Part shown: positions 1 through 64,000 of the stretch, piece by piece
Layout of the letters: every line of letters begins with the position of its first letter
Position numbering within the stretch: position 1 is the stretch's first letter
Assembly (NCBI RefSeq): GCF_003933245.1
Contig: NZ_QUSX01000001.1
Coordinates: 310,001 to 374,000 of the forward strand
Length of the DNA: 64,000 nucleotides
Direction: 5' to 3'
From: Maribacter algicola
Lineage (GTDB): Bacteria; Bacteroidota; Bacteroidia; Flavobacteriales; Flavobacteriaceae
The notes under the pieces: generated by a model
What the model saw: the letters and a program-made list of their open reading frames with translations, nothing else
What the model was told of the DNA's origin: nothing
The model's database searches: none
Translations under genes and position numbers: made by a program

Positions 1-131
1 CCAACACCCCTACTTACCACAATTTTTTCCAATTTTGGAACTTGCATTACGTTTTTGTAACCAAATTCTTCGGTCAAGGCCGCTATAACACGGTCCTTAT
101 ATTCTTTCTTTAATCTTGCAACGTAAGCCAT
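1..131 (-). CDS. rplE: 50S ribosomal protein L5, partial (3' end beyond window)
   Basis: Only the first 43 codons lie in the window; the gene is on the minus strand and continues past position 1. The ATG at 131 opens a peptide beginning [20 protein letters not shown], which matches the N terminus of bacterial L5. L5 binds 5S rRNA in the central protuberance of the large subunit. It starts 2 bp after the rplX stop codon, the usual S10-spc order, so it is co-transcribed with the cluster. Confidence 0.93.
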
Positions 132-133
132 AA

Positions 134-448
134 CTAAATTACTTCATTTGATTTCTTGGAAACCCTAACTTTTTTTCCATCTCTAACCTCGAAACCCACT
201 CTTGTGGTCTCACCGGATTTTGAGTCGATCAATGATAGGTTGGAAATGTGAATTAAAGCTTCCTTTTTCACGATTCCACCCTGAGGGTTTTGAGCACTAG
301 GCTTCTCATGTTTGGAAACAACATTGACACCCTCTACAATCGCTTTATTTTTTTCAAGATTTACGGACATTACTTTTCCTTCGGAACCTTTATGGTCTCC
401 AGAAACAACCCTTACCGTATCTCCTGTTTTTATCTTTAACTTCTTCAT
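134..448 (-). CDS. rplX: 50S ribosomal protein L24
   Basis: 104 residues, normal length for L24. The N terminus ([20 protein letters not shown]) carries the KOW motif that contacts 23S rRNA, and L24 is an early assembly initiator of the large subunit. It lies between rplN and rplE in the standard order, 12 bp after rplN and 2 bp before rplE, so it is part of one transcript read right to left. Nothing unusual is seen. Confidence 0.97.
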
Positions 449-460
449 CTTATCAACTAA

Positions 461-829
461 TTATAGTACCTCAGGGGCCAATGAAACAATTTTCATGAAC
501 TGCTTATCCCTAAGCTCTCTTGCTACAGGACCAAAAACACGTGTACCGCGCATTTCTCCAGCAGGGTTCAATAACACACATGCGTTGTCATCGAAACGGA
601 TATAAGAACCATCAGGTCTTCTAACCTCCTTTTTGGTCCTTACTACCACAGCAGTGGAGACAGCACCCTTCTTGATACCTCCATTTGGAGTAGCTTCCTT
701 TACAGTAACTACTATCTTGTCACCTATAGAAGCATATCTCCTCTTTGTACCACCAAGAACACGGATAGTCAAAACTTCCTTGGCTCCGGTATTATCTGCA
801 ACCTTTAATCTAGATTCTTGCTGTAACAT
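461..829 (-). CDS. rplN: 50S ribosomal protein L14
   Basis: 122 residues, the canonical L14 length. It starts [19 protein letters not shown], a near-invariant L14 N terminus, and contains the conserved basic stretch [16 protein letters not shown]14 sits on the interface side of the large subunit and contributes to an intersubunit bridge. Gene order is rpsQ-rplN-rplX with 3 bp between the rpsQ stop and this start. The start is fixed by conservation. Confidence 0.98.
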
Positions 830-832
830 AAC

Positions 833-1090
833 TTATTTGGCTCTTTCTAAGATTTCTACTAACCTCCAACACTTGGTCTTGCTCATAGGACGTGTCTCCA
901 TAATCTTTACGGTATCACCGATATTACAATCGTTCTTTTCGTCGTGGGCAACATATTTTTTTGTTTTCAAAACGAACTTACCGTACATAGGGTGTTTTAC
1001 TCTCTTAACCTCAGAAACAACAATGGACTTTTCCATTTTGTCACTGGTTACAACCCCAATTCTTTCCTTTCTTAAGTTTCTTTTTTCCAT
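833..1090 (-). CDS. rpsQ: 30S ribosomal protein S17
   Basis: 85 residues, normal length. The N terminus [19 protein letters not shown] and the OB-fold segment [20 protein letters not shown] are typical of S17, a primary 16S rRNA-binding protein. It lies 13 bp downstream of rpmC and 3 bp upstream of rplN, in the conserved rpmC-rpsQ-rplN order. Confidence 0.97.
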
Positions 1091-1103
1091 AAAGCAGAAC
1101 CAA

Positions 1104-1295
1104 TTATTGGTTTTCCCTTTTAGTTAATTCAGTAGCCAATCTTGCAACCGTTCTTCTCACCTTTCTGATCTGAAGAGGGTTTTCCAATGGAGTCACAAAA
1201 TGAGCCATTTTTAAATCTGCATGCTGCTTCTTATACTCTGCAAGTTTTTCCGTAAGTCCATCAACAGACAATTCCTTAATTTCCTGATTTTTCAT
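1104..1295 (-). CDS. rpmC: 50S ribosomal protein L29
   Basis: 63 residues, normal L29 size. It is a two-helix protein starting [20 protein letters not shown], with the conserved C-terminal segment [21 protein letters not shown]29 lies near the peptide exit tunnel and helps form the docking site for signal recognition particle and trigger factor. It is placed between rplP and rpsQ as in other bacteria. Confidence 0.97.
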
Positions 1296-1307
1296 AATTT
1301 CCTACGA

Positions 1308-1733
1308 TTAATTGTCAACTGTATAATCTCTTGCAACAATAAATTTTGTTCTAACCGGAAGCTTTTGTGCCGCTAGTCTAAGTGCTTCCTTTGCAATATC
1401 CATGGACACCCCGGCAATTTCAAACATTACCCTTCCAGGTTTTACAACGGCCACAAAGTATTCTGGAGCACCTTTACCTTTACCCATACGTACCTCCAAT
1501 GGCTTTTTGGTAATAGGCTTGTCCGGAAATATTTTTATCCACAATTGACCTTCCCTTTTCATGTACCTAGTAGCAGCGATACGAGCAGCTTCAATTTGAC
1601 GGGAAGTCAAAAAAGAAGAATCCATAGATTTTATTCCGAACATACCATTAGAAAGTTGATGCCCTCTACCGGCAATTCCTTTCATCCGGCCTGTCTGCAT
1701 TTTTCGGAACTTCGTTCTTTTTGGTTGTAACAT
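1308..1733 (-). CDS. rplP: 50S ribosomal protein L16
   Basis: 141 residues. It starts [19 protein letters not shown] and retains the conserved block [20 protein letters not shown] followed by [21 protein letters not shown]16 helps organise the A-site tRNA region and the peptidyl transferase centre. It follows rpsC by 21 bp and precedes rpmC by 12 bp. Confidence 0.98.
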
Positions 1734-1754
1734 TTTTCTCTACTTCTTTAATTA

Positions 1755-2474
1755 TTACTTTCTTCGACGTGGCTTTCTTGCACCATCTTGCTTTCCAGGT
1801 TTGGAGGCCTGCCCTTTTTGCATCCCAATTAACGGGGAAAGCTCTCGTTTTCCGTAAACCTCACCCTTCATAATCCAAACCTTGATTCCTAATTTTCCAT
1901 AGGTGGTCTGAGCTTCTTGCAATGCATAGTCGATATCCGCCCTAAATGTGGACAAAGGAATTCTTCCTTCTTTGTAAGATTCAGATCGTGCCATTTCAGC
2001 GCCGTTCAATCTTCCTGAAATCTGAACTTTTATTCCTTCGGCGTTCATTCTCATCGCAGCAGCAATGGCCATCTTGATAGCTCTTCTAAAAGAAATCCTA
2101 CTCTCAATCTGTCTTGCAATACTTGCAGCTACAAGATTTGCGTCCAATTCCGGTCTTTTGATCTCGTAAATATTGATCTGAACCTCTTTATTGGTAATCT
2201 TCTTAAGCTCCTCTTTCAATTTGTCAACCTCTTGACCCCCCTTACCAATGATAATACCTGGTCTGGCAGTGGTTACGGTAACCGTAATCAGTTTTAAGGT
2301 TCTCTCAATAATAACCCTTGAAACACTTGCCTTGGAAAGCCTAGCATGGATATATTTTCTAATCTTATCGTCTTCTGCAAGCTTATCACCATAATCCTTT
2401 CCTCCATACCAGTTAGACTCCCATCCTCTGATAATTCCTAGACGATTCCCTATTGGATTTGTTTTTTGTCCCAT
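1755..2474 (-). CDS. rpsC: 30S ribosomal protein S3
   Basis: 239 residues. It starts [20 protein letters not shown] and contains the KH-domain GxxG loop in [19 protein letters not shown] around residues 72-90. The basic tail ends [14 protein letters not shown]3 forms part of the mRNA entry channel and helicase on the small subunit. It abuts rplV with a single base between stop and start, suggesting translational coupling. Confidence 0.98.
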
Positions 2475-2475
2475 T

Positions 2476-2883
2476 CTAGCTCTCTATATTATTGTTAGAT
2501 CCCAAAACCAAGGTTACATGGTTTGAACGTTTTCTTATCCTATGCGCTCTACCCTGTGGCGCAGGACGCAATCTCTTAAGCATTGTACCGCTATCCACAC
2601 GAATCTCCGAAACAATCAAATCAGCATCTTCCAAACTAGCATCCTCATTCTTCGCCTGCCAATTTGCCAAGGCCGAAAGCAACAATTTCTCTAGTTTTCT
2701 AGAAGCTTCTTTAGGATTAAATCTTAATATAGCTAGCGCCTTTTCAACCTTTTCACCACGTACCAAATCGGCCACAAGCCTCATTTTCCTAGGTGAAGTA
2801 GGACAATTGTTCAATTTAGCGAAAGCTACTTTCTGCTTTTCTGCCTTAATTCTTTCGGCCATTTGTTTTTTACGAACTCCCAT
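2476..2883 (-). CDS. rplV: 50S ribosomal protein L22
   Basis: 135 residues with an N-terminal extension ([20 protein letters not shown]) before the conserved core, which begins at [14 protein letters not shown]. The long beta-hairpin of the family is represented by [20 protein letters not shown], which lines the exit tunnel; macrolide-resistance changes in other species map to this loop and no obvious deletion is seen here. The start lies 3 bp downstream of the rpsS stop. An alternative ATG 7 codons in would also be compatible with the family. Confidence 0.95.
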
Positions 2884-2886
2884 AGC

Positions 2887-3165
2887 TTACTTCTTTCCTT
2901 TATTCTTTGCACCTGCATGACCCCTAAAAGATCTTGTAGGTGAAAATTCCCCTAATTTATGCCCAACCATGTTCTCCGTTACGAAAACAGGTACAAATTG
3001 TTTCCCATTATGAACAGCAATAGTTAGTCCAACAAAATCAGGTGTAATCATTGATGCCCTTGACCATGTCTTAATAACCGATTTCTTACCAGAAGAAACA
3101 CTGTCCTGAATTTTCTTTTCTAAACTGTAATGAACGTAAGGTCCTTTTTTTAGTGAACGTGCCAT
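2887..3165 (-). CDS. rpsS: 30S ribosomal protein S19
   Basis: 92 residues, normal length. It starts [20 protein letters not shown] and contains the conserved [20 protein letters not shown] and [15 protein letters not shown] blocks. S19 is in the head of the small subunit beside S13 and contacts the large subunit. It lies between rplB and rplV in the standard order. Confidence 0.98.
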
Positions 3166-3178
3166 TTCTTTCTACTTT

Positions 3179-4003
3179 TTATTTCTTTCTACGTTCTATT
3201 ATATACTTATTGGTACTCTTGGTCTTGGAACGAGTCCTATACCCTTTGGCAGGAATACCTTTTCTAGATCTTGGATGACCACCGGAAGCCCTACCTTCAC
3301 CACCACCCATTGGATGATCCACAGGGTTCATGGCTACTGGCCTAGTCCTTGGTCTTCTGCCCAGCCATCTGCTTCTACCCGCTTTACCGGACACCAATAA
3401 TTGGTGGTCAGAATTAGAAACTGCACCTATAGTCGCCATACAAGAAGACAAAACCAACCTTGTTTCACCAGAAGGCATCTTAACGGTTACAAATTTTCCA
3501 TCTTTTGCCATTAATTGTGCAAAAGTACCAGCACTTCTTGCCATAACCGCACCCTGACCAGGACGCAATTCGATACAAGAAATAATAGTACCCAATGGAA
3601 TCTCGCTTAGAGGCAACGCATTTCCAATCTCAGGTGCAGAACCTGCACCGGCAGAAACTTGTTGGTCCACCTTTAACCCATTTTGGGCAACAACGTATCT
3701 TTTTTCCCCATCAACATACTCCAAAAGTGCTATAAAAGCAGTTCTGTTTGGATCGTACTCGATAGACTTTACCGTAGCGGCAACATCCTGCTTATCTCTC
3801 TTAAAATCGATAACACGGTACCTTCTTTTATGCCCACCACCTTTTTGGCGTATGGTCATCTTTCCTTGACTGTTTCTACCTCCGGACTTTTTTAACGGAG
3901 CAAGTAAGCTCTTCTCCGGCTTATCAGCAGTAATGGCGTCAAACCCGTTTACTACTCTAAAACGCTGTCCAGGAGTGATTGGTTTTAATTTTCTAACTGA
4001 CAT
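3179..4003 (-). CDS. rplB: 50S ribosomal protein L2
   Basis: 274 residues, canonical length. It starts [20 protein letters not shown] and contains the signature [20 protein letters not shown], needed for subunit association and peptidyl transferase centre architecture. The second histidine of the E. coli motif (DHPHGGGEGR) is methionine here, which I believe is usual in this phylum. It sits between rplW and rpsS. Confidence 0.98.
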
Positions 4004-4012
4004 TTCTTGTCT

Positions 4013-4303
4013 TTATAGATTACTGTAAAAATCAATTATATCACCTTCCACAACATCAACAATCGCCTTCTTAGTTGCGTTTGTCTTCCCATGCTGTACA
4101 CCAGTTTTTGTAAATCTGGTCTTTCTTGTTGGCCCATAATTCATCGTTCTAACTTTCTTGACCGAAACACCATAAGTAGCCTCAACAGCATCTTTAATCT
4201 GAATCTTGTTGGCCTTCGGATCAACTAGGAAACCATAACGGTTGTTCAACTCGCCCTCCGCAGTCATTTTTTCCGTTATAATTGGTTTTATCAACACACT
4301 CAT
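4013..4303 (-). CDS. rplW: 50S ribosomal protein L23
   Basis: 96 residues. The conserved start MSVLIKPIITEKMTAEGELN is followed by the segment KIQIKDAVEATYGVSVKKVR. L23 at the tunnel exit is the main docking site for trigger factor and SRP. It is 4 bp downstream of rplD and 9 bp upstream of rplB on the minus strand. Confidence 0.97.
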   Translation of the reverse strand: MSVLIKPIITEKMTAEGELNNRYGFLVDPKANKIQIKDAVEATYGVSVKKVRTMNYGPTRKTRFTKTGVQHGKTNATKKAIVDVVEGDIIDFYSNL

Positions 4304-4307
4304 GATA

Positions 4308-4940
4308 CTACTTATTAGTTAAATTTGATTCGATTCCTTCCAGAGAGCCTTCCAACAATACCACATTTGATGCATTAAGTATTTTGTAAGTGCTTAATTC
4401 TGAATTAGTTATAACATCAGAACCCTTGAAATTACGAGAAGACAAATATACGCCTTTATTTGAACCGCCCAACACTATTAAAGACTTTTTGTTTTCCAAT
4501 CCCAATGACTTTAAAACATTTACAAAATCCTTGGTCTTTGGTGTGTCAAAATCGAAGTCTTCAACTACCATTATCGAATTTTCCTTGGACTTGATGCTCA
4601 ATGCAGATTTTCTTGCCAAACGCTTTAGGTTCTTATTCAGTTTTTGGGTATAATCCTTAGGCCTTGGCCCAAATATCCTACCTCCACCTCTAAAGACCGG
4701 CGACTTTATGCTACCAGCCCTAGCGGTACCTGTACCTTTTTGCTTTTTAATTTTTCTCGTACTACCGGCTATTTCTCCGCGCTCCTTTGCCTTGTGCGTA
4801 CCTTGTCTTTGATGGGCCAAATATTGTTTAACATCCAGATAAACCGCATGTTCATTAGGCTCTATTGCGAATACGCTATCAGAAAGCTCAGCCTTTCTTC
4901 CCGTATCTTTTCCATTTATATCTAATACTGCTACCTTCAT
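4308..4940 (-). CDS. rplD: 50S ribosomal protein L4
   Basis: About 210 residues, family L4/L1e, with the tunnel-lining loop region [21 protein letters not shown] chose the ATG at 4940 ([14 protein letters not shown]) because it overlaps the rplC stop codon as TAATG, a coupling arrangement. A second in-frame ATG at 4949 would add three residues (MAV) and overlap rplC by 10 bp. L4 can act as an autogenous regulator of S10 operons in gamma-proteobacteria; no evidence for that is seen here. Confidence 0.96.
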
Positions 4941-5563
4941 TACTGCCATCTTTGAATAGTTACATACCCATTTTTATGACCAGGAACACATCCTTTTAGA
5001 ACTAAAAGGTTTTTCTCCGGAACTACCTTCAAAACCCTAAGGTTTTGCACGGTAACTTTTTCACCACCCATTCTTCCAGCCATTTTCATTCCTTTAAAAA
5101 CCCTAGCCGGATAAGAAGCGGCACCAATAGATCCTGGAGCCCTAAGCCTGTTATGTTGACCATGGGTCGATTGACCAACACCGCCAAAACCGTGTCTTTT
5201 AACAACACCCTGGAAACCTTTCCCTTTGGATGTACCTATGACATCCACAAATTCTCCCTCTACAAACAGGTCAACACCTAGGGTGTCTCCCAATTTATAC
5301 TCTCCTTCAAAACCTTGGAACTCAACGACTTTTTTCTTGGGAGAAGCACCTGCCTTTTTAAAATGACCGGATTCGGCCTTATTAGCACGCTTTTCTGCCT
5401 TGTCATCGAAACCAAGTTGAAGGGCATTATACCCGTCTACCTCTTCGGTTCTGACTTGGGTAACTACACATGGTCCAGCCTCGATAACGGTACATGGAAT
5501 GTTCTTTCCATTCTCGTCAAAAATGCTGGTCATGCCTACTTTTTTTCCTATTAACCCAGACAT
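4940..5563 (-). CDS. rplC: 50S ribosomal protein L3
   Basis: 207 residues. It starts [20 protein letters not shown] and contains the L3 signature region [21 protein letters not shown]3 reaches the peptidyl transferase centre and is one of the two assembly-initiating proteins of the large subunit. Its stop codon overlaps the rplD start. A 225-bp spacer with inverted repeats separates it from rpsJ, unlike the tight packing elsewhere in the cluster. Confidence 0.98.
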
Positions 5564-5788
5564 ACTTAAATTATTAATTACTATTTATTAAAAACTTTTC
5601 AAAAAAATAGGGTCAAAAATAATTCAACCCTGAAATTATTTTATCTCCGTTTTTCCCTCGCCCGCAGCTTAGGACATGTATATACCGCACTTTTTACGGT
5701 ATCTTTTAGACGTTAGGACAGACACTTCGACTACGCTCAGTGTTTGTTTGGCTAGCGATTCTCCTTAAATAAAGAGAATCGAGTCTCA
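5564..5788. repeat. rpsJ-rplC spacer with a REP-like element and several inverted repeats
   Basis: This 225-bp non-coding gap interrupts an otherwise tightly packed ribosomal operon. It contains an 8-bp perfect inverted repeat at 5756-5763/5774-5781 (cgattctc/gagaatcg). Positions 5723-5742 read CACTTCGACTACGCTCAGTG, a sequence I recognise as a dispersed REP-like repeat of many bacterial genomes. A 6-bp stem lies at 5682-5687/5697-5702 (ataccg/cggtat) and a 5-bp stem at 5609-5613/5627-5631 (agggt/accct). None is followed by a convincing T-tract on the minus strand, so I do not call a terminator. The region could hold a secondary promoter or leader for rplC. Confidence 0.6.
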
Positions 5789-6094
5789 CTAAACCTTGAT
5801 CTCCACCTCAACACCACTAGGAAGTTCCAACTTCATTAGGGCATCAATGGTTTTTGATGAAGAGCTATAGATATCCAACAACCTCTTATAAGAACTAAGT
5901 TGAAATTGCTCTCTCGACTTTTTATTTACGTGTGGAGAACGCAATACAGTAAATATCTTTTTATGTGTTGGCAAAGGAATTGGTCCCGTTACAACAGCAC
6001 CGGTAGTCTTTACCGTTTTTACGATTTTCTCGGCAGATTTGTCCACCAAATTGTGGTCGTAAGACTTAAGCTTTATTCTAATTTTCTGACTCAT
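5789..6094 (-). CDS. rpsJ: 30S ribosomal protein S10
   Basis: 101 residues, canonical size. It starts [20 protein letters not shown] and contains the conserved [20 protein letters not shown] segment. S10 belongs to the small-subunit head and is also the NusB partner (NusE) in antitermination of rRNA transcription. It follows fusA by 9 bp in the str-S10 supercluster; tufA, which sits between fusA and rpsJ in E. coli, is absent here. Confidence 0.98.
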
Positions 6095-6103
6095 TACCTA
6101 TAA

Positions 6104-8233
6104 TTATGCTGTTATACCTTTTGCCGCCTTGATAACCTCCTCGGAAATATTGGAAGGTGTTTCGGCGTAGTGTGAAAACTCCATGGTGGAAGTTGCCCTA
6201 CCTGAAGAAAGTGTTCTTAAAGATGTTACATAACCGAACATTTCGGACAAAGGTACCGTTGCCTTAACGACCTTAGCACCAGCACGGTCTGACATGTTGC
6301 TCACCTGACCTCTTCTTCTGTTCAAGTCACCAACGATATCACCCATGTTTTCTTCTGGGGTAATTACTTCCAATTTCATGATTGGCTCCAACAATACGGC
6401 CCTTGCAGCTTTGGCAGCGGCTTTATAACCCATCTTAGCAGCCAATTCAAAGGATAGGGAATCAGAATCTACGGGGTGGAATGAACCATCCTTCAAAGTA
6501 ACCTTCATACTATCCATTTCAAAACCGGCCAATGGACCATTTTTCATAGCCTCCCTGAATCCTTTTTCCACAGCAGGTATATATTCCTTGGGAACATTAC
6601 CACCTTTAACCTCGTTTACAAATTCCAGACCTGATTTTTCTTCATCAGTAACCGGCTCCATAGTAAAGACAATATCGGCAAACTTACCACGTCCACCAGA
6701 TTGCTTCTTGTAAACTTCCCTATGGTCCGCAGCCTTTGTAATGGCCTCCTTGTATTCAACCTGAGGTTGACCTTGGTTAACTTCTACCTTAAATTCCCTT
6801 CTCAAACGGTCCACGATAATATCCAAGTGAAGCTCACCCATACCGGAAATAATCGTTTGACCAGAAGCCTCATCCGTTTTCACCTGGAATGTTGGATCCT
6901 CTTCGGCCAATTTTGCCAAAGCCATACCCAATTTATCCACATCCGCCTTAGTCTTTGGCTCAACGGCAATACCGATTACGGGATCAGGGAAATTCATACT
7001 TTCCAAAACAATAGGATGCTTTTCATCAGACATGGTATCCCCTGTCTTGATATCCTTGAATCCAACCGCTGCACCAATATCTCCAGCTTCGATAAAATCG
7101 ATAGCATTTTGTTTATTGGAATGCATTTGATAAATACGAGAGATACGTTCCTTTTTTCCAGATCTATTGTTCAATATATAAGAACCCGCTTCCAATCGAC
7201 CCGAATACGTCCTAAAAAACGCCAATCTTCCAACAAATGGATCCGTAGCAATTTTAAAAGCCAAGGCAGCAAAAGGTTCTTTAGCATCCGGTTTACGTGT
7301 AATAACCTCTCCAGTATCTGGATTAGTTCCTTCTATGGCATCCTTATCCAAAGGAGACGGTAAATACCTACAAACAGCATCCAACAAGAATTGAACACCT
7401 TTATTTTTAAAGGAAGAACCACAAATCATAGGTATAATGGCCCTATCCATAACGGCAGCCCTCAAAGCGGCGTGGACTTCATCTTCGGTAATGGATTCCT
7501 CATCCTCAAAGAATTTCTCCATCAACGCTTCGTCATATTCCGCAACGGCTTCTATCAAGGCAGCTCTGTACTCCTTAACCTCCGCCTTCATTTCTTCAGG
7601 AATATCGATTACATCAAATGTAGAACCAAAATTATCCTCATGCCATACAATAGCCCTATTCTTGGCCAAGTCAACAATTCCTTTAAAGTCTGCTTCCTCA
7701 CCAATAGGCAAAACAATAGGCACGGCATTTGAACCCAACATTTCCTTCACCTGGTTACAAACAGCCAAGAAATTAGAACCCTGACGGTCCATTTTGTTCA
7801 CGAAACCGATTCGCGGAACCTTATAGTTATCGGCCAATCTCCAGTTAGTTTCAGACTGAGGCTCAACACCATCAACCGCACTGAACAAAAAGACCAGTCC
7901 ATCAAGCACACGTAAAGACCTGTTCACCTCCACGGTGAAGTCAACGTGGCCTGGGGTATCAATAATGTTAAAGTGATAACTTTTTGCATCCTCAGTTGGC
8001 TCTCCATTTACTCTAGGAAAAACCCACTCACAAGTGGTAGCAGCTGAAGTAATGGTAATTCCACGCTCCTGCTCCTGCTCCATCCAGTCCATTGTGGCAG
8101 CACCATCATGAACCTCACCTATTTTATGACTAACCCCAGTATAAAAAAGTATACGCTCGGTAGTCGTTGTTTTACCGGCGTCAATATGCGCGGCAATCCC
8201 AATATTTCTTGTTAATCTTAAATCTCTTGCCAT
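6104..8233 (-). CDS. fusA: Translation elongation factor G
   Basis: 709 residues, full length. The GTPase domain has AHIDAGKT (residues 15-22, P-loop), DTPGH (switch II) and NKMD; domains II-V follow, including the domain IV region [14 protein letters not shown] drives GTP-dependent translocation and, with RRF, ribosome recycling. The gene lies between rpsG and rpsJ, 5 bp after rpsG. The C terminus ends [16 protein letters not shown]. Confidence 0.98.
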
Positions 8234-8238
8234 TTTAA

Positions 8239-8715
8239 TTAGAATCTAAAGTGGGAAAATGCTTTGTTCGCTTCTGCCATCTTGTGGGTATCGACTCTCT
8301 TTTTCACAGCAGCACCCTCTTCCTTAGCCGCAGCCAAAATCTCGGCAGCCAATTTTTGCGACATTCCTTTCTCGTTACGCTTTCTAGCATAACTGATCAA
8401 CCACTTCATTGCGGTAGAAATTTTTCTGTCCGGCCTAATTTGCATGGGTATTTGAAACGTTGCACCCCCAACCCTTCTACTCCTTACTTCTACATGGGGC
8501 ATTACATTGCTCAATGCATCCTTCCATAACTCGAGCGCAGTTTTCTCGTCATCTGTTTTTTTGGCCTCGACAATATCGATGGCATCATAAAAAACACTAA
8601 ACGCTACTGACTTTTTACCGTCCCACATCATCATATTAACAAATCTTGTTACCAATTGGTCATTGAAACGTGGATCTGGTAAAAGTGGTCTTTTCTTTGC
8701 CTGTCTTTTTCTCAT
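8239..8715 (-). CDS. rpsG: 30S ribosomal protein S7
   Basis: 158 residues. It starts [20 protein letters not shown] and contains [20 protein letters not shown], the strongly conserved S7 block. S7 nucleates assembly of the small-subunit head and lines the E-site. It is 23 bp downstream of rpsL and 5 bp upstream of fusA. Confidence 0.98.
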
Positions 8716-8738
8716 TACTTCTTTTTAAAAAGTGTTAA

Positions 8739-9113
8739 CTACTTCTTGGGACGTTTTGCACCATATTTAGACCTACGTTGTGTTCTACCGGCCACACCTG
8801 CTGTGTCCAATGCCCCACGAACGATATGATATCTAACACCTGGTAAGTCCTTTACTCTCCCGCCTCTTACCAATACTATCGAGTGCTCTTGCAAATTGTG
8901 ACCCTCACCAGGAATATAGGCATTAACCTCTTTCCCGTTAGTCAACCTAACCCTGGCAACTTTTCTCATTGCAGAATTTGGTTTTTTAGGAGTAGTCGTA
9001 TATACCCTAGTACATACACCCCTTCTCTGAGGACACGAATCCAAAGCAGCCGATTTACTCTTCTTGGTAATTGTGGCCCTTCCTGTTCGTACTAATTGTG
9101 AAATTGTTGGCAT
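8739..9113 (-). CDS. rpsL: 30S ribosomal protein S12
   Basis: 124 residues, first gene of the str-S10 cluster. It starts [20 protein letters not shown]. The two lysines whose replacement gives streptomycin resistance in other bacteria are present in [13 protein letters not shown] and [13 protein letters not shown], so the allele looks wild type. S12 sits at the decoding centre. A consensus Bacteroidota promoter lies about 45 bp upstream of the start. Confidence 0.98.
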
Positions 9114-9157
9114 ACTATATAAATATGTATAAAATTTACCCTTTGTTTAAGGGTCGG

Positions 9158-9188
9158 CAAATGTAGTGATATTTCACTATAAAACAAA
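9158..9188 (-). promoter_or_regulatory. Bacteroidota sigma-A-type promoter of the str-S10 cluster
   Basis: On the minus strand the sequence has TTTG (9185-9188), exactly 19 bp of spacer, then TACATTTG (9158-9165). This is a full match to the TTTG-N19-TAnnTTTG promoter described for Bacteroides and Flavobacterium. Transcription should begin near 9150, giving a leader of roughly 35-40 nt before rpsL. The spacer and -7 element overlap a perfect inverted repeat, TAGTGA-tatt-TCACTA, at 9164-9179, and the leader has a 6-bp stem at 9137-9153 (accctt/aagggt on the plus strand). Confidence 0.8.
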
Positions 9189-9511
9189 CCCAACCTTAAA
9201 TATTTTGGAAACTTTTTTATGAACCCTTTTCTTCTGCGTTCCCAAATAAAAAAAAGTTCATACAAGTGCTCCAAAACGTCATAATTTTTGAATATTCCTG
9301 AAAAAACTTTCTTTTTCCCTCTTTTAGAAATTGTAATTAATTACAGAATTCTCAATATTTGAGCTGTTATATTACATTATAGAAAATCCAATTAGTGTTT
9401 AATCTATAACTCCTAAGAATACTTAGGCTTCTTAAAGTTTTATTAAAATTCCCTTGGATTATTAACGCCATTTTGTGATTTTTGCTGCTAGCTAATTCAA
9501 ATAATTAAAAA
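9189..9511. other. Divergent intergenic region between rpsL and susC
   Basis: Together with the rpsL promoter this gives a 398-bp AT-rich gap between two divergently transcribed operons. No open reading frame of convincing composition is present. I could not pick an unambiguous TTTG/TAnnTTTG pair for the susC side, so its promoter is unassigned. No FecI/FecR-type regulator pair adjoins the SusC gene. Confidence 0.5.
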
Positions 9512-12500
9512 ATGAGAACAAAACTAAATGGATTGTTGACGCTCTTGTTGGCGTTAATTGTGCATATTACTTATGCACAAGAAAAAACAGTTTCCGGTAC
9601 GGTTACTGATCAGGATGGTTTACCCCTCCCTGGGGTTAACATCGTGGTTGAAGGTACCACTACGGGTACCCAAACTGATTTTGATGGAAATTATAGTATC
9701 ACTGCTGCGGCGGGCGAAACTCTTGCCTTCACCTATATAGGTATGAGGGAGATTAAGCAAACCGTTGGTGCGAGTAATACCATTAATGTATCAATGCAGG
9801 AAGATGCCCAGGCCCTGGAAGAGGTCGTTGTAACAGGGCAGGGAATCAAAAGGGAGAAAAAAGCTTTGGGTTATGCCGTAACCTCCGTAGGCTCGGAATC
9901 TATTGAAAATAGAACCGAGGGTGACGTCGCCCGTATTCTTGCGGGTAAAGCTGCTGGGGTTAATATCACCGCTGCAGGTGGTATGTCCGGTTCCGCTACG
10001 AACGTTACCATTCGTGGTCTAAGTTCATTTAGCGGAAGTAACCAAGCACTGTTTATCGTTGACGGTGTACCTTTTAGTAATGACACCAACGTGGGTACTA
10101 GTTCCGATGCCAATGACCCATCAAATCCTGCGTTCCTTAGTGGAAACACCGGTTCTTCAAGGTTTTTGGACATAGACCCAAACAACATTGCCAATGTAGA
10201 GGTATTGAAAGGTCTTGCCGCTACCACTTTATACGGTACACTTGGTAAGAACGGGGTTATATTGATTACCACTAAAGCTGGTGCGGGAACCGGCGGATCC
10301 AAGAAAAACGAAATTACCGTAAACCAATCTTATTTCGTTAATGAGTTCGCTTCCTTGCCGGATTATCAAAACCAATATGGTAATGGATTTGACCAACAGT
10401 TTGGTTGGTTCTTCAGTAACTGGGGTCCTAGCTTCGATGAAGGCGGAGTAGCCGGATGGGGAAGACAGGCCCTAATAGATGAGAACGGAACTTTGGAACA
10501 TCCTTATTCGACTACTGCTGTAGCAGCAACTAGAGAAGCATTTCCAGAATTACAAGGTGCGCGATATGCATGGAGACCTTATCAGTCAGTTAAAAATTTC
10601 TTTAAACCTGGATATGCAACCAACACATCTGTAAATTTCCAAGGTGCATCAGAGGATGGAAATACAACATACAACGCCAACCTTGGATATTTGAACGATA
10701 TAGGATTTACTCCTGGGAACTCTACCAACAGAATGAACTTCTCCGTTGGTGGTAGGTCAAAACTATCCAATAAATTTACTATTGCGGCAACTATGAACTA
10801 TGCACGCACGGATTACAAATCTCCTCCAATTGCCGCGAGTTTGGGTAATGGTGGTGTAAGTGGCGTATCGGTTTATGGACATGTAATGTTCACCCCTATC
10901 AGTGTTGACTTGATGGGCTTGCCTTTCGAAAACCCGATTACAGGTGGTAGTGTTTACTACCGTAACGGTAACGATATCGTTAACCCAAGATGGTTGGCCA
11001 AAAACGTAACCAACAGACAGTTGACGAACAGGGTGTTTTGGAACGCTTCATTGACTTATGACATCAATGACAATTTGGCCGCTACATGGCGTACAGGTTT
11101 AGATTTCTACAATGAACGCAATGAAAATGCTTCCAACAAAGGAGGTGTGGACCAGCAAAGTGATATTTTTGGATTCTTGGATACCTATGACAACAACAAT
11201 ACTATCTGGGACCACTTTGCCTCATTAAGTGGTAATTATGACCTTAGCGAAAAAATAGGAATGACATTCAATATTGGTGCCAACGCCCGTTCTGATTTCT
11301 TTGACAGACAAGGGGTTGCCAGTATCGGACAAATTGTTTACGGTATCAAGCGTCACTATAACTACTTGAACCAGCAACCGATCCAAAGAAGCCAAAAAAG
11401 AAATATCGTAGGTGTTTTTGGAGATGTAAGCTTTGACTATGACAACTTCCTATTCCTAAACGTAAGTAGTAGAACTGACTGGGTAAGTAACTTAATTACC
11501 GAAAATAGAAGTTTGACCTATCCAGGAGCAAGTTTATCCTTTATTCCAACTGCGGCCTTCACTGGTCTACGTTCTGAAAAAGGAATCAACTATATGAAGT
11601 TAAGAGCCGGTTACGGTACATCTGCTAACTTCCCAACTGGATACCCTACCTTGAGTATTGCAGAACAGAATACCTTGGTGTACGGTGAGGATGGTGGTGT
11701 TACTACCAACCAGATTGCAAACTTTAAGGCAAATCCAAATTTAAAGCCAGAACTTTTGAAGGAGTTTGAGCTAGGTCTGGAAGCTAGATTGTTCCAGAAC
11801 AGGGTTTCTTTAGACTTTACCTATTATAACAGGACTACGGATGACCTAATCGTTCGTGAGCCACTTTCCCCTTCAACTGGTTTTACATTTACACAAAGTA
11901 ACATTGGTCAAATAAGTAACAAAGGATATGAAGCTGATTTGGGTGTGGATATCTTTAGAAACCCAGAAGGTTTTAGCTGGAAATCCAACGTGAATTTCTT
12001 CTCCAATAAAGAGACTGTTGAGGAGCAAGAGCAGGACATTATCATCTATGCTGGTTCCACTGATTTGGACATAGGGGGTAACGCCGCTATAAAAGGAGAA
12101 TCTCTAGGTAGCATTGTTGGAAATGCCGTTGCGCGTGATGCCAATGGGAATCTATTGATAGACGAAGCTGGTAACTACATTACTACGCAGGTGGATGCTG
12201 ACGGAAACGTTCCAATTATTGGGGATGCAGTTCCAGATTATGTAATGAACTTCATCAACACTCTAAGTTATAAAAACTGGAGATTGGGCTTCCAAGTAAG
12301 CCATACCGCAGGTGGTGACATGGTCGCCAATACAGTTGCCTTGCTTCAGGGTCGTGGATTGATAAAAGAGACCGTGAATAGAGAGAATACTTATATTTTA
12401 CCTGGTATCAGACAAGCTACGGGACAACCTAACGATCTACAGATCAATAACTCGCAATACTACTTTAGTAACGTATTGTTCGGTCCTACCGAATTACAAG

Positions 12501-12763
12501 TGTATGATGCTTCCGTTGTAAGATTACAAGAAGTTTCATTAACCTATAATTTACCAGGCAAATTCTTGGATAGAACACCATTCAGCAAGCTTGGTTTTAC
12601 CGTACAAGGTTTTAACCTATGGTACGATGCATATAATATGCCTGACGGAGCCAATTTCGACCCTAATGTAGCTGGTGCCGGTATAGGTAATGCAAGGGGC
12701 TTTGATTTCTTGAACGGGCCAAGTAGTCGTAGGTATGGATTGACAGTTACTGCATCCTTTTAA
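9512..12763 (+). CDS. SusC/RagA-family TonB-linked outer membrane receptor
   Basis: 1083 residues. A signal peptide ends near residue 22 (HITYA/QEK). A CarboxypepD_reg-like beta-sandwich follows (about 26-105, SGTVTDQDGLPLPGVNIVVE), then a TonB plug starting around EEVVVTGQGIKREKKALGY with LFIVDGVPFSN and the LKGLAATTLYG block. The 22-strand barrel runs to a C-terminal phenylalanine (YGLTVTASF). It should import an oligomeric nutrient with the SusD-like partner 17 bp downstream. No glycosidase, peptidase or regulator adjoins it, so the substrate is unknown. I saw no N-terminal signalling (STN) domain. Confidence 0.95.
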   Translation: MRTKLNGLLTLLLALIVHITYAQEKTVSGTVTDQDGLPLPGVNIVVEGTTTGTQTDFDGNYSITAAAGETLAFTYIGMREIKQTVGASNTINVSMQEDAQALEEVVVTGQGIKREKKALGYAVTSVGSESIENRTEGDVARILAGKAAGVNITAAGGMSGSATNVTIRGLSSFSGSNQALFIVDGVPFSNDTNVGTSSDANDPSNPAFLSGNTGSSRFLDIDPNNIANVEVLKGLAATTLYGTLGKNGVILITTKAGAGTGGSKKNEITVNQSYFVNEFASLPDYQNQYGNGFDQQFGWFFSNWGPSFDEGGVAGWGRQALIDENGTLEHPYSTTAVAATREAFPELQGARYAWRPYQSVKNFFKPGYATNTSVNFQGASEDGNTTYNANLGYLNDIGFTPGNSTNRMNFSVGGRSKLSNKFTIAATMNYARTDYKSPPIAASLGNGGVSGVSVYGHVMFTPISVDLMGLPFENPITGGSVYYRNGNDIVNPRWLAKNVTNRQLTNRVFWNASLTYDINDNLAATWRTGLDFYNERNENASNKGGVDQQSDIFGFLDTYDNNNTIWDHFASLSGNYDLSEKIGMTFNIGANARSDFFDRQGVASIGQIVYGIKRHYNYLNQQPIQRSQKRNIVGVFGDVSFDYDNFLFLNVSSRTDWVSNLITENRSLTYPGASLSFIPTAAFTGLRSEKGINYMKLRAGYGTSANFPTGYPTLSIAEQNTLVYGEDGGVTTNQIANFKANPNLKPELLKEFELGLEARLFQNRVSLDFTYYNRTTDDLIVREPLSPSTGFTFTQSNIGQISNKGYEADLGVDIFRNPEGFSWKSNVNFFSNKETVEEQEQDIIIYAGSTDLDIGGNAAIKGESLGSIVGNAVARDANGNLLIDEAGNYITTQVDADGNVPIIGDAVPDYVMNFINTLSYKNWRLGFQVSHTAGGDMVANTVALLQGRGLIKETVNRENTYILPGIRQATGQPNDLQINNSQYYFSNVLFGPTELQVYDASVVRLQEVSLTYNLPGKFLDRTPFSKLGFTVQGFNLWYDAYNMPDGANFDPNVAGAGIGNARGFDFLNGPSSRRYGLTVTASF

Positions 12764-12780
12764 TCATAAAATTTGCTAAA

Positions 12781-14454
12781 ATGAAAAAAATATTTAGAAC
12801 AGTTTTAACAGTTGCTTTTACAGGGCTTGTATTCAATGCCTGTGAAACCACCGATTTGGACCTGCGAGTCAGTCCAAATGACCTGGCCATCAGTCAGGCG
12901 GACCCCAATTTGATATTGAATTCAATTCAATTGGCAGGGGTATCGAACATGGACCGCTTTAACGATTTAAGTGCACAGTTAACGCGAATCCAATATATGA
13001 CCGGACGTATCTACTTCAACAACTTCCAAGGAGGTGTTATGAACAGTGTTTGGGCCCGTACCTACAGTAGTGAATTTAACTTGGCGGGATCAGCAGTTGA
13101 TGTAGGTCTTTTCACCAATGTGGACGCTTTGCAACAAATCAATGATGCAAGTGACATCAACTATGATTTTCATGTGGCAGTTGGGCAGACAATAAAAGCG
13201 TACTCCTTATTGTTACTTACGGACTTCATTGGACAAGCTGCATTCACTCAAGCTGGAAATCCTGATGAATTCCCTGCGCCAGTATTGGATGACGGTCCAG
13301 TGGTATATGATGGAGCTTTAGCTCTTTTGGATGAAGCAGAAGCGTTATTCGCTACTAACCCACCAACTCAAGGGGCTGACGATTTCTTTTATGGAGGTGA
13401 CAGTACGAAGTGGATTAAATTGATTAATTCCATCCGTTTGAGGACTTATTTTTTAACAGGAAACACTTCTGCCTTCAATGCAGTTGTCGCAGATGATAAC
13501 TTTATCTCTGACACGGAGGATGACTTCCAATTCCAGTACGGATCCAGGGTTTTACAGCCAGATACCAGACATCCTGAATACGCTGATGACTATAGTCCTA
13601 CTGGTGCTGGAGGGTACTTAAGCAATTGGTTGATGGAAAAAATGTTGGTAAATGACGATCCACGTATCCGTTACTATTTTTACCGCCAGGTAGATGCCAC
13701 TCCTGGAGCGGATGCCGATCCGGACGAGCAATTCTTGAGCTGTAGTCTTTTCTCAGTACCCCAACATTTTATAGACGGTGGATTTACCACTTTCTGTAGT
13801 GTTCCTAATGGCTATTGGGGCCGTAACCATGGTAACGATGAAGGTACTCCTCCAGATGGATTCTTTAAGACCGCTTACGGTGTTTATCCTGCTGCCGGAC
13901 GTTTTGACGATAACAGTTTTGAGCCCATCGGTCTTGGACAAGGTGGTGGCGGAGCCGGTATCAGACCTATTATTTTAGCGTCTTACGTGGACTTTTGGCG
14001 AGGAGCCATGGCTACTAGCCCAACTGAAAAAGCTGATTTCCTAAGAAGTGCCATGGAAAAATCCATAGCTAAGGTTCAGACTTTTGGTGCAGTTGATGGA
14101 AATGCCGATAAATCATTTGAACCAACTGAAACTGAGGTTTCAGATTACATCGATGGTATAGTTGCATCGTTTACGGCAGCTTCTGGAGATGATCAAGAGG
14201 ATATTTTTGCCGAACAGTACTGGATTGCCCAGTGGGGAGGTGCACAAGAGGCATGGAACTATTACAGAAAGACTGGGTATCCTACAACCTTGTCCCCAAG
14301 TTGGGAACCAGATCCGGGACCATTCCCAAGATCTTTCTTTTATCCACAGGATGAGGTAATTACCAATCCAAACTTGCAACAGCGTTCAGACTTGACCACA
14401 CAGGTATTTTGGGATACCAATCCTGCGAGCCCAGCGTTTCCACAAGCCAATTAA
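12781..14454 (+). CDS. SusD/RagB-family nutrient-binding outer membrane lipoprotein
   Basis: 557 residues. A lipoprotein signal peptide ends at Cys21 (TGLVFNAC). The body resembles the SusD-like 2 group: the early motif DPNLILNSIQLAG, tetratricopeptide-like helices (for example TIKAYSLLLLTDFIGQAAF) and a C-terminal WDTNPASPAFPQAN. It should cap the SusC barrel as the surface substrate-binding lid. It starts 17 bp after the SusC stop, so the two form an operon with the following lipoprotein. Confidence 0.93.
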   Translation: MKKIFRTVLTVAFTGLVFNACETTDLDLRVSPNDLAISQADPNLILNSIQLAGVSNMDRFNDLSAQLTRIQYMTGRIYFNNFQGGVMNSVWARTYSSEFNLAGSAVDVGLFTNVDALQQINDASDINYDFHVAVGQTIKAYSLLLLTDFIGQAAFTQAGNPDEFPAPVLDDGPVVYDGALALLDEAEALFATNPPTQGADDFFYGGDSTKWIKLINSIRLRTYFLTGNTSAFNAVVADDNFISDTEDDFQFQYGSRVLQPDTRHPEYADDYSPTGAGGYLSNWLMEKMLVNDDPRIRYYFYRQVDATPGADADPDEQFLSCSLFSVPQHFIDGGFTTFCSVPNGYWGRNHGNDEGTPPDGFFKTAYGVYPAAGRFDDNSFEPIGLGQGGGGAGIRPIILASYVDFWRGAMATSPTEKADFLRSAMEKSIAKVQTFGAVDGNADKSFEPTETEVSDYIDGIVASFTAASGDDQEDIFAEQYWIAQWGGAQEAWNYYRKTGYPTTLSPSWEPDPGPFPRSFFYPQDEVITNPNLQQRSDLTTQVFWDTNPASPAFPQAN

Positions 14455-14472
14455 TTTTAAAACTTTTAGACA

Positions 14473-15357
14473 ATGAGAATTAAAAATATAAGTTATACAG
14501 TTTTGGCAGCCTTGGCCCTTATTTTTCAAGGCTGTACCGAGGACGAGACCGTCATCACGGAAGTATTGGCGGATACTACCAGAGGGGCTGCGCTTCGAAC
14601 ATTGGATTCCTCTTTCCCAGATGTGGCGGAAGGATCTACTGAAAGTACGTTTACAGGTACCTTTGAAATACAGTCCGATGAATCCGCTGCAATTACTAGC
14701 GTAAATGTGTACGGAGAGTTTATTGACAACACTGGGGATTCCCCTGGCGATGCCTCCGGATTGATTGGCACTGTTTCCACATTTAATGATACCGAATTTG
14801 GTCTACAGGGTTTCTCATACACAACTGGCGTCACTGAAATTCTTGGAGCTGCAGGGGTAGCATTGGATGCCGTAGAACCAGGAGATCAATACAGAGTTCG
14901 ATTTGAGCTGGTTGCTGCCGATGGCAGGACTTTCTCCTTTGGGCAGAATACAGGTACGTTGACCGGTGGCTACTTTAGGTCACCTTTCCAATTTACATCC
15001 AATGTAATCTGTGCTCCTCTTGTACCTACATCCGGTACGTGGACAGTAGTTGCAGTTGACTCTTATGGCGATGGTTGGAACGGTGGTAATTTAAGTATTA
15101 CTATAGACGATAACGATCCTATTACGTTGGCTAATACTGATGGAGGTGGGCCATACCCCGCTGAAGTGTCTCAAGATTTGACATTTGAGGTTCCAGCAGG
15201 TGCGCAATCTATTCAGATTGTTTATAATGGAGGTTCATTTGATGAGGAGGTTACCTTCCAGGTAATTTCGGCAAATGGAAATACTATTTTGGATTTAGGT
15301 CCAGAACCCGCTACTTCAACAGGACTCATAGATTATTGTTTGGATTTGGAATTATAA
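14473..15357 (+). CDS. Hypothetical lipoprotein with a SYGDGWNGG-type beta domain, third gene of the SusCD operon
   Basis: 294 residues, lipoprotein signal ending at Cys21 (ALALIFQGC). The first half (about 50-165) looks like one beta-sandwich. The second half contains VDSYGDGWNGGNLSITIDDN near residues 195-214 and a jelly-roll-like pattern, a motif I associate with secreted and surface proteins of flavobacteria. It is 18 bp downstream of the SusD-like gene and is followed by a strong terminator. By position it is probably a surface accessory binding protein, but no substrate can be read from the sequence. Confidence 0.85.
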   Translation: MRIKNISYTVLAALALIFQGCTEDETVITEVLADTTRGAALRTLDSSFPDVAEGSTESTFTGTFEIQSDESAAITSVNVYGEFIDNTGDSPGDASGLIGTVSTFNDTEFGLQGFSYTTGVTEILGAAGVALDAVEPGDQYRVRFELVAADGRTFSFGQNTGTLTGGYFRSPFQFTSNVICAPLVPTSGTWTVVAVDSYGDGWNGGNLSITIDDNDPITLANTDGGGPYPAEVSQDLTFEVPAGAQSIQIVYNGGSFDEEVTFQVISANGNTILDLGPEPATSTGLIDYCLDLEL

Positions 15358-15380
15358 TTCAAATTCCACCTAAAAATAGA

Positions 15381-15412
15381 AGCGGTTCCAAATTTGGAAC
15401 CGCTTTTTTTTT
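15381..15412 (+). terminator. Rho-independent terminator of the SusCD operon
   Basis: A perfect 24-bp palindrome, agcggttccaaa/tttggaaccgct (15381-15404), is followed by a run of eight T within 15405-15412. It lies 24 bp after the last gene of the SusC-SusD-lipoprotein operon. This is one of the cleanest intrinsic terminators in the window. Confidence 0.92.
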
Positions 15413-15607
15413 ACAAAGTGAAAGATCAGCGTCTTTGATTTAAAACGCAATGGAAATACCTTTAAAATTACCCTCTAAAATTGAAATTTTGTACATATTA
15501 ACCTCGAATTAAGCTCAGTTTGATAATATGGCTCTTTTTAACTTCCAAAGCTAATACCGTCACAAAAAAGTTTAGTACCTTTAAAAAAGAGTAAAAATAA
15601 ACTGAAC

Positions 15608-16354
15608 ATGAAAAAAATATTTCTTCTAGCAACAATTGCACTTTCAACTACCATTGTAACGGCTCAATACTCAGGACAAGCACTAAGCAATGCCTCTTCC
15701 GGAGGTTCCATGGACGGTAGTGCAGCTGTCATAAATACCTTATTAGGAGACATATCCAGTAGGGATGCCAAACGAACTAAAAACTACGACGAATTTCAAG
15801 GATCGCCTTACGTCTCAAATAACTTTAAACAAACAAGAATCTCGTATAATGATGAGGATATGGGAACGATGTTCTACAGATATAACGCTCTAAACGAAGA
15901 GATCGAGATAAAAAACACCTTGTTGGAGGAAGAAGGTATAAAAGGACTTTCAAGGGATAAAAATATCTCCATACTAGTAGACAACAAAAAACTATCGTTC
16001 AAAACATTTGTAACCTCAAAAAACAATACACTTAACGGATATCTTTTACAACTAATTGATGGTAAAACTTATGATTTGTACAAAAGAACACGTGTTAAGT
16101 TTACGGAAGGTAAACCAGCACCAAATTCCTTTGTAAAAGCAGTCCCTGCAAGGTTTTCACAATTCACGGAATATTATTTCCAAAAGGAAGGTGTAAACAG
16201 AATTGATGAGATACCCCTTTCTAACAATAAACTGCTCAAACTCCTATCAGGTAACGATAAGGAATCTTTAAAAAACTACCTAAAAGAAAATAAGATAAAG
16301 ATTAAAGAAGAGGAAGATTTGATTAAAGCCTTTAACTTTTTAAACACCCTATAG
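15608..16354 (+). CDS. Secreted protein of unknown function
   Basis: 248 residues starting MKKIFLLATIALSTTIVTAQ, a signal peptide cleaved near residue 19, so the product is exported. The mature part is rich in Lys/Asn, with predicted beta segments and a helical C terminus (LKNYLKENKIKIKEEEDLIK). I recognise no catalytic motif or named domain. It stands alone: about 250 bp from the upstream terminator and 304 bp from the next gene. The start is supported by the signal peptide beginning exactly at the ATG. Confidence 0.8.
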   Translation: MKKIFLLATIALSTTIVTAQYSGQALSNASSGGSMDGSAAVINTLLGDISSRDAKRTKNYDEFQGSPYVSNNFKQTRISYNDEDMGTMFYRYNALNEEIEIKNTLLEEEGIKGLSRDKNISILVDNKKLSFKTFVTSKNNTLNGYLLQLIDGKTYDLYKRTRVKFTEGKPAPNSFVKAVPARFSQFTEYYFQKEGVNRIDEIPLSNNKLLKLLSGNDKESLKNYLKENKIKIKEEEDLIKAFNFLNTL

Positions 16355-16658
16355 AGATTTAAAACAAGAATAGGTATTCCGTTTGGGCTAATAGTTTTTA
16401 AAATTGCCTTGGTGAAATTAGAAACTTAAAGAGTCCTAATAATACAGACTTATAAATAATTCTAAAATTTTAAATTGTAAATTCAGTACAATTGTTTAAT
16501 AGTTATAACATCAATAACTATAATTATAAATATTTCTAGCTCTTTAACTGATATTTTATTCTATAAGTTAATACGGCGACTTTGGTATAGTTTTGTTTTT
16601 CTATAAAAATAAATAACTTAGTAACGATATTGGTTAATGCAATATCAATACCATCTAA
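16355..16658. other. AT-rich intergenic region with a possible promoter and operator-like repeat
   Basis: This 304-bp region holds no convincing gene. TAGTTTTG at 16588-16595 fits the -7 element TAnnTTTG, but no TTTG is found 19-21 bp upstream. A 7-bp perfect inverted repeat, gatattg/caatatc with a 7-base loop, lies at 16626-16646, ending 12 bp before the next start codon. It could be an operator or a structure over the initiation region; both ideas are inference. Confidence 0.4.
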
Positions 16659-18083
16659 ATGAGAATTACCCTTACGATTCTATTATCGCTATTTTTGTTT
16701 TTTGCCTGTAAGGAAAAGACTAAGATAGTACCAAAAAAGGAAGACACTAAAAGGCCTGTACTCTGGAAAAAGTCAAACCCTGAAGAAGATGATAAAAATG
16801 GTGGTTTAATTTTACCTGATTCGTTTTCTGCGATTTCCGTAGTTGACAGCATTGGACCATCTAGGCATTTGGCTGTAAACGATAATGGTGATATATATGT
16901 AAAACTTAGGGAAAAAGAAGGTACACTTGGCAACATTGCGCTCAGGGACACTACAGGGGATGGAAGAGCTGACATTATCAAAAAATTTGGTGGATTTCCC
17001 AATGATGGTGAGTTTGCCACTGAAATGCGTATTCATAATGGACATTTATATTTCAGCACAGAACAGATAATCTATCGGCAAAAACTTACACCTGGGAAAT
17101 TAATACCGGAAACAAATCCAGAAGTTATCCTAACAGATCGGTTTCCCCTTCGATGGCATAATTCAAAATCATTGGCATTTGACAAGGAAGGTTACATGTA
17201 TGTAACGTTTTCAGCACCCACCAATGCCTGTGAAGATGCCAATTCCCAAGGCAAAATAAAAGGTCATATGCCCTGCCCTATGTTGGAATACCTAGGTAGT
17301 ATCTGGCGATTTGATAAGAACAAACTTAATCAAATTCAAACGGATGGTGAACTTTATGCCACCGGAATACGAAGTATTGTAGCTTTTTCTTGGAATGATG
17401 AAACTAATGAACTTTTCGCAGTCCAGCACGGACGAGACTATCTGCACAACCATGCACCAGATGATTATACAGAGTGGGATCAGGCAGTACTTCCCGCAGA
17501 AGAATTCATGAAAATTGAAAAAGGGAATAATTTCGGCTGGCCCTATAGTTACTATGACCATTTTCAAGGTAAGAAGTTGCTAGCCCCGGAATATGGTGGG
17601 GATGGAAAACTTGAGGCCAAAGAATACACAAAACCTTTGATGGGACTACCAGCGCATTGGGCCCCAAATGACCTATTGTTTTACACAGGAAATCAATTTC
17701 CAGATAGATATAAGAACGGTGCCTTTGTAGCTTTTCATGGATCTATGAACAGAACTCCTTATCCACAAGCAGGTTATATTGTTGCCTTTATTCCTTTTGA
17801 TAATGGTAAACCATTTGGTAACTGGGAGGTTTTTGCCGATGGATTTGCCAAAACGGACACGATTGCTACCATGCCCGATGCAAAATATAGACCTATGGGA
17901 CTTGCACAGGATAAATACGGAGCCCTTTATATTTCAGAATCTAAAGAGGGCAGAATTTGGAAAATTGAGTTTAAAGGGGACAAAGCTTCATTTGGGGCTC
18001 AACAGTTGAAAAAAATGGAATTACTGAAGGGCAAAACTTATATTAAAACTCCAGACAAGGTAAAAGATAAGTTAAAATCATAG
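16659..18083 (+). CDS. PQQ-dependent sugar/sorbosone dehydrogenase-like lipoprotein
   Basis: 474 residues, lipoprotein signal ending at Cys17 (LLSLFLFFAC). The body has the six-bladed propeller signatures of the glucose/sorbosone dehydrogenase group: SKSLAFDKEGYMYVTF, ELYATGIRSIVAFSW, LFAVQHGRDYLHNH, GNNFGWPYSYYD and VAFHGSMNRTPYPQAGYIVA. Family members oxidise sugars or aldoses with PQQ in the periplasm, but many flavobacterial paralogues are untested. The gene is monocistronic, with no PQQ synthesis genes nearby, so cofactor would have to come from elsewhere. The substrate is unknown. Confidence 0.88.
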   Translation: MRITLTILLSLFLFFACKEKTKIVPKKEDTKRPVLWKKSNPEEDDKNGGLILPDSFSAISVVDSIGPSRHLAVNDNGDIYVKLREKEGTLGNIALRDTTGDGRADIIKKFGGFPNDGEFATEMRIHNGHLYFSTEQIIYRQKLTPGKLIPETNPEVILTDRFPLRWHNSKSLAFDKEGYMYVTFSAPTNACEDANSQGKIKGHMPCPMLEYLGSIWRFDKNKLNQIQTDGELYATGIRSIVAFSWNDETNELFAVQHGRDYLHNHAPDDYTEWDQAVLPAEEFMKIEKGNNFGWPYSYYDHFQGKKLLAPEYGGDGKLEAKEYTKPLMGLPAHWAPNDLLFYTGNQFPDRYKNGAFVAFHGSMNRTPYPQAGYIVAFIPFDNGKPFGNWEVFADGFAKTDTIATMPDAKYRPMGLAQDKYGALYISESKEGRIWKIEFKGDKASFGAQQLKKMELLKGKTYIKTPDKVKDKLKS

Positions 18084-18305
18084 GATACTTATCAAACAAT
18101 CTTAAAATAGGGATGTTAGGAACTCATCGCAAATGGCAACAACAGAAGTACTCAAATGAAATTTTCAAATGGCAAACCTTCCTAATGAATAATTACGCTT
18201 TTTAATTGACTCAATAAATTGTGAATCATATAAATAATACGTTTCCCAGCATTATAGTACTAATAGAATGTAAAAGCATCATCGTATTATAAGTATCTTT
18301 ACCCC

Positions 18306-19046
18306 ATGCAAGAAACAACCCAAATCTATGGCATAAGGGCCATTATTGAAGCTGTAAACTCAAAAGAGGAGATAGATAAGGTATTCCTCCAAAAAGGGTT
18401 GAAAGGGGATTTAATAAGGGAATTGGAAAGCCTCTTGAGAAGGAACGAAATAAATACGGTCTATGTTCCCATTGAAAAACTAAACCGACTCACCAAGAAC
18501 AACCATCAAGGTGCGGTTGCGAATATTTCCCCTATTAAGTTTTATTCGTTGGAAGAATTGATAGAACGTACCAATGAAAAAAGTACCCCTCCCCTATTCT
18601 TGCTTTTGGACCAACTTTCAGATGTTCGAAATTTTGGTGCGATTATTAGAACGGCGGAATGTACCGGAGTAGACGGAATCATCATTCAAAAAAAAGGTGC
18701 CGCACCGGTTACTGCAGATACCATCAAAACATCTGCAGGTGCGGCTTTTAAAGTGCCTATTGCCAAAGTGGACCACATTAAGGACGCCATATTCTTTTTG
18801 CAAGCTTCAGGGATTAAAGTTGTATCGGCAACTGAAAAAACCAATGATTCAGTTTACGATATTTCCTTTAAGGTACCTATAGCCATCGTTATGGGAGCAG
18901 AAGATCAAGGTATATCCCCTTCCCTTCTAAAAGCTTCGGATCATTGTGCTAAACTACCCTTATTAGGGGAAATAGGATCGCTGAACGTTTCCGTTGCCTG
19001 TGGTGTTTTCCTATATGAGGCATTAAGGCAAAGAACTAGAAACTAA
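18306..19046 (+). CDS. rlmB: 23S rRNA (guanosine-2'-O-)-methyltransferase RlmB (SpoU/TrmH family)
   Basis: 246 residues. It has the N-terminal substrate-binding domain (TQIYGIRAIIEAVNSKEEID) and a C-terminal knotted SPOUT domain with the three family motifs: motif 1 SDVRNFGAIIRTAECTG, motif 2 IVMGAEDQGIS, and motif 3 LPLLGEIGSLNVSVACGVFL. In E. coli RlmB methylates G2251 in the P loop. A closely related TrmH-like enzyme is the main alternative. The stop codon overlaps the stop of the convergent rhomboid gene by 4 bp. Confidence 0.92.
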   Translation: MQETTQIYGIRAIIEAVNSKEEIDKVFLQKGLKGDLIRELESLLRRNEINTVYVPIEKLNRLTKNNHQGAVANISPIKFYSLEELIERTNEKSTPPLFLLLDQLSDVRNFGAIIRTAECTGVDGIIIQKKGAAPVTADTIKTSAGAAFKVPIAKVDHIKDAIFFLQASGIKVVSATEKTNDSVYDISFKVPIAIVMGAEDQGISPSLLKASDHCAKLPLLGEIGSLNVSVACGVFLYEALRQRTRN

Positions 19047-19801
19047 GTATCCTCCTTATCTTTCGTTTTGGAAGATGGTTTATAGACATATCGTATCTCA
19101 ATTACTTTATTATCTTCCAACTCCCCCTCTGAGGGCTGGGGGGCTTCTATAAAATTACCATCTGCATCAAAATGCTTTAAAAAAGGATCATCGGCTTCGT
19201 TATAATCCTCCCGTTCCCAATCATACTTTTTAGGCTTTGGGACTTTAGCGTCGAAAACAAACGCGAAAATCAATCCCGTCAAAAAGCCTCCCAAATGTCC
19301 CTCCCAAGAAATTCCTTCCTTGACCGGAAAAATATACCATAACAAGCTCCCGTAGATAAAAACAACGATTAGTGAAAGTGCGACCAGCCGAAAATATTTG
19401 GTGAAAATTCCCTTGAAAAATATAAAACTAGCCAAGACATAAATAAGTCCGCTGGCACCTATGTGAAAGGAAGGTCTACCAATACTCCACGTAATAAAAC
19501 CTGATAAGACTATACCCAATAGAACAACTCGCAAGGCTATACTTTTGTAGAAATAGAAGATAGCGGCCAATAATATCGCCAAAGGAATGGTGTTATTATA
19601 CAAATGCTCCAAAGAACCATGTATGAAAGGACTAAAAACGATTCCCTTTAATCCAGCCAAACTTCTGGGATAAATACCAAATTCGTTAAAATTGGTGGTA
19701 TTCAACAATTCCATCCAATAAACGGACCAAACAGCCAATACTCCTAAAAGCGGCGCTAAAAGGACAGCATTGGAAAATTTAAAATGTTCTGAATCGGACA
19801 T
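19043..19801 (-). CDS. Rhomboid-family intramembrane serine protease
   Basis: 252 residues with six predicted membrane helices. The catalytic dyad is visible: Ser117 in GASG (HIGASGLIYVL) and His169 in WEGHLGGFLTG. The HGSLEHLYNN segment (61-70) matches the conserved loop. A cytosolic acidic tail (about 186-252) follows; residues 219-227 (EAPQPSEGE) are encoded by a GC-rich sequence resembling an intergenic repeat found at 29012-29036. Its substrates are unknown. Convergent with rlmB, overlapping by 4 bp. Confidence 0.93.
   Translation of the reverse strand: MSDSEHFKFSNAVLLAPLLGVLAVWSVYWMELLNTTNFNEFGIYPRSLAGLKGIVFSPFIHGSLEHLYNNTIPLAILLAAIFYFYKSIALRVVLLGIVLSGFITWSIGRPSFHIGASGLIYVLASFIFFKGIFTKYFRLVALSLIVVFIYGSLLWYIFPVKEGISWEGHLGGFLTGLIFAFVFDAKVPKPKKYDWEREDYNEADDPFLKHFDADGNFIEAPQPSEGELEDNKVIEIRYVYKPSSKTKDKEDT
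19121..19146 (-). repeat. GC-rich repeat in frame inside the rhomboid gene
   Basis: Read on the minus strand the segment starts AAGCCCCCCAGCCCTCAGAG and runs on as GGGGAG. It closely matches the palindromic element downstream of the cupin gene (29012-29036, AAGCCCCCTTGCCCCCAAAG then GGGGG). The copy here is coding and gives residues 219-227 of the rhomboid cytosolic tail. The runs of C and G stand out against the local AT-rich composition. Confidence 0.6.
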
Positions 19802-19890
19802 GGAAACAATTTAACAATTAATCGGCCAAAAATGGGAATCGGTAAAAATGTCATTCCAATTTGTTACAAGTATTGTTAATCATCTTTGCC

Positions 19891-19923
19891 AGACCTAACA
19901 GGTTTTTAAAACCCGTCAGGTCT
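19891..19923. repeat. Extragenic hairpin repeat (REP-like)
   Basis: Two 16-bp arms, agacctaacaggtttt and aaaacccgtcaggtct, are complementary except for two transition mismatches, around a one-base centre. It lies between the divergent starts of the rhomboid and rarA genes, so it is not a terminator of either. The GACCTGACAGGTTTT-type hairpin is, from memory, a recurrent intergenic element in Bacteroidota genomes. Confidence 0.65.
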
Positions 19924-19976
19924 ACCCAATCATATGGAGTTAAGAAACTTCCTCAACTTTAGCCTATTTTTACATC

Positions 19977-21254
19977 ATGAACGAGCCATTAGCGGAGCGG
20001 GTACGCCCACAAAACCTGGAAGAATATATCAGCCAGAACCATCTGGTTGGTGAAAACGGTTCATTGACCCACCAGATAAAAAAAGGTGTTATTCCATCCT
20101 TGATTTTATGGGGTCCGCCGGGTACGGGAAAAACGACATTGGCCAACATAATTGCCAAAGAAAGTCAGAGACCGTTCTATGTACTGAGTGCCATCAATAG
20201 TGGTGTCAAGGACATCAGGGAAGTAATTGATAAGGCAAAACAAGCCGGAGGCTTGTTCACTGCCAAAAACCCAATATTGTTCATAGACGAAATCCATCGG
20301 TTTAGCAAATCGCAACAAGATTCACTGTTAGCCGCCGTTGAAAAAGGTTGGGTAACGTTGATAGGTGCCACGACCGAAAATCCCAGTTTTGAAGTCATTC
20401 CCGCCCTATTATCCAGATGTCAGGTCTACATCCTGAACCCCTTTGGGAAAGAAGACCTGGAACTTCTTCTAGAAAGGGCGATGAAAAACGACCCGGTCCT
20501 TCAAAAGAAGAAAATCACCCTAAAGGAAACTGAGGCACTACTTCGACTCTCCGGTGGGGACGGCCGAAAATTATTGAACGTATTTGAGCTGGTCATCAAT
20601 TCGGAACCATCGGAAGAAATCATTATTACGGACGACTTGGTCCTGTCCAAGGCCCAAAAAAATACCGTTTTGTACGACAAAACGGGTGAGCAGCATTATG
20701 ACATTGTATCGGCATTCATTAAATCGATACGAGGCAGCGACCCAAACGGCGCGGTCTACTGGCTGGCGCGAATGATAGAAGGTGGTGAGGACGTAAAATT
20801 CATTGCCAGAAGAATGCTGATTTCCGCGTCAGAGGATATAGGACTAGCCAATCCCACCGCATTGGTCATTGCAAATACGACCTTCCAGGCCGTAACGACT
20901 ATTGGTTATCCAGAAGCCCGAATTATTCTAAGCCAATGTGCGGTCTATTTGGCCACCTCGCCAAAAAGCAACGCCAGTTACATGGCTATTGGCAAAGCGC
21001 AACAAACGGTACGCCAAACAGGAAACCTTTCCGTACCCCTGCATTTGAGGAATGCCCCTACCAAACTAATGAAGGATTTGGGTTATGGAGCCGATTATAA
21101 GTACGCCCATGATTACGAAAACAATTTTGTAAACGAAGAGTTCCTGCCAGATGAATTATCTGGGACATCGTTTTACCAACCGGGTAAAAATCAACGGGAA
21201 AACGCACTAAGCGATTTTTTAAAAAAACGCTGGAAGGATAAGTACGACTTTTAG
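19977..21254 (+). CDS. rarA: Replication-associated recombination protein A (AAA+ ATPase)
   Basis: 425 residues, full length for RarA/MgsA. The AAA+ core has GPPGTGKT (46-53, Walker A), LFIDEIHRFSKSQQD (Walker B, about 101-115) and sensor 1 in GATTENPSFE. The C-terminal tetramerisation part contains the family block YKYAHDYENNFVNEEFLPDE. RarA acts at stalled replication forks and resembles eukaryotic WRNIP1. The start MNEPLAERVRPQNLEEYISQ is the standard N terminus. The stop overlaps the convergent downstream gene by 4 bp. Confidence 0.96.
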   Translation: MNEPLAERVRPQNLEEYISQNHLVGENGSLTHQIKKGVIPSLILWGPPGTGKTTLANIIAKESQRPFYVLSAINSGVKDIREVIDKAKQAGGLFTAKNPILFIDEIHRFSKSQQDSLLAAVEKGWVTLIGATTENPSFEVIPALLSRCQVYILNPFGKEDLELLLERAMKNDPVLQKKKITLKETEALLRLSGGDGRKLLNVFELVINSEPSEEIIITDDLVLSKAQKNTVLYDKTGEQHYDIVSAFIKSIRGSDPNGAVYWLARMIEGGEDVKFIARRMLISASEDIGLANPTALVIANTTFQAVTTIGYPEARIILSQCAVYLATSPKSNASYMAIGKAQQTVRQTGNLSVPLHLRNAPTKLMKDLGYGADYKYAHDYENNFVNEEFLPDELSGTSFYQPGKNQRENALSDFLKKRWKDKYDF

Positions 21255-22147
21255 AACTTAATGTTCAAAGGTTCTTGAATCAATTTTTCGCCCTCATAAT
21301 ATTCAAAAATCCATTGGCCCTCCTTTTGATAGACCATTCCGCTTTTATCTTCGGATTGGGCCATAAACATATTTTCATTGGAACTTTTGAACAATTTCAT
21401 TCGAACCTTTGGGGTATTGTCCACCAGTTGATAGCCATTAGCAATTTCTTGGGCGTACCAAATTTCCCCGTTTACTGAAATTTGAGATTCATTCTTCGAG
21501 CCGATGTTGGACGCAACAGGCTCAAAATTTTTATAGGATTGATTCTCCATAGTAGCTTCCTGCATCACCATTGGATTCTGGTTCTTGGGAGCCTTTTGTT
21601 GCACCTTATCTGTATTAATACCCTTTGGTTCCATTCTTTCACTAATTTCCTTGTTCTTTAGGGTTCTAACATCATTCTTAAAATTTAACGTTACTGTCTC
21701 CTTGGGAGCCTGATCACCAGTGTACTGGTATTCAACCCCTTTAAAACTTTGCATGGCCTCCCTAATGGCCTCATTGTAGGCCGACCTGTATTCCTTAATC
21801 TTGCTCTTACCCTGCTGGGTTTCAAAAATGTCCGCCCCATTACAATCTTTAAGCACCAAGGTTGTTTTAGTGGTAAACATGGAGGAATCATCTAAAAGGT
21901 ATACCCATAGGCCCAGACACCTATCGGAAGCGAGGTCCTTAGGTAGTGTATCTTCATAGACCGTATTGAATCCTCTTTCAGAAAGCAGGTATTTGACCAG
22001 AGTACTTGTTTGATACTGATTCGCTTCCCTAAAAGCATCAAAACGTTTTGGAACGACAATATACTTGTAATCGTTCAAGTTTGCCTGAGCTGAAATTAGA
22101 TTTCCACATGAAATAGCTAGGATTAGTATAAAGGTTCTCAAAATCAT
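21251..22147 (-). CDS. Secreted protein of unknown function
   Basis: 298 residues. The signal peptide ends near residue 20 (AISCGNLISA/Q). The N-terminal half (about 25-140) has a pattern seen in periplasmic proteins that repeat the phrase 'YKYIVVPKRFDAF... LVKYLLSERGFNTVYEDTLP', known to me only as an uncharacterised flavobacterial family. A low-complexity Gln/Asn-rich linker (about 165-215) precedes a C-terminal beta segment (GQWIFEYYEGEKLIQEPLNI). No catalytic residues are recognisable. It is followed on the minus strand by no further gene, ending against rarA. Confidence 0.82.
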   Translation of the reverse strand: MILRTFILILAISCGNLISAQANLNDYKYIVVPKRFDAFREANQYQTSTLVKYLLSERGFNTVYEDTLPKDLASDRCLGLWVYLLDDSSMFTTKTTLVLKDCNGADIFETQQGKSKIKEYRSAYNEAIREAMQSFKGVEYQYTGDQAPKETVTLNFKNDVRTLKNKEISERMEPKGINTDKVQQKAPKNQNPMVMQEATMENQSYKNFEPVASNIGSKNESQISVNGEIWYAQEIANGYQLVDNTPKVRMKLFKSSNENMFMAQSEDKSGMVYQKEGQWIFEYYEGEKLIQEPLNIKF

Positions 22148-22201
22148 AAATTTTTTAGTTTATCAAAGTAAGTGAAAAAAGCATGCCAAAAAGCTACCTA
22201 C

Positions 22202-23635
22202 TTACTTTCGGCCCCAAGATATAATATTTAAACCTAACTGAAAAGATGCATAATTACTAGCCGCAATGTTCCCATAGGATAACAGGTTATCGGCCATGGC
22301 GTAGAGATTGATCGGGCCGGCTTGCAGATTGATTCCAAAACCAAGGTTGGTATAGCTGAATTTATCCGCAGTATAGGTTGCCTTTAGCGCCAAAACATTT
22401 CCAAACCTACGCATGTAAAACCCGGTAATGGCCGCTTGCGGCCCTCTTGGTCTATTGATTAAAAATAGGTGCCCACCAACGGAATTCCTAAAGGCCATTC
22501 GAGGCTCGTTGCTTCCGGATACCTGAATGGTACAATCACAGTCTTCAGACGACCCCGTGGGCTTTCCAAAATCATAGCGCAAAGAAGCGTTAACTTTGGT
22601 GGGCCTAAAGGTCAAATAGGCCGAATTACTTTCTTCAAAAGGTACAAGTTCCTCGATTTCATCCACCAGATCTTGCCAATAATCCCGATTCAAATTCGAT
22701 AGCTCGCGCAATACATTGATCTGGATTCCTTCCGAACTCGCAGTACCGCTAAGCGAATAATTATAGGTATCCCCGCTATGGTATATAAATCCCAAATCCA
22801 AAACACTGGCCGTGAATACCGTTTGGTCATTTAGCCGATATGAAAATCCCAGATCCATACCCAGACCCAAATCCCCTCCAAAAAGGGCCCGTTTCATTAT
22901 TGTATTCCCTGTTGTACCATTATCCGATGCCTCGTCCAATTGTCCAAAACCGGATGTACTCCAACTTAAATCCGCACTCAGCGTTGTATTTAGAATATTA
23001 TTCTGGCCTTCCGTATTGACTAAATAGCCACTGTTTCTGGTGGAATTGTAATCCACAATACCCGAATACAGTTTCCCCCTGGCACCAATTGTCAGGTTCT
23101 TGTTCACCTTTTTATTAACGCCCAAATGATAGACGGCCACCAAGGAACCCCTTGTTTTTAGGTCCCCCAGGTCGAACCTTCTATTCAATTGATCGGCATT
23201 GCCATCAAAGACCAACCGGGCATAATCCCTGGGCCAATAGGTAATATTATCCAACTCCAAATAGGCTCCACCGGAATAAAATAGATTGGGATTGCCACTT
23301 CTAAAACCAATGTTGACCAATTCCAATTGCACGTTGCCGCTAAATTCATCCCTACGACCCATACCGTATACCATTCTATCCCGCACCTTATCATTAATAT
23401 CCAGGCCATCCTCGGCAAAAATATCATTGACGGAAACCCCATTGGAACCCGCATAGGCTGAAACACCAGATATCATAGGAATTCCTGAATACCACTTAAA
23501 ATCGCTCTCCACTCCTGGGTTCACCATCAAGGATTGGGGAATTTCATTAAAATCGTAAAGAATCTGCTTGTTCTGGCCCTCCAGAAAATTGCATAGCAAG
23601 ACCGTAAAAACGAATATGGATAGTATTCGCCTCAT
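22202..23635 (-). CDS. DUF5723-like outer membrane beta-barrel protein
   Basis: 477 residues with signal peptide MRRILSIFVFTVLLCNFLEG/Q. The sequence LYDFNEIPQSLMVNPGVESD and later alternating hydrophobic/aromatic strands (for example FQLGLNIISWGRK at the C terminus) indicate an outer membrane barrel of the DUF5723 type found across Bacteroidota. It overlaps the upstream lipoprotein gene by 4 bp (ATGA type), so the pair is translationally coupled. Its function is unknown. Confidence 0.85.
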   Translation of the reverse strand: MRRILSIFVFTVLLCNFLEGQNKQILYDFNEIPQSLMVNPGVESDFKWYSGIPMISGVSAYAGSNGVSVNDIFAEDGLDINDKVRDRMVYGMGRRDEFSGNVQLELVNIGFRSGNPNLFYSGGAYLELDNITYWPRDYARLVFDGNADQLNRRFDLGDLKTRGSLVAVYHLGVNKKVNKNLTIGARGKLYSGIVDYNSTRNSGYLVNTEGQNNILNTTLSADLSWSTSGFGQLDEASDNGTTGNTIMKRALFGGDLGLGMDLGFSYRLNDQTVFTASVLDLGFIYHSGDTYNYSLSGTASSEGIQINVLRELSNLNRDYWQDLVDEIEELVPFEESNSAYLTFRPTKVNASLRYDFGKPTGSSEDCDCTIQVSGSNEPRMAFRNSVGGHLFLINRPRGPQAAITGFYMRRFGNVLALKATYTADKFSYTNLGFGINLQAGPINLYAMADNLLSYGNIAASNYASFQLGLNIISWGRK

Positions 23636-24177
23636 TTTACCCTGACCGTAAATTTTGCACTGGAACGAAGTTCTATGGCAGGATCCGGCAAACTGGAGGT
23701 ACTGGTATTGTCACCTAGATTTCGGGCACTTAGCCTTATTTGGGAAGTATTTCTAAGAATATCTAGGTTCTTGTCGGTTCCACCATAGGATACAATCCGT
23801 GTCAAAAGGGCTGCGGGAGCGGGATCCATTTGGAAGAACTCGGAATCCAGGACATCCCCATTTTCATTCAAAAACTCTATAGTAATCTCGATGTCCTTAC
23901 TGGTGGTGTTTTCCAATTCATAAGTTATGGAACCTTCCAACACCCTTTCGGCAAAAATATCCTCTTCAAAGGCGTCAAAATTAAAATCCTGGGAGAAGAA
24001 ACTTATACCTGTCACCCTATTTATTATCGATTCTTGGGTCTTTACATAGAAAATACTGGTCTCGAAAGTTGGGGTAATGGTCAGGTCGTCATATTGACCA
24101 AAGTCCTGTTTATCGGAACAAGATAACAGGAGCGCAATGCCTAAAAATAGTAGAACAACATTTCTTTTTACTGACAT
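23632..24177 (-). CDS. Hypothetical lipoprotein, coupled to the DUF5723 barrel
   Basis: 181 residues. A lipoprotein signal peptide ends at Cys20 (FLGIALLLSC). The mature part is beta-rich, includes FETSIFYVKTQESIINRVTG, and a region rich in Asp/Glu around the predicted globular core. No known domain is recognised. The 4-bp overlap with the downstream barrel gene suggests a two-component envelope complex, possibly a surface lipoprotein held by the barrel; this is inference. Confidence 0.8.
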   Translation of the reverse strand: MSVKRNVVLLFLGIALLLSCSDKQDFGQYDDLTITPTFETSIFYVKTQESIINRVTGISFFSQDFNFDAFEEDIFAERVLEGSITYELENTTSKDIEITIEFLNENGDVLDSEFFQMDPAPAALLTRIVSYGGTDKNLDILRNTSQIRLSARNLGDNTSTSSLPDPAIELRSSAKFTVRVK

Positions 24178-24232
24178 CCTCTGGAAATAATTACCGGGCA
24201 GTTAAATCCCGTCCTATCTAAAGGATATAACT

Positions 24233-24922
24233 CTATAAATAGGTTTTTATTTCCCTAAGTTGGGTGATAATGGGGGCATGGTCATGAACTGGGTCGCCAT
24301 GGGCATTGAAGTGTAAGGTATGCAGACCAACGGATTTGGCTCCAAGAATATCCGCTTCCAAACTATCCCCTATCATCAAGGATTTCTGCGGATTGACTTT
24401 CGCCCTTTCCAGTGCCAGCTCAAAAATGATAGGGTTGGGCTTCTTCACCCCCGCCATTTCAGAATCCACAATGTGCTCAAAAAAATGGTGAATACCGGAA
24501 TTTTTCAACTTTTTTTCCTGAATTTCCTGAAATCCGTTCGTAATGATATGGAGCCGATATCTAGGTCTTAGGTACTTAAGGACCTCCATAGTATCTGGAA
24601 ACAAGTGGGTATAGGAGGATAAATGATTGATGTATTCCCTGGACAAACTGTGGATGACCTCATCTTCAATGCTTAGCCCTAATTGGTCGAACACCGTTTT
24701 TAAACGTTGATATCTTAGATTCTCCTTGGTTATTTTCTCCTCCCGATACAATTTCCAAAAAGCCAGATTTGTAGGAACATATACATCCAAAAAATCCTTA
24801 AGCGAAATATCGATGGCCTGTTCCGCCAATATCTTTTCAAAAGTCAGCGAAGAGTTTCTCTCAAAGTCCCACAGGGTATGGTCCAAATCAAAAAATACGT
24901 CGGTCACCAGATTCTTAAACAT
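24233..24922 (-). CDS. yjjG: YjjG-family noncanonical pyrimidine nucleotidase (HAD superfamily)
   Basis: 229 residues with all HAD motifs: DVFFDLDHTLWDF (motif I, nucleophile and acid Asp), IITNGF (motif II), VKKPNPIIFELAL (motif III Lys) and LMIGDSLEADILGA (motif IV). The cap-domain pattern matches YjjG, which dephosphorylates noncanonical pyrimidine nucleoside monophosphates as housecleaning. It overlaps the 3' end of the upstream deacetylase-like gene by 8 bp, so it lies in the radC-deacetylase-yjjG operon. Confidence 0.9.
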   Translation of the reverse strand: MFKNLVTDVFFDLDHTLWDFERNSSLTFEKILAEQAIDISLKDFLDVYVPTNLAFWKLYREEKITKENLRYQRLKTVFDQLGLSIEDEVIHSLSREYINHLSSYTHLFPDTMEVLKYLRPRYRLHIITNGFQEIQEKKLKNSGIHHFFEHIVDSEMAGVKKPNPIIFELALERAKVNPQKSLMIGDSLEADILGAKSVGLHTLHFNAHGDPVHDHAPIITQLREIKTYL

Positions 24923-26210
24923 GGTACTTACTTATTAATTGATGGTATACTTCCTTCCAATCGAAGGTATGGTCTGATCCCAACAATTCGTTCGAAAAAA
25001 TTGAAATGAACGTACCCTTCACCAGTTTTATTTCATTGTAAATGGCGTCCATTCGTCGTTCCAATTCCCTTTTCTTCCCAATTTCCCTAAGGGCATAATC
25101 ATGCAGCACAAAAGGAAAAACCTTTATTGGTTGCTGCACTTCCAGTGGAATATCATAAAATTGGAAGGGCGTACAGGTACCTGCCCTAAACCCAATTTGA
25201 TGGCTATACCCCATGGTGAAATCATCCGTGAATTCCGCTGCGATGAGATTTCTATAGGTTTCAGGAACGTCCACTCGATTGTAACGCATCCTGGAATAGT
25301 TTACAGGTCTATTGACCACATCCTCCAGGTTTTGCTTTTCGTCTTTCAATAGCTCAATATTGTTGAAAGAGCTATAGGAGGCGGCCAAAGCCACTGTGGA
25401 ATAATCTCCTATGTACTTTATCAAGGACCTAAAATTATTGCTGTTGGTGGATACGTTTTTATCGTATTTGGAATAGTTGGCAAACTGAAAAAAGAAGATA
25501 CTATTGATTTTCAGCTTTTTGTGCCACTCTATTAAGGTGGCGAAATTGTCATACGGATCTTTTTTAATGTTCAGTCCCACCGCAATTCTTTCTATCAGCC
25601 TTTTTATCCTGAAAGTTCCCAGATCCAGTAAAAAACCGGCAGCCCCCCGTATGACTCCCCTATTCGCATAACAATGGGAAGTGGTCACATCGATAAGCGA
25701 TAAATATTTGTATTTTCTTGGGCCCTGTACCAAACTAGGGAACCTTTCCTTTAAAATCACAAAAAGTTTCATAGCCCAGATATCTACCACAGGACGTTCC
25801 AAAAACTTGTGCTCATAGGCCAAACTACCTTTGGACGGAAAACGTCCATGTGCATCCTTTACATGAGGCAAATATTCCTCATACCTACTGATCAGATAAA
25901 AGGAAGCGGCAAAAATATCAAAGGGCAAATTACTACGTTCCCCGGCGAAAAAAAAACACGGAACATTGTCCCAGCTCATTACGTTGATCTCCACATCGTT
26001 GATACCTTGTTCGAACAACAGCTCGTGACTACGCACAAAGAACTCGTTCTGTAGGGGCTGTTTGGTGTAGGTTATCTTTTCGTTCTTGTGTTTTATGAAA
26101 TCCTCGACTTTGGTGGTAAAACCTATTTCTATACCCAATATTTTGGTAAATACCTGCTTCATGGTATAGGTTAAGCGAGGCGTAATTTTATGGGTATAGA
26201 TCAATAACAT
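24915..26210 (-). CDS. Polysaccharide deacetylase-family protein with degenerate active site
   Basis: 431 residues. The family is recognisable from WDNVPCFFFAGERSNLPFDI, ISRYEEYLPHVKDAHGRFPS and MGYSHQIGFRAGTCTPFQFY (about 333-352). The positions I expect to carry metal ligands are altered: the Asp-Asp motif is represented by LSLIDVTTSH (170-179), and the second motif, which in relatives contains HPSY, reads AASYSS (276-281). It may be a noncatalytic binding protein. The ATG at 26210 follows the radC stop with no gap; an internal Met at residue 17 is an alternative start. Confidence 0.82.
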   Translation of the reverse strand: MLLIYTHKITPRLTYTMKQVFTKILGIEIGFTTKVEDFIKHKNEKITYTKQPLQNEFFVRSHELLFEQGINDVEINVMSWDNVPCFFFAGERSNLPFDIFAASFYLISRYEEYLPHVKDAHGRFPSKGSLAYEHKFLERPVVDIWAMKLFVILKERFPSLVQGPRKYKYLSLIDVTTSHCYANRGVIRGAAGFLLDLGTFRIKRLIERIAVGLNIKKDPYDNFATLIEWHKKLKINSIFFFQFANYSKYDKNVSTNSNNFRSLIKYIGDYSTVALAASYSSFNNIELLKDEKQNLEDVVNRPVNYSRMRYNRVDVPETYRNLIAAEFTDDFTMGYSHQIGFRAGTCTPFQFYDIPLEVQQPIKVFPFVLHDYALREIGKKRELERRMDAIYNEIKLVKGTFISIFSNELLGSDHTFDWKEVYHQLISKYHV

Positions 26211-26909
26211 TTACAACAACTGATTATCGGCAAAACTAAAATATTCCTTTTGTGTGATGATAAGGTGGTCCAGAACACGAATGTCCAAGGACTCCGAAGC
26301 ATTTTTGATCTTATGGGTGATTTCTTTATCGGCCTGACTGGGTTTTAACGTCCCCGAAGGATGGTTGTGCGCCAAAATCAGGGCCACGGCCCCCAATTCC
26401 AAAGACTGTTTCATGAGCAAACGCACATCCACCAAAGTTCCTGTTATACCTCCTTTACTCAACTGGGCCTTATGCATAATCTTATTGGAATTGTTCAAGT
26501 ATAAAATCCAAAATTCCTCGTGTTGCAGTTCACCCATGATGGGCTGTAGGACTTCAAAGGCGTCCTGGCTACTGCCTATTTTCTCGATTTTTAGGAAATC
26601 CTCCCCCCTACGCCGCCGGCCCATTTCCAAAGCTGCGGCAATACTTATCGCCTTGGCCTCACCAATGCCCTTGAACTTCATTAATTGTTGAATGGAAAGT
26701 TTCCCAAGTTCGTTCAGGTTGTTGTCCACGGAAGCCAATATACGTTTGGAAAGTTCCACGGCGCTTTCCTCCCTGTTTCCCGACCCTATCAAAATGGCGA
26801 TAAGTTCCGCATCGGAAAGGGCGGAACGGCCTTTATGAAGTAGTTTCTCCCTAGGCTTGTCGTCATCGGACCAATTTTTTATTGAAAAAGAAATAGGTTT
26901 TTCTCCCAT
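26211..26909 (-). CDS. radC: RadC/JAB-domain protein
   Basis: About 232 residues from the chosen ATG at 26909 (MGEKPISFSIKNWSDDDKPR), which matches the usual RadC N terminus; an upstream ATG at 26966 would add 19 atypical residues. A helix-hairpin-helix region (SIQQLMKFKGIGEAKAISIA) is followed by the JAB metal motif HNHPSGTLKPSQAD with the expected spacing to Asp. Despite the name, a repair role is not established for the family. It is first in an operon with the deacetylase-like and YjjG genes. Confidence 0.93.
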   Translation of the reverse strand: MGEKPISFSIKNWSDDDKPREKLLHKGRSALSDAELIAILIGSGNREESAVELSKRILASVDNNLNELGKLSIQQLMKFKGIGEAKAISIAAALEMGRRRRGEDFLKIEKIGSSQDAFEVLQPIMGELQHEEFWILYLNNSNKIMHKAQLSKGGITGTLVDVRLLMKQSLELGAVALILAHNHPSGTLKPSQADKEITHKIKNASESLDIRVLDHLIITQKEYFSFADNQLL

Positions 26910-26979
26910 ATCCCAAATATACAGAACTAAATATTTCAACATTCGGTTATTGGCAATAGGGTTCAATCAATTTACCCAT

Positions 26980-27168
26980 CTAATTCTCTTCCTCCGTTTG
27001 GTCCTGTTGTTTTTCTATTTTAAATCGGGTGTCATGGATAGTTCTATCCTCTTGATTAATAACATTCGATACGCCCAACATAAAAGCAACCAAAAAAGTA
27101 TAAAGCAATTTAAACAGTATTTGTTTGTATTGGACAACCCTTACCAACCAAGTTGATTTCTTCCGCAT
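26980..27168 (-). CDS. Small conserved membrane protein
   Basis: 62 residues from the ATG at 27168 (MRKKSTWLVRVVQYKQILFK); a start 13 codons upstream would add a less typical peptide. One membrane helix (LLYTFLVAFMLGVSNVI) is followed by a charged tail with EDRTIHDTRFKIEKQQ. The tail looks constrained rather than random, and the pattern resembles small uncharacterised proteins of related genomes. It lies between mpl and radC on the same strand. Function unknown. Confidence 0.7.
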   Translation of the reverse strand: MRKKSTWLVRVVQYKQILFKLLYTFLVAFMLGVSNVINQEDRTIHDTRFKIEKQQDQTEEEN

Positions 27169-27237
27169 GAAAAAGAGAAAATCAATAGTTATGCCCAATA
27201 AGACCATACTGCCAAAAGGTCATTAACCAATTGCATT

Positions 27238-28596
27238 TCAATGCTCTACAATTTGCTTTACTTCGTTCAAATCCAATCCACCATAATTACCGGAACTCAT
27301 CAATAGAAGTGTCGTATTGGAATAATCCATATGTTGGATGAACGAATGAAAAGATTCCGCATCTCTAAAAACCTTAAGATCGTTTTGAGCAAAAGCCTCC
27401 ATAATCTGTTCCGGGGTAACTTCCTTCAATTTTTTAATGGCCACGGATTCCGGCAAAAAGAAAATAACGGCCTCGTCCGCTGCATCTAAGGCTCCCTTGT
27501 ATTGTTTCAAAAACTCCGGGTTAAAGCTACTATACGTATGCAGTTCCAAACAGGCAATCAATTTTCTGTCCGGGAATTGTTCCTTCACGGCCGTGGTAGT
27601 AGCCATGACCTTACTGGGCGCATGGGCAAAATCCTTAAAGGCTATGCAATTCTTGCCCTCCGCTATTTTTTCCAATCTTTTGGAAGCCCCTTTAAAAGAT
27701 GCTATCGCTTCATAAAAGTCTTCCTCGTCCACGCCCATATTCTGACAGATCCATTTGGCTCCCGCCAAATTGCCCAGGTTGTGCTTGCCAAATACCGCAA
27801 TGGGCATAGGCCCTTCAGGCGTTGACAACAGAGTTTCCCCATTCATTACTTCATAATCGGGCGTGCTATACGGGAGTTTTCTTATTTGGTTTTCCGAAGC
27901 TTCCACAACTTCCTTTACGACCGAGTCCTCTTCATTGAATGTGATACTGCCACCTTCAACGATGCTATCCACAAAAATGCGAAACTGTTCAACATAATTT
28001 TCAAAAGTTGGAAACACATTGATGTGATCCCAGGCGATTCCGCTCAATAGAGCAATATTCGGTCGATATAAATGGAATTTTGGCCTCCTATCTATGGGCG
28101 AGGATAAATATTCGTCCCCTTCCAAAACGATAAAATCGTTCTCCTCTGTCAAATGCACCATTCTGTCAAAACCTTCCAATTGGGCTCCTACCATATAGTC
28201 TACAGAAATCTGATGATAGTTGAGCACATGCAAGATCATGGACGTAATGGTCGTTTTGCCGTGGCTACCGCCTATAACAACCCTGGTTTTGTTTTTGGAA
28301 TGTTCGTATAGAAATTCGGGATAGGAATAAATCGTCAAACCAAGCTCTTGAGCCCTTAGCAATTCTGGATTGTCGGCTTTCGCATGCATTCCAAGTACCA
28401 CAGCGTCCAAGTCCCTTTGGACTTTTTCCGGAAACCACCCAAATTGTTCCGGTAAAAGCCCCTTGGCTTCCAATCTGGATTTTGACGGTTCAAAAATAAC
28501 ATCGTCACTCCCGGTTATGTGATATCCCTTGTGGGCAAGGGCCAAGGCCAGGTTGTGCATGGCACTGCCCCCAATGGCAATAAAATGTATTCGCAT
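27238..28596 (-). CDS. mpl: UDP-N-acetylmuramate:L-alanyl-gamma-D-glutamyl-meso-diaminopimelate ligase
   Basis: 452 residues, the length of Mpl. It has the Mur-ligase layout: an N-terminal Rossmann domain (IHFIAIGGSAMHNLALALA), the central ATPase domain with GGSHGKTT (109-116), and a C-terminal domain. Mpl joins recycled murein tripeptide to UDP-MurNAc, re-entering peptidoglycan synthesis. The DFAHAPSKV segment is characteristic of Mpl rather than MurC. It has its own consensus promoter 18-48 bp upstream. Confidence 0.92.
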   Translation of the reverse strand: MRIHFIAIGGSAMHNLALALAHKGYHITGSDDVIFEPSKSRLEAKGLLPEQFGWFPEKVQRDLDAVVLGMHAKADNPELLRAQELGLTIYSYPEFLYEHSKNKTRVVIGGSHGKTTITSMILHVLNYHQISVDYMVGAQLEGFDRMVHLTEENDFIVLEGDEYLSSPIDRRPKFHLYRPNIALLSGIAWDHINVFPTFENYVEQFRIFVDSIVEGGSITFNEEDSVVKEVVEASENQIRKLPYSTPDYEVMNGETLLSTPEGPMPIAVFGKHNLGNLAGAKWICQNMGVDEEDFYEAIASFKGASKRLEKIAEGKNCIAFKDFAHAPSKVMATTTAVKEQFPDRKLIACLELHTYSSFNPEFLKQYKGALDAADEAVIFFLPESVAIKKLKEVTPEQIMEAFAQNDLKVFRDAESFHSFIQHMDYSNTTLLLMSSGNYGGLDLNEVKQIVEH

Positions 28597-28613
28597 ATTC
28601 CTTAATTATAGGG

Positions 28614-28644
28614 TAAAGATACAGATTGAGGTTAGCTGAACAAA
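28614..28644 (-). promoter_or_regulatory. Consensus promoter of mpl
   Basis: On the minus strand TTTG (28641-28644), a 19-bp spacer and TATCTTTA (28614-28621) fit the Bacteroidota TTTG-N19-TAnnTTTG consensus with one mismatch at the last base of the -7 element. Start of transcription near 28607 would leave a leader of only about 10 nt before the mpl ATG at 28596. Confidence 0.65.
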
Positions 28645-28695
28645 CCATTTTAGGCCCTGTGATATTCTTTTTATCTTAGGAGGAAAATCAAAAAA

Positions 28696-29013
28696 ATGGA
28701 CTTAAGCCTTGAAACCATCTCATCTAAAGAAATTATGCCCGGATATCACGGAAAAATGGTGCATGCAGAAACCATGAGCATCGCCTATTGGACGGTCAAT
28801 GAAAACGCCGAAGTCCCGGAACATTCGCACATGCATGAACAGGTCATGCACGTGCTAGAGGGCACCTTTGAGTTTACCTTGGATGGAATTACCAAGGTTT
28901 ATAAACCTGGCGACATCGTAATCATAGCTCCACATAAAAAACATAGCGGAAAGGCATTAACACCCTGCAAGCTCATGGATGTATTTTGTCCGGTAAGGGA
29001 GGAGTATCGATAA
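28696..29013 (+). CDS. Single-domain cupin protein
   Basis: 105 residues forming one cupin barrel. Metal ligands are suggested by PEHSHMHEQ (His43, His45, Glu48 or Gln49) and KKHSG (His83). Family members include small metal-dependent isomerases and oxygenases as well as sugar-binding proteins, so the reaction cannot be assigned. A good Shine-Dalgarno-like AGGAGG lies at 28678-28683, 12 bp before the ATG, which is unusual here. It is divergent from mpl and followed by a GC-rich hairpin. Confidence 0.9.
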   Translation: MDLSLETISSKEIMPGYHGKMVHAETMSIAYWTVNENAEVPEHSHMHEQVMHVLEGTFEFTLDGITKVYKPGDIVIIAPHKKHSGKALTPCKLMDVFCPVREEYR

Positions 29014-29036
29014 GCCCCCTTGCCCCCAAAGGGGGG
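29012..29036. repeat. GC-rich palindromic repeat downstream of the cupin gene
   Basis: Perfect 7-bp arms ccccctt (29015-29021) and aaggggg (29029-29035) enclose a GC-rich loop, overlapping the cupin stop codon at its left edge. There is no T-tract, so terminator function is doubtful. The sequence resembles 19121-19146 in the rhomboid gene. From memory, elements of this type are scattered in flavobacterial intergenic regions. Confidence 0.6.
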
Positions 29037-29169
29037 AACTAAATTCAAGTTCAAATTCAAATATCAAGTTCAAAAATGATATAATTTACTGATATAGAAT
29101 GTAGGACTTGATGTTCAAATTGATTTTCCTTATCACTATAGACTTTTAACTTATAACTATTAACTAAGA

Positions 29170-29955
29170 ATGAACATATCTATCATAGGAAAAAAGGCCT
29201 TGGTTGGCGGAAGTAGCAGAGGAATTGGGAAGGCTATCGCCATACAATTGGCGGTAAGCGGCGCCAGCGTGACCCTGATGTCCCGAAGCGAGGAAAAATT
29301 AAAAAATATAGTCGCCAAATTACCCACCGACCATGGCCAGGTACATCAATATTTGACAGTGGACTTCTCCGATTTTCAATCGTTCCAAAAAATAATCACG
29401 GAGTATTTTAGCGAAAATTCCGTGGATATCCTCGTAAACAATACCCAAGGACCTCCTGCGGGTGGTGCCTTGGAAAAGAAGGTGCCGGATTACCAGGAAG
29501 CCTTTGACCTGCTCTTTAAAACCGTCGTTCTCACCACGGAATTGGCCCTGAAAGGGATGATGGAAAAAAATTGGGGAAGGATCATCAATGTGGCGTCCGT
29601 TTCGGTGAAGGAACCGTTGTCCTATTTGGCATTGTCCAACTCTATTCGCGCCGCGGTGGTCACTTGGGCCAAGTCCCTGGCCACGGATGTGGGCAAATAC
29701 CAAATTATCGTTAACAATGTACTTACGGGGTACTTTGATACGGACCGTATCGCCCAGCTCAATGCGAAAAAAGCGGAACAAATGGGCGTTCCAGAAAGTC
29801 AGGTGCGCAGAGAAATGGAACAGAAAGTTCCCCTACAGCGTATTGGCGACCCAAAGGAATACGGCTATTTGGCTACATTTCTAGCGTCGGACAAAGCCGC
29901 ATTCATTACCGGAACGAACATCCCTATTGATGGCGGACTCCTAAAATCACTATAG
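29170..29955 (+). CDS. SDR-family oxidoreductase with atypical active site
   Basis: 261 residues. The Rossmann motif is ALVGGSSRGIGKAIA (GGSSRGIG at 13-20) and the NNAG position reads NNTQGP (91-96). The Ser of the triad is present (INVASVSV, Ser143), but the usual YxxxK is replaced by the segment SYLALSNSIR (151-160): aligned residues become Leu153 and Asn157. If Tyr152 is used instead, the lysine is still missing. The C terminus (ITGTNIPIDGGLLKSL) is typical for the family. Activity and substrate are unknown. It stands alone with a 156-bp upstream gap. Confidence 0.88.
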   Translation: MNISIIGKKALVGGSSRGIGKAIAIQLAVSGASVTLMSRSEEKLKNIVAKLPTDHGQVHQYLTVDFSDFQSFQKIITEYFSENSVDILVNNTQGPPAGGALEKKVPDYQEAFDLLFKTVVLTTELALKGMMEKNWGRIINVASVSVKEPLSYLALSNSIRAAVVTWAKSLATDVGKYQIIVNNVLTGYFDTDRIAQLNAKKAEQMGVPESQVRREMEQKVPLQRIGDPKEYGYLATFLASDKAAFITGTNIPIDGGLLKSL

Positions 29956-30067
29956 TAATATCTGTTAAAGAGGACAAATCGATCACAGACTAACCCAAAA
30001 GGCCTGTTCGCTCATTTTTCATTGATAGCTCAATCAGTTTGGCACACTTTTGTTGTGTAAATTTAGC

Positions 30068-33000
30068 ATGATGAAAAAAATTTCTATAATCCTAAGTATA
30101 CTTCTGTTCTCACAACTAATGAACGGTCAAGAAGCCAATATGTCCTATAATGAACTCTGGAACCAGGTACTGAAACTTGAAAAGGATCAACTTACCCGTA
30201 GTGCCTATGATTTGGTTCAAAAAATCTATCAAAAAGCGGAGGGTGATGGAAGCGAAGTCCAACGAATAAAGGCTCTGTTGTTCACTTCAAAGTACCTATT
30301 GATTCTGGAGGAAGATGCGCAACTTTCCATTATAAACAAGTTTAAAACCGAAATTGCAAAGACGGCTTTTCCCACAAAGAACATTCTGGAAAGCTACCTG
30401 GCCAATCTCTATTGGCAGTATTTCCAGCAAAACCGCTATCAATTCTACAATAGAACGGCCACCGAAACCAAGGTCGATACGGTCGATTTTAGGACGTGGG
30501 ACCTTAGCACTCTGTTCAAGGAAATCGATATGCACTTTCAAAACGCTTTGTCGGATTCAAAAGCGCTCCAAAAAACCTACCTTAAGGAATATACCGAATT
30601 GTTGGAGACCGAAGAAGGTTCTGAAGTATATAGACCGACATTGTACGACCTTCTGGCACATGACGCGCTGAATTTCTATACTTCTAATGAAAACAGCATC
30701 ACCAGACCTGCCGATACATTTGAAATCGATGCTCCAGACTACCTGTGTGATGCCTATTCTTTCACACAACTGGATATCCCCACTCAGGATGACACTTCCT
30801 TGCAGTCAAAGGCCCTTCAACTATATCAGGAACTGGTTTCCTTTCACTTTTCGGATGCCAAGTTAGAGTCCCTGACCTTGGTCGATATTGATCGATTAAA
30901 TTTTATCCATGCCAATGCGGTTTTCTCCAATAAGGATGACGTTCTGGAGAAAGTACTCATAGAAAGTGCCGAAAATATTCGGCATCATGAGACATCGGGA
31001 CTTTACACCTACGAATTGGCCAAATTGTACAAAAACCAAGGCGATAGGTTTACCCCAGATGAACCCCAACACCGATGGAAATTAAAAGAGGCCATCGGCC
31101 TTTGTGATCAGGTCATAAGCCGATATCCAGGTACAAGGGGCGCACAACAATGCGAATATCTCGAATCACAGATCCGAACCCCGTCCCTGCAGCTGCAAAC
31201 GGAGAAATACATTCCCATAGAAAAGCCCGCGAAGCTTTTGGTGAATTACAAAAATAAAGCGTCACTGGATTTGCGAGCCTACCCAATTTCGGACAAACAG
31301 TGGGAAGACCTGAACAACCTGTATCCGGAATCCGAAAAACTGGAATTCATTAAAAAGCTAAAACCATCCAAGGAATGGTCCGTCAACTTGATAGATGAGG
31401 GCGATTATCAACTTCACAGCATCGAAATTCCCATGCCGGAACTTCCAAATGGCCAGTATTTGATTTTAGCCCTTTCTAAAGAGAATGACCTTGACAGTTT
31501 TGCCTACAGCGAGGTTCAGGTTACCAATTTGGCACTGCTACAAACAACGAGTGAAAACCAACATCTTTTTCAGGTGGTGGACCGAAACAACGGTGCCGCC
31601 AAACCCGGAGCCAAAGTGACCCTATACCACCGCGGTAACCTGATTTTGTCCAATAGCAAAAGTTATACTGCCGATAAAAACGGATTTGTTCGTATCCCGT
31701 TAGGTGGAAAAAGTTTGTCCGTTGAGCAAATAAAAGTGGTTTACAAGGACGACCGGGCGAATTTCGGCAATACCTACATCCGTCAAAAAAATAGGCAAAA
31801 CAACAGGCCAGAGGTGGTTCTTAACAGCTTTTTGTTCAAGGACCGAAGCATTTATAGACCGGGCCAACCGCTCTATTTCAAAGGGGTGCTGATCAAACTA
31901 AACGAAAATAAATCTACCCTGGTAACCGAGCAAAAGGTAACAGTTGAACTATACGACGCCAATGGCCAGAAGGCATTGGAACTGGAAGCCAAAACCAATG
32001 ATTTCGGTTCGTTTCAAGGTAGTTTTACCATACCAAATACGGGGCTTACCGGACAGTATTACCTATCGGTTACCGGACCCACCGGCCTTGTTCGGGAATA
32101 CAGTTACTTTTCGGTCGAAGAATACAAAAGACCCAAATTTGAGGTCGGTTTCGAACCCGTCACCGAGGTATTCAAAGTAAACGACTCCGCCACCGTAAAG
32201 GGCAATGCCAAATCCTTTGCCGGTAGCAACATCACAGATGCCAAGGTTAGTTATCGGGTAACGCGAAGCGTCAATTACCCCATTTGGTTTTCGTGGCGAA
32301 GGGGACCCGGCTATTGGAGAGAAAGTCAGGAAATAGCCCATGGGGAGCTACAAACGGATAACGCAGGAAATTTCAGTATCGATTTTAAGTCCCTACCAGA
32401 TCTCAAGGCATCCAAAGAAAATCTTCCCGTATTTTCTTATGTAATCACTGCCGATGTAACCGATGTCAACGGCGAAACGAGAACGGCTAGCACCACGGTC
32501 AACGTAGGCTATCACGCCATGACGGCCATTATTCTTTTGAACGAGCCCCTTAACAAGGCAAACACAGAAAATACGATCACCGTTACTACCCAAAACCTCA
32601 ACGGACAAAAAGTATCCGCCAAAGGAATACTGAAAATGTACAAATTGCAAGCTCCCGAACATGTACTCAGGCCTAGACCTTGGGAAGCGCCGGATTATCA
32701 GTATTGGAATAAATCCGATTTTAAGAAACTTTTCCCCCATGAAGCCTATAGGCAGGAACATTCGGTCGAATCTTGGGAGAAAGGCACGTTGGTCTTTGAA
32801 ACCGAATTTGATACCGGAAAAAGTGAATCCATCGGACTACCAAATCTTAAAAAATGGGAAACCGGAAGTTACCTCATTGAAGTGGAAAGTACCGATGTCT
32901 TTGGTCAGGAAGTCACCGCCAAAACGACTACAAAACTGATAGATCCCAAGGAAAAATCCCTACCTGACAATCAACTATTCCATGTAGAAACCGATAAGCA

Positions 33001-36000
33001 GAGCTATCAAACCGGCGACGCGGCAGAAATCACCTTTTTTAGCAATGCAAGGGATTTGAACATCACCTATTGGGTGGAAAAGGACGGTGAGCGCATCAAG
33101 ACCGATATCCTAACCGTGAAAAAAAATTGTGAATCTATCAGTGTTCCCGTAACTAAAGAGGATTTGGGAGGTTTCGCCGTTGGTTACAGTTTTACGGCCT
33201 ACAATTCCTTCCATTCGGGAACCGTTCAGGTATCTGTGCCCTACCCGGACGACGAGCTAGAAATTGAGATTGGAACCTTTCGGGATAAAATGGAACCTGG
33301 AACAGATGAAACCTGGAGCTTTAAAATAAAAGGCCCCAAGGGCGAAAAGGTTACGGCGGAATTGTTGGCCAGCATGTACGACGCCTCCTTGGATCAGTTC
33401 GTGTCCCATGATTGGTACTTTAATCCGTTGTATAGACCCACATACTACTCACGGTCATATGTAAATGCCTATTTAAGCTTTGGCACCGAAAATTTTAGGG
33501 ATTATTTCAATACAAATAGGTTATATAAGATATATCCCGGCCTACAATTCGACCAACTGGAGTGGTTTGGATTGAATTTTTGGAATAATAATATAAGAAT
33601 TAGAGGTTATGCCTCGGGGGTAATGAGGAAAAGTAAAATGGAAGCTCCCATGGCGATGAGCGATGCTTTGGATGCCGATACGAGTTTTGAAGGAGAGGCT
33701 CTAGAAGAAAGTGTAGCATTTTCCCAAAACAACCCTGAAACCTCAAAACCCAGGGAGGTAAACAACGCTGACACTGATTTTAGCGAGGTAATAATCCGCA
33801 AAAACCTTCAAGAAATGGCCTTTTTCTTTCCGCAATTGACCACGGATACCGAGGGGAATGTTTCCTTCAATTTTACCACACCCGAAGCCTTGACGCGCTG
33901 GAACCTTCAATTATTGGCGTATACAAAGGATTTGAAATCGGCGACCAAAACCCTATCCACCGTCACCCAAAAGGACTTGATGGTACTCCCTAATCCCCCA
34001 CGATTTCTACGAGAGGGCGATACCGTTACCATAAGTACTAAAATTGCCAACCTGTCCGAGAATACGTTGGAAGGGATGGGGCAATTGGAACTCACCGATG
34101 TCCTCACGGGAAAATCCATAGATGCGGCACTTGGAAATATGGAAAACCAAAAGCCCTTTAGTGTGGGGGCCAAGGGAAACACGCAGATTTCCTGGACCTT
34201 GACCATACCCAAAGGCATTCAAGGGGTACAATACAAAATCGTTGCAAAGTCGGGTACTTATAGTGATGGCGAGCAAGGTGCCTTACCTGTGCTTACCAAT
34301 CGCATGTTGGTTACGGAAACCCTACCCATGTGGGTGCGAAGTAATGAGGACAAGACCTTTGTTTTGGATAAGCTGAAAAATGTTTCCTCGAAAACCCTTG
34401 ACCACCAGAAATTGACCTTGGAAATAACTTCCAACCCGGCTTGGTATGCCGTACAAGCGCTGCCCTACCTCATGGAATATCCGTATGACTGCAATGAACA
34501 GACCTTTTCTAAATACTATGCGAATACCTTGGCGAGCCATATCGCGAATTCCAATCCACGAATCAAGGAAGTGTTCGACCAATGGGCCAACTCCGATGCC
34601 CTTTTGAGCAACTTGGAGAAAAATCAGGAACTCAAGTCGCTTTTGATCCAGGAAACACCGTGGTTGCGGGATGCGCAGTCGGAAACCGAGCAGAAGAAAC
34701 GTATCGGACTTTTGTTCAACCTGAACAAAATGAAAAACGAACAGGAAATGGCCTTACGAAAATTGGAAGAAGCCCAATTGCCTTCGGGTGGATGGCCTTG
34801 GTTTAATGGTGGTAGGGAAAATAGGTTCATTACCCAACATATCGCCATTGGTTTTGGGCATTTGGAGAAACTCACCGGTTCAAGCCCAAACTCAAATTCA
34901 AATGCAAGCTCCATGTTGGAATCCGCTATTTCCTATTTGGATGACGAATTTGTTACCGAATACGAGCGTATGAAAAAGTATTCCAAAGATCTTTCTAAGG
35001 ACCATTTAAGTCCAAACCAACTAAATTTCCTATACATGCGTAGCTTTTTTAAGGACATAAAAACCTCCAAAAAAGTATCGGAAATCATGGAATACTATTT
35101 AGGCCAAGCTCGGAAATATTGGGCCGATAGAAATTTATACTCCAAAGGTTTGATCGCGTTGACATTGTATCGGGCCGGAGATGAAGCATCGGCCCAGAAA
35201 ATCCTTCGTGCCTTGGAGGAAAACAGTGTACGATCCAAGGAATTGGGCATGTACTGGAAGGAAAACACGCCCTCTTGGTATTGGCATCAGGCACCCATCG
35301 AAACCCATTCCTTATTAATTGAAGCTTTTTCGGAAATCGGGAACGATACCAAGACCATTGACGAGCTAAAAGTCTGGCTATTGAAAAATAAACAGACCAA
35401 TCAATGGGAGACAACAAAGGCCACGAGCAATGCGGTCTATGCACTTTTATTACAAGGGAGCGATTGGCTGTCCGTCACTGATGCCGTTGATGTAAAAGTA
35501 GGCTCCATAGAAATTGACCCAAAAAAGCTTGAGAGCGTTCAGGTAGAAGCTGGCACTGGTTATTTCAAAACATCCTGGAACCCCCATGAAATAACCCCTG
35601 AAATGGCAACGATCCGTATTCAGAAGAAAGGCGAAGGAATTGCTTGGGGTGCGATGTATTGGCAGTATTTTGAGGATTTGGACCGAATCACCCCGGCAGG
35701 AAAGGAGGCCGGCAAGGCCTTGGAAGTAAGGAAAAAACTCTTCCTTAAAAAGAATACGAACAATGGGGAACTCCTGTCCGAAATCAAGCAAGGCACACAA
35801 CTGATCGTTGGAGATCTGGTACGGGTACGAATCGAACTGCAATCGGACCGGGATATGGAGTTTATCCACCTAAAGGATATGCGGGCCGCGGGTTTTGAGC
35901 CGGTAAATGTGCTATCCAGATACAAATGGCAGGACGGACTTGGGTATTACGAAAGCACCAAAGATGCCAGTACGAACTTTTTCTTTGACTTCATGCCCAA

Positions 36001-36136
36001 AGGTGTGTATGTTTTTGAATATGACCTTAGGGTCAACAATTCGGGGAATTTCAGTAATGGCATCACCACCATACAAAGCATGTACGCCCCAGAATTTACC
36101 AGTCATAGCGAAGGAATTCGGGTTATTGTAGAATGA
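30068..36136 (+). CDS. Alpha-2-macroglobulin-family protein
   Basis: About 2022 residues from the ATG at 30068; an upstream TTG at 30050 would add six residues ahead of a signal peptide that starts properly at MMKKISIILSILLFSQLMNG. MG domains run through most of the protein, with MG2-type FKDRSIYRPGQPLYFKGVLI. An acidic bait-like stretch (about 1187-1244, SDALDADTSFEGEALEES) precedes an A2M domain (LTTDTEGNVSFNFTTPEALT). The thioester site is intact: Cys1475 in YPYDCNEQTFSKYYAN. The family traps proteases; no penicillin-binding-protein gene adjoins it, unlike the E. coli arrangement. Likely periplasmic or surface. Confidence 0.94.
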   Translation: MMKKISIILSILLFSQLMNGQEANMSYNELWNQVLKLEKDQLTRSAYDLVQKIYQKAEGDGSEVQRIKALLFTSKYLLILEEDAQLSIINKFKTEIAKTAFPTKNILESYLANLYWQYFQQNRYQFYNRTATETKVDTVDFRTWDLSTLFKEIDMHFQNALSDSKALQKTYLKEYTELLETEEGSEVYRPTLYDLLAHDALNFYTSNENSITRPADTFEIDAPDYLCDAYSFTQLDIPTQDDTSLQSKALQLYQELVSFHFSDAKLESLTLVDIDRLNFIHANAVFSNKDDVLEKVLIESAENIRHHETSGLYTYELAKLYKNQGDRFTPDEPQHRWKLKEAIGLCDQVISRYPGTRGAQQCEYLESQIRTPSLQLQTEKYIPIEKPAKLLVNYKNKASLDLRAYPISDKQWEDLNNLYPESEKLEFIKKLKPSKEWSVNLIDEGDYQLHSIEIPMPELPNGQYLILALSKENDLDSFAYSEVQVTNLALLQTTSENQHLFQVVDRNNGAAKPGAKVTLYHRGNLILSNSKSYTADKNGFVRIPLGGKSLSVEQIKVVYKDDRANFGNTYIRQKNRQNNRPEVVLNSFLFKDRSIYRPGQPLYFKGVLIKLNENKSTLVTEQKVTVELYDANGQKALELEAKTNDFGSFQGSFTIPNTGLTGQYYLSVTGPTGLVREYSYFSVEEYKRPKFEVGFEPVTEVFKVNDSATVKGNAKSFAGSNITDAKVSYRVTRSVNYPIWFSWRRGPGYWRESQEIAHGELQTDNAGNFSIDFKSLPDLKASKENLPVFSYVITADVTDVNGETRTASTTVNVGYHAMTAIILLNEPLNKANTENTITVTTQNLNGQKVSAKGILKMYKLQAPEHVLRPRPWEAPDYQYWNKSDFKKLFPHEAYRQEHSVESWEKGTLVFETEFDTGKSESIGLPNLKKWETGSYLIEVESTDVFGQEVTAKTTTKLIDPKEKSLPDNQLFHVETDKQSYQTGDAAEITFFSNARDLNITYWVEKDGERIKTDILTVKKNCESISVPVTKEDLGGFAVGYSFTAYNSFHSGTVQVSVPYPDDELEIEIGTFRDKMEPGTDETWSFKIKGPKGEKVTAELLASMYDASLDQFVSHDWYFNPLYRPTYYSRSYVNAYLSFGTENFRDYFNTNRLYKIYPGLQFDQLEWFGLNFWNNNIRIRGYASGVMRKSKMEAPMAMSDALDADTSFEGEALEESVAFSQNNPETSKPREVNNADTDFSEVIIRKNLQEMAFFFPQLTTDTEGNVSFNFTTPEALTRWNLQLLAYTKDLKSATKTLSTVTQKDLMVLPNPPRFLREGDTVTISTKIANLSENTLEGMGQLELTDVLTGKSIDAALGNMENQKPFSVGAKGNTQISWTLTIPKGIQGVQYKIVAKSGTYSDGEQGALPVLTNRMLVTETLPMWVRSNEDKTFVLDKLKNVSSKTLDHQKLTLEITSNPAWYAVQALPYLMEYPYDCNEQTFSKYYANTLASHIANSNPRIKEVFDQWANSDALLSNLEKNQELKSLLIQETPWLRDAQSETEQKKRIGLLFNLNKMKNEQEMALRKLEEAQLPSGGWPWFNGGRENRFITQHIAIGFGHLEKLTGSSPNSNSNASSMLESAISYLDDEFVTEYERMKKYSKDLSKDHLSPNQLNFLYMRSFFKDIKTSKKVSEIMEYYLGQARKYWADRNLYSKGLIALTLYRAGDEASAQKILRALEENSVRSKELGMYWKENTPSWYWHQAPIETHSLLIEAFSEIGNDTKTIDELKVWLLKNKQTNQWETTKATSNAVYALLLQGSDWLSVTDAVDVKVGSIEIDPKKLESVQVEAGTGYFKTSWNPHEITPEMATIRIQKKGEGIAWGAMYWQYFEDLDRITPAGKEAGKALEVRKKLFLKKNTNNGELLSEIKQGTQLIVGDLVRVRIELQSDRDMEFIHLKDMRAAGFEPVNVLSRYKWQDGLGYYESTKDASTNFFFDFMPKGVYVFEYDLRVNNSGNFSNGITTIQSMYAPEFTSHSEGIRVIVE

Positions 36137-36237
36137 TTATGCTATTTCCCTCGATCAAAAGTAGGTTTGCCTAAAGGGTGGTTTTACATGTTTTGAAATG
36201 AATATAGTTTAGGGACAAACCTTTAAACGTATTTAAC

Positions 36238-36963
36238 ATGAAAAAGTCATTACAAATCTCTGTCAAGAATCCTTGTTCCGAAAATTTTGCTAATTTTAGA
36301 AGTACTGAACAAGGAGGTTTTTGCGACCAATGTCAAAAAGAAGTCATCGATTTTACAAGACTATCGGATTTGGAAGTCGTACAGCATTTTAAAAAGGACA
36401 ATGGTAGCACCTGTGGCCGATTCAGGATCTCCCAACTCAAAATCTATGAATTTGAATCCGTTGGCATCATGAACATGAATATCTTCCCAAAAAGTTTTGG
36501 CATTGCCAGTTTTTCGCTTTTGGCGCTGTGCGCGACCGCTCCCGTACAATCCCAGGAAGTTGCCCAAGCCACTCCAAAAATGGAAATGGTAATTTCCCAA
36601 AGAGTAGGCAGCAACTCTCTTGTGGCTGAGAGTTATACCGTACGGGGAACCGTTTTGGACGAAACCGATTTACCCTTGCCGGGTGTTAATGTAATACTCA
36701 AAGGAACTTCCATAGGCACGACGACCGATTATGATGGAAAGTTTGAGTTTCCTCAAAAGTTGGAAATCAACGACGTTTTGGTCTTTAGCTATATTGGGTA
36801 CGACACCAAAGAATATAAAGTTGCCGCAAGTCAAAACGATACCATCGATATTACCATCGTTTTCGATGCCACTGATATTGAGCTCATGGGCGATGTAGTA
36901 GTAGGTGACGCTTACAAATCCAAGAGAAACATTTTCCAAAAATTCATCGCACTCTTTAAATAA
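36238..36963 (+). CDS. Cys-motif/CarboxypepD_reg-like single-pass membrane protein
   Basis: 241 residues. The N terminus has four cysteines in a CX15CX2CX26C array (Cys13, Cys29, Cys32, Cys59) inside FCDQCQKEVIDFTRLSDLEV, suggesting a cytosolic metal-binding head. A hydrophobic helix (84-100) is followed by a linker and a CarboxypepD_reg-like beta-sandwich (134-208, LPLPGVNVILKGTSIGTTTD) that would be outside. The same sandwich motif opens the SusC receptor. A short basic tail (SKRNIFQKFIALFK) ends it. Its TAATG stop overlaps the next start. Function unknown. Confidence 0.82.
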   Translation: MKKSLQISVKNPCSENFANFRSTEQGGFCDQCQKEVIDFTRLSDLEVVQHFKKDNGSTCGRFRISQLKIYEFESVGIMNMNIFPKSFGIASFSLLALCATAPVQSQEVAQATPKMEMVISQRVGSNSLVAESYTVRGTVLDETDLPLPGVNVILKGTSIGTTTDYDGKFEFPQKLEINDVLVFSYIGYDTKEYKVAASQNDTIDITIVFDATDIELMGDVVVGDAYKSKRNIFQKFIALFK

Positions 36964-37979
36964 TGCGATTGGCATTCCTATTCCTGTTTTTATCCTGTGC
37001 TATCGGTTTTGGACAGTTTGTCAATTTAAATGAATCCGACTTTTCCAAGGCCGATAGCATCGCTTTTTCATATAAAGGACATAGCCTGAAAAACCCGCCT
37101 TTATTGACCTATGAGCTAACCAAGGACCTAACCACGGATGTAGAAAAATTCAGGGCCATTTTCACATGGGTATGCACTAATATTGAGAACGATTACCAAT
37201 CCTATCTGAAAACCCGGAAAAAAAGGAAGAAAATACAAAAGGACAGAGCCCGATTTTTAGCATGGAACGAAAGCTTTACCCCCAAAGTGTTTGAAAAATT
37301 GGTTGCCGAAAAAAGAACGGCCTGTACGGGATATGCCTACCTCATCAAGGAAATGGCAAACTTGGCCGGATTCCAAAGCGAAATCGTAAACGGATACGGC
37401 AGAACGCCCACCTTGCTTTTAGAGGAAAATGACCCGCCAAACCATTCCTGGAATACTGTAAAACTGGATGGAAAATGGTATCTGTGCGATGCCACATGGT
37501 CGGCGGGAAGGATTATGCTCGATGATTCCGGCCCAAGATTTGAACCGGATTATGATGATGTCTACTTCCTGCCAAATCCCGAATTATTCACAAAGAACCA
37601 CTACCCTTTGGAATTGGAACTGTCGCTACTTGAAGAGTTACCATCCCTGACCGATTTCATAGTAGCACCCGTGATTTACAAAGAGGCTTTTAGATTTGGT
37701 ATTGCACCAATCTTACCAGAAAAAATGCACTTGGAGGTTTTACGGGATGTAAACACTTCTTTTGAACTCAAAATACCTGAGGGTTTGGACGTAAAAAAAT
37801 TTAGGCTTGCCCTGAATAAAGGCGGTAAGGATGTGGAAGTTCAGCCAAAAATAACCCTGCTGAAACCTGGGAAAATTCGAATGGAATATACCTTTAATAG
37901 GACCGGACTTTATGACGCCCATATTGTATTTGATGGTGACAAAATTGCTACGTATGTTGTGAAAGTCCGTAGGAATTAA
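36963..37979 (+). CDS. Secreted transglutaminase-like cysteine protease-fold protein
   Basis: 338 residues with signal peptide MRLAFLFLFLSCAIGFG/Q. The transglutaminase-like core has a complete triad: Cys121 (TACTGYAYL), His161 (NHSWN) and Asp176 (CDATW). It is followed by a beta-rich C-terminal domain. It is translationally coupled (TAATG) to the Cys-motif protein. Members of this fold in bacteria are proteases, amidases or crosslinking enzymes; the substrate is unknown. Its stop overlaps the convergent LytTR gene by 4 bp. Confidence 0.88.
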   Translation: MRLAFLFLFLSCAIGFGQFVNLNESDFSKADSIAFSYKGHSLKNPPLLTYELTKDLTTDVEKFRAIFTWVCTNIENDYQSYLKTRKKRKKIQKDRARFLAWNESFTPKVFEKLVAEKRTACTGYAYLIKEMANLAGFQSEIVNGYGRTPTLLLEENDPPNHSWNTVKLDGKWYLCDATWSAGRIMLDDSGPRFEPDYDDVYFLPNPELFTKNHYPLELELSLLEELPSLTDFIVAPVIYKEAFRFGIAPILPEKMHLEVLRDVNTSFELKIPEGLDVKKFRLALNKGGKDVEVQPKITLLKPGKIRMEYTFNRTGLYDAHIVFDGDKIATYVVKVRRN

Positions 37980-38710
37980 AGACTCATTTTGTCCTTGAAA
38001 AGGTAGGATTGTCTTCTAGATACTTCAATTTCTTCGCCGTTGGCCATGGTCAATTTTAGTTTCCCATTAAACCAAGGTACCACATTGGCGATAAAATTTG
38101 TGTTGATAATCTGTTGCCGATTGGCCCTGAAAAAATACTTCTCCGGAAGCTTTTCCTCTACCTGGTTCAAAGATTTGTAGAGCATAGGTTTTTCATCTTG
38201 GAAAAAGACACGGGTATAATTCCCAACAATCTCAAAGTGGGAAATATCCCCCACCTTTATAAGCCAGCATTTTTCACCGTCCTTGATGAAAATTTGACTG
38301 TTACCCGTCAATCGTTCCGTGTTTTCCTTGGTAGTAGCTTCCCTATTTTTGCTGAGTTTTTCCTCCACCTTTTCCATGGCCTGCGCGAAACGTTTTTCAT
38401 TGATGGGTTTTAGCAAATAGTCCAAAGCGTTGTACTCAAAGGATTTTATGGCATATTCATCAAAGGCGGTCGTGAAGATGGTAATTGGAACCTCATCTAA
38501 CATCTCCAAAAGTTCAAAACCGTCTTTTTCGGGCATGTTGATATCCAAAAAAAGTAAATCAGGATTGTGCTCCTCAATAAGTGCAAAACCTTTATCCACA
38601 TTTTCGGCCTCCCCTATGACTTCTATGTTTGGATAGCTTTTGATCAGTTCCTTCAACTCGTTTCTGGCAAGCCGCGAATCCTCTACGATGACTGCTTTAA
38701 TTTGGCTCAT
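37976..38710 (-). CDS. LytTR-family response regulator
   Basis: 244 residues. A receiver domain with phospho-acceptor Asp56 (LLFLDINMP) is followed by a LytTR DNA-binding domain (about 140-244, containing YFFRANRQQIINTNFIANVV). It starts with a 4-bp overlap of the sensor kinase stop, so the two are one operon. LytTR proteins typically bind two imperfect 9-bp direct repeats; a matching site lies at 40215-40244, upstream of a neighbouring gene. Confidence 0.95.
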   Translation of the reverse strand: MSQIKAVIVEDSRLARNELKELIKSYPNIEVIGEAENVDKGFALIEEHNPDLLFLDINMPEKDGFELLEMLDEVPITIFTTAFDEYAIKSFEYNALDYLLKPINEKRFAQAMEKVEEKLSKNREATTKENTERLTGNSQIFIKDGEKCWLIKVGDISHFEIVGNYTRVFFQDEKPMLYKSLNQVEEKLPEKYFFRANRQQIINTNFIANVVPWFNGKLKLTMANGEEIEVSRRQSYLFKDKMSL

Positions 38711-39777
38711 GTTAGTGGGATATTTATGGTCGCTACAACTTCACCATTTATTTCCTCAATGGAGAAATTGGCTTGGTCTCCGTATAAAAGTCGTAACCTT
38801 TGTTTGATGTTCTTGAGCCCCAATTGCGTAGAATCTTCCGCAATTTGCAAGGTTCCTGTATTTAGGACCTTTATAATCAAATCCTGATTCTCAATGCCAG
38901 TAACGAGTTTTATGGTGCCACCCGCTTTGAGTTTGGATATACCATGCTTGGTGGCATTTTCGACCAACAACTGAATAATCATGGGCGGTATTTTAATTTC
39001 CAACGTTTCGCTTTGGACCTCTTTTAAAAATTGCAGTCTATCCTCAAATTGAATCTTGGATAGTGCTATATAGTTATCCACCATTTCCAACTCCTCTACA
39101 AGTTTGATCGAGTTGATATTGTTCTTGGTAAGGGAGTATCGAAGCATTTCTGAGAGCTTGGTCAACATATCCCTTGACTTCTCAACATCCTCCAACATTA
39201 ACCCACGGATGTTATTCAGGCTATTGAACATAAAATGTGGATTAATCTGTCCTTTTAAAGTGTTCAGTTGGGCCTGTCTAAGGCTAGCATTTAGTTCGGC
39301 GCGTTCTACCCTATTTGCGTTGAGCTTTGCTGCTATCTTTACGGATAAATAAAAAATGGTCCAGCCAAAAATCGTAATAAAGGAATTGATCAACATCAAT
39401 CCCAAACCAAATTCCTTGTACATTTCCGGTACCTTAACATCTTCTTCCCCACATTTACCCATATAGTAGCCTGTACCATATGAAAGTCCAAAATAAATAA
39501 GGGAAACCACGGAAATCCCAATTAGAATTTTTAGTATTTGACTGGTCTCAAATGCATCAAAATTGAGTATCCGCTTTAAATAAAATCGTAAAAGACTCGT
39601 GGAAAAGACGCCTATTAAAAAGGTGGACAAAAGACCGTATTTGAACAGGTTGGTGGCTTTGTACCCGTCAGCATCCGGTGTAAAGGCATAAGCGATAAAT
39701 ACCAGACCACCCCAGGAAAGGAGCTGGACCAACCAAAATGAAATTGCCCATCTATGTTTTTTTATAAAGGAAGCCAT
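38707..39777 (-). CDS. LytS-type sensor histidine kinase (His_kinase/HATPase)
   Basis: 356 residues. Four membrane helices (about 10-31, 46-63, 82-101 and 123-146), a coiled linker, then the phospho-acceptor region QINPHFMFNSLNNIRG with His181, the N box LLVENATKHGI and GLKNIKQRLRLLYG of the ATPase. The sensor input is confined to the membrane/periplasmic loops, one of which contains the Cys-rich GYYMGKCGEEDV. It pairs with the LytTR regulator downstream. The signal is unknown. Confidence 0.94.
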   Translation of the reverse strand: MASFIKKHRWAISFWLVQLLSWGGLVFIAYAFTPDADGYKATNLFKYGLLSTFLIGVFSTSLLRFYLKRILNFDAFETSQILKILIGISVVSLIYFGLSYGTGYYMGKCGEEDVKVPEMYKEFGLGLMLINSFITIFGWTIFYLSVKIAAKLNANRVERAELNASLRQAQLNTLKGQINPHFMFNSLNNIRGLMLEDVEKSRDMLTKLSEMLRYSLTKNNINSIKLVEELEMVDNYIALSKIQFEDRLQFLKEVQSETLEIKIPPMIIQLLVENATKHGISKLKAGGTIKLVTGIENQDLIIKVLNTGTLQIAEDSTQLGLKNIKQRLRLLYGDQANFSIEEINGEVVATINIPLT

Positions 39778-39807
39778 ACGGGAATGTAAAGGTAATTATA
39801 GGGGGAA

Positions 39808-39841
39808 CAAAAAAATAGTTTCAGCCAAATAGGCTGAAACT
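39808..39841 (-). terminator. Rho-independent terminator after the small membrane protein gene
   Basis: A perfect 10-bp stem agtttcagcc/ggctgaaact (39817-39826 and 39832-39841) with a 5-base loop is followed on the minus strand by a run of about seven T (39809-39815). It would end transcription from the gene at 39941-40141 before the histidine kinase, so the two-component operon must have its own promoter in the short gap or be fed by read-through. Confidence 0.85.
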
Positions 39842-39940
39842 AAAATAAGATTTGAATTACCAATACCATAATAAATTTTACAATTGCAATCATGCTATTT
39901 GTTTTTGTGATTAATGGATTCGGTCGATAACACTCTTTTG

Positions 39941-40141
39941 CTACTTGATGATTTTCTTACTGGAGATTTCTTCTTTGTTTTCTTTGTGCAATAGAGAAAC
40001 TCCAACTAGGATCAACCCGGCATACAGCGGAAAAAAGTAGTTCATTAAGTTTAAATCATTTAAAGCTCCTAAAAGGGATACCAATACGGTTAAGGTCCCT
40101 ATGGCTAATACAGTTACTTTAGTTTTGTCGATTGTTTTCAT
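39941..40141 (-). CDS. Small two-helix membrane protein, putative LytTR target
   Basis: 66 residues with two membrane segments (VTVLAIGTLTVLVSLLGAL and NYFFPLYAGLILVGVSLL) and a charged tail (HKENKEEISSKKIIK). No family is recognised. It lies between the DUF4136 gene and the LytTR kinase/regulator operon on the same strand, has its own terminator and a LytTR-type operator about 75-105 bp upstream, so it is a candidate target of that system. Small membrane proteins are common LytTR targets in other bacteria. Confidence 0.78.
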   Translation of the reverse strand: MKTIDKTKVTVLAIGTLTVLVSLLGALNDLNLMNYFFPLYAGLILVGVSLLHKENKEEISSKKIIK

Positions 40142-40173
40142 GATGTTGTTTTTTAATTGTTAATACTACGATG

Positions 40174-40181
40174 TAAAACTA
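40174..40181 (-). promoter_or_regulatory. -7 element of the small membrane protein gene
   Basis: On the minus strand the sequence is TAGTTTTA, a one-mismatch form of TAnnTTTG. The -33 position, 19 bp upstream, carries a poor match, as expected for a promoter needing an activator. It lies 33 bp downstream of the direct-repeat pair at 40215-40244, a spacing compatible with activation. Confidence 0.45.
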
Positions 40182-40214
40182 TAGAGCCATCTCGAGAAAA
40201 CTAAAAGGTTTATG

Positions 40215-40244
40215 ACGAACGGTAGAAAGTCGTCACCGAACGGA
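40215..40244 (-). promoter_or_regulatory. Putative LytTR-regulator binding site (direct repeats)
   Basis: Read on the minus strand: TCCGTTCGG (40236-40244), a 12-bp spacer, then ACCGTTCGT (40215-40223). Both 9-mers fit the LytTR consensus as I recall it, [TA][AC][CA]GTTN[AG][TG], and the 12-bp spacer is the classical value. The site lies upstream of the small membrane protein gene next to the LytTR operon. This is a sequence match; binding is not shown. Confidence 0.7.
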
Positions 40245-40315
40245 AGTTTTTCCTAGATAAATTGTAATATATTGAAAATCAATTATTTAAAACCTATAAA
40301 TTGAGGCTACCATTC

Positions 40316-40359
40316 CTCAAAAACCCTATATACTAGAGCTTGGCGAAGAAAAATAGGGT
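40316..40359 (-). terminator. Possible weak terminator of the DUF4136 gene
   Basis: A 7-bp perfect inverted repeat, accctat/atagggt (40323-40329 and 40353-40359), with a 23-bp loop is followed on the minus strand by TTTTTGA. The long loop and short T-run make this a weak candidate; it lies 26 bp after the DUF4136 stop. Confidence 0.4.
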
Positions 40360-40384
40360 ATTTAAAAAAGTCTTTTGGAAACTA

Positions 40385-40912
40385 TTATTTTCTGGTTTTG
40401 GGCGGGTACTTTTCAAATATTTCAGCAACTAGTTCTTGCATTTTTTCTTCTTTTATGGTAGGTGGGGCACCCTCTTTATATGGCTGTGTACCGATCGCCT
40501 GCCAAACCAATACATCCTTTCTGGCATCGATGAAGTTAATTTCAATTTCCCGGGTAAGATTGGGACTCCCAACAGGAATCCCCACGGATACGCCACCACC
40601 GAGGCCCCCATTGCCACCACCAAGTCCAACGCCCATGGTGTTACCTGATTGGCTTTCAAAAATCAAGCTTTTTACATCTATTAGGAGGTCTGGTTCTTCA
40701 GAAAATTTTAAGCCCTTGGATTGGAGTGTTATATCCATGGCCCTAAAGAAGCGTTTCTCGTCTAGTTCAGGAATACCGGTCTGCATGTCCTCTAAATAAT
40801 TATAGGTATTATAGGCGGAAAAATCCGATTCCCGCTCATAATCGTAGTTTACTTTTATGGTGCTGCACGATACAAAAAGTAGCATCAGCACTAGTATATA
40901 TAAATATTTCAT
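40385..40912 (-). CDS. DUF4136-domain lipoprotein
   Basis: 175 residues. A lipoprotein signal ends at Cys16 (LVLMLLFVSC). The mature domain begins VNYDYERESDFSAYNTYNYL, the recognisable start of DUF4136, and contains a glycine-rich loop (GVGLGGGNGGLGGGVSVGIP). The family is periplasmic and of unknown function. A short inverted repeat, ctcga-tag-tcgag, lies at 40926-40938 in the leader. It is monocistronic by orientation and spacing. Confidence 0.88.
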   Translation of the reverse strand: MKYLYILVLMLLFVSCSTIKVNYDYERESDFSAYNTYNYLEDMQTGIPELDEKRFFRAMDITLQSKGLKFSEEPDLLIDVKSLIFESQSGNTMGVGLGGGNGGLGGGVSVGIPVGSPNLTREIEINFIDARKDVLVWQAIGTQPYKEGAPPTIKEEKMQELVAEIFEKYPPKTRK

Positions 40913-41033
40913 CCTGAATATTTTACTCGATAGTCGAGATTTAAATGCTCCAAAACTTACCTCTAATTCAAACTTTTTTTGCTTTGAATGCTTTGTGTGC
41001 TTGCTCCGAGGTTACCTTAAGATAGTAAAAAAA

Positions 41034-41744
41034 TCAATCCTCCTCTTTCTTGTCCACACTTTTTGTAAGCGCAGAGGAAATAATCCCGGTTGGAATAGCC
41101 ACGATACCTAAACCGATCATCAGAATAAAAAAAGTAAAAATCCTACCGCCTACCGTTATTGGGTACACATCCCCATAGCCAACCGTAGTAAGTGTTATGA
41201 TAGCCCACCAAAGGCTATCAAAGACCGAAGAAAAATGCTCCGGCTGGGCTTTATTTTCAAAATAATAGATTCCCACCGCGGAAAAGTAGATCAAGATCAA
41301 AGTGACAAACAGAAATAGAAAAATTTCCTCCTTGGCCATTACAAGGGCCCTGGTGAAATGTTTTATGGCCCTATTATAGCGCATTAATTTTAACATTCTG
41401 AAAAGGCGAAGGAACCTCAAAGCCCTTAGAGACCTAAGGTCGACACCCAGGGCAAGGTAAAAAGGCAAAATCGCCAAGAAATCTATAATACCAAAAAAAC
41501 TGAAAATAAACTTGGTTTTTTTATCGGCTACATAAATACGCAACAGATATTCCAAAGTGAAGACTATCACACAAACAATCTCGATGCCCCGCAGTAAACT
41601 CCTCGTTTTGGGTTCCAAATCAGGAACGGTCTCAAAGGAAAAGGAGACAATGGAAACAAAGATTAAAATCTGGATAAAATAAGCGAAAAACCGACTCTTA
41701 GGATTATCATTCAACTCAACAATATTTTTTAGATACCGTTTCAT
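41034..41744 (-). CDS. Voltage-gated-type potassium channel (ion transport family)
   Basis: 236 residues with six membrane segments. The S4-like arginine-rich helix RSLRALRFLRLFRMLKLMRY (about 104-123) and the selectivity filter TVGYGD (187-192) are both intact, so it looks like a voltage-sensing K+ channel subunit of the KvAP class. A short charged C terminus (SVDKKEED) lacks a regulatory domain. It forms a single-gene unit upstream of obgE's end with 98 bp between. Confidence 0.93.
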   Translation of the reverse strand: MKRYLKNIVELNDNPKSRFFAYFIQILIFVSIVSFSFETVPDLEPKTRSLLRGIEIVCVIVFTLEYLLRIYVADKKTKFIFSFFGIIDFLAILPFYLALGVDLRSLRALRFLRLFRMLKLMRYNRAIKHFTRALVMAKEEIFLFLFVTLILIYFSAVGIYYFENKAQPEHFSSVFDSLWWAIITLTTVGYGDVYPITVGGRIFTFFILMIGLGIVAIPTGIISSALTKSVDKKEED

Positions 41745-41842
41745 CTGTGAAAATTTATTGTTTATTAAAGGTCATATGTAATTCGCTGACAATTATTCTA
41801 GTAGAAATCAGCAAAAATTGGCCCATTTCATCAAAAAAGTTT

Positions 41843-42844
41843 TTAATCATTCAGCATTTGCCAAAGTTTGTCCTTTAGTTCCGTAATGCCAATTTGTGCT
41901 ACGGATGATATAAACATGTAAGGGATTCCCTTAAAATCCACATCCAACTCCTTTTTCATTTCGTCCATCAATTCGGCATCCAACATGTCACATTTTGAAA
42001 TGGCTATGAGTCGTTCCTTGTGCAACAATTCTGGATTATATCTTCTTAGTTCGTCCAATAAAATGGCATACTCCTGACTAATGTCCTTGCTATCGGCAGG
42101 AATCAAAAATAATAAGGTAGCATTTCGCTCAATATGGCGTAAGAAATAATGGCCAAGACCCTTTCCCTCCGCGGCTCCTTCTATGATACCCGGAATATCG
42201 GCCATGACGAAACTTTGAAAATCTCGGTATTCCACAATCCCCAAATTGGGTTTAAGCGTGGTGAACTCATAATCGGCGATTTTGGGCTTTGCCGAAGTTA
42301 TCACGGAAAGTAAAGTAGACTTTCCAGCGTTTGGAAAACCTACTAGCCCCACATCTGCCAAAATCTTCAGTTCCAATAGAAAATATCCCTCTTGACCGGG
42401 AATACCGGGCTGGGCATATCTTGGCGTTTGGTTGGTGGATGTCTTGAAATGCCAGTTTCCGAGTCCGCCCATACCGCCTTCCAAGGCAATTTTCTCCTCG
42501 CCATGTTCCGTTATCTCGAACAGGACCTCATCGGTATCAGGGTCTTTTACAACGGTTCCTAGGGGTACGTCCAAATATACATCTGCACCATCTGCACCGG
42601 TACTTCTGTTTTTACTTCCATGCTCCCCATGACCGGCCTTAAAATGTTTTTTGAACTTGAAATTCACCAAGGTCCAAAGATTCTGGTTGCCCCTGATGAT
42701 TACATGACCTCCACGTCCACCGTCCCCTCCATCTGGACCACCTTTGGCAACATATTTCTCGCGATGAAGGTGCATGGATCCCTTACCTCCGTTGCCTGAT
42801 GCCAAGTGCACTTTTACATAGTCTACAAAATTACCTTCGGTCAT
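41843..42844 (-). CDS. obgE: GTPase ObgE/CgtA
   Basis: 333 residues. The glycine-rich Obg fold ([38 protein letters not shown]) is followed by the G domain with GFPNAGKST (169-177), [14 protein letters not shown] and ISKCDM. Obg acts in late large-subunit assembly and in ppGpp-linked growth control. It lacks a long C-terminal extension. A -7-like TAGCTTTG lies at 42872-42879, 28 bp before the ATG. Confidence 0.96.
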
Positions 42845-42871
42845 CTTGAATGGATTAATTTAAATTGAGTA

Positions 42872-42879
42872 CAAAGCTA
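42872..42879 (-). promoter_or_regulatory. -7 element of obgE
   Basis: On the minus strand TAGCTTTG matches TAnnTTTG exactly. TTTG occurs 23 bp upstream (42903-42906), longer than the usual 19-21, so only the -7 element is well supported. It lies just past the 3' end of the 45-residue small gene. Confidence 0.5.
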
Positions 42880-42911
42880 CACAATTAAGAAGGAAGGAAG
42901 GACAAAGGATT

Positions 42912-43049
42912 TTATGACAAGGGATCATAAAAATAAAACAGATATACCAAATAGCCTATTGCGATTAATATCATGGCAAGCATGGAACCGCAACCAATAA
43001 AAAAACAGCTCTTTAGCGCGTCTTTTGGTCTTATGACCTCCTCTGCCAT
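42912..43049 (-). CDS. Small membrane protein (45 residues), short ORF
   Basis: 45 residues, MAEEVIRPKDALKSCFFIGC onward, ending YLFYFYDPLS. A hydrophilic head of 14 residues is followed by one hydrophobic helix (about 15-41) with Cys15, Cys20 and a Gly pair. It sits between hpt-adk and obgE on the same strand. No family is recognised; composition is protein-like and the ORF is well placed in the operon gap, so I call it a probable gene. Confidence 0.6.
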   Translation of the reverse strand: MAEEVIRPKDALKSCFFIGCGSMLAMILIAIGYLVYLFYFYDPLS

Positions 43050-43103
43050 TAGGTATCTATATTTATTCCCGATTTAATTACGAGAAATCTGAAAAAACGG
43101 TAG

Positions 43104-44210
43104 CTATAATGAATCAATGACCTTTGTCAAACGTTGGGTAATCTCATCGATGCTTCCAATTCCATTGACACTATGAAATTTATGTTGCTCCTCATAGTAA
43201 TCCTTTAAAGGTGCCGTCTTTGAATTATATTCCTCAAACCTGTTCCTAATCTTGGATACATCCTGATCATCAGACCTACCGCTATTCTTCCCTCTTTCCA
43301 AAAGGCGCTCTATAAGGATATCATCGTTTGCTTCCAGCGCTATGGTGGCATCCACTTTCATATCCTTGGATTCCAAAAAATTGTCCAAGGCCTCTGCCTG
43401 GGCGGTCGTCCTAGGAAAACCGTCGAAAATAAATCCATCGGCATCCGGATTTTTATCCACTTCGTCCTCCAACATTTTTATTGTCACCTCATCAGGCACC
43501 AATTCGCCTTTATCAATATAGGATTTTGCCAAGGTTCCCAATTCCGTACCATTTTTAATATTATAACGGAACACATCTCCCGTAGAAATATGTTTTAAGT
43601 TATACTTCTCCTTTAAAAATTGGGCTTGTGTGCCCTTGCCCGCCCCTGGTTTTCCAAACAGTACAAGATTGATCATATATTTTTGGTTTAATTGGTAAAC
43701 TTCCCTAAGATTCCTTCCTAATTCCTTGTAATCCAGCCCATACCCTACTATAAATTTATCCGGAATCTCAAGCCCTACATAATCGATGGCATATTCGCCA
43801 TTATAGACTTCCGCTTTATAAAAAAGGCTCGCAATCTTAAATTCCTTCACCTTGGTATTGCTGAACAAGTGCACCAATTTCTGCAAGGTGCGTCCTGTAT
43901 CGATGATATCCTCTAGAATGATGATACTTCGCCCTTCAATATTGTCCGGCACATCCAACAAGGTTTCCACGATACCCGTAGAGGTAAGCCCTTGGTAGGA
44001 GCTTAACTTAACGAACGAGACTTCGCATGAATAGGGGTATTCCTTTAGAAAATCAGATACAAACATAAAGGCCCCATTGAGAACCCCTACAAAAATGGGC
44101 GTATCATCCTTGTAGTCCACGGCAATTTCCTGTGCCATCCGCTGAATGGCCCCCAAGATTTGCTTTTCACTAAGAAAAGGTTTGAAATATTTGTCGTGTA
44201 ACCGTATCAA
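43104..44210 (-). CDS. adk: Fused hypoxanthine phosphoribosyltransferase / adenylate kinase
   Basis: 368 residues in two parts. Residues 1-177 are an HPRT with the PRPP loop EDIIDTGRT (100-108). From Met179 an adenylate kinase follows with P-loop GKPGAGKGT (186-194), NMP-binding region and a short LID (GKNSGRSDDQDVSK) rather than the zinc-bearing type. The two reactions, salvage of hypoxanthine/guanine and AMP/ADP interconversion, both concern purine nucleotides. An internal ATG at 43676 sits exactly at the kinase domain, so a separate kinase product is possible. The fusion appears in other flavobacteria to my knowledge. Confidence 0.94.
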   Translation of the reverse strand: MIRLHDKYFKPFLSEKQILGAIQRMAQEIAVDYKDDTPIFVGVLNGAFMFVSDFLKEYPYSCEVSFVKLSSYQGLTSTGIVETLLDVPDNIEGRSIIILEDIIDTGRTLQKLVHLFSNTKVKEFKIASLFYKAEVYNGEYAIDYVGLEIPDKFIVGYGLDYKELGRNLREVYQLNQKYMINLVLFGKPGAGKGTQAQFLKEKYNLKHISTGDVFRYNIKNGTELGTLAKSYIDKGELVPDEVTIKMLEDEVDKNPDADGFIFDGFPRTTAQAEALDNFLESKDMKVDATIALEANDDILIERLLERGKNSGRSDDQDVSKIRNRFEEYNSKTAPLKDYYEEQHKFHSVNGIGSIDEITQRLTKVIDSL

Positions 44211-44311
44211 TTTTAAAAAATTAGTAAGGTTGGCAAATATAGGGTTTTGAGGTGTGTTTTTGAATATCGGGGAAACAGATTCTAAGATTTAAGCGTATTT
44301 TTGCGGTACGT

Positions 44312-45466
44312 ATGAACTATTTTTCTTCTGATTTTAAATTAGGAATCCTTGGCGGGGGCCAACTGGGTAAAATGATGCTCTATGAGACCCGAAAGTGGGA
44401 TGTCTGGACCAAGGTTTTGGATGCCTCACCAGAGGCTCCCTGTAAAATCTCATGTGACCAATTTGTCCAAGGCGAATTACTTGACTTTGAAACAGTCTAT
44501 AATTTTGGCCAAGGCTTGGACGTCCTTACCATAGAAATCGAAAATGTAAACCTAGATGCTTTGGAGCGTTTGGAAAAGGAGGGTTTAAAAGTATTTCCAC
44601 AGCCCAGAGCGTTACGTATAATTCAAAATAAGGCCAAACAGAAGCTTTTTTATGTGGACCATGATATCCCCACCGCAGAATTTCAACGTTTTGCCTATTT
44701 GAGCGAAATTGAGGACAGCATCAATAATGGCGGATTGAAACTGCCCTTTGTATGGAAAGTCGCTCAATTTGGCTATGATGGCCAGGGCGTAAAAGTGGTT
44801 AGGTCGCTTGCCGACCTGCAAGGCCTGCCCAAAGGAGAGTGTATCGCTGAAACGATGATTCCCTTCAAAAACGAACTGGCGGTCATTGTTGCTCGGAATT
44901 CAAAGGGTGAAACAAAGACCTACCCTGTCGTAGAAATGGAATTTCACCCCGAAGCCAACCAAGTGGAATACGTAATCTGCCCGGCAAGGATCGATGATAA
45001 AGTTGCGACAAAGGCACGGGAACTTGCATTACATGTTGCCGAAAAAATTGGTCTTACAGGTTTATTGGCCGTGGAGATGTTCCAGACCCAAGACGATCAA
45101 ATACTAGTCAACGAGGTAGCCCCAAGACCCCACAATAGCGGACATTACAGTATTGAAGCAAGCTATACGAATCAGTTTGAACAACACATTCGCTGCATCC
45201 TGAACTTACCTTTGGGCGCTACCGAAAGTAAAGTTGCAGGAATTATGGTGAATCTGGTAGGTGCCGAAGGCCATACCGGCGATGTGGTGTATGAAAACAT
45301 GGAAGAGATTTTAAAACTTGAGGGTGTTACGCCCCACATCTATGGAAAAAAACAAACGAGGCCTTTCCGAAAAATGGGCCATGTCACCATAGTGAACCCA
45401 GATATTGACCAAGCCAGAAAAACAGCGCAACAGGTAAAGGAAACAATTAAAGTAATCAGTAAATAA
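44312..45466 (+). CDS. purK: N5-carboxyaminoimidazole ribonucleotide synthase
   Basis: 384 residues, ATP-grasp fold. The Rossmann start GILGGGQLGKMMLYETRKWD, the ATP-binding region (KVAQFGYDGQGVKVV) and the metal-binding VNEVAPRPHNSGHYSIEASY are all present. It makes N5-CAIR from AIR, ATP and bicarbonate in purine synthesis. It precedes purE by 3 bp and is divergent from hpt-adk across a 101-bp gap. TATTTTTG at 44296-44303 fits a -7 element and would give a very short leader. Confidence 0.95.
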   Translation: MNYFSSDFKLGILGGGQLGKMMLYETRKWDVWTKVLDASPEAPCKISCDQFVQGELLDFETVYNFGQGLDVLTIEIENVNLDALERLEKEGLKVFPQPRALRIIQNKAKQKLFYVDHDIPTAEFQRFAYLSEIEDSINNGGLKLPFVWKVAQFGYDGQGVKVVRSLADLQGLPKGECIAETMIPFKNELAVIVARNSKGETKTYPVVEMEFHPEANQVEYVICPARIDDKVATKARELALHVAEKIGLTGLLAVEMFQTQDDQILVNEVAPRPHNSGHYSIEASYTNQFEQHIRCILNLPLGATESKVAGIMVNLVGAEGHTGDVVYENMEEILKLEGVTPHIYGKKQTRPFRKMGHVTIVNPDIDQARKTAQQVKETIKVISK

Positions 45467-45469
45467 GTT

Positions 45470-45958
45470 ATGAGTAAAGTAGCCGTAGTAATGGGAAGTA
45501 CCAGCGACCTTCCGGTAATGCAGGACGCCATAGATATACTGAATGGTTTTGACATTGAAGTGGATGTGGATATCGTTTCCGCCCACAGAACTCCGGAAAA
45601 ACTGTTCGACTTCAGTAAAAACGCCCACAAAAATGGTTACACAGTGATAATTGCGGGCGCAGGTGGCGCGGCGCACTTGCCGGGTATGGTCGCTTCCATG
45701 TCCCCTTTACCTGTCATAGGTGTGCCCGTAAAAAGCAGCAACTCAATAGATGGTTGGGATTCGATTTTATCAATTCTTCAAATGCCGGGTGGCGTGCCCG
45801 TTGCCACTGTAGCCCTGAATGGTGCCAAAAATGCCGGAATCCTCGCAGCCCAGATTATAGGTAGTTCAGATAAATGCGTTCTGGACAAAATCATCCTTTA
45901 CAAAGAAGGCCTGAAACAAAAGGTAATCGAGGGAGCGAAATCTGTGAATAGTAAATAG
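45470..45958 (+). CDS. purE: N5-carboxyaminoimidazole ribonucleotide mutase
   Basis: 162 residues. It starts MSKVAVVMGSTSDLPVMQDA, with VMGSTSD binding the CAIR phosphate, SAHRTPEKLFDF, and AGAGGAAHLPGMVAS. It converts N5-CAIR to CAIR, working with PurK, whose gene is 3 bp upstream. The stop codon TAG at 45956-45958 is the first unit of a 7-bp tandem repeat, and the last codons (VNSK) come from a similar AT-rich tract. Confidence 0.95.
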   Translation: MSKVAVVMGSTSDLPVMQDAIDILNGFDIEVDVDIVSAHRTPEKLFDFSKNAHKNGYTVIIAGAGGAAHLPGMVASMSPLPVIGVPVKSSNSIDGWDSILSILQMPGGVPVATVALNGAKNAGILAAQIIGSSDKCVLDKIILYKEGLKQKVIEGAKSVNSK

Positions 45959-46001
45959 TTGTTAGTTGTTAGTTGTTAGTTGTTAGTTGTTAGTTGTTAG
46001 T
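45956..46001. repeat. 7-bp tandem repeat (TAGTTGT)n after purE
   Basis: Six perfect copies of TAGTTGT (45956-45997) plus a partial fourth-base copy (TAGT, 45998-46001). The first TAG is the purE stop codon. The array lies 58 bp before the M3 peptidase ATG at 46060. Repeats of this kind change copy number by slippage; here changes would alter the spacing between purE and the peptidase gene but not a reading frame. Confidence 0.9.
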
Positions 46002-46059
46002 AAAAAACAAACTTTCTGTTAGTGAAATCCGGAAAACTGAAAAAATAGTAAAACGAGGA

Positions 46060-48081
46060 ATGAATCCACTCTTAGAACCTTTTGACACCGCCCCTTTCTC
46101 CAAAATAAAAAACGAACATTTTAAACCGGCCTTTCTTCAAGCGATTGAGGATGCACGGGCCGAAATAGATGCTATTACCAATAATCCAGAGGAACCAACC
46201 TTTGAAAATACCATTGAGATCTTGGAATTTGCCGGCCAACAATTGGACAGGATTTCATGTACTTTTTTTAATCTAAATTCTGCCGAAACAAACGATACCA
46301 TTCAGAAAATCGCACAAGAGGTATCGCCCTTAATGTCCGAGTTCGGTAACGACATCACCCTAAACGAAGCCTTGTTCAAAAGAATAAAGGATGTATATCA
46401 AAAAATGGATTCCTTGGACCTGGATGTGGAACAAAGGACCTTATTGGAAAAAAAATACAAGAATTTTAGTAGGAATGGCGCCAATCTACCAGAGGAAAAG
46501 AAAAAAAGACTACGGCAAATCGATGCCGAGCTTTCCAAGCTTACACTAAAATTTGGGGAAAATGTCCTTGCGGAAACCAACAAATATCAAAAGTACCTAA
46601 CGGATGAAAAGGATTTGGACGGACTTCCCAAAGGCGAAAAGGAAGCCGCGGCCCAGTTAGCACTGACAAAAGGAAAAGAGGAAGGTTGGATGATTACCCT
46701 GGATTACCCAAGCTATATTCCTTTTATGAAATATGCGAAAAATAGGGAGTTGCGAAAAGAGCTTTCCATTGCCTTTGGCAGTAAGGCCTTTCATGATGAT
46801 CCACTGGACAACAAGGAAAACGTATTAAAGATAGCATCCCTGCGATTTGAAAGGGCACAGTTGTTAGGTTATAAGACCCATGCCCATTTTGTACTCGAGG
46901 AACGAATGGCAGAAAGTCCTGAAAAAGTGCATGATTTTCTAAACGAAATTCTGGAAAAGGCTAAACCCGCCGCGGAAAGGGAGTTCAAGCAATTGGCAGA
47001 TTTCGCCATGAATCTTGATGGTATAGCCGTTTTGGAAAAATGGGACGGCAGTTATTATTCCGAAAAACTGAAGCAAAAGTTGTTCGATTTGGACGACGAA
47101 AAGCTAAAGCCTTATTTCAAACTGGAGAATGTCATTGACGGTGTTTTCAAGGTCGCAGAAAAGTTGTTCGACCTAAATTTTGAAGAGGTATTCGATATCG
47201 ATAAATACCATGACGATGTAAAAACGTATAACGTGTATGATGGGGACGGAAATTTCGTATCCCTTTTCTATGCCGATTTCCACCCGCGACCCGGTAAACG
47301 TGGTGGTGCCTGGATGACCTCCTTTAAATCGCAATGGAAAAGAAACGGTGAAAATGTCCGTCCACATATAAGTAATGTGTGCAACTTTACACCTTCCACC
47401 AAAAGCAAACCTTCCCTATTGACTTTCAATGAGGTGACGACCTTGTTCCATGAATTTGGCCATGGACTGCATGGGATGTTGGCAGATACTAAATATCCAA
47501 GCCTATCGGGCACTTCGGTCTATTGGGACTTTGTAGAGCTTCCAAGTCAGGTCATGGAAAATTGGTGCTACGAAAGAGAAGCCTTGGAGCTATTTGCAAA
47601 ACATTACGAAACGGGGGAGGTAATTCCCATGGAACTGATTACCAAAATAAAGGAATCCGCAACATTTCAGGAGGGTATGCAGACCTTGAGACAACTAAGT
47701 TTCGGTATGTTGGATATGTCCTGGCATGGAGTAGACCCTAGCAATATCACCGATGTAAAAAAACACGAAGACGAGGCTTTTGAAGGCACAAAACTATATC
47801 CAGATACGCCTGAGACCTGCATGAGCACATCGTTCTCCCATATCTTTCAAGGCGGATATTCCTCCGGTTACTACAGTTACAAATGGGCCGAAGTCTTGGA
47901 TGCCGATGCCTTTGCCTACTTTAAGGAACAAGGAATTTTCAATAAAGAAGTGGCCCATAAATTCAGGGAGCACGTTCTATCAAAAGGCGGAACGGAAAAC
48001 CCGATGGTCCTGTATAAGCGTTTCCGGGGAGCGGAGCCCAAGGTAGAGGCCCTTCTGGAAAGGGCCGGCCTTTTGAATTAA
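46060..48081 (+). CDS. M3-family zinc oligopeptidase (dipeptidyl carboxypeptidase type)
   Basis: 673 residues from the ATG at 46060 (MNPLLEPFDTAPFSKIKNEH), the usual N terminus of this group; an in-frame upstream start inside the tandem repeat was rejected. The zinc motif is HEFGH (His464-His468) in LFHEFGHGLHGML. The enzyme should degrade cytosolic oligopeptides. No signal peptide is seen. It follows purE by 101 bp including the tandem repeat. Confidence 0.94.
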   Translation: MNPLLEPFDTAPFSKIKNEHFKPAFLQAIEDARAEIDAITNNPEEPTFENTIEILEFAGQQLDRISCTFFNLNSAETNDTIQKIAQEVSPLMSEFGNDITLNEALFKRIKDVYQKMDSLDLDVEQRTLLEKKYKNFSRNGANLPEEKKKRLRQIDAELSKLTLKFGENVLAETNKYQKYLTDEKDLDGLPKGEKEAAAQLALTKGKEEGWMITLDYPSYIPFMKYAKNRELRKELSIAFGSKAFHDDPLDNKENVLKIASLRFERAQLLGYKTHAHFVLEERMAESPEKVHDFLNEILEKAKPAAEREFKQLADFAMNLDGIAVLEKWDGSYYSEKLKQKLFDLDDEKLKPYFKLENVIDGVFKVAEKLFDLNFEEVFDIDKYHDDVKTYNVYDGDGNFVSLFYADFHPRPGKRGGAWMTSFKSQWKRNGENVRPHISNVCNFTPSTKSKPSLLTFNEVTTLFHEFGHGLHGMLADTKYPSLSGTSVYWDFVELPSQVMENWCYEREALELFAKHYETGEVIPMELITKIKESATFQEGMQTLRQLSFGMLDMSWHGVDPSNITDVKKHEDEAFEGTKLYPDTPETCMSTSFSHIFQGGYSSGYYSYKWAEVLDADAFAYFKEQGIFNKEVAHKFREHVLSKGGTENPMVLYKRFRGAEPKVEALLERAGLLN

Positions 48082-48098
48082 TTTATTAAAAGTAGGCA

Positions 48099-48713
48099 AT
48101 GAAAAAATTTAGTTTTACTTATGATAAAAACCGGGTCACTTCCTTTTGTGATGCAGTTTTTTCAATTGCCATGACTTTACTTATATTGGAAATAGATGTA
48201 CCAAATAGTGAGACACTTGCAGCAACAAATTTTTCGTCCATTCTTACCAATAGGATTCCCAGTTTTATTGGGTTTTTCGTCAGTTTTATGGTAATCGCGA
48301 TTTACTGGATTTCCCATTTGAGGATTTTTAAATATGTAGGGGACGTAGACGAAAAACTAATATGGATCAATATTTTTTTGCTTCTTTTTGTGATTTTTTT
48401 GCCTTTTACCACGGCCATGTACGTAGGTGATTTTTATGGCACTGCTTCCTTTATTTTCTACTGTTTTAATTTAATATTACTTGGACTACTCAATTTTTTA
48501 TTAATTCGCTATATCTCGCAAAAAGAACTCAACAAAAACGGGATGACGCGTACAATTGGTAATTGGTTAAAATTTAGATCTTTAAACGCCGTGATTATTT
48601 GGTCTTTAGCGGCGTTATTAGCATTATTTTTACCATGGATCTCCCGTATTATTTTCATCTTGATCTTCGTTTTTCAAGCCTTTGGCGACAAGTTTTACAA
48701 AAAACGCTTATAG
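48099..48713 (+). CDS. TMEM175-family (DUF1211) membrane protein
   Basis: 204 residues with six predicted membrane helices. The N terminus has the family signature around RVTSFCDAVFSIAMTLLILE, where the usual FSD of bacterial TMEM175 channels reads FCD at residues 16-18. Family members are potassium channels without the TVGYG filter. It follows the M3 peptidase by 17 bp, so it may share its transcript. Function in this organism is inferred only. Confidence 0.85.
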   Translation: MKKFSFTYDKNRVTSFCDAVFSIAMTLLILEIDVPNSETLAATNFSSILTNRIPSFIGFFVSFMVIAIYWISHLRIFKYVGDVDEKLIWINIFLLLFVIFLPFTTAMYVGDFYGTASFIFYCFNLILLGLLNFLLIRYISQKELNKNGMTRTIGNWLKFRSLNAVIIWSLAALLALFLPWISRIIFILIFVFQAFGDKFYKKRL

Positions 48714-48910
48714 ACACGTTAATCATTATCGATTGCTTGTATATTCCTGCGGAAAGGTTGCAAGGAAATACATTTACAAAAGAAAATAAGATTGGACATA
48801 TATGATATCAAAGTTTTTACAACAGCATATCCAACATTGACCACATATAATTTTATGAACGGGACGTTGGAGCTAATTTGTGGGCTTAAACCGCAAACCA
48901 TTGGTCACAG

Positions 48911-49915
48911 ATGAAAAAAATCAGCTTTGTTTTTTCCATTTTACTTTTAGCTTCCTGTAGTAAGGATTCCTCTACCACACCAGAAGAAAACGGCAACAGT
49001 TTGCCATCAATCACTTTAAAATCCTTTAGCGTTGATGAACATGCTCCTGCCGGAACTTCCATAGGGTCCGTATCTTCAACGGACGCGGATGGCGATACGC
49101 TAACCTTTACCATGGAATCCCTAAATGGCCTGGAAATTAACGAGGTAACCGGCGAAATTACTATTGGGGCCGGGATTGTTTTGGACTTTGAAGAAATTCA
49201 AAGCCTTCCGTTCACCGTATCGGTATTCGATGGAAAATCTATTGTTGAGCAGTCCTTTGATCTTACCATAAACAATATTGACGAATATACACTGCTTACC
49301 GCCGCAGAAAAGGAATTCATTGACTATTTTCAATATTTGACCCTTTGGAAGGCGCCTACCCATGGAGCACCTTTGGAATTTTCAAGTCGGTGGAACGAAC
49401 CCATCAAACTCTATCTGGACGGAAATTTCAATAATGAATTTAAATCCAATGTGGAAGCGGCCTTAGAAGAATACAATGAAATATTCCAAAATAGTGATTT
49501 TAATGTATCCTTGGTGGAAACCTTGGAGGAGTCGAATGCACATCTGTTCTATGGACAAACCTCTGAGGTTGAGGCAGTTTGGCCTGATATGTTCGAGATC
49601 ATCAATGGAGGAACCTATTCAGGGTATGCAATGACATCCAACAATGCATCGGTCCTTAGCAATGCCAGATTGTGGATATCCAACCCTGCAACGGTCCTTT
49701 TCAAGCATGAGTTAGGACACGTTCTCGGCTTTGGACATTCCGATAAATGTGTGGCTGAAAAAAGCTTTTTATGTTCCAGCATCGCCTTGGATAACGACTT
49801 TTTGGAGGATGAAAAAGTTATCATGGAATTTGTATACGACAATGAATTCCCTGCTGGGTTAGCTGCAGAAGATATCCAGCTCTATGTGGCCAATTTAATT
49901 TACCTGTCTAAATAG
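48911..49915 (+). CDS. Lipoprotein with a cadherin-like domain and metzincin-type zinc motif
   Basis: 334 residues. Lipoprotein signal ends at Cys16 (FSILLLASC). A cadherin-like beta domain (about 33-123) has FSVDEHAPAGTSIGSVSSTD and the ending SFDLTINNI. A protease-like domain follows with HELGHVLGFGH (His266, Glu267, His270, His276), the metzincin HExxHxxGxxH pattern, and a candidate Met-turn at Met305 (VIMEF). It resembles no metzincin subfamily I can name. It stands alone, 197 bp after the TMEM175 gene. Probably a surface protease or remnant binding protein. Confidence 0.82.
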   Translation: MKKISFVFSILLLASCSKDSSTTPEENGNSLPSITLKSFSVDEHAPAGTSIGSVSSTDADGDTLTFTMESLNGLEINEVTGEITIGAGIVLDFEEIQSLPFTVSVFDGKSIVEQSFDLTINNIDEYTLLTAAEKEFIDYFQYLTLWKAPTHGAPLEFSSRWNEPIKLYLDGNFNNEFKSNVEAALEEYNEIFQNSDFNVSLVETLEESNAHLFYGQTSEVEAVWPDMFEIINGGTYSGYAMTSNNASVLSNARLWISNPATVLFKHELGHVLGFGHSDKCVAEKSFLCSSIALDNDFLEDEKVIMEFVYDNEFPAGLAAEDIQLYVANLIYLSK

Positions 49916-50059
49916 GAATGCATCTCATTTGGACATTAACAATCCTTTCGCCATAAGTCATTGGCCAGCCTTGGAAAATATGGGATAAATGGCTTTGAAG
50001 AGACGAAAATTTAATAATGCCAAGTATTGGAATTATAGCATCTCCCCTGCAAAGCCCCT

Positions 50060-50422
50060 TTATTTTTTTTGTTTGTAAGCATCATACCCACCTTCAAGGT
50101 TGACTACATTTTTATATCCCAAGGATTGTAATTTTTGTTGGGCCTTGGCACTCCTGCCACCAACCTTACAATACACATAAATGGTTTCGTCCTTGTCAAT
50201 CCCCTCCACCTGTTGGGCAAAATCAGTATCGAACCAATTAATGTTCAAAGAGTTGTCTAGATGGCCTTCGGCATATTCCTCTGGAGTGCGTACATCCAAC
50301 AAGACTACGTTATTTAACTCATCCGCAGACACACTGGTAATGGGCCTTGAGGTAGGTGTCTGTGTTTGGGCACAGGATATGTTCAAGAGTATGGAAAGGA
50401 GTAAAATCATTGGATACTTCAT
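50060..50422 (-). CDS. Rhodanese-like lipoprotein
   Basis: 120 residues. A signal peptide with lipobox ends at Cys17 (LLNISC), so the domain is periplasmic or membrane-attached. The rhodanese domain has VVLLDVRTPEEYAEGHLDNS and the active-site loop VYCKVGGRSAKAQQKL with the catalytic Cys. Single-domain rhodaneses move sulfur or act as redox proteins. It is convergent to the metzincin gene with a 144-bp gap holding no visible terminator. Confidence 0.88.
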   Translation of the reverse strand: MKYPMILLLSILLNISCAQTQTPTSRPITSVSADELNNVVLLDVRTPEEYAEGHLDNSLNINWFDTDFAQQVEGIDKDETIYVYCKVGGRSAKAQQKLQSLGYKNVVNLEGGYDAYKQKK

Positions 50423-50592
50423 GACGTTTTATTTAATGAACTGGCAACAAACCCTAGAAATTACTTTTAAATACGGATTTGTCAGCTAAGATGCCTTGCG
50501 CCAAAAATACATTAATTTCCATTTTAAGTAAAATATATACTGGATATAAGCCGTAATGGAAAATTCTATTACTTTTACAACAACGATCAACA

Positions 50593-51153
50593 ATGGCAGA
50601 AAATCAACTACATCCTAATTCCTGGGTAGACCAGTATGCCGATTACCTATTCAACTACGCCATAGGCAAGGTAAGTGATGTAGAAATCGCCAAAGACTTA
50701 GTTTCGGAGACCTTTTTGGCAGGTTTAAAATCGGCCAAGAACTACAAAGGCGAAGCAGCTGAACGTACCTGGTTGATAGCGATTCTCAAACGTAAGGTCA
50801 TAGACTACTATCGAAAATCCAACTCCAAAAAGGGAAAGGCAGAAGTCCGCATGAATTTTAGCTACCATGATGAAAACGAAGGGGATTGGCTGGAAGAAAA
50901 AGTGGCGGACCCCAATGGCAATTTGGGAAGCGAAACCATAGAAAACGAAGAACTGGGCCTTGCCCTACAGCTGTGTATTGATAGGCTTCCCCAAAAACAA
51001 TCACAGGTATTTACCATGAAGACCATTCAAGGCATTCCTACGGAAGAAATTTGTAATGAATTAGGAATAAACCCGTCTAACCTTTGGGTAATGATCCATA
51101 GAGCCAGAACGGCCTTAATGGAATGTTTAAATCAAAAATGGTTCAACGCATGA
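50593..51153 (+). CDS. ECF-type sigma-70 family sigma factor
   Basis: 186 residues, larger than a minimal ECF factor, with region 2 (QYADYLFNYAIGKVSDVEIAK, then VSETFLAGLKSAKN) and region 4 (CIDRLPQKQSQVFTMKTIQG, IPTEEICNELGINPSNLWVM). An acidic spacer (NEGDWLEEKVADPNGNLGS) separates them. Its stop codon overlaps the ATG of a small zinc-finger protein (ATGA), a typical sigma/anti-sigma arrangement. The target promoters are unknown. Confidence 0.9.
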   Translation: MAENQLHPNSWVDQYADYLFNYAIGKVSDVEIAKDLVSETFLAGLKSAKNYKGEAAERTWLIAILKRKVIDYYRKSNSKKGKAEVRMNFSYHDENEGDWLEEKVADPNGNLGSETIENEELGLALQLCIDRLPQKQSQVFTMKTIQGIPTEEICNELGINPSNLWVMIHRARTALMECLNQKWFNA

Positions 51154-51377
51154 TTTCTTGTGAAAAAGCGGCGGATATTTGTACAAAGGCTCAATACAAT
51201 GAGGCTACCTTTGTGGAACGGCTTAAATTAAAATTCCATCTTATCTATTGTAAGGTATGCGCTGCTTACGCAAAGCAGAATACAAAACTCACCTCCCTTT
51301 GCAGCAAGGCAAATCTTCATTCCCTTTCCGAGACTGAAAAAGAAAAAATGAAGGAATATATAAGGAGGCAGGGCTAG
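51150..51377 (+). CDS. Small zinc-finger (zf-HC2-like) putative anti-sigma factor
   Basis: 75 residues from the ATG at 51150, which overlaps the sigma-factor stop. It has the H..C..C arrangement of anti-sigma zinc domains: Cys3-region MISCEKAADICTKAQYNEAT and FHLIYCKVCAAY. There is no membrane helix, so if it holds the sigma factor it does so as a soluble, zinc-dependent partner. A longer start at 51123 inside the sigma gene was rejected. Stop overlaps the convergent UbiA-like gene by 4 bp. Confidence 0.82.
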   Translation: MISCEKAADICTKAQYNEATFVERLKLKFHLIYCKVCAAYAKQNTKLTSLCSKANLHSLSETEKEKMKEYIRRQG

Positions 51378-52198
51378 AACCAAATAAGGCAAAGCACTAA
51401 AAGAAAGTACCACGCTATTGGAATTCCTTCCACCCAAAAAGAAGCAAAATATTTACGCTGATCTTTCCCAAACGAAAACATCAAAACAGCAAGTCCCAAG
51501 AAAAGTACCGTCTTTACGATGATTTCGACTTCTTGAACATCGTCCTTTAAGAAGGTCAACACGTAAAACAGCAGTACGAAAATCACACCGATTTTTTTTG
51601 TCCAAAGCACCCCAAATCGCTGTGGAAGAGTCCTGAGACCAGGATCATCATACGCGAGGTCCCTTATCTCAAAGGGAACCAACAAAGCCAGAACGAAAAA
51701 AAATCGTTGAATGGTTTCCACCCAAATATCCCAAGAAATGGATTTGAATGAACCCAATGCCGGAAGCACGACCGTTGCCCCGGCCCAGACCAAGGCTACC
51801 ATAAAAATTTTTAGTCCTCCTAAATTCCGAAGGTTTCTAGCATTGGGCAATACGGGTAATGCATAGATTCCTGTTAAAAAAATCAGTATAAAGATTCCCA
51901 ACCAAATATCACTAGTAAGAAAATAAGCATGGTAACAACCAATTAGGGCGGCTAAAAAGCTAACTATTTGAATGTTCTTTTGATAAGGGGACGCCACTAT
52001 AATATATTTTTTGGCTTCCACCCCATATTTTATAAAATTGTAACAAGCAATAGTGCCAAAAAAAAGAAACCAGGCCAAATGTTCGTCCTTTTGAAAATCG
52101 AAAGTTTTGATGGTAACATGGGTCAATGCAAAGACACTCAACGAAACATGGATACTTGCATTGATATAGAAATCAAAAAGGCGTTGAAGTTTCCCCAT
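51374..52198 (-). CDS. UbiA-like polytopic membrane protein
   Basis: 274 residues with about eight membrane helices. It resembles UbiA prenyltransferases: EIRDLAYDDPGLRTLPQRFG fits the second aspartate motif, but the first motif is replaced by a less acidic segment (YNFIKYGVEAKKY). Whether it still transfers prenyl groups is uncertain. It is divergent from gcvP across 126 bp; TACATTTG just upstream on its strand fits a -7 element. Convergent with the anti-sigma gene, overlapping by 4 bp. Confidence 0.72.
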   Translation of the reverse strand: MGKLQRLFDFYINASIHVSLSVFALTHVTIKTFDFQKDEHLAWFLFFGTIACYNFIKYGVEAKKYIIVASPYQKNIQIVSFLAALIGCYHAYFLTSDIWLGIFILIFLTGIYALPVLPNARNLRNLGGLKIFMVALVWAGATVVLPALGSFKSISWDIWVETIQRFFFVLALLVPFEIRDLAYDDPGLRTLPQRFGVLWTKKIGVIFVLLFYVLTFLKDDVQEVEIIVKTVLFLGLAVLMFSFGKDQRKYFASFWVEGIPIAWYFLLVLCLIWF

Positions 52199-52295
52199 AA
52201 AACAAATGTACCCAAACTGTTTATAACCCGGGTTTTCGGTTAAAAACTTTCCTAAGGAAGCCAGTACACACCTGTTTTTTGATATAATTAATCCC

Positions 52296-52303
52296 TAATT
52301 TTG
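52296..52303 (+). promoter_or_regulatory. -7 element of gcvP
   Basis: TAATTTTG fits TAnnTTTG exactly, 21 bp before the gcvP ATG. The nearest TTTG upstream is only 14 bp away, so the -33 element is not convincing. No glycine-riboswitch-like structure is visible in the short upstream region. Confidence 0.5.
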
Positions 52304-52324
52304 CAAGACTAATTTTTTCAAATC

Positions 52325-55174
52325 ATGAAGACTGACGTGTTTGCATCCCGCCATATTGGTATACGAGAAGAGGACCTTGACCATATGCTCAAAACTATTT
52401 CTGTAGATAGTTTGGATCAACTGATATTTGAAACCATTCCCGATGATATTCGGCTTAAAAATACATTGGATTTGGGTGCTCCGATGAGTGAGCATAAATT
52501 TTTGGCCCATTTGGAGGAACTTTCAAAAAAGAACAAGGTTTTTCGTTCCTATATAGGTTTGGGGTATCATGAGAGCCTAACACCTTCCGTTATTAAACGG
52601 AATATCCTTGAAAACCCTGGTTGGTATACCGCCTATACGCCCTATCAAGCGGAAATTGCCCAAGGCAGATTGGAAGCCCTTTTGAACTTTCAAACGGTTA
52701 TTTCAGACCTAACTGGTATGGAACTCGCCAATGCGTCCCTTTTGGATGAAAGTACGGCAGCGGCAGAAGCCATGACAATGCTTTTTGAAGTTAGAACCAG
52801 GGATCAGAAAAAAAACGAGATCAAAAAGTTCTTTGTTTCAGAAGAGGTTTTGCCGCAAACAATGGCTTTATTGGAAACCCGGGCCAATCCTTTGGGCATA
52901 GAATTGGTAATTGGAAATCATGAGGAATTTACTTTTGACGATACATTTTATGGTGCATTGCTTCAATATCCGGGTAAATTCGGCCAGGTTCATGACTACA
53001 AGGACTTTGTGCTCAAGGCCAAGGAAAAGGATATTAAAATAGCGGTTGCCGCGGATATTTTAAGCTTGGTCCTTTTGACCCCTCCTGGTGAATTTGGGGC
53101 GGATGTGGTCGTTGGCACCACGCAAAGATTCGGTATCCCCCTAGGATATGGTGGACCCCATGCCGCGTTTTTCGCCACCCGCGAAGAATACAAACGAAAT
53201 ATTCCTGGAAGAATCATTGGGGTAACCAAGGATCGGGACAATAGACCTGCATTAAGGATGGCCCTACAAACTAGGGAGCAACATATAAAAAGGGACAAAG
53301 CGACCTCCAATATTTGCACGGCACAAGTACTATTGGCTGTTATGGCAGGAATGTACGCAGTTTATCATGGTCCAAAAGGTCTAAAATATATCGCACAAAA
53401 AATACATACCACTGCATGTACTTTGGCCGATTCCCTTGAAAATCTCGGGTATTATCAAAGCAATACTGCCTACTTCGATACCGTTCAAGTAAAGGCAAGC
53501 GCCAACATAATACGCCCTATTGCGGAACGCGAAGAGGTGAACTTTTTGTACCCTAGTTCTGATTCCGTTGTTATTGCAGTAAACGAGGCGACCTCCATAA
53601 AGGACCTGAACCAAATCATTGGTATCTTCTCAGAGGCCATGGATAAGGAAGCGATCGAAGTCACAAAACTTTTGGGCCATTCGTCCATTCCCCAAAATAT
53701 CCAAAGAACGTCTTCCTATCTTGAAAACAAGGTGTTCAATAGCTATCATTCCGAAACGGAACTAATGCGATATATCAAGAAATTGGAACGCAAGGATCTG
53801 TCCCTTAACCATAGCATGATATCCTTGGGAAGTTGTACCATGAAATTGAACGCCGCCTCTGAAATGTTGCCCCTAAGCAATGGCAACTGGGGAAATATAC
53901 ATCCGTTTGTACCTGTGGAACAGGCGGAAGGCTACCAAATTGTATTGAGGGAATTGGCGAAGGATTTAACGACTATTACAGGCTTTGCGGGTACTTCCCT
54001 ACAGCCGAATTCCGGCGCCCAGGGGGAATATGCAGGTTTAATGGTCATACGGGCCTATCACGAGGCCAATGGTGAAGGACATAGGGATATTTGCCTGATT
54101 CCTGCCTCCGCCCATGGAACCAACCCTGCCTCCGCCGTAATGGCGGGAATGAAGGTGGTTGTGACCAAAACGGATGATAAAGGTAATATTGACGTGGAGG
54201 ACTTGGAAGAAAAGGTAAAAATGCATGCCGATAATCTTTCCGCCTTAATGGTAACATATCCTTCCACCCATGGGGTTTTCGAATCCTCCATAAGAAAAAT
54301 AACGAAATTGATTCATGACCATGGCGGCCAAGTGTATATGGACGGGGCAAATATGAACGCGCAAGTGGGCTTGACAAATCCAGCTACTATAGGTGCGGAT
54401 GTCTGTCATCTTAATCTACACAAGACCTTTGCAATTCCCCATGGAGGTGGAGGTCCAGGGGTTGGTCCTATATGCGTCGCACCTCAATTGGTGCCATTTT
54501 TACCCGGCAACCCCGTCATCAAAACAGGTGGTGTAAAAGCCATTTCGGCGATTTCGGCAGCTCCTTGGGGCAGTTCCTTGGCCTGTCTTATTTCCTACGG
54601 CTACATCAAAATGTTGGGACAAGAAGGATTGACGAATTCCACAAAAATTGCCATTCTCAATGCCAACTATATCAAACATCGGTTAAATGGAAAATATGAT
54701 GTTCTTTATACGGGGGAAAAAGGAAGGGCCGCCCATGAGATGATTATCGATTGCAGACCCTTTAAACAGCATGGTATCGAAGTAACGGATATTGCAAAAA
54801 GGCTTATGGATTATGGTTTCCATGCGCCAACGGTTTCATTCCCGGTGGCAGGTACCTTAATGATAGAACCAACCGAAAGCGAAAGTTTGGAGGAATTAGA
54901 TCGTTTTTGCGATGCCATGCTCTCCATTCGCAAGGAAATCGATGTTGCCCAGGAGGACAATCCTAACAACGTATTAAAAAATGCGCCACATACGCTGCAG
55001 ATGGTCACAAGCGATACTTGGGATTTTCCGTATTCAAGACATCAGGCTGCATTTCCGTTGCCCTATGTTAGCGATAACAAATTCTGGCCTGCGGTTCGCA
55101 GGGTGGACGATGCTTATGGAGACCGTAATTTAATTTGCACGTGCGCTCCCATTGAAGCATATGTAGAAGCCTAA
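52325..55174 (+). CDS. gcvP: Glycine dehydrogenase (decarboxylating), P-protein
   Basis: 949 residues, single-polypeptide form with both homologous halves. It starts MKTDVFASRHIGIREEDLDH and carries the pyridoxal-phosphate lysine at Lys700 in HLNLHKTFAIPHGGGGPG. It decarboxylates glycine and passes the aminomethyl group to the H-protein lipoyl arm; genes for the other subunits are not in the window. It appears to be transcribed alone. Confidence 0.97.
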   Translation: MKTDVFASRHIGIREEDLDHMLKTISVDSLDQLIFETIPDDIRLKNTLDLGAPMSEHKFLAHLEELSKKNKVFRSYIGLGYHESLTPSVIKRNILENPGWYTAYTPYQAEIAQGRLEALLNFQTVISDLTGMELANASLLDESTAAAEAMTMLFEVRTRDQKKNEIKKFFVSEEVLPQTMALLETRANPLGIELVIGNHEEFTFDDTFYGALLQYPGKFGQVHDYKDFVLKAKEKDIKIAVAADILSLVLLTPPGEFGADVVVGTTQRFGIPLGYGGPHAAFFATREEYKRNIPGRIIGVTKDRDNRPALRMALQTREQHIKRDKATSNICTAQVLLAVMAGMYAVYHGPKGLKYIAQKIHTTACTLADSLENLGYYQSNTAYFDTVQVKASANIIRPIAEREEVNFLYPSSDSVVIAVNEATSIKDLNQIIGIFSEAMDKEAIEVTKLLGHSSIPQNIQRTSSYLENKVFNSYHSETELMRYIKKLERKDLSLNHSMISLGSCTMKLNAASEMLPLSNGNWGNIHPFVPVEQAEGYQIVLRELAKDLTTITGFAGTSLQPNSGAQGEYAGLMVIRAYHEANGEGHRDICLIPASAHGTNPASAVMAGMKVVVTKTDDKGNIDVEDLEEKVKMHADNLSALMVTYPSTHGVFESSIRKITKLIHDHGGQVYMDGANMNAQVGLTNPATIGADVCHLNLHKTFAIPHGGGGPGVGPICVAPQLVPFLPGNPVIKTGGVKAISAISAAPWGSSLACLISYGYIKMLGQEGLTNSTKIAILNANYIKHRLNGKYDVLYTGEKGRAAHEMIIDCRPFKQHGIEVTDIAKRLMDYGFHAPTVSFPVAGTLMIEPTESESLEELDRFCDAMLSIRKEIDVAQEDNPNNVLKNAPHTLQMVTSDTWDFPYSRHQAAFPLPYVSDNKFWPAVRRVDDAYGDRNLICTCAPIEAYVEA

Positions 55175-55268
55175 AAACGCTGCCCAGAACTAGCAAAACG
55201 GGACTGGTTTAGGTTTTAACAAAAATTAATACCCCCTCGAGATTTAAAGATTTTTGGGGTCTGAACAT

Positions 55269-55304
55269 CGTAAAGCTTATTATGCGCGCATAATAAGCTT
55301 TACG
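55269..55304. repeat. 36-bp perfect palindrome upstream of the KAS III operon
   Basis: Two 18-bp arms with no spacer: cgtaaagcttattatgcg followed by cgcataataagctttacg. It lies between gcvP and the KAS III gene, 39 bp before the latter's ATG, followed by TTTT. It could be a terminator hairpin for gcvP, an operator of a dimeric regulator, or a site for a palindrome-recognising element. It is the longest perfect inverted repeat I found. Confidence 0.9.
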
Positions 55305-55343
55305 TTTTAAAGTACCTTTTTGGAAATAAATCAAGTAAGGTAT

Positions 55344-56399
55344 ATGGGCGTTAATATCATAGGTACAGGGAGTTATATACCTGAAAACCAAGTAAAGAAT
55401 ACAGCATTCTCCAAAAAGAAATTTCTGAACAGTGACGGAAGTCCTTTCCAAGCTACCAATGAAGTCATTATAGAAAAATTTAGAGCCATTACCGGAATTA
55501 ACGAAAGACGGTATGTTGATAAGGATTTGAATACCTCGGATATCGCGTTTTTCGCCGCTGAAAGTGCAATATTGGATGCAAACATAGATAGGGAGGATAT
55601 TGATTATATAATTCTTGCCCATAATTTTGGTGATGTTTCCTGGGGCAGTTCTCAAGGCGACACATTACCTAGTCTTGCCTCACGTGTCAAAAACAGACTT
55701 AGGATAAAAAATCCAAAATGTGTGGCCTATGATATCCTATTTGGATGCCCCGGCTGGATAGAGGGTGTTATTCAGGGACATGCCTTTATAAAAAGTGGCA
55801 TTGCAAAAAAATGCTTGGTCATAGGTGCGGAAACCTTGTCCAGAATAGTGGACCCGTATGATAGGGATTCCATGATATATGCCGATGGTGCAGGTGCTGT
55901 CATCATTGAGCTCACCAACGACAGTAACGGCATCCTTGCACATAATAGCGCGTCATATACCTATGAGGAGGCCTATTTCCTATTTTACGGAAAAAGCTAC
56001 CATAAGACGCAAAAGGAAACCAGATACATTAAAATGCTTGGGAGAAAGATTTATGAATTTGCCGTAACCCATGTTCCCAAAGCAATGGCAGACTGTTTGG
56101 AGAAGAGCGGCATAGACATTACGGAGGTAAAAAAAGTCCTTATCCATCAAGCCAATGAAAAGATGGACGAGGCCATCATCTCAAGGTTTTATGCACTTTA
56201 CCATATGGATGTTCCCAAACATTGCATGCCCATGACGATTGGAGAGTTTGGAAATAGCTCGGTTGCAACCATTCCAACATTATTGGATTGCCTGTTAAAT
56301 GGAAAAATTGAGAATCATAACTTGACAAAAGGCGATGTTGTTATCTTTGCAAGTGTTGGTGCAGGAATGAACATCAACGCCATGGTATATAAACTTTGA
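55344..56399 (+). CDS. Beta-ketoacyl-ACP synthase III-family protein
   Basis: 351 residues from the ATG at 55344 (MGVNIIGTGSYIPENQVKNT); a TTG 24 bp upstream was rejected. The KAS III triad is intact: Cys135 (FGCPGWIEG), His268 (IHQANE) and Asn304 (GEFGNSSVATIP). It differs from housekeeping FabH in context: no fatty acid genes, but a methyltransferase-like and a GT2 gene directly follow (1 bp and 9 bp). It may start a specialised acyl chain for a lipid or glycolipid. Confidence 0.9.
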   Translation: MGVNIIGTGSYIPENQVKNTAFSKKKFLNSDGSPFQATNEVIIEKFRAITGINERRYVDKDLNTSDIAFFAAESAILDANIDREDIDYIILAHNFGDVSWGSSQGDTLPSLASRVKNRLRIKNPKCVAYDILFGCPGWIEGVIQGHAFIKSGIAKKCLVIGAETLSRIVDPYDRDSMIYADGAGAVIIELTNDSNGILAHNSASYTYEEAYFLFYGKSYHKTQKETRYIKMLGRKIYEFAVTHVPKAMADCLEKSGIDITEVKKVLIHQANEKMDEAIISRFYALYHMDVPKHCMPMTIGEFGNSSVATIPTLLDCLLNGKIENHNLTKGDVVIFASVGAGMNINAMVYKL

Positions 56400-56400
56400 A

Positions 56401-56931
56401 ATGTACGAGAACACCTTTCCAAACAAACGTTTTAGATACACCCTAGAATTTTTAAAAAAGCATGTACCTACCAACGAATCCATTTTAGACCTTGGTGTGG
56501 AAAATCCCTTTTCCAAGATTATGACAAAGGAAGGCTATCAAGTAGAAAACACCAAGGGCGAAGATTTGGATTTGGATTTCTCCTCCATTCTAAACTCCAA
56601 TGCAAAGGTAGCAACCGCCTTTGAAATTTTTGAACACCTTTTGGCCCCCTTGAACGCGCTTTCCAAAATAAAGGCCGATACCTTGGTTGCCAGTGTTCCA
56701 CTCCGACTTTGGTTTTCCCCGGCATACAGAAGTAAGAACGACCCTTGGGACCGACATTATCACGAGTTTGAGGATTGGCAGTTCGATTGGCTTTTGGAGA
56801 AATCCGGTTGGGAAATTCAGGATTCAAAAAAATGGGCCCACCCCGTTAAAAAAATAGGTCTTAGGCCCATTTTAAGACTGTTCACACCGCGATACTACAT
56901 AGTTTACGCCGTTCGAAAAAAAAGTTCTTAA
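56401..56931 (+). CDS. Methyltransferase-like protein of unknown activity
   Basis: 176 residues. The start (MYENTFPNKRFRYTLEFLKK) leads into ESILDLGVENPFSKIMTKEG, which resembles motif I of class I methyltransferases but lacks the GxGxG loop. Later segments ATAFEIFEHLLAPLNALSKI and LVASVPLRLWF fit motif II/III positions. It may bind a nucleotide or SAM weakly, or be degenerate. It is 1 bp from the KAS III stop and 9 bp from the GT2 start, clearly co-transcribed. Confidence 0.75.
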   Translation: MYENTFPNKRFRYTLEFLKKHVPTNESILDLGVENPFSKIMTKEGYQVENTKGEDLDLDFSSILNSNAKVATAFEIFEHLLAPLNALSKIKADTLVASVPLRLWFSPAYRSKNDPWDRHYHEFEDWQFDWLLEKSGWEIQDSKKWAHPVKKIGLRPILRLFTPRYYIVYAVRKKSS

Positions 56932-56940
56932 AACCTACTC

Positions 56941-57795
56941 GTGGAATATTGTGTCATCATACCGGCCCATAACGAAGAAGCCTTTATTTCTTTGACCTTG
57001 GAGTCCATTATACTACAAACCCTTCTCCCCAAGAAAGTGGTTGTGGTAAATGATCATTCCAACGATAGGACCGAAGCTATTGTTGCAGAGTTCGTAACAA
57101 CCGTACCCTATGTTGAACTTCTCAACACCAGATCCTCTGACAGTCATATGCCAGGCAGCAAGGTCATAAATGCCTTCAATAAGGGACTCAGGTCATTGGA
57201 TAGCAATTTTGACTTTATTGTAAAGCTCGATGCCGATATTGTTTTGCCAAAAAACTATTTCCAATCCATAGCAACGATTTTTTCCCAATCGTCTGAAATT
57301 GGTATTGCCGGAGGATTTGCATACGAGCAGGACGAACAAGGAAACTGGCAATTGAACCACCCTATGGACAAAAAACATGTCAGGGGCGCATTTAAAACCT
57401 ATTCAAAAAAATGCTTCGAAGCAATTGGCGGACTCAAAAACGCCATGGGATGGGACACAGTGGACGAATTATTGGCGCAATACCATGGATTCAAAATATA
57501 TACGGATGAAAACCTACATGTAAAACATTTACGACCCACAGGAAAGGCTTATAACAAAAAAGCCAGGTCGCTGCAAGGCAAAGCCATGTATACCATGCGG
57601 TATGGCGTCTGGATTACACTAATCGCCTCCCTAAAAATGGCCCTCAAAACAAAAAGACCCAATGCTTTTTTTGAAAATTTAAGAGGATATCTACAAGCGA
57701 GCGCAAAAAGGGAATCCTTTTTAGTAACGGAGGAAGAAGGGAAATTCATTCGTCAGCTTCGATGGAAGCTTATTAAATCAAAATTGATTCCATAA
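56941..57795 (+). CDS. Family 2 glycosyltransferase
   Basis: 284 residues from a GTG start at 56941 (EYCVIIPAHNEEAFISLTLE follows). GT-A fold with VVVVNDHSNDRT, the DXD-type metal site KLDADIVLPKNYF and a likely C-terminal amphipathic or membrane-associated helix. It should transfer a sugar from a nucleotide donor. As the third gene after KAS III and a methyltransferase-like gene, it suggests assembly of a glycolipid or surface polymer; that link is inference. Confidence 0.88.
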   Translation: MEYCVIIPAHNEEAFISLTLESIILQTLLPKKVVVVNDHSNDRTEAIVAEFVTTVPYVELLNTRSSDSHMPGSKVINAFNKGLRSLDSNFDFIVKLDADIVLPKNYFQSIATIFSQSSEIGIAGGFAYEQDEQGNWQLNHPMDKKHVRGAFKTYSKKCFEAIGGLKNAMGWDTVDELLAQYHGFKIYTDENLHVKHLRPTGKAYNKKARSLQGKAMYTMRYGVWITLIASLKMALKTKRPNAFFENLRGYLQASAKRESFLVTEEEGKFIRQLRWKLIKSKLIP

Positions 57796-57826
57796 AAAAA
57801 GCCATTCCAAGTGGAATGGCTTTTTA
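57794..57826. terminator. Bidirectional terminator between the GT2 and ompH genes
   Basis: An 8-bp stem gccattcc (57801-57808) / ggaatggc (57813-57820) with a 4-base loop is flanked by A7 on the left and T5 on the right, so it can terminate transcription from both sides. It serves the KAS III operon (plus) and the nadK-bamA-ompH operon (minus). Confidence 0.85.
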
Positions 57827-57843
57827 ATCATTTTTGGAAAATC

Positions 57844-58353
57844 TTAGATTCCCAATTCCTTTTTGACGTCCGCCAATAGATCCTTTCCAGATGCAACGAT
57901 CAATCCTCCTCCTGGTTGCGCATCGATGACATAGTCGATTCCTTGTGCAGCTGCAACCCTTTCAATGGCCGCCTTGGCCTTTTCAGAGATAGGAGCGAAC
58001 AATTCAGCCTGCTTCTTCTGGATTTCCTGTTGTGCATTTTGTTGGAACTCACCTACCGTTTTCTCCATACCTTGAAGCTCTACAGCCCTTTTTTCATTCT
58101 CTTCCTTGGATTTGGATGCCGCTTCGTTTTGATATTGTGTATACTTGTTACGCAACTCTGTCATGGAAGCTTGGATATCGGCACCATAGGTTTCCTGAAG
58201 TTTTTTTAGCTCCGCCTCTGCAGCTTTCATTTCTGGCATGGCAGACAGCAACTGGGTGACATCTATATGAGCTACTTTACTTTGCGCATTTACAAAACTG
58301 GTCGCCGCCACGAACAACATTAAGGCAACCGCAATTTTCTTTACTTGTTTCAT
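57844..58353 (-). CDS. OmpH/Skp-family periplasmic chaperone
   Basis: 169 residues, normal Skp length. Signal peptide MKQVKKIAVALMLFVAATSF (cleaved near VNA/Q). The coiled-coil arms are represented by MKAAEAELKKLQETYGADIQ and KSKEENEKRAVELQGMEKTV, the C terminus by IDYVIDAQPGGGLIVASGKD. It should hold outer membrane proteins in the periplasm on their way to BamA, encoded upstream. It is the last gene of the operon, followed by a terminator. Confidence 0.9.
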   Translation of the reverse strand: MKQVKKIAVALMLFVAATSFVNAQSKVAHIDVTQLLSAMPEMKAAEAELKKLQETYGADIQASMTELRNKYTQYQNEAASKSKEENEKRAVELQGMEKTVGEFQQNAQQEIQKKQAELFAPISEKAKAAIERVAAAQGIDYVIDAQPGGGLIVASGKDLLADVKKELGI

Positions 58354-58402
58354 GAGTTAAAATTTAATTCTTATTTGAGTATTAATTAATGGTTTCTAAT
58401 TT

Positions 58403-59254
58403 CTAGTTATTGTCGGAATCGTTTCCCGAATTATCGTTATTTCTCCCTGATTCATTCTCCTTTTTCTTGGCCTCCCGCTCTTCTAAAAGTTTTTTCCTTC
58501 TTTCCTCGTAGGCCTTCTTTCGCTCTTCACGCAATTTGAGCTGCTCCTCCCTTTTTTCAGCAGCCGTTTTCTCCCTGGCCGCTTGGGCCTCCTTGGCTCT
58601 GTCTATACGCTCCTGAAGCGCATCAGAAACAACTTCTTCCTCATCTTGGGCCTCTATATCATCGTCTCCTTCAAAAGCCTCCAACCTGCTTCTAGTGTCC
58701 GTTCCTTCCTTGGGCTTGCTTATCTTTCTGGTCCTGGCAATTCCTCTGAGAACCAAATCGCTAATATCGTGCCTTTTTTCTGAGTACAACATTACAACAT
58801 CCGCAGATTTATCAAAAATAAAATCATATTTTTTATTCGCCCCCAATTTTTGCACTTCATTAAAGACTTGATCTTGTATTGGCTGTATCAACCTTCTCTT
58901 CTGCAACACTAAATCGCCTTGCGGACCAAATCTGTCCTGCTGGTATTCGATCATCTCCTTTTCCAAAATCTGGATTTCTTCTTCACGCTCCTCAATGAGT
59001 TCCGGAGTCAACAAGACCTTTTCGGCCATTAAATCCTTCTTCATCTGTTCCACCACACTTTGCTTTTGCTCAATTTCAACCTTCCATTTTTGGACCTTGG
59101 TATCAAGCTGTTCACTGGCATCCCTATATTCCTCCACATTTTCCAGAATATATTCCATGTCCACATAGGCGATTCGAACACCTCTTTGGGCCATGGAACC
59201 CAATCCCGTAAGAACGGACACAAAAAATAAAAGAACTTTTGTTTTTGACTTCAT
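58403..59254 (-). CDS. Long OmpH/Skp-family protein with charged tail
   Basis: 283 residues. A signal peptide (LFFVSVLTGLGSMA/Q) leads into an OmpH core (VRIAYVDMEYILENVEEYRD onward). About 110 extra residues follow, mostly Glu/Lys/Arg helix (EEQLKLREERKKAYEERRKK), ending in an Asn/Asp/Gly/Ser-rich low-complexity tail (SGRNNDNSGNDSDNN). The extension could form a long coiled-coil arm. It lies 49 bp before the shorter ompH paralogue and after bamA. Confidence 0.88.
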   Translation of the reverse strand: MKSKTKVLLFFVSVLTGLGSMAQRGVRIAYVDMEYILENVEEYRDASEQLDTKVQKWKVEIEQKQSVVEQMKKDLMAEKVLLTPELIEEREEEIQILEKEMIEYQQDRFGPQGDLVLQKRRLIQPIQDQVFNEVQKLGANKKYDFIFDKSADVVMLYSEKRHDISDLVLRGIARTRKISKPKEGTDTRSRLEAFEGDDDIEAQDEEEVVSDALQERIDRAKEAQAAREKTAAEKREEQLKLREERKKAYEERRKKLLEEREAKKKENESGRNNDNSGNDSDNN

Positions 59255-59358
59255 TATTGATATCGTTTAATCTAATAGAAAATATCGTGCCAAAATTACT
59301 AAAACTTTTAAAATGAAAGGTTTAGCATGATGACCGATTCTTGAATTCCAATTTAAAT

Positions 59359-61977
59359 CTAGAACTGTTGACCAATAATGAAGTGCGTCTGCCATCCGCT
59401 TGGACCATTGCCTATGGACTGTGGCCTTAAGTCCTCGTCGAACCCATAGCCAAAATCAATCCCCAATAAACCAAACGCTGGCATAAAGATGCGAAGCCCC
59501 ACACCGGCCGATCGTTTTAATTGAAACGGATTAAACTGCTGAAAATTGTTGAAGGAATTACCTGCTTCTAAAAAGGTAAGTCCGTAAATGGAGGCCGAAG
59601 GTTTTAAGGTAAGCGGATACCTTAGCTCCATGGAGAATTTATTGTATATCAATCCACCTTCTTGTTGCCTTGTAACTGGGTCGATTGGAGTCAGGGATTG
59701 ATTTTCATACCCCCTCAACTGAACAATGTCCCTACCGTCCAAGGTAAAGTTGTTAAGACCGTCACCACCTACGAAAAAACGCTCAAAAGGAACATCTCCC
59801 GTATCGCTGTTGTAATTACCCAAGAAACCGAATTCCGCATTGGTCCGTAACACCAAGGATTTGTCCGCACTACCCAACAAGGTAGTATACCAATCTCCCT
59901 TGAACTTGACCTTATAATATTCCAATAACCTGAAGCGCTCCTGATCAATTTGTTCCAATTCGGTGGTTTCAGCCGCTGTAAGTCCTTCTTGAGTGGTAAA
60001 TCTTTTCTCCGTAAGTTCTGTACTTCTTTGTTTTAATGCACCAAAATCCTTATTGCTGAAAAGCGAATAGGGCGGTGTGAATTTGGCGGTAATTTCAAAA
60101 TTGGATCCACCCCTTGGAAATATGCGCCCACCCTCCATGGCATTTCTATTAATCCCTAAGGTATAGGCAATGGAATTGGCTTTCCCGTTCCCAAAATTGA
60201 ACAATCCAATATTGTAGTTTCTAAAATCGTACAACTGGTATCCCAAAGAATGCGAAATGGTAAAGAAATCATCTGGCCATTGTACCCTTTTGGCCAATCC
60301 AAGACTTACACCTGTAATCGAAAATTGCTGATCCTTGTTTACGTCTATTCCCCTGTTCGTAAAAGATGCAGCAAATTGTTGCGTTCTTGAAACGTTCAAG
60401 TTAAATCTCACCGGTTTTTTTCCACCCATCCAGGGTTCAGAAAAGTTTAAGCTGTACACCCTAAAGGTCCGGCTGGCCTGCAATCGCAGGGCAAAGGTTT
60501 GCCCGTCGCCCATTGGCACCGGTTTATATGCCTCTCCTTTGAACAGGTTTTGAATGGAGAAATTGTTAAAGGAAAGACCCAAAGTTCCAATAAAGCCACC
60601 GCCACCGTAACCACCTTGCAATTCAATTTGACTGGAACCGGATTCGACCAGACTCCAGGCCAGATCCACGGTCCCCTCATTTGGATTGGCATTCAACACA
60701 TCTGGTTTTATCTGTTCGGCATCAAAAAATCCAAGTTGTCCCAATTCCCTTATACTTCGAATGATATCCGACTTGTTGTATTTTTGTCCGGGCCGTGTGC
60801 GCAGTTCCCTGAAAATTACATGGTCATTGGTCCTATCATTACCAGATACGGTTACATGGTCCAAAAAGGTCTCCTTACCTTCGATTATACGAATTTCAAA
60901 ATTTATAGTATCGTTTGCTGCCGAAACCTCCACCGGATTTATCGTGGAAAACAAGTACCCATTATTTTGATACAGACTGGTAACGTCATAAGGTTCTGGT
61001 TTGCTATTGTCCGCAATACGTTCACGTAACAACACCCCGTTATAGGTTTCACCCTTTTTGATGCCAAGAACCTGTTGCAGTTGACGATCTGTATAAACGG
61101 TATTTCCCACAAAATCAATATCGCCAAAATAATATTTGTTACCTTCCTCAACCTTTATTTTTAGAAGTATGTTATTCTCGTCCACTTTTTCCAAGGTATC
61201 GGAAATTACCCTGGCATCCCGGTATCCATTTTCGGCATATTTATCCACCAATAAGTCCAAATCCTCCTCATAATCGTCCTTGATATATTTGGATTTCTTC
61301 CAAAAACGACCCAATCGCTTTCTTTTCGTACTTTTTAAGGCCTTTCTCAATTTTTTATCCGAAAGCTCTTCGTTTCCTTCAAAAATGATGTCCTTGATTT
61401 TTACCTTATCGCCTTTATTGACGTTCACCACCATTTTTCTGGCATTGGTCTCAGATGTATCCACGGCGGTAATGATATTTACTTTGGTGTTTAAATACCC
61501 TTGTTTTTTATATTTATTTGTGAGATAATTTTTGGTGTTGGATATTAAACTCTCCGTAATCTTCTTACCCTTTTTGAGATCCGTATCGGTCCTGAGTTCG
61601 TCTACCTTTCTTGGTTTTACACCGTTAAAAGTAACATCTGTCAATGTAGGTCGCTCAATGATATTCAGTTCAAGAAATATGTTGTTATCCTCAATGTTGG
61701 TAATATAGAAGTCTATGGAAGTAAAAAGCTCAAGTCCCCACAGTTTATTGATGACCTCGCTGATCTCTTCACCAGGAACCGTGATTGGCTGACCCACTCG
61801 AAGCCCTGTATAGGTTTTAACGGTCTGTTCATTGTAACTTTCCAATCCAGTAACCTCCAATCCACCAAGGATATAGGTTTGACCATTTTCATAGGACAAG
61901 TCTTGTGAAAAGGCATTTGTGAGGGTAAAAAGGAGTAGGATGGTCAGTAAGTGGTTCATGGATATGAACCTTGTCAT
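59359..61977 (-). CDS. bamA: Outer membrane protein assembly factor BamA
   Basis: About 872 residues from the ATG at 61977 (MTRFISMNHLLTILLLFTLT), which begins a proper signal peptide and follows the uppS stop by 4 bp; a longer start at 62010 would overlap uppS by 29 bp and adds an unlikely head. Five POTRA-like repeats (for example VNVNKGDKVKIKDIIFEGNE) precede the 16-stranded barrel with the family-typical C-terminal region ending WQTHFIIGQQF. It folds outer membrane proteins. Confidence 0.95.
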   Translation of the reverse strand: MTRFISMNHLLTILLLFTLTNAFSQDLSYENGQTYILGGLEVTGLESYNEQTVKTYTGLRVGQPITVPGEEISEVINKLWGLELFTSIDFYITNIEDNNIFLELNIIERPTLTDVTFNGVKPRKVDELRTDTDLKKGKKITESLISNTKNYLTNKYKKQGYLNTKVNIITAVDTSETNARKMVVNVNKGDKVKIKDIIFEGNEELSDKKLRKALKSTKRKRLGRFWKKSKYIKDDYEEDLDLLVDKYAENGYRDARVISDTLEKVDENNILLKIKVEEGNKYYFGDIDFVGNTVYTDRQLQQVLGIKKGETYNGVLLRERIADNSKPEPYDVTSLYQNNGYLFSTINPVEVSAANDTINFEIRIIEGKETFLDHVTVSGNDRTNDHVIFRELRTRPGQKYNKSDIIRSIRELGQLGFFDAEQIKPDVLNANPNEGTVDLAWSLVESGSSQIELQGGYGGGGFIGTLGLSFNNFSIQNLFKGEAYKPVPMGDGQTFALRLQASRTFRVYSLNFSEPWMGGKKPVRFNLNVSRTQQFAASFTNRGIDVNKDQQFSITGVSLGLAKRVQWPDDFFTISHSLGYQLYDFRNYNIGLFNFGNGKANSIAYTLGINRNAMEGGRIFPRGGSNFEITAKFTPPYSLFSNKDFGALKQRSTELTEKRFTTQEGLTAAETTELEQIDQERFRLLEYYKVKFKGDWYTTLLGSADKSLVLRTNAEFGFLGNYNSDTGDVPFERFFVGGDGLNNFTLDGRDIVQLRGYENQSLTPIDPVTRQQEGGLIYNKFSMELRYPLTLKPSASIYGLTFLEAGNSFNNFQQFNPFQLKRSAGVGLRIFMPAFGLLGIDFGYGFDEDLRPQSIGNGPSGWQTHFIIGQQF

Positions 61978-61981
61978 ATCC

Positions 61982-62725
61982 CTAGATGAGTTGTTCGCTA
62001 GTTTTTCCAAATCTTCGTTCTCTGTTCTGGTAATTTTTTATGGCCTCTACCAAATGATGCTCATTAAAATCGGGCCAAAATACATCAATAAAATATAATT
62101 CGGCATATGCGATCTGCCATAATAAAAAATTGCTGATCCGATGTTCTCCACTCGTTCGGATTAGCAAGTCTACGTCTGGCAAATTTCGCGTGTAAAGATG
62201 GTCATTAATAATGGTATCGTCAATATTTTCTGGCGAAATTATATTATTTTTAACTTTGAATGCTATTGATTTTATGGCGGATTGTAGCTCTTCCCTTGAG
62301 CCATAACTCAAGGCCAGGGTAAGTGTCATTCCCGTATGTTCCTCGGTCTTTTTCATCACCTCCAAAAGTTCGCCACGGGCTTTATCTGGCAATGCAGAAA
62401 TGTTACCAATGGTATTCAATCGAATGTTATTCTCTGCAAATGTTGCCAACTCCCTTCGTAAGGAGGACACCAATAATCGCATGAGCGTATCCACCTCTAT
62501 TTTGGGCCTGTTCCAATTTTCGGTAGAAAAGGTATACAAGGTAAGAAACTCAATGCCCAGCTTAACACAGTTTTCCACAGTGGACCTTACCGTCTTAACG
62601 CCGTTTTCATGACCAAACACCCTTAATTTTCCACGCTCCTTGGCCCATCTTCCATTTCCATCCATAATAATGGCCATGTGACGTGGTAGATTCTGTGCAT
62701 CAATATCCTCTATTTTACTTTCCAT
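61982..62725 (-). CDS. uppS: Undecaprenyl diphosphate synthase
   Basis: 247 residues. IMDGNGRWAKERG (catalytic Asp22) near the start, FSTENWNRP and the C-terminal RTSGEHRISNFLLWQIAYAE are diagnostic of cis-prenyltransferases. It makes the C55 lipid carrier for peptidoglycan and surface polysaccharides. It sits between the DUF6089 gene (6 bp) and bamA (4 bp), the usual Bacteroidota envelope order. Confidence 0.96.
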   Translation of the reverse strand: MESKIEDIDAQNLPRHMAIIMDGNGRWAKERGKLRVFGHENGVKTVRSTVENCVKLGIEFLTLYTFSTENWNRPKIEVDTLMRLLVSSLRRELATFAENNIRLNTIGNISALPDKARGELLEVMKKTEEHTGMTLTLALSYGSREELQSAIKSIAFKVKNNIISPENIDDTIINDHLYTRNLPDVDLLIRTSGEHRISNFLLWQIAYAELYFIDVFWPDFNEHHLVEAIKNYQNRERRFGKTSEQLI

Positions 62726-62731
62726 CGTTTT

Positions 62732-63421
62732 TTATTGAAAGCAATCTTGGCAAGGCTTTCTTCCAAAGGTATACGTTAAGGTTACCCCTGAGAATACGTA
62801 CCAATCATCGCTTAGAATATTTCCAAATTTGAAATCCTCAAAATTAGAACCTTTTGGATTACTGGCATCTAGATTATCCGTAAAAGTGTATCTAGCACCA
62901 ATTTCCGCCCCAAAAATAAGAAACTGGTTGATACGATACTTAAAACCTACCGTCATAGGTATCGCAAAGGAACCATCGGATTGTGATATATCTTGAAGAA
63001 CCCCGCCATTAAAATAACCGTAATCGTACCTAAAATAGGTAACTCCCGTATATAGGTACGGTGTAAATGCAGGACCTAATTTATGCAAATTATAATCTAC
63101 AAAATTAAATTCAAGTCCCACGGAGCCCTCCAATACCGCATTATCCACCACATATCCCCTTTGTTGTCTGGAGGTGTCACTGGATTTATTATCGTCTGCG
63201 GTAAACTTTCCGTAGGTAAGACTTCCGCGCCAGGCATATCGCTTGCTAACGTTCCATTTGAACACACCCCCAAAGGCTAGATTGGAAGGCAAAATATAAT
63301 TGGTTCTCCCTACATCACCTATCATATTGGCACCGCCCGCAAAAACCCCTACCTCATACATCTGCGCGCTAAGGCCAAAGGAAATACAAAAAAATGCAAG
63401 TAAGAATACGTTACGTATCAT
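62732..63421 (-). CDS. DUF6089/PorG-like outer membrane beta-barrel protein
   Basis: 229 residues. Signal peptide (FLLAFFCISFGLSA/Q) then MYEVGVFAGGANMIGDVGRT and repeated amphipathic strands (PAFTPYLYTGVTYFRYDYGY) of an eight-stranded barrel. Such proteins lie beside nadK, uppS and bamA throughout the phylum, and some are linked to type IX secretion (PorG). The C terminus GVTLTYTFGRKPCQDCFQ has a cysteine pair after the last strand. It is 6 bp before uppS. Confidence 0.85.
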   Translation of the reverse strand: MIRNVFLLAFFCISFGLSAQMYEVGVFAGGANMIGDVGRTNYILPSNLAFGGVFKWNVSKRYAWRGSLTYGKFTADDNKSSDTSRQQRGYVVDNAVLEGSVGLEFNFVDYNLHKLGPAFTPYLYTGVTYFRYDYGYFNGGVLQDISQSDGSFAIPMTVGFKYRINQFLIFGAEIGARYTFTDNLDASNPKGSNFEDFKFGNILSDDWYVFSGVTLTYTFGRKPCQDCFQ

Positions 63422-63533
63422 ATATAAAATCGTTTACAGCCTTGTTGAGTTCATTTCATTGGAGTACAAGCCCAAGGGGGGCTTTCTCACAAGGTAAACA
63501 GTTTTTAGAGGTAAATATTGTTTAAGGGAAAGT

Positions 63534-64000
63534 TCAATTTCTTCTGTCCTCGCCCCATAATAATTTATTCCTAAGAGTCTTTAGGAAACTTTCTGATGTG
63601 TACTCTATCATCTTTATGGTAAAGGGAGCTTTGGTGATGGTAATTTCATGTCCATTTTCCAGGGAAGCGATCCTGGAATCCAAGGAAACCAGATGGTTTT
63701 CCTCCCTTCCCGAAACCCGCAGCCTTATTTCCGTATCATCAGAAATTACCAAGGGCCTCGCATTTAGATTATGGGGCGCTATTGGGGTCAAGACCAAGGA
63801 CTTTGCGGTGGGCACAATCACCGGACCTCCGCAGCTCAAGGAGTAACCCGTAGAACCCGTGGGGGTTGAAATGATTAGTCCGTCTGCCCAATAGGAGGTA
63901 AGGAATTCATTGTTTAGATAGGTTTCCACAGTAATCATGGAGGTGGTATCCTTTCTACTTACGGTTATCTCGTTCAAGGCAAAATTCAGGTCACCGAATG
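63534..64000 (-). CDS. nadK: NAD kinase, partial (5' end beyond window)
   Basis: Only the C-terminal 155 or so codons are in the window; the reading frame is open to position 64000 (FGDLNFALNEITVSRKDTTS), so the apparent internal start is not real. Family motifs are visible: NEITVSRKD, ADGLIISTPTGSTGYSLSCG. The N-terminal GGDGT motif lies outside. It phosphorylates NAD to NADP using ATP. It is first, within the window, of the operon leading to DUF6089, uppS, bamA and ompH, with 112 bp before DUF6089. Confidence 0.94.
   Translation of the reverse strand, partial: FGDLNFALNEITVSRKDTTSMITVETYLNNEFLTSYWADGLIISTPTGSTGYSLSCGGPVIVPTAKSLVLTPIAPHNLNARPLVISDDTEIRLRVSGREENHLVSLDSRIASLENGHEITITKAPFTIKMIEYTSESFLKTLRNKLLWGEDRRN

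Follow-up and report, generated by a model that had tools for sequence, protein, structure and literature searches.

Comparative tests suggest that the two 9-mers at 40215-40244 of the window (the whole 64-kb stretch of DNA analysed here) behave as a real operator, and that the unit around them is wider than the original prediction supposed. We lean towards an explanation in which a LytTR response regulator would activate a small operon, and the membrane peptides encoded there would feed back on the neighboring kinase; taken as a whole, we hold it to be slightly better than an even guess. The central product of the unit is probably a tiny peptide, encoded by a 17-codon ORF. The features of the unit are as follows.

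40215..40244, minus strand: LytTR-type operator TCCGTTCGG-12 bp-ACCGTTCGT, located by pattern search and kept in all 13 congeners that have the gene downstream of it
40211..40214, minus strand: CATA abutting the second half-site, read from the sequence
40174..40181, minus strand: putative -7 promoter box TAGTTTTA, starting 33 nt past the operator
39941..40141, minus strand: 66-aa two-helix membrane protein, the first gene past the operator in the window species
39840..39893, minus strand: 17-codon ORF MIAIVKFIMVLVIQILF for a tiny hydrophobic peptide, recognized by conservation and coding signature
39809..39840, minus strand: terminator-like hairpin and T run GTTTCAGCC-TATTT-GGCTGAAAC-TATTTTTTT, directly past the peptide stop (by eye)
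38707..39777, minus strand: membrane histidine kinase with about four transmembrane segments followed by PF06580, from hydropathy and Pfam
37976..38710, minus strand: response regulator with a LytTR DNA-binding domain, from Pfam

The operator, its promoter and the two-component genes

Two 9-mers with a gap of exactly 12 bp are present at the predicted place, on the minus strand, and they are more than a chance occurrence. The pattern TCCGTTCGG-N12-ACCGTTCGT makes one match in the 64-kb window and none in 100 dinucleotide-preserving shuffles, and the exact pair is a single occurrence genome-wide. When up to three mismatches are allowed, the whole genome has 8 sites, fewer than the 14 that the reversed control pattern gives, and the weak genome sites therefore look like noise. 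The operator fits the LytTR form given in a passage of PMC4847170, two repeats of 9-11 nt set 11-13 nt apart; here it is 9 + 12 + 9, and related loci share the spacing. The predicted -7 element is also found 33 bp from the repeats, with TAGTTTTA at 40174-40181 beginning 33 nt after them. In F. psychrophilum the -7 consensus is TAnnTTTG at -12 to -5, as stated in a passage of PMC9723704. By that position the start site would lie about 12 nt past the first base of the -7 box, and therefore the repeats would occupy about -75 to -46, an activator's place. Rfam gives only two weak matches in 39600-40400, both below gathering scores.

The same arrangement recurs in 48 operators that were chosen by half-sites alone at related kinase loci. 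CATA follows the repeat directly in all 48. A strict TAnnTTT box, sought with no distance limit, is 33 nt away in 36 of the 48, with the next commonest distance in 5, and it lies at 32-34 nt in 38, which places the repeats just upstream of a promoter. The operator-promoter is thus fully readable from the sequence as two half-sites, CATA, 33 nt and a -7 box, and target genes should therefore be predictable genome by genome.

The original gene calls, the 66-aa gene at 39941-40141 and the kinase and LytTR genes at 37976-39777, hold when examined by ORFs and Pfam. The kinase matches His_kinase PF06580 at 1.6e-25 (Pfam) and no other Pfam domain above cut-off. The response regulator has PF00072, plus LytTR PF04397 at 6.9e-23 (Pfam). 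A PF06580 kinase adjoins a receiver-LytTR regulator, as expected for a LytS/LytTR two-component system.

Conservation and specificity of the operator

Of 36 congeneric genomes, the same 13 contain the operator at 0 mismatches, the 66-aa gene and a regulator orthologue (at least 79% identity), and a further five congeners have only a 49-53% relative of the regulator. The operator search in these genomes also gives two one-mismatch strays (G006 and G023) and one reversed-control hit. The expectation that the repeats are conserved wherever the LytTR system and the small gene occur together is borne out in the genus: all 13 genomes with the gene have the repeats upstream of it, and the 23 genomes without the gene lack them at one mismatch or less. 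Outside the genus it is borne out in part. Seven family genomes have a distant 66-aa match, and one fixed repeat-pair pattern finds the repeats at L071, L072, L074 and L076 and misses them at L073, L075 and L077. All 13 congeners could belong to a single lineage, so their co-occurrence is one strong association and not 13 events.

Across 397 genomes of the family, the strict operator has 7 sites in 7 genomes (the window's own included), compared with 2 reversed-control hits. All seven lie about 0.4-1.8 kb from a kinase relative, and such a relative (E up to 1e-55) is present in 45 of the 397 genomes. Only 7 of 30 family kinase loci match a further, narrower repeat pattern, because many relatives use ACCACT-type half-sites that fall outside it. 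A GTDB-wide set was assembled as 79 kinase loci from the best 80 of 565 relatives, the nearest named ones being Maribacter. The composite operator (repeat, CAT and -7 box, with the box taken at 31-35 nt only) is found at 57 of these 79 loci, and the distance to the box is 33 nt in all sites listed but four, which show 32 nt. The other 22 loci have no composite operator within the sequence searched, up to 4 kb upstream (just 170 and 401 bp for L155 and L188).

The kinase tree has 77 rows, three of the 80 being left out for short open frames. The window kinase falls in a 31-row clade (100/99) that has the peptide throughout. The 26-row sister clade is mixed, with the peptide in 7 rows and, by the filter described below, without it in 19; in several of these 19, an operator is followed by a different tiny ORF. 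All these counts refer to the best 80 of 565 relatives. ORF translations also show a doubled-kinase form, with tandem kinase-like genes before the regulator, at L101, L102, L105, L106, L110 and L068.

The operator appears to be specific for this kinase type. None of the genome's 13 other LytTR matches has a composite site within 1.5 kb; the corresponding interval of the window's own regulator (L014) has the same 1.5-kb flanks, from which the operator is out of reach. Eight loci of a distant kinase type (31-36% identity; L062-L067, L069 and L070) show neither a composite operator nor a peptide carrying lysine-6; in L062, L066, L067 and L070 a loose filter picks up a few short hydrophobic frames that are unrelated. 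The composite site is also absent at L068, the own system of genome G029. In 26 operator-bearing genomes, 37 of 40 composite sites fall at the kinase locus, where each genome has one or two; these genomes were preselected for the operator, and its presence in 26 of 26 is not independent. The other three sites are elsewhere, at the 3-mismatch limit, and the reversed control gives 6 matches. Because 37 of the 40 sit at the kinase locus, the regulator seems to serve one locus. At L062, one of the distant loci, an ABC transporter whose permease is M1-peptidase-like (by eye) adjoins a second LytS/LytTR pair, and this operator and peptide are absent there.

The repeats might instead reflect resemblance by chance or shared ancestry, or another LytTR regulator might bind them, the genome having 14 LytTR matches. 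If the 13 congeners are one clade, their co-occurrence is one event, as such a view would have it. However, the operator recurs with the same kinase clade across many genera whose sequences have diverged, the 21-bp spacing and the promoter distance are kept across those genera, and the 13 other LytTR genes, which have no such operator within 1.5 kb, speak against a different regulator. We regard this alternative as extremely improbable. The assignment of the predicted site to the adjacent system, as first proposed, is well supported by comparison.

The 17-codon peptide gene and the 66-aa protein

The 17-codon ORF is present in all 12 Maribacter loci with sequence at that place, and its length is constant at 17 codons. 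In G029, the thirteenth genome, a 20-residue relative stands next to the kinase on a separate contig (L068). Across 11 distinct sequences, codon position 3 varies in 15/16 and position 2 in 2/16, and the mean dN is 0.19 compared with a mean dS of 1.72 (32 of 55 pairs with positive dS). Judged by this substitution pattern, the ORF is evolving as coding DNA. Its stop runs straight into the terminator-like hairpin in the window, which could point to a leader peptide whose attenuation governs read-through into the kinase gene. Amino-acid conservation amid many synonymous changes argues against such a leader, as does the order in other genera, where the 66-70-aa gene comes next and not a terminator and the kinase. 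The hairpin itself is missing in 5 of the 12 Maribacter loci and weaker in three (by eye), and we consider a leader role very unlikely.

Relatives of the peptide are widespread. A 16-20-residue relative lies upstream of the kinase at 39 of 79 loci (best 80 of 565), while the control placements give 1 (opposite strand), 0 and 1 (both downstream), with a shuffle mean of 0.0. The filter requires 16-20 residues, lysine at position 6, a hydrophobic residue at position 2 and high hydrophobicity, at most 1500 bp upstream; positions 3, 10 and 14 are free of this selection. Applied to both strands of the 64-kb window, it returns the 39840-39893 ORF only. In the family set, such a peptide lies upstream in 18 of 30 kinase loci (by eye, from the hydrophobicity filter). 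ORFs of 16-20 residues are short enough that gene callers probably skip them.

When the 200 bp ahead of the peptide are scanned for the best repeat with 21-bp spacing, at most 2 of 100 shuffles score as high at 31 of the 39 peptide loci, and the repeats mostly start 93 to 125 nt ahead of the start codon. The eight loci beyond this limit are L114, L117, L126, L127, L137, L139, L140 and L142; in L114 and L117, both Maribacter, the strict operator is further upstream, ahead of the 66-aa gene. The peptide is the first frame past an operator in 34 of the 57 composite-operator loci (by eye). Maribacter itself, in which the 66-aa gene is the leading one, shows two layouts. In 4 of the 12 loci, one of which is the window's own, just 34-51 nt separate the 66-aa gene from the peptide behind it and no operator intervenes, and in 7 a second operator-like repeat is found directly before the peptide. 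L056 fits neither layout, and no second operator is found in it. A lipoprotein-like gene of about 107-119 codons lies between the 66-aa gene and the peptide in L053, L054 and L055.

The 66-aa two-helix protein was originally taken as the target and possible effector of the system. It turns out to be neither the sole target nor the most widespread one: its family, by HMM, is found at 22 of 79 kinase loci (best 80 of 565), all upstream on the kinase strand, compared with 39 of 79 for the peptide. We dropped the two-helix gene as the only target because the peptide proved more widespread. Among the matches listed, Allomuricauda and Flagellimonas have the operator, peptide, two-helix protein and kinase in this order. 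The 66-aa protein matches no Pfam family above cut-off, with one weak sub-threshold match at E 0.046, and has no NCBIfam match. From its distribution, it is a second, less widespread partner.

The position after the operator is also held by other tiny ORFs. At the 40 loci without the peptide, 28 operator-like sites are found within 3.5 kb upstream, compared with 1.1 in shuffles. In 18 of these 28 rows another tiny hydrophobic ORF of 18-48 residues is next (by eye), and among the remaining rows a hydrolase or lipoprotein gene is next. By a separate rule, an ORF of 15-50 residues lies shortly past the promoter in 49 of 79 loci (best 80 of 565). In Flavobacterium and Cellulophaga loci (L148, L149, L151, L152, L157, L160 and L161), the operator is followed by ORFs of 34-44 residues that contain one hydrophobic stretch. 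A GF..G[FY]-like stretch recurs in several of these and resembles the end of the neighbor protein in L124 and L128.

The peptide shows a narrow polar face. In 36 distinct peptides, polar residues are found at position 3 in 17, at position 10 in 28 and at position 14 in 34; position 6 is polar in all 36 by selection. Elsewhere in the first 17 residues only 5 cells in total are polar. Positions 3, 6, 10 and 14 make one face of a helix. The size of the 17-aa peptide is comparable to small type I toxins and phenol-soluble modulins, and the peptide could be the output itself, membrane-active or part of an envelope-stress response, with the kinase sensing the membrane state. Its 17 strongly hydrophobic residues, polar almost only on that one face, agree with such an output, as does a mean hydrophobic moment of 0.303 compared with 0.185 in shuffled peptides. 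Differing tiny hydrophobic ORFs (17-48 aa) hold the post-operator place in related systems, as if membrane activity outweighs sequence. However, taken individually, only 9 of the 36 peptides have a moment above 95% of their own shuffles, and we think it unlikely that the peptide acts in this way.

The composite operator also precedes larger genes. At nine loci it stands before an S9 peptidase gene beside the unit: L119 (-2840 from the kinase match start), L120, L121, L128, L131, L136, L138, L153 and L162. The large gene of L119 is Peptidase_S9 at 1.7e-46 (Pfam), and the other eight proteins match it at 52-86% identity; the peptidase has a signal-like N terminus (by eye). In L146, L154 and L156 (two Kordia loci and one MAG of Bizionia), the operator is before an alpha/beta hydrolase gene with no tiny peptide, at about -1550 to -1630 from the kinase, the Pfam basis being L154. 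The S9 peptidase, hydrolase and lipoprotein targets would fit nutrient use or peptide turnover equally with feedback.

An operator, a peptide and a kinase together also make the layout of peptide quorum sensing. The peptide might be an exported autoinducer sensed by the kinase in a positive loop, with the co-regulated S9 peptidase destroying or trimming it, and the nine loci with the operator before the peptidase gene as well would suit such a loop. Agr/Com-type pheromones are processed, exported signal peptides with a dedicated exporter, and Agr/Com receptors belong to a kinase type other than PF06580. Here, the kinase is of PF06580 type, unlike those receptors, the peptide is without a separate leader, and reading by eye of the ORFs that surround the window unit (with Pfam on seven) shows neither an exporter nor a processing enzyme. 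These differences make a secreted signal doubtful, and we rate it below the role as membrane-active output.

Proposed mechanism and relation to known systems

In the mechanism that we favor, the activated regulator would bind both half-sites at 40215-40244, which lie about 46 to 75 bp ahead of the predicted start of transcription. Binding would turn on a housekeeping-type promoter, this position being suggestive of activation rather than repression. The transcript would code for both the 66-residue two-helix protein and the 17-residue hydrophobic peptide with its one narrow polar face. Both products are expected to remain in the inner membrane, and they would most likely feed back on the four-helix kinase, tuning or ending the response. 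A small peptide induced by the system, beside a membrane-embedded sensor, would most simply act in the membrane on that sensor, by analogy with MgrB and PhoQ. Given the rest of the mechanism, we place the feedback role somewhat short of an even chance. MgrB, the model for this step, is described in a passage of the literature as a 47-aa membrane protein of the PhoQ/PhoP regulon that inhibits the PhoQ kinase; the window peptide, in contrast, has 17 aa and is encoded adjacent to its kinase.

A more far-reaching form of this idea takes the 17-residue peptide itself as a signal or modulator read by the kinase, the 66-70-aa protein as its partner in the membrane and the co-regulated peptidase of some genera as its remover, which would make a new flavobacterial class of two-component system. 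We offer this form tentatively and consider it rather improbable.

The LytS/LytTR kind of system is already known. BtsS/BtsR-yjiY of E. coli is a LytS/LytTR system with tandem repeats and one or very few targets. The window regulator is below the cut-off of the BtsR model NF008677 (NCBIfam; 168.1 compared with 246 bits). The yjiY site of BtsR stands under the name YehT in the oligo table, in the part of PMC4847170 that lists it. YpdA/YpdB-yhjX of E. coli, as a passage of PMC4847170 presents it, is like the window system in its LytS-type kinase, its LytTR regulator and its two LytTR-spaced tandem repeats. YpdB has one target promoter in the same passage, and here likewise there is one or very few per genome; however, the YpdB target is a putative transporter, whereas here it is tiny membrane peptides beside the kinase.

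The HdrRM/BrsRM LytTR Regulatory Systems, in the passage of PMC6193735 that describes them, have 9-bp repeats with 12-bp spacing, as here, the example being ACCACTTAT-12 bp-ACCGCTTAT just upstream of the promoter. Both they and the window unit combine a LytTR regulator with a membrane protein. However, that passage sets HdrRM/BrsRM apart from two-component systems, with the membrane protein inhibiting the regulator itself, whereas the window has a kinase gene and a receiver domain and so differs from an HdrRM-type regulator that has no kinase partner. The 'LRS-like' operons of Bacteroides, in the same source passage, have 11-bp repeats with 11-bp spacing, compared with 9 bp and 12 bp here.

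Apart from these Bacteroides operons (PMC6193735), the open-licence literature, among the matches listed, has no LytTR target promoter from Bacteroidota, and no description there of this operator, peptide or signalling unit was found. The dedicated peptide output is thus without a report in the open-licence matches listed. The comparison brings to light hydrophobic peptides of 16-20 residues that form a family linked to one kinase clade, and the effect of such peptides on sensor kinases becomes directly testable. Elsewhere in the window, the minus-strand ORF at 43104-44210 is an apparent fusion of a phosphoribosyltransferase-like half and an adenylate kinase-like half (by eye).
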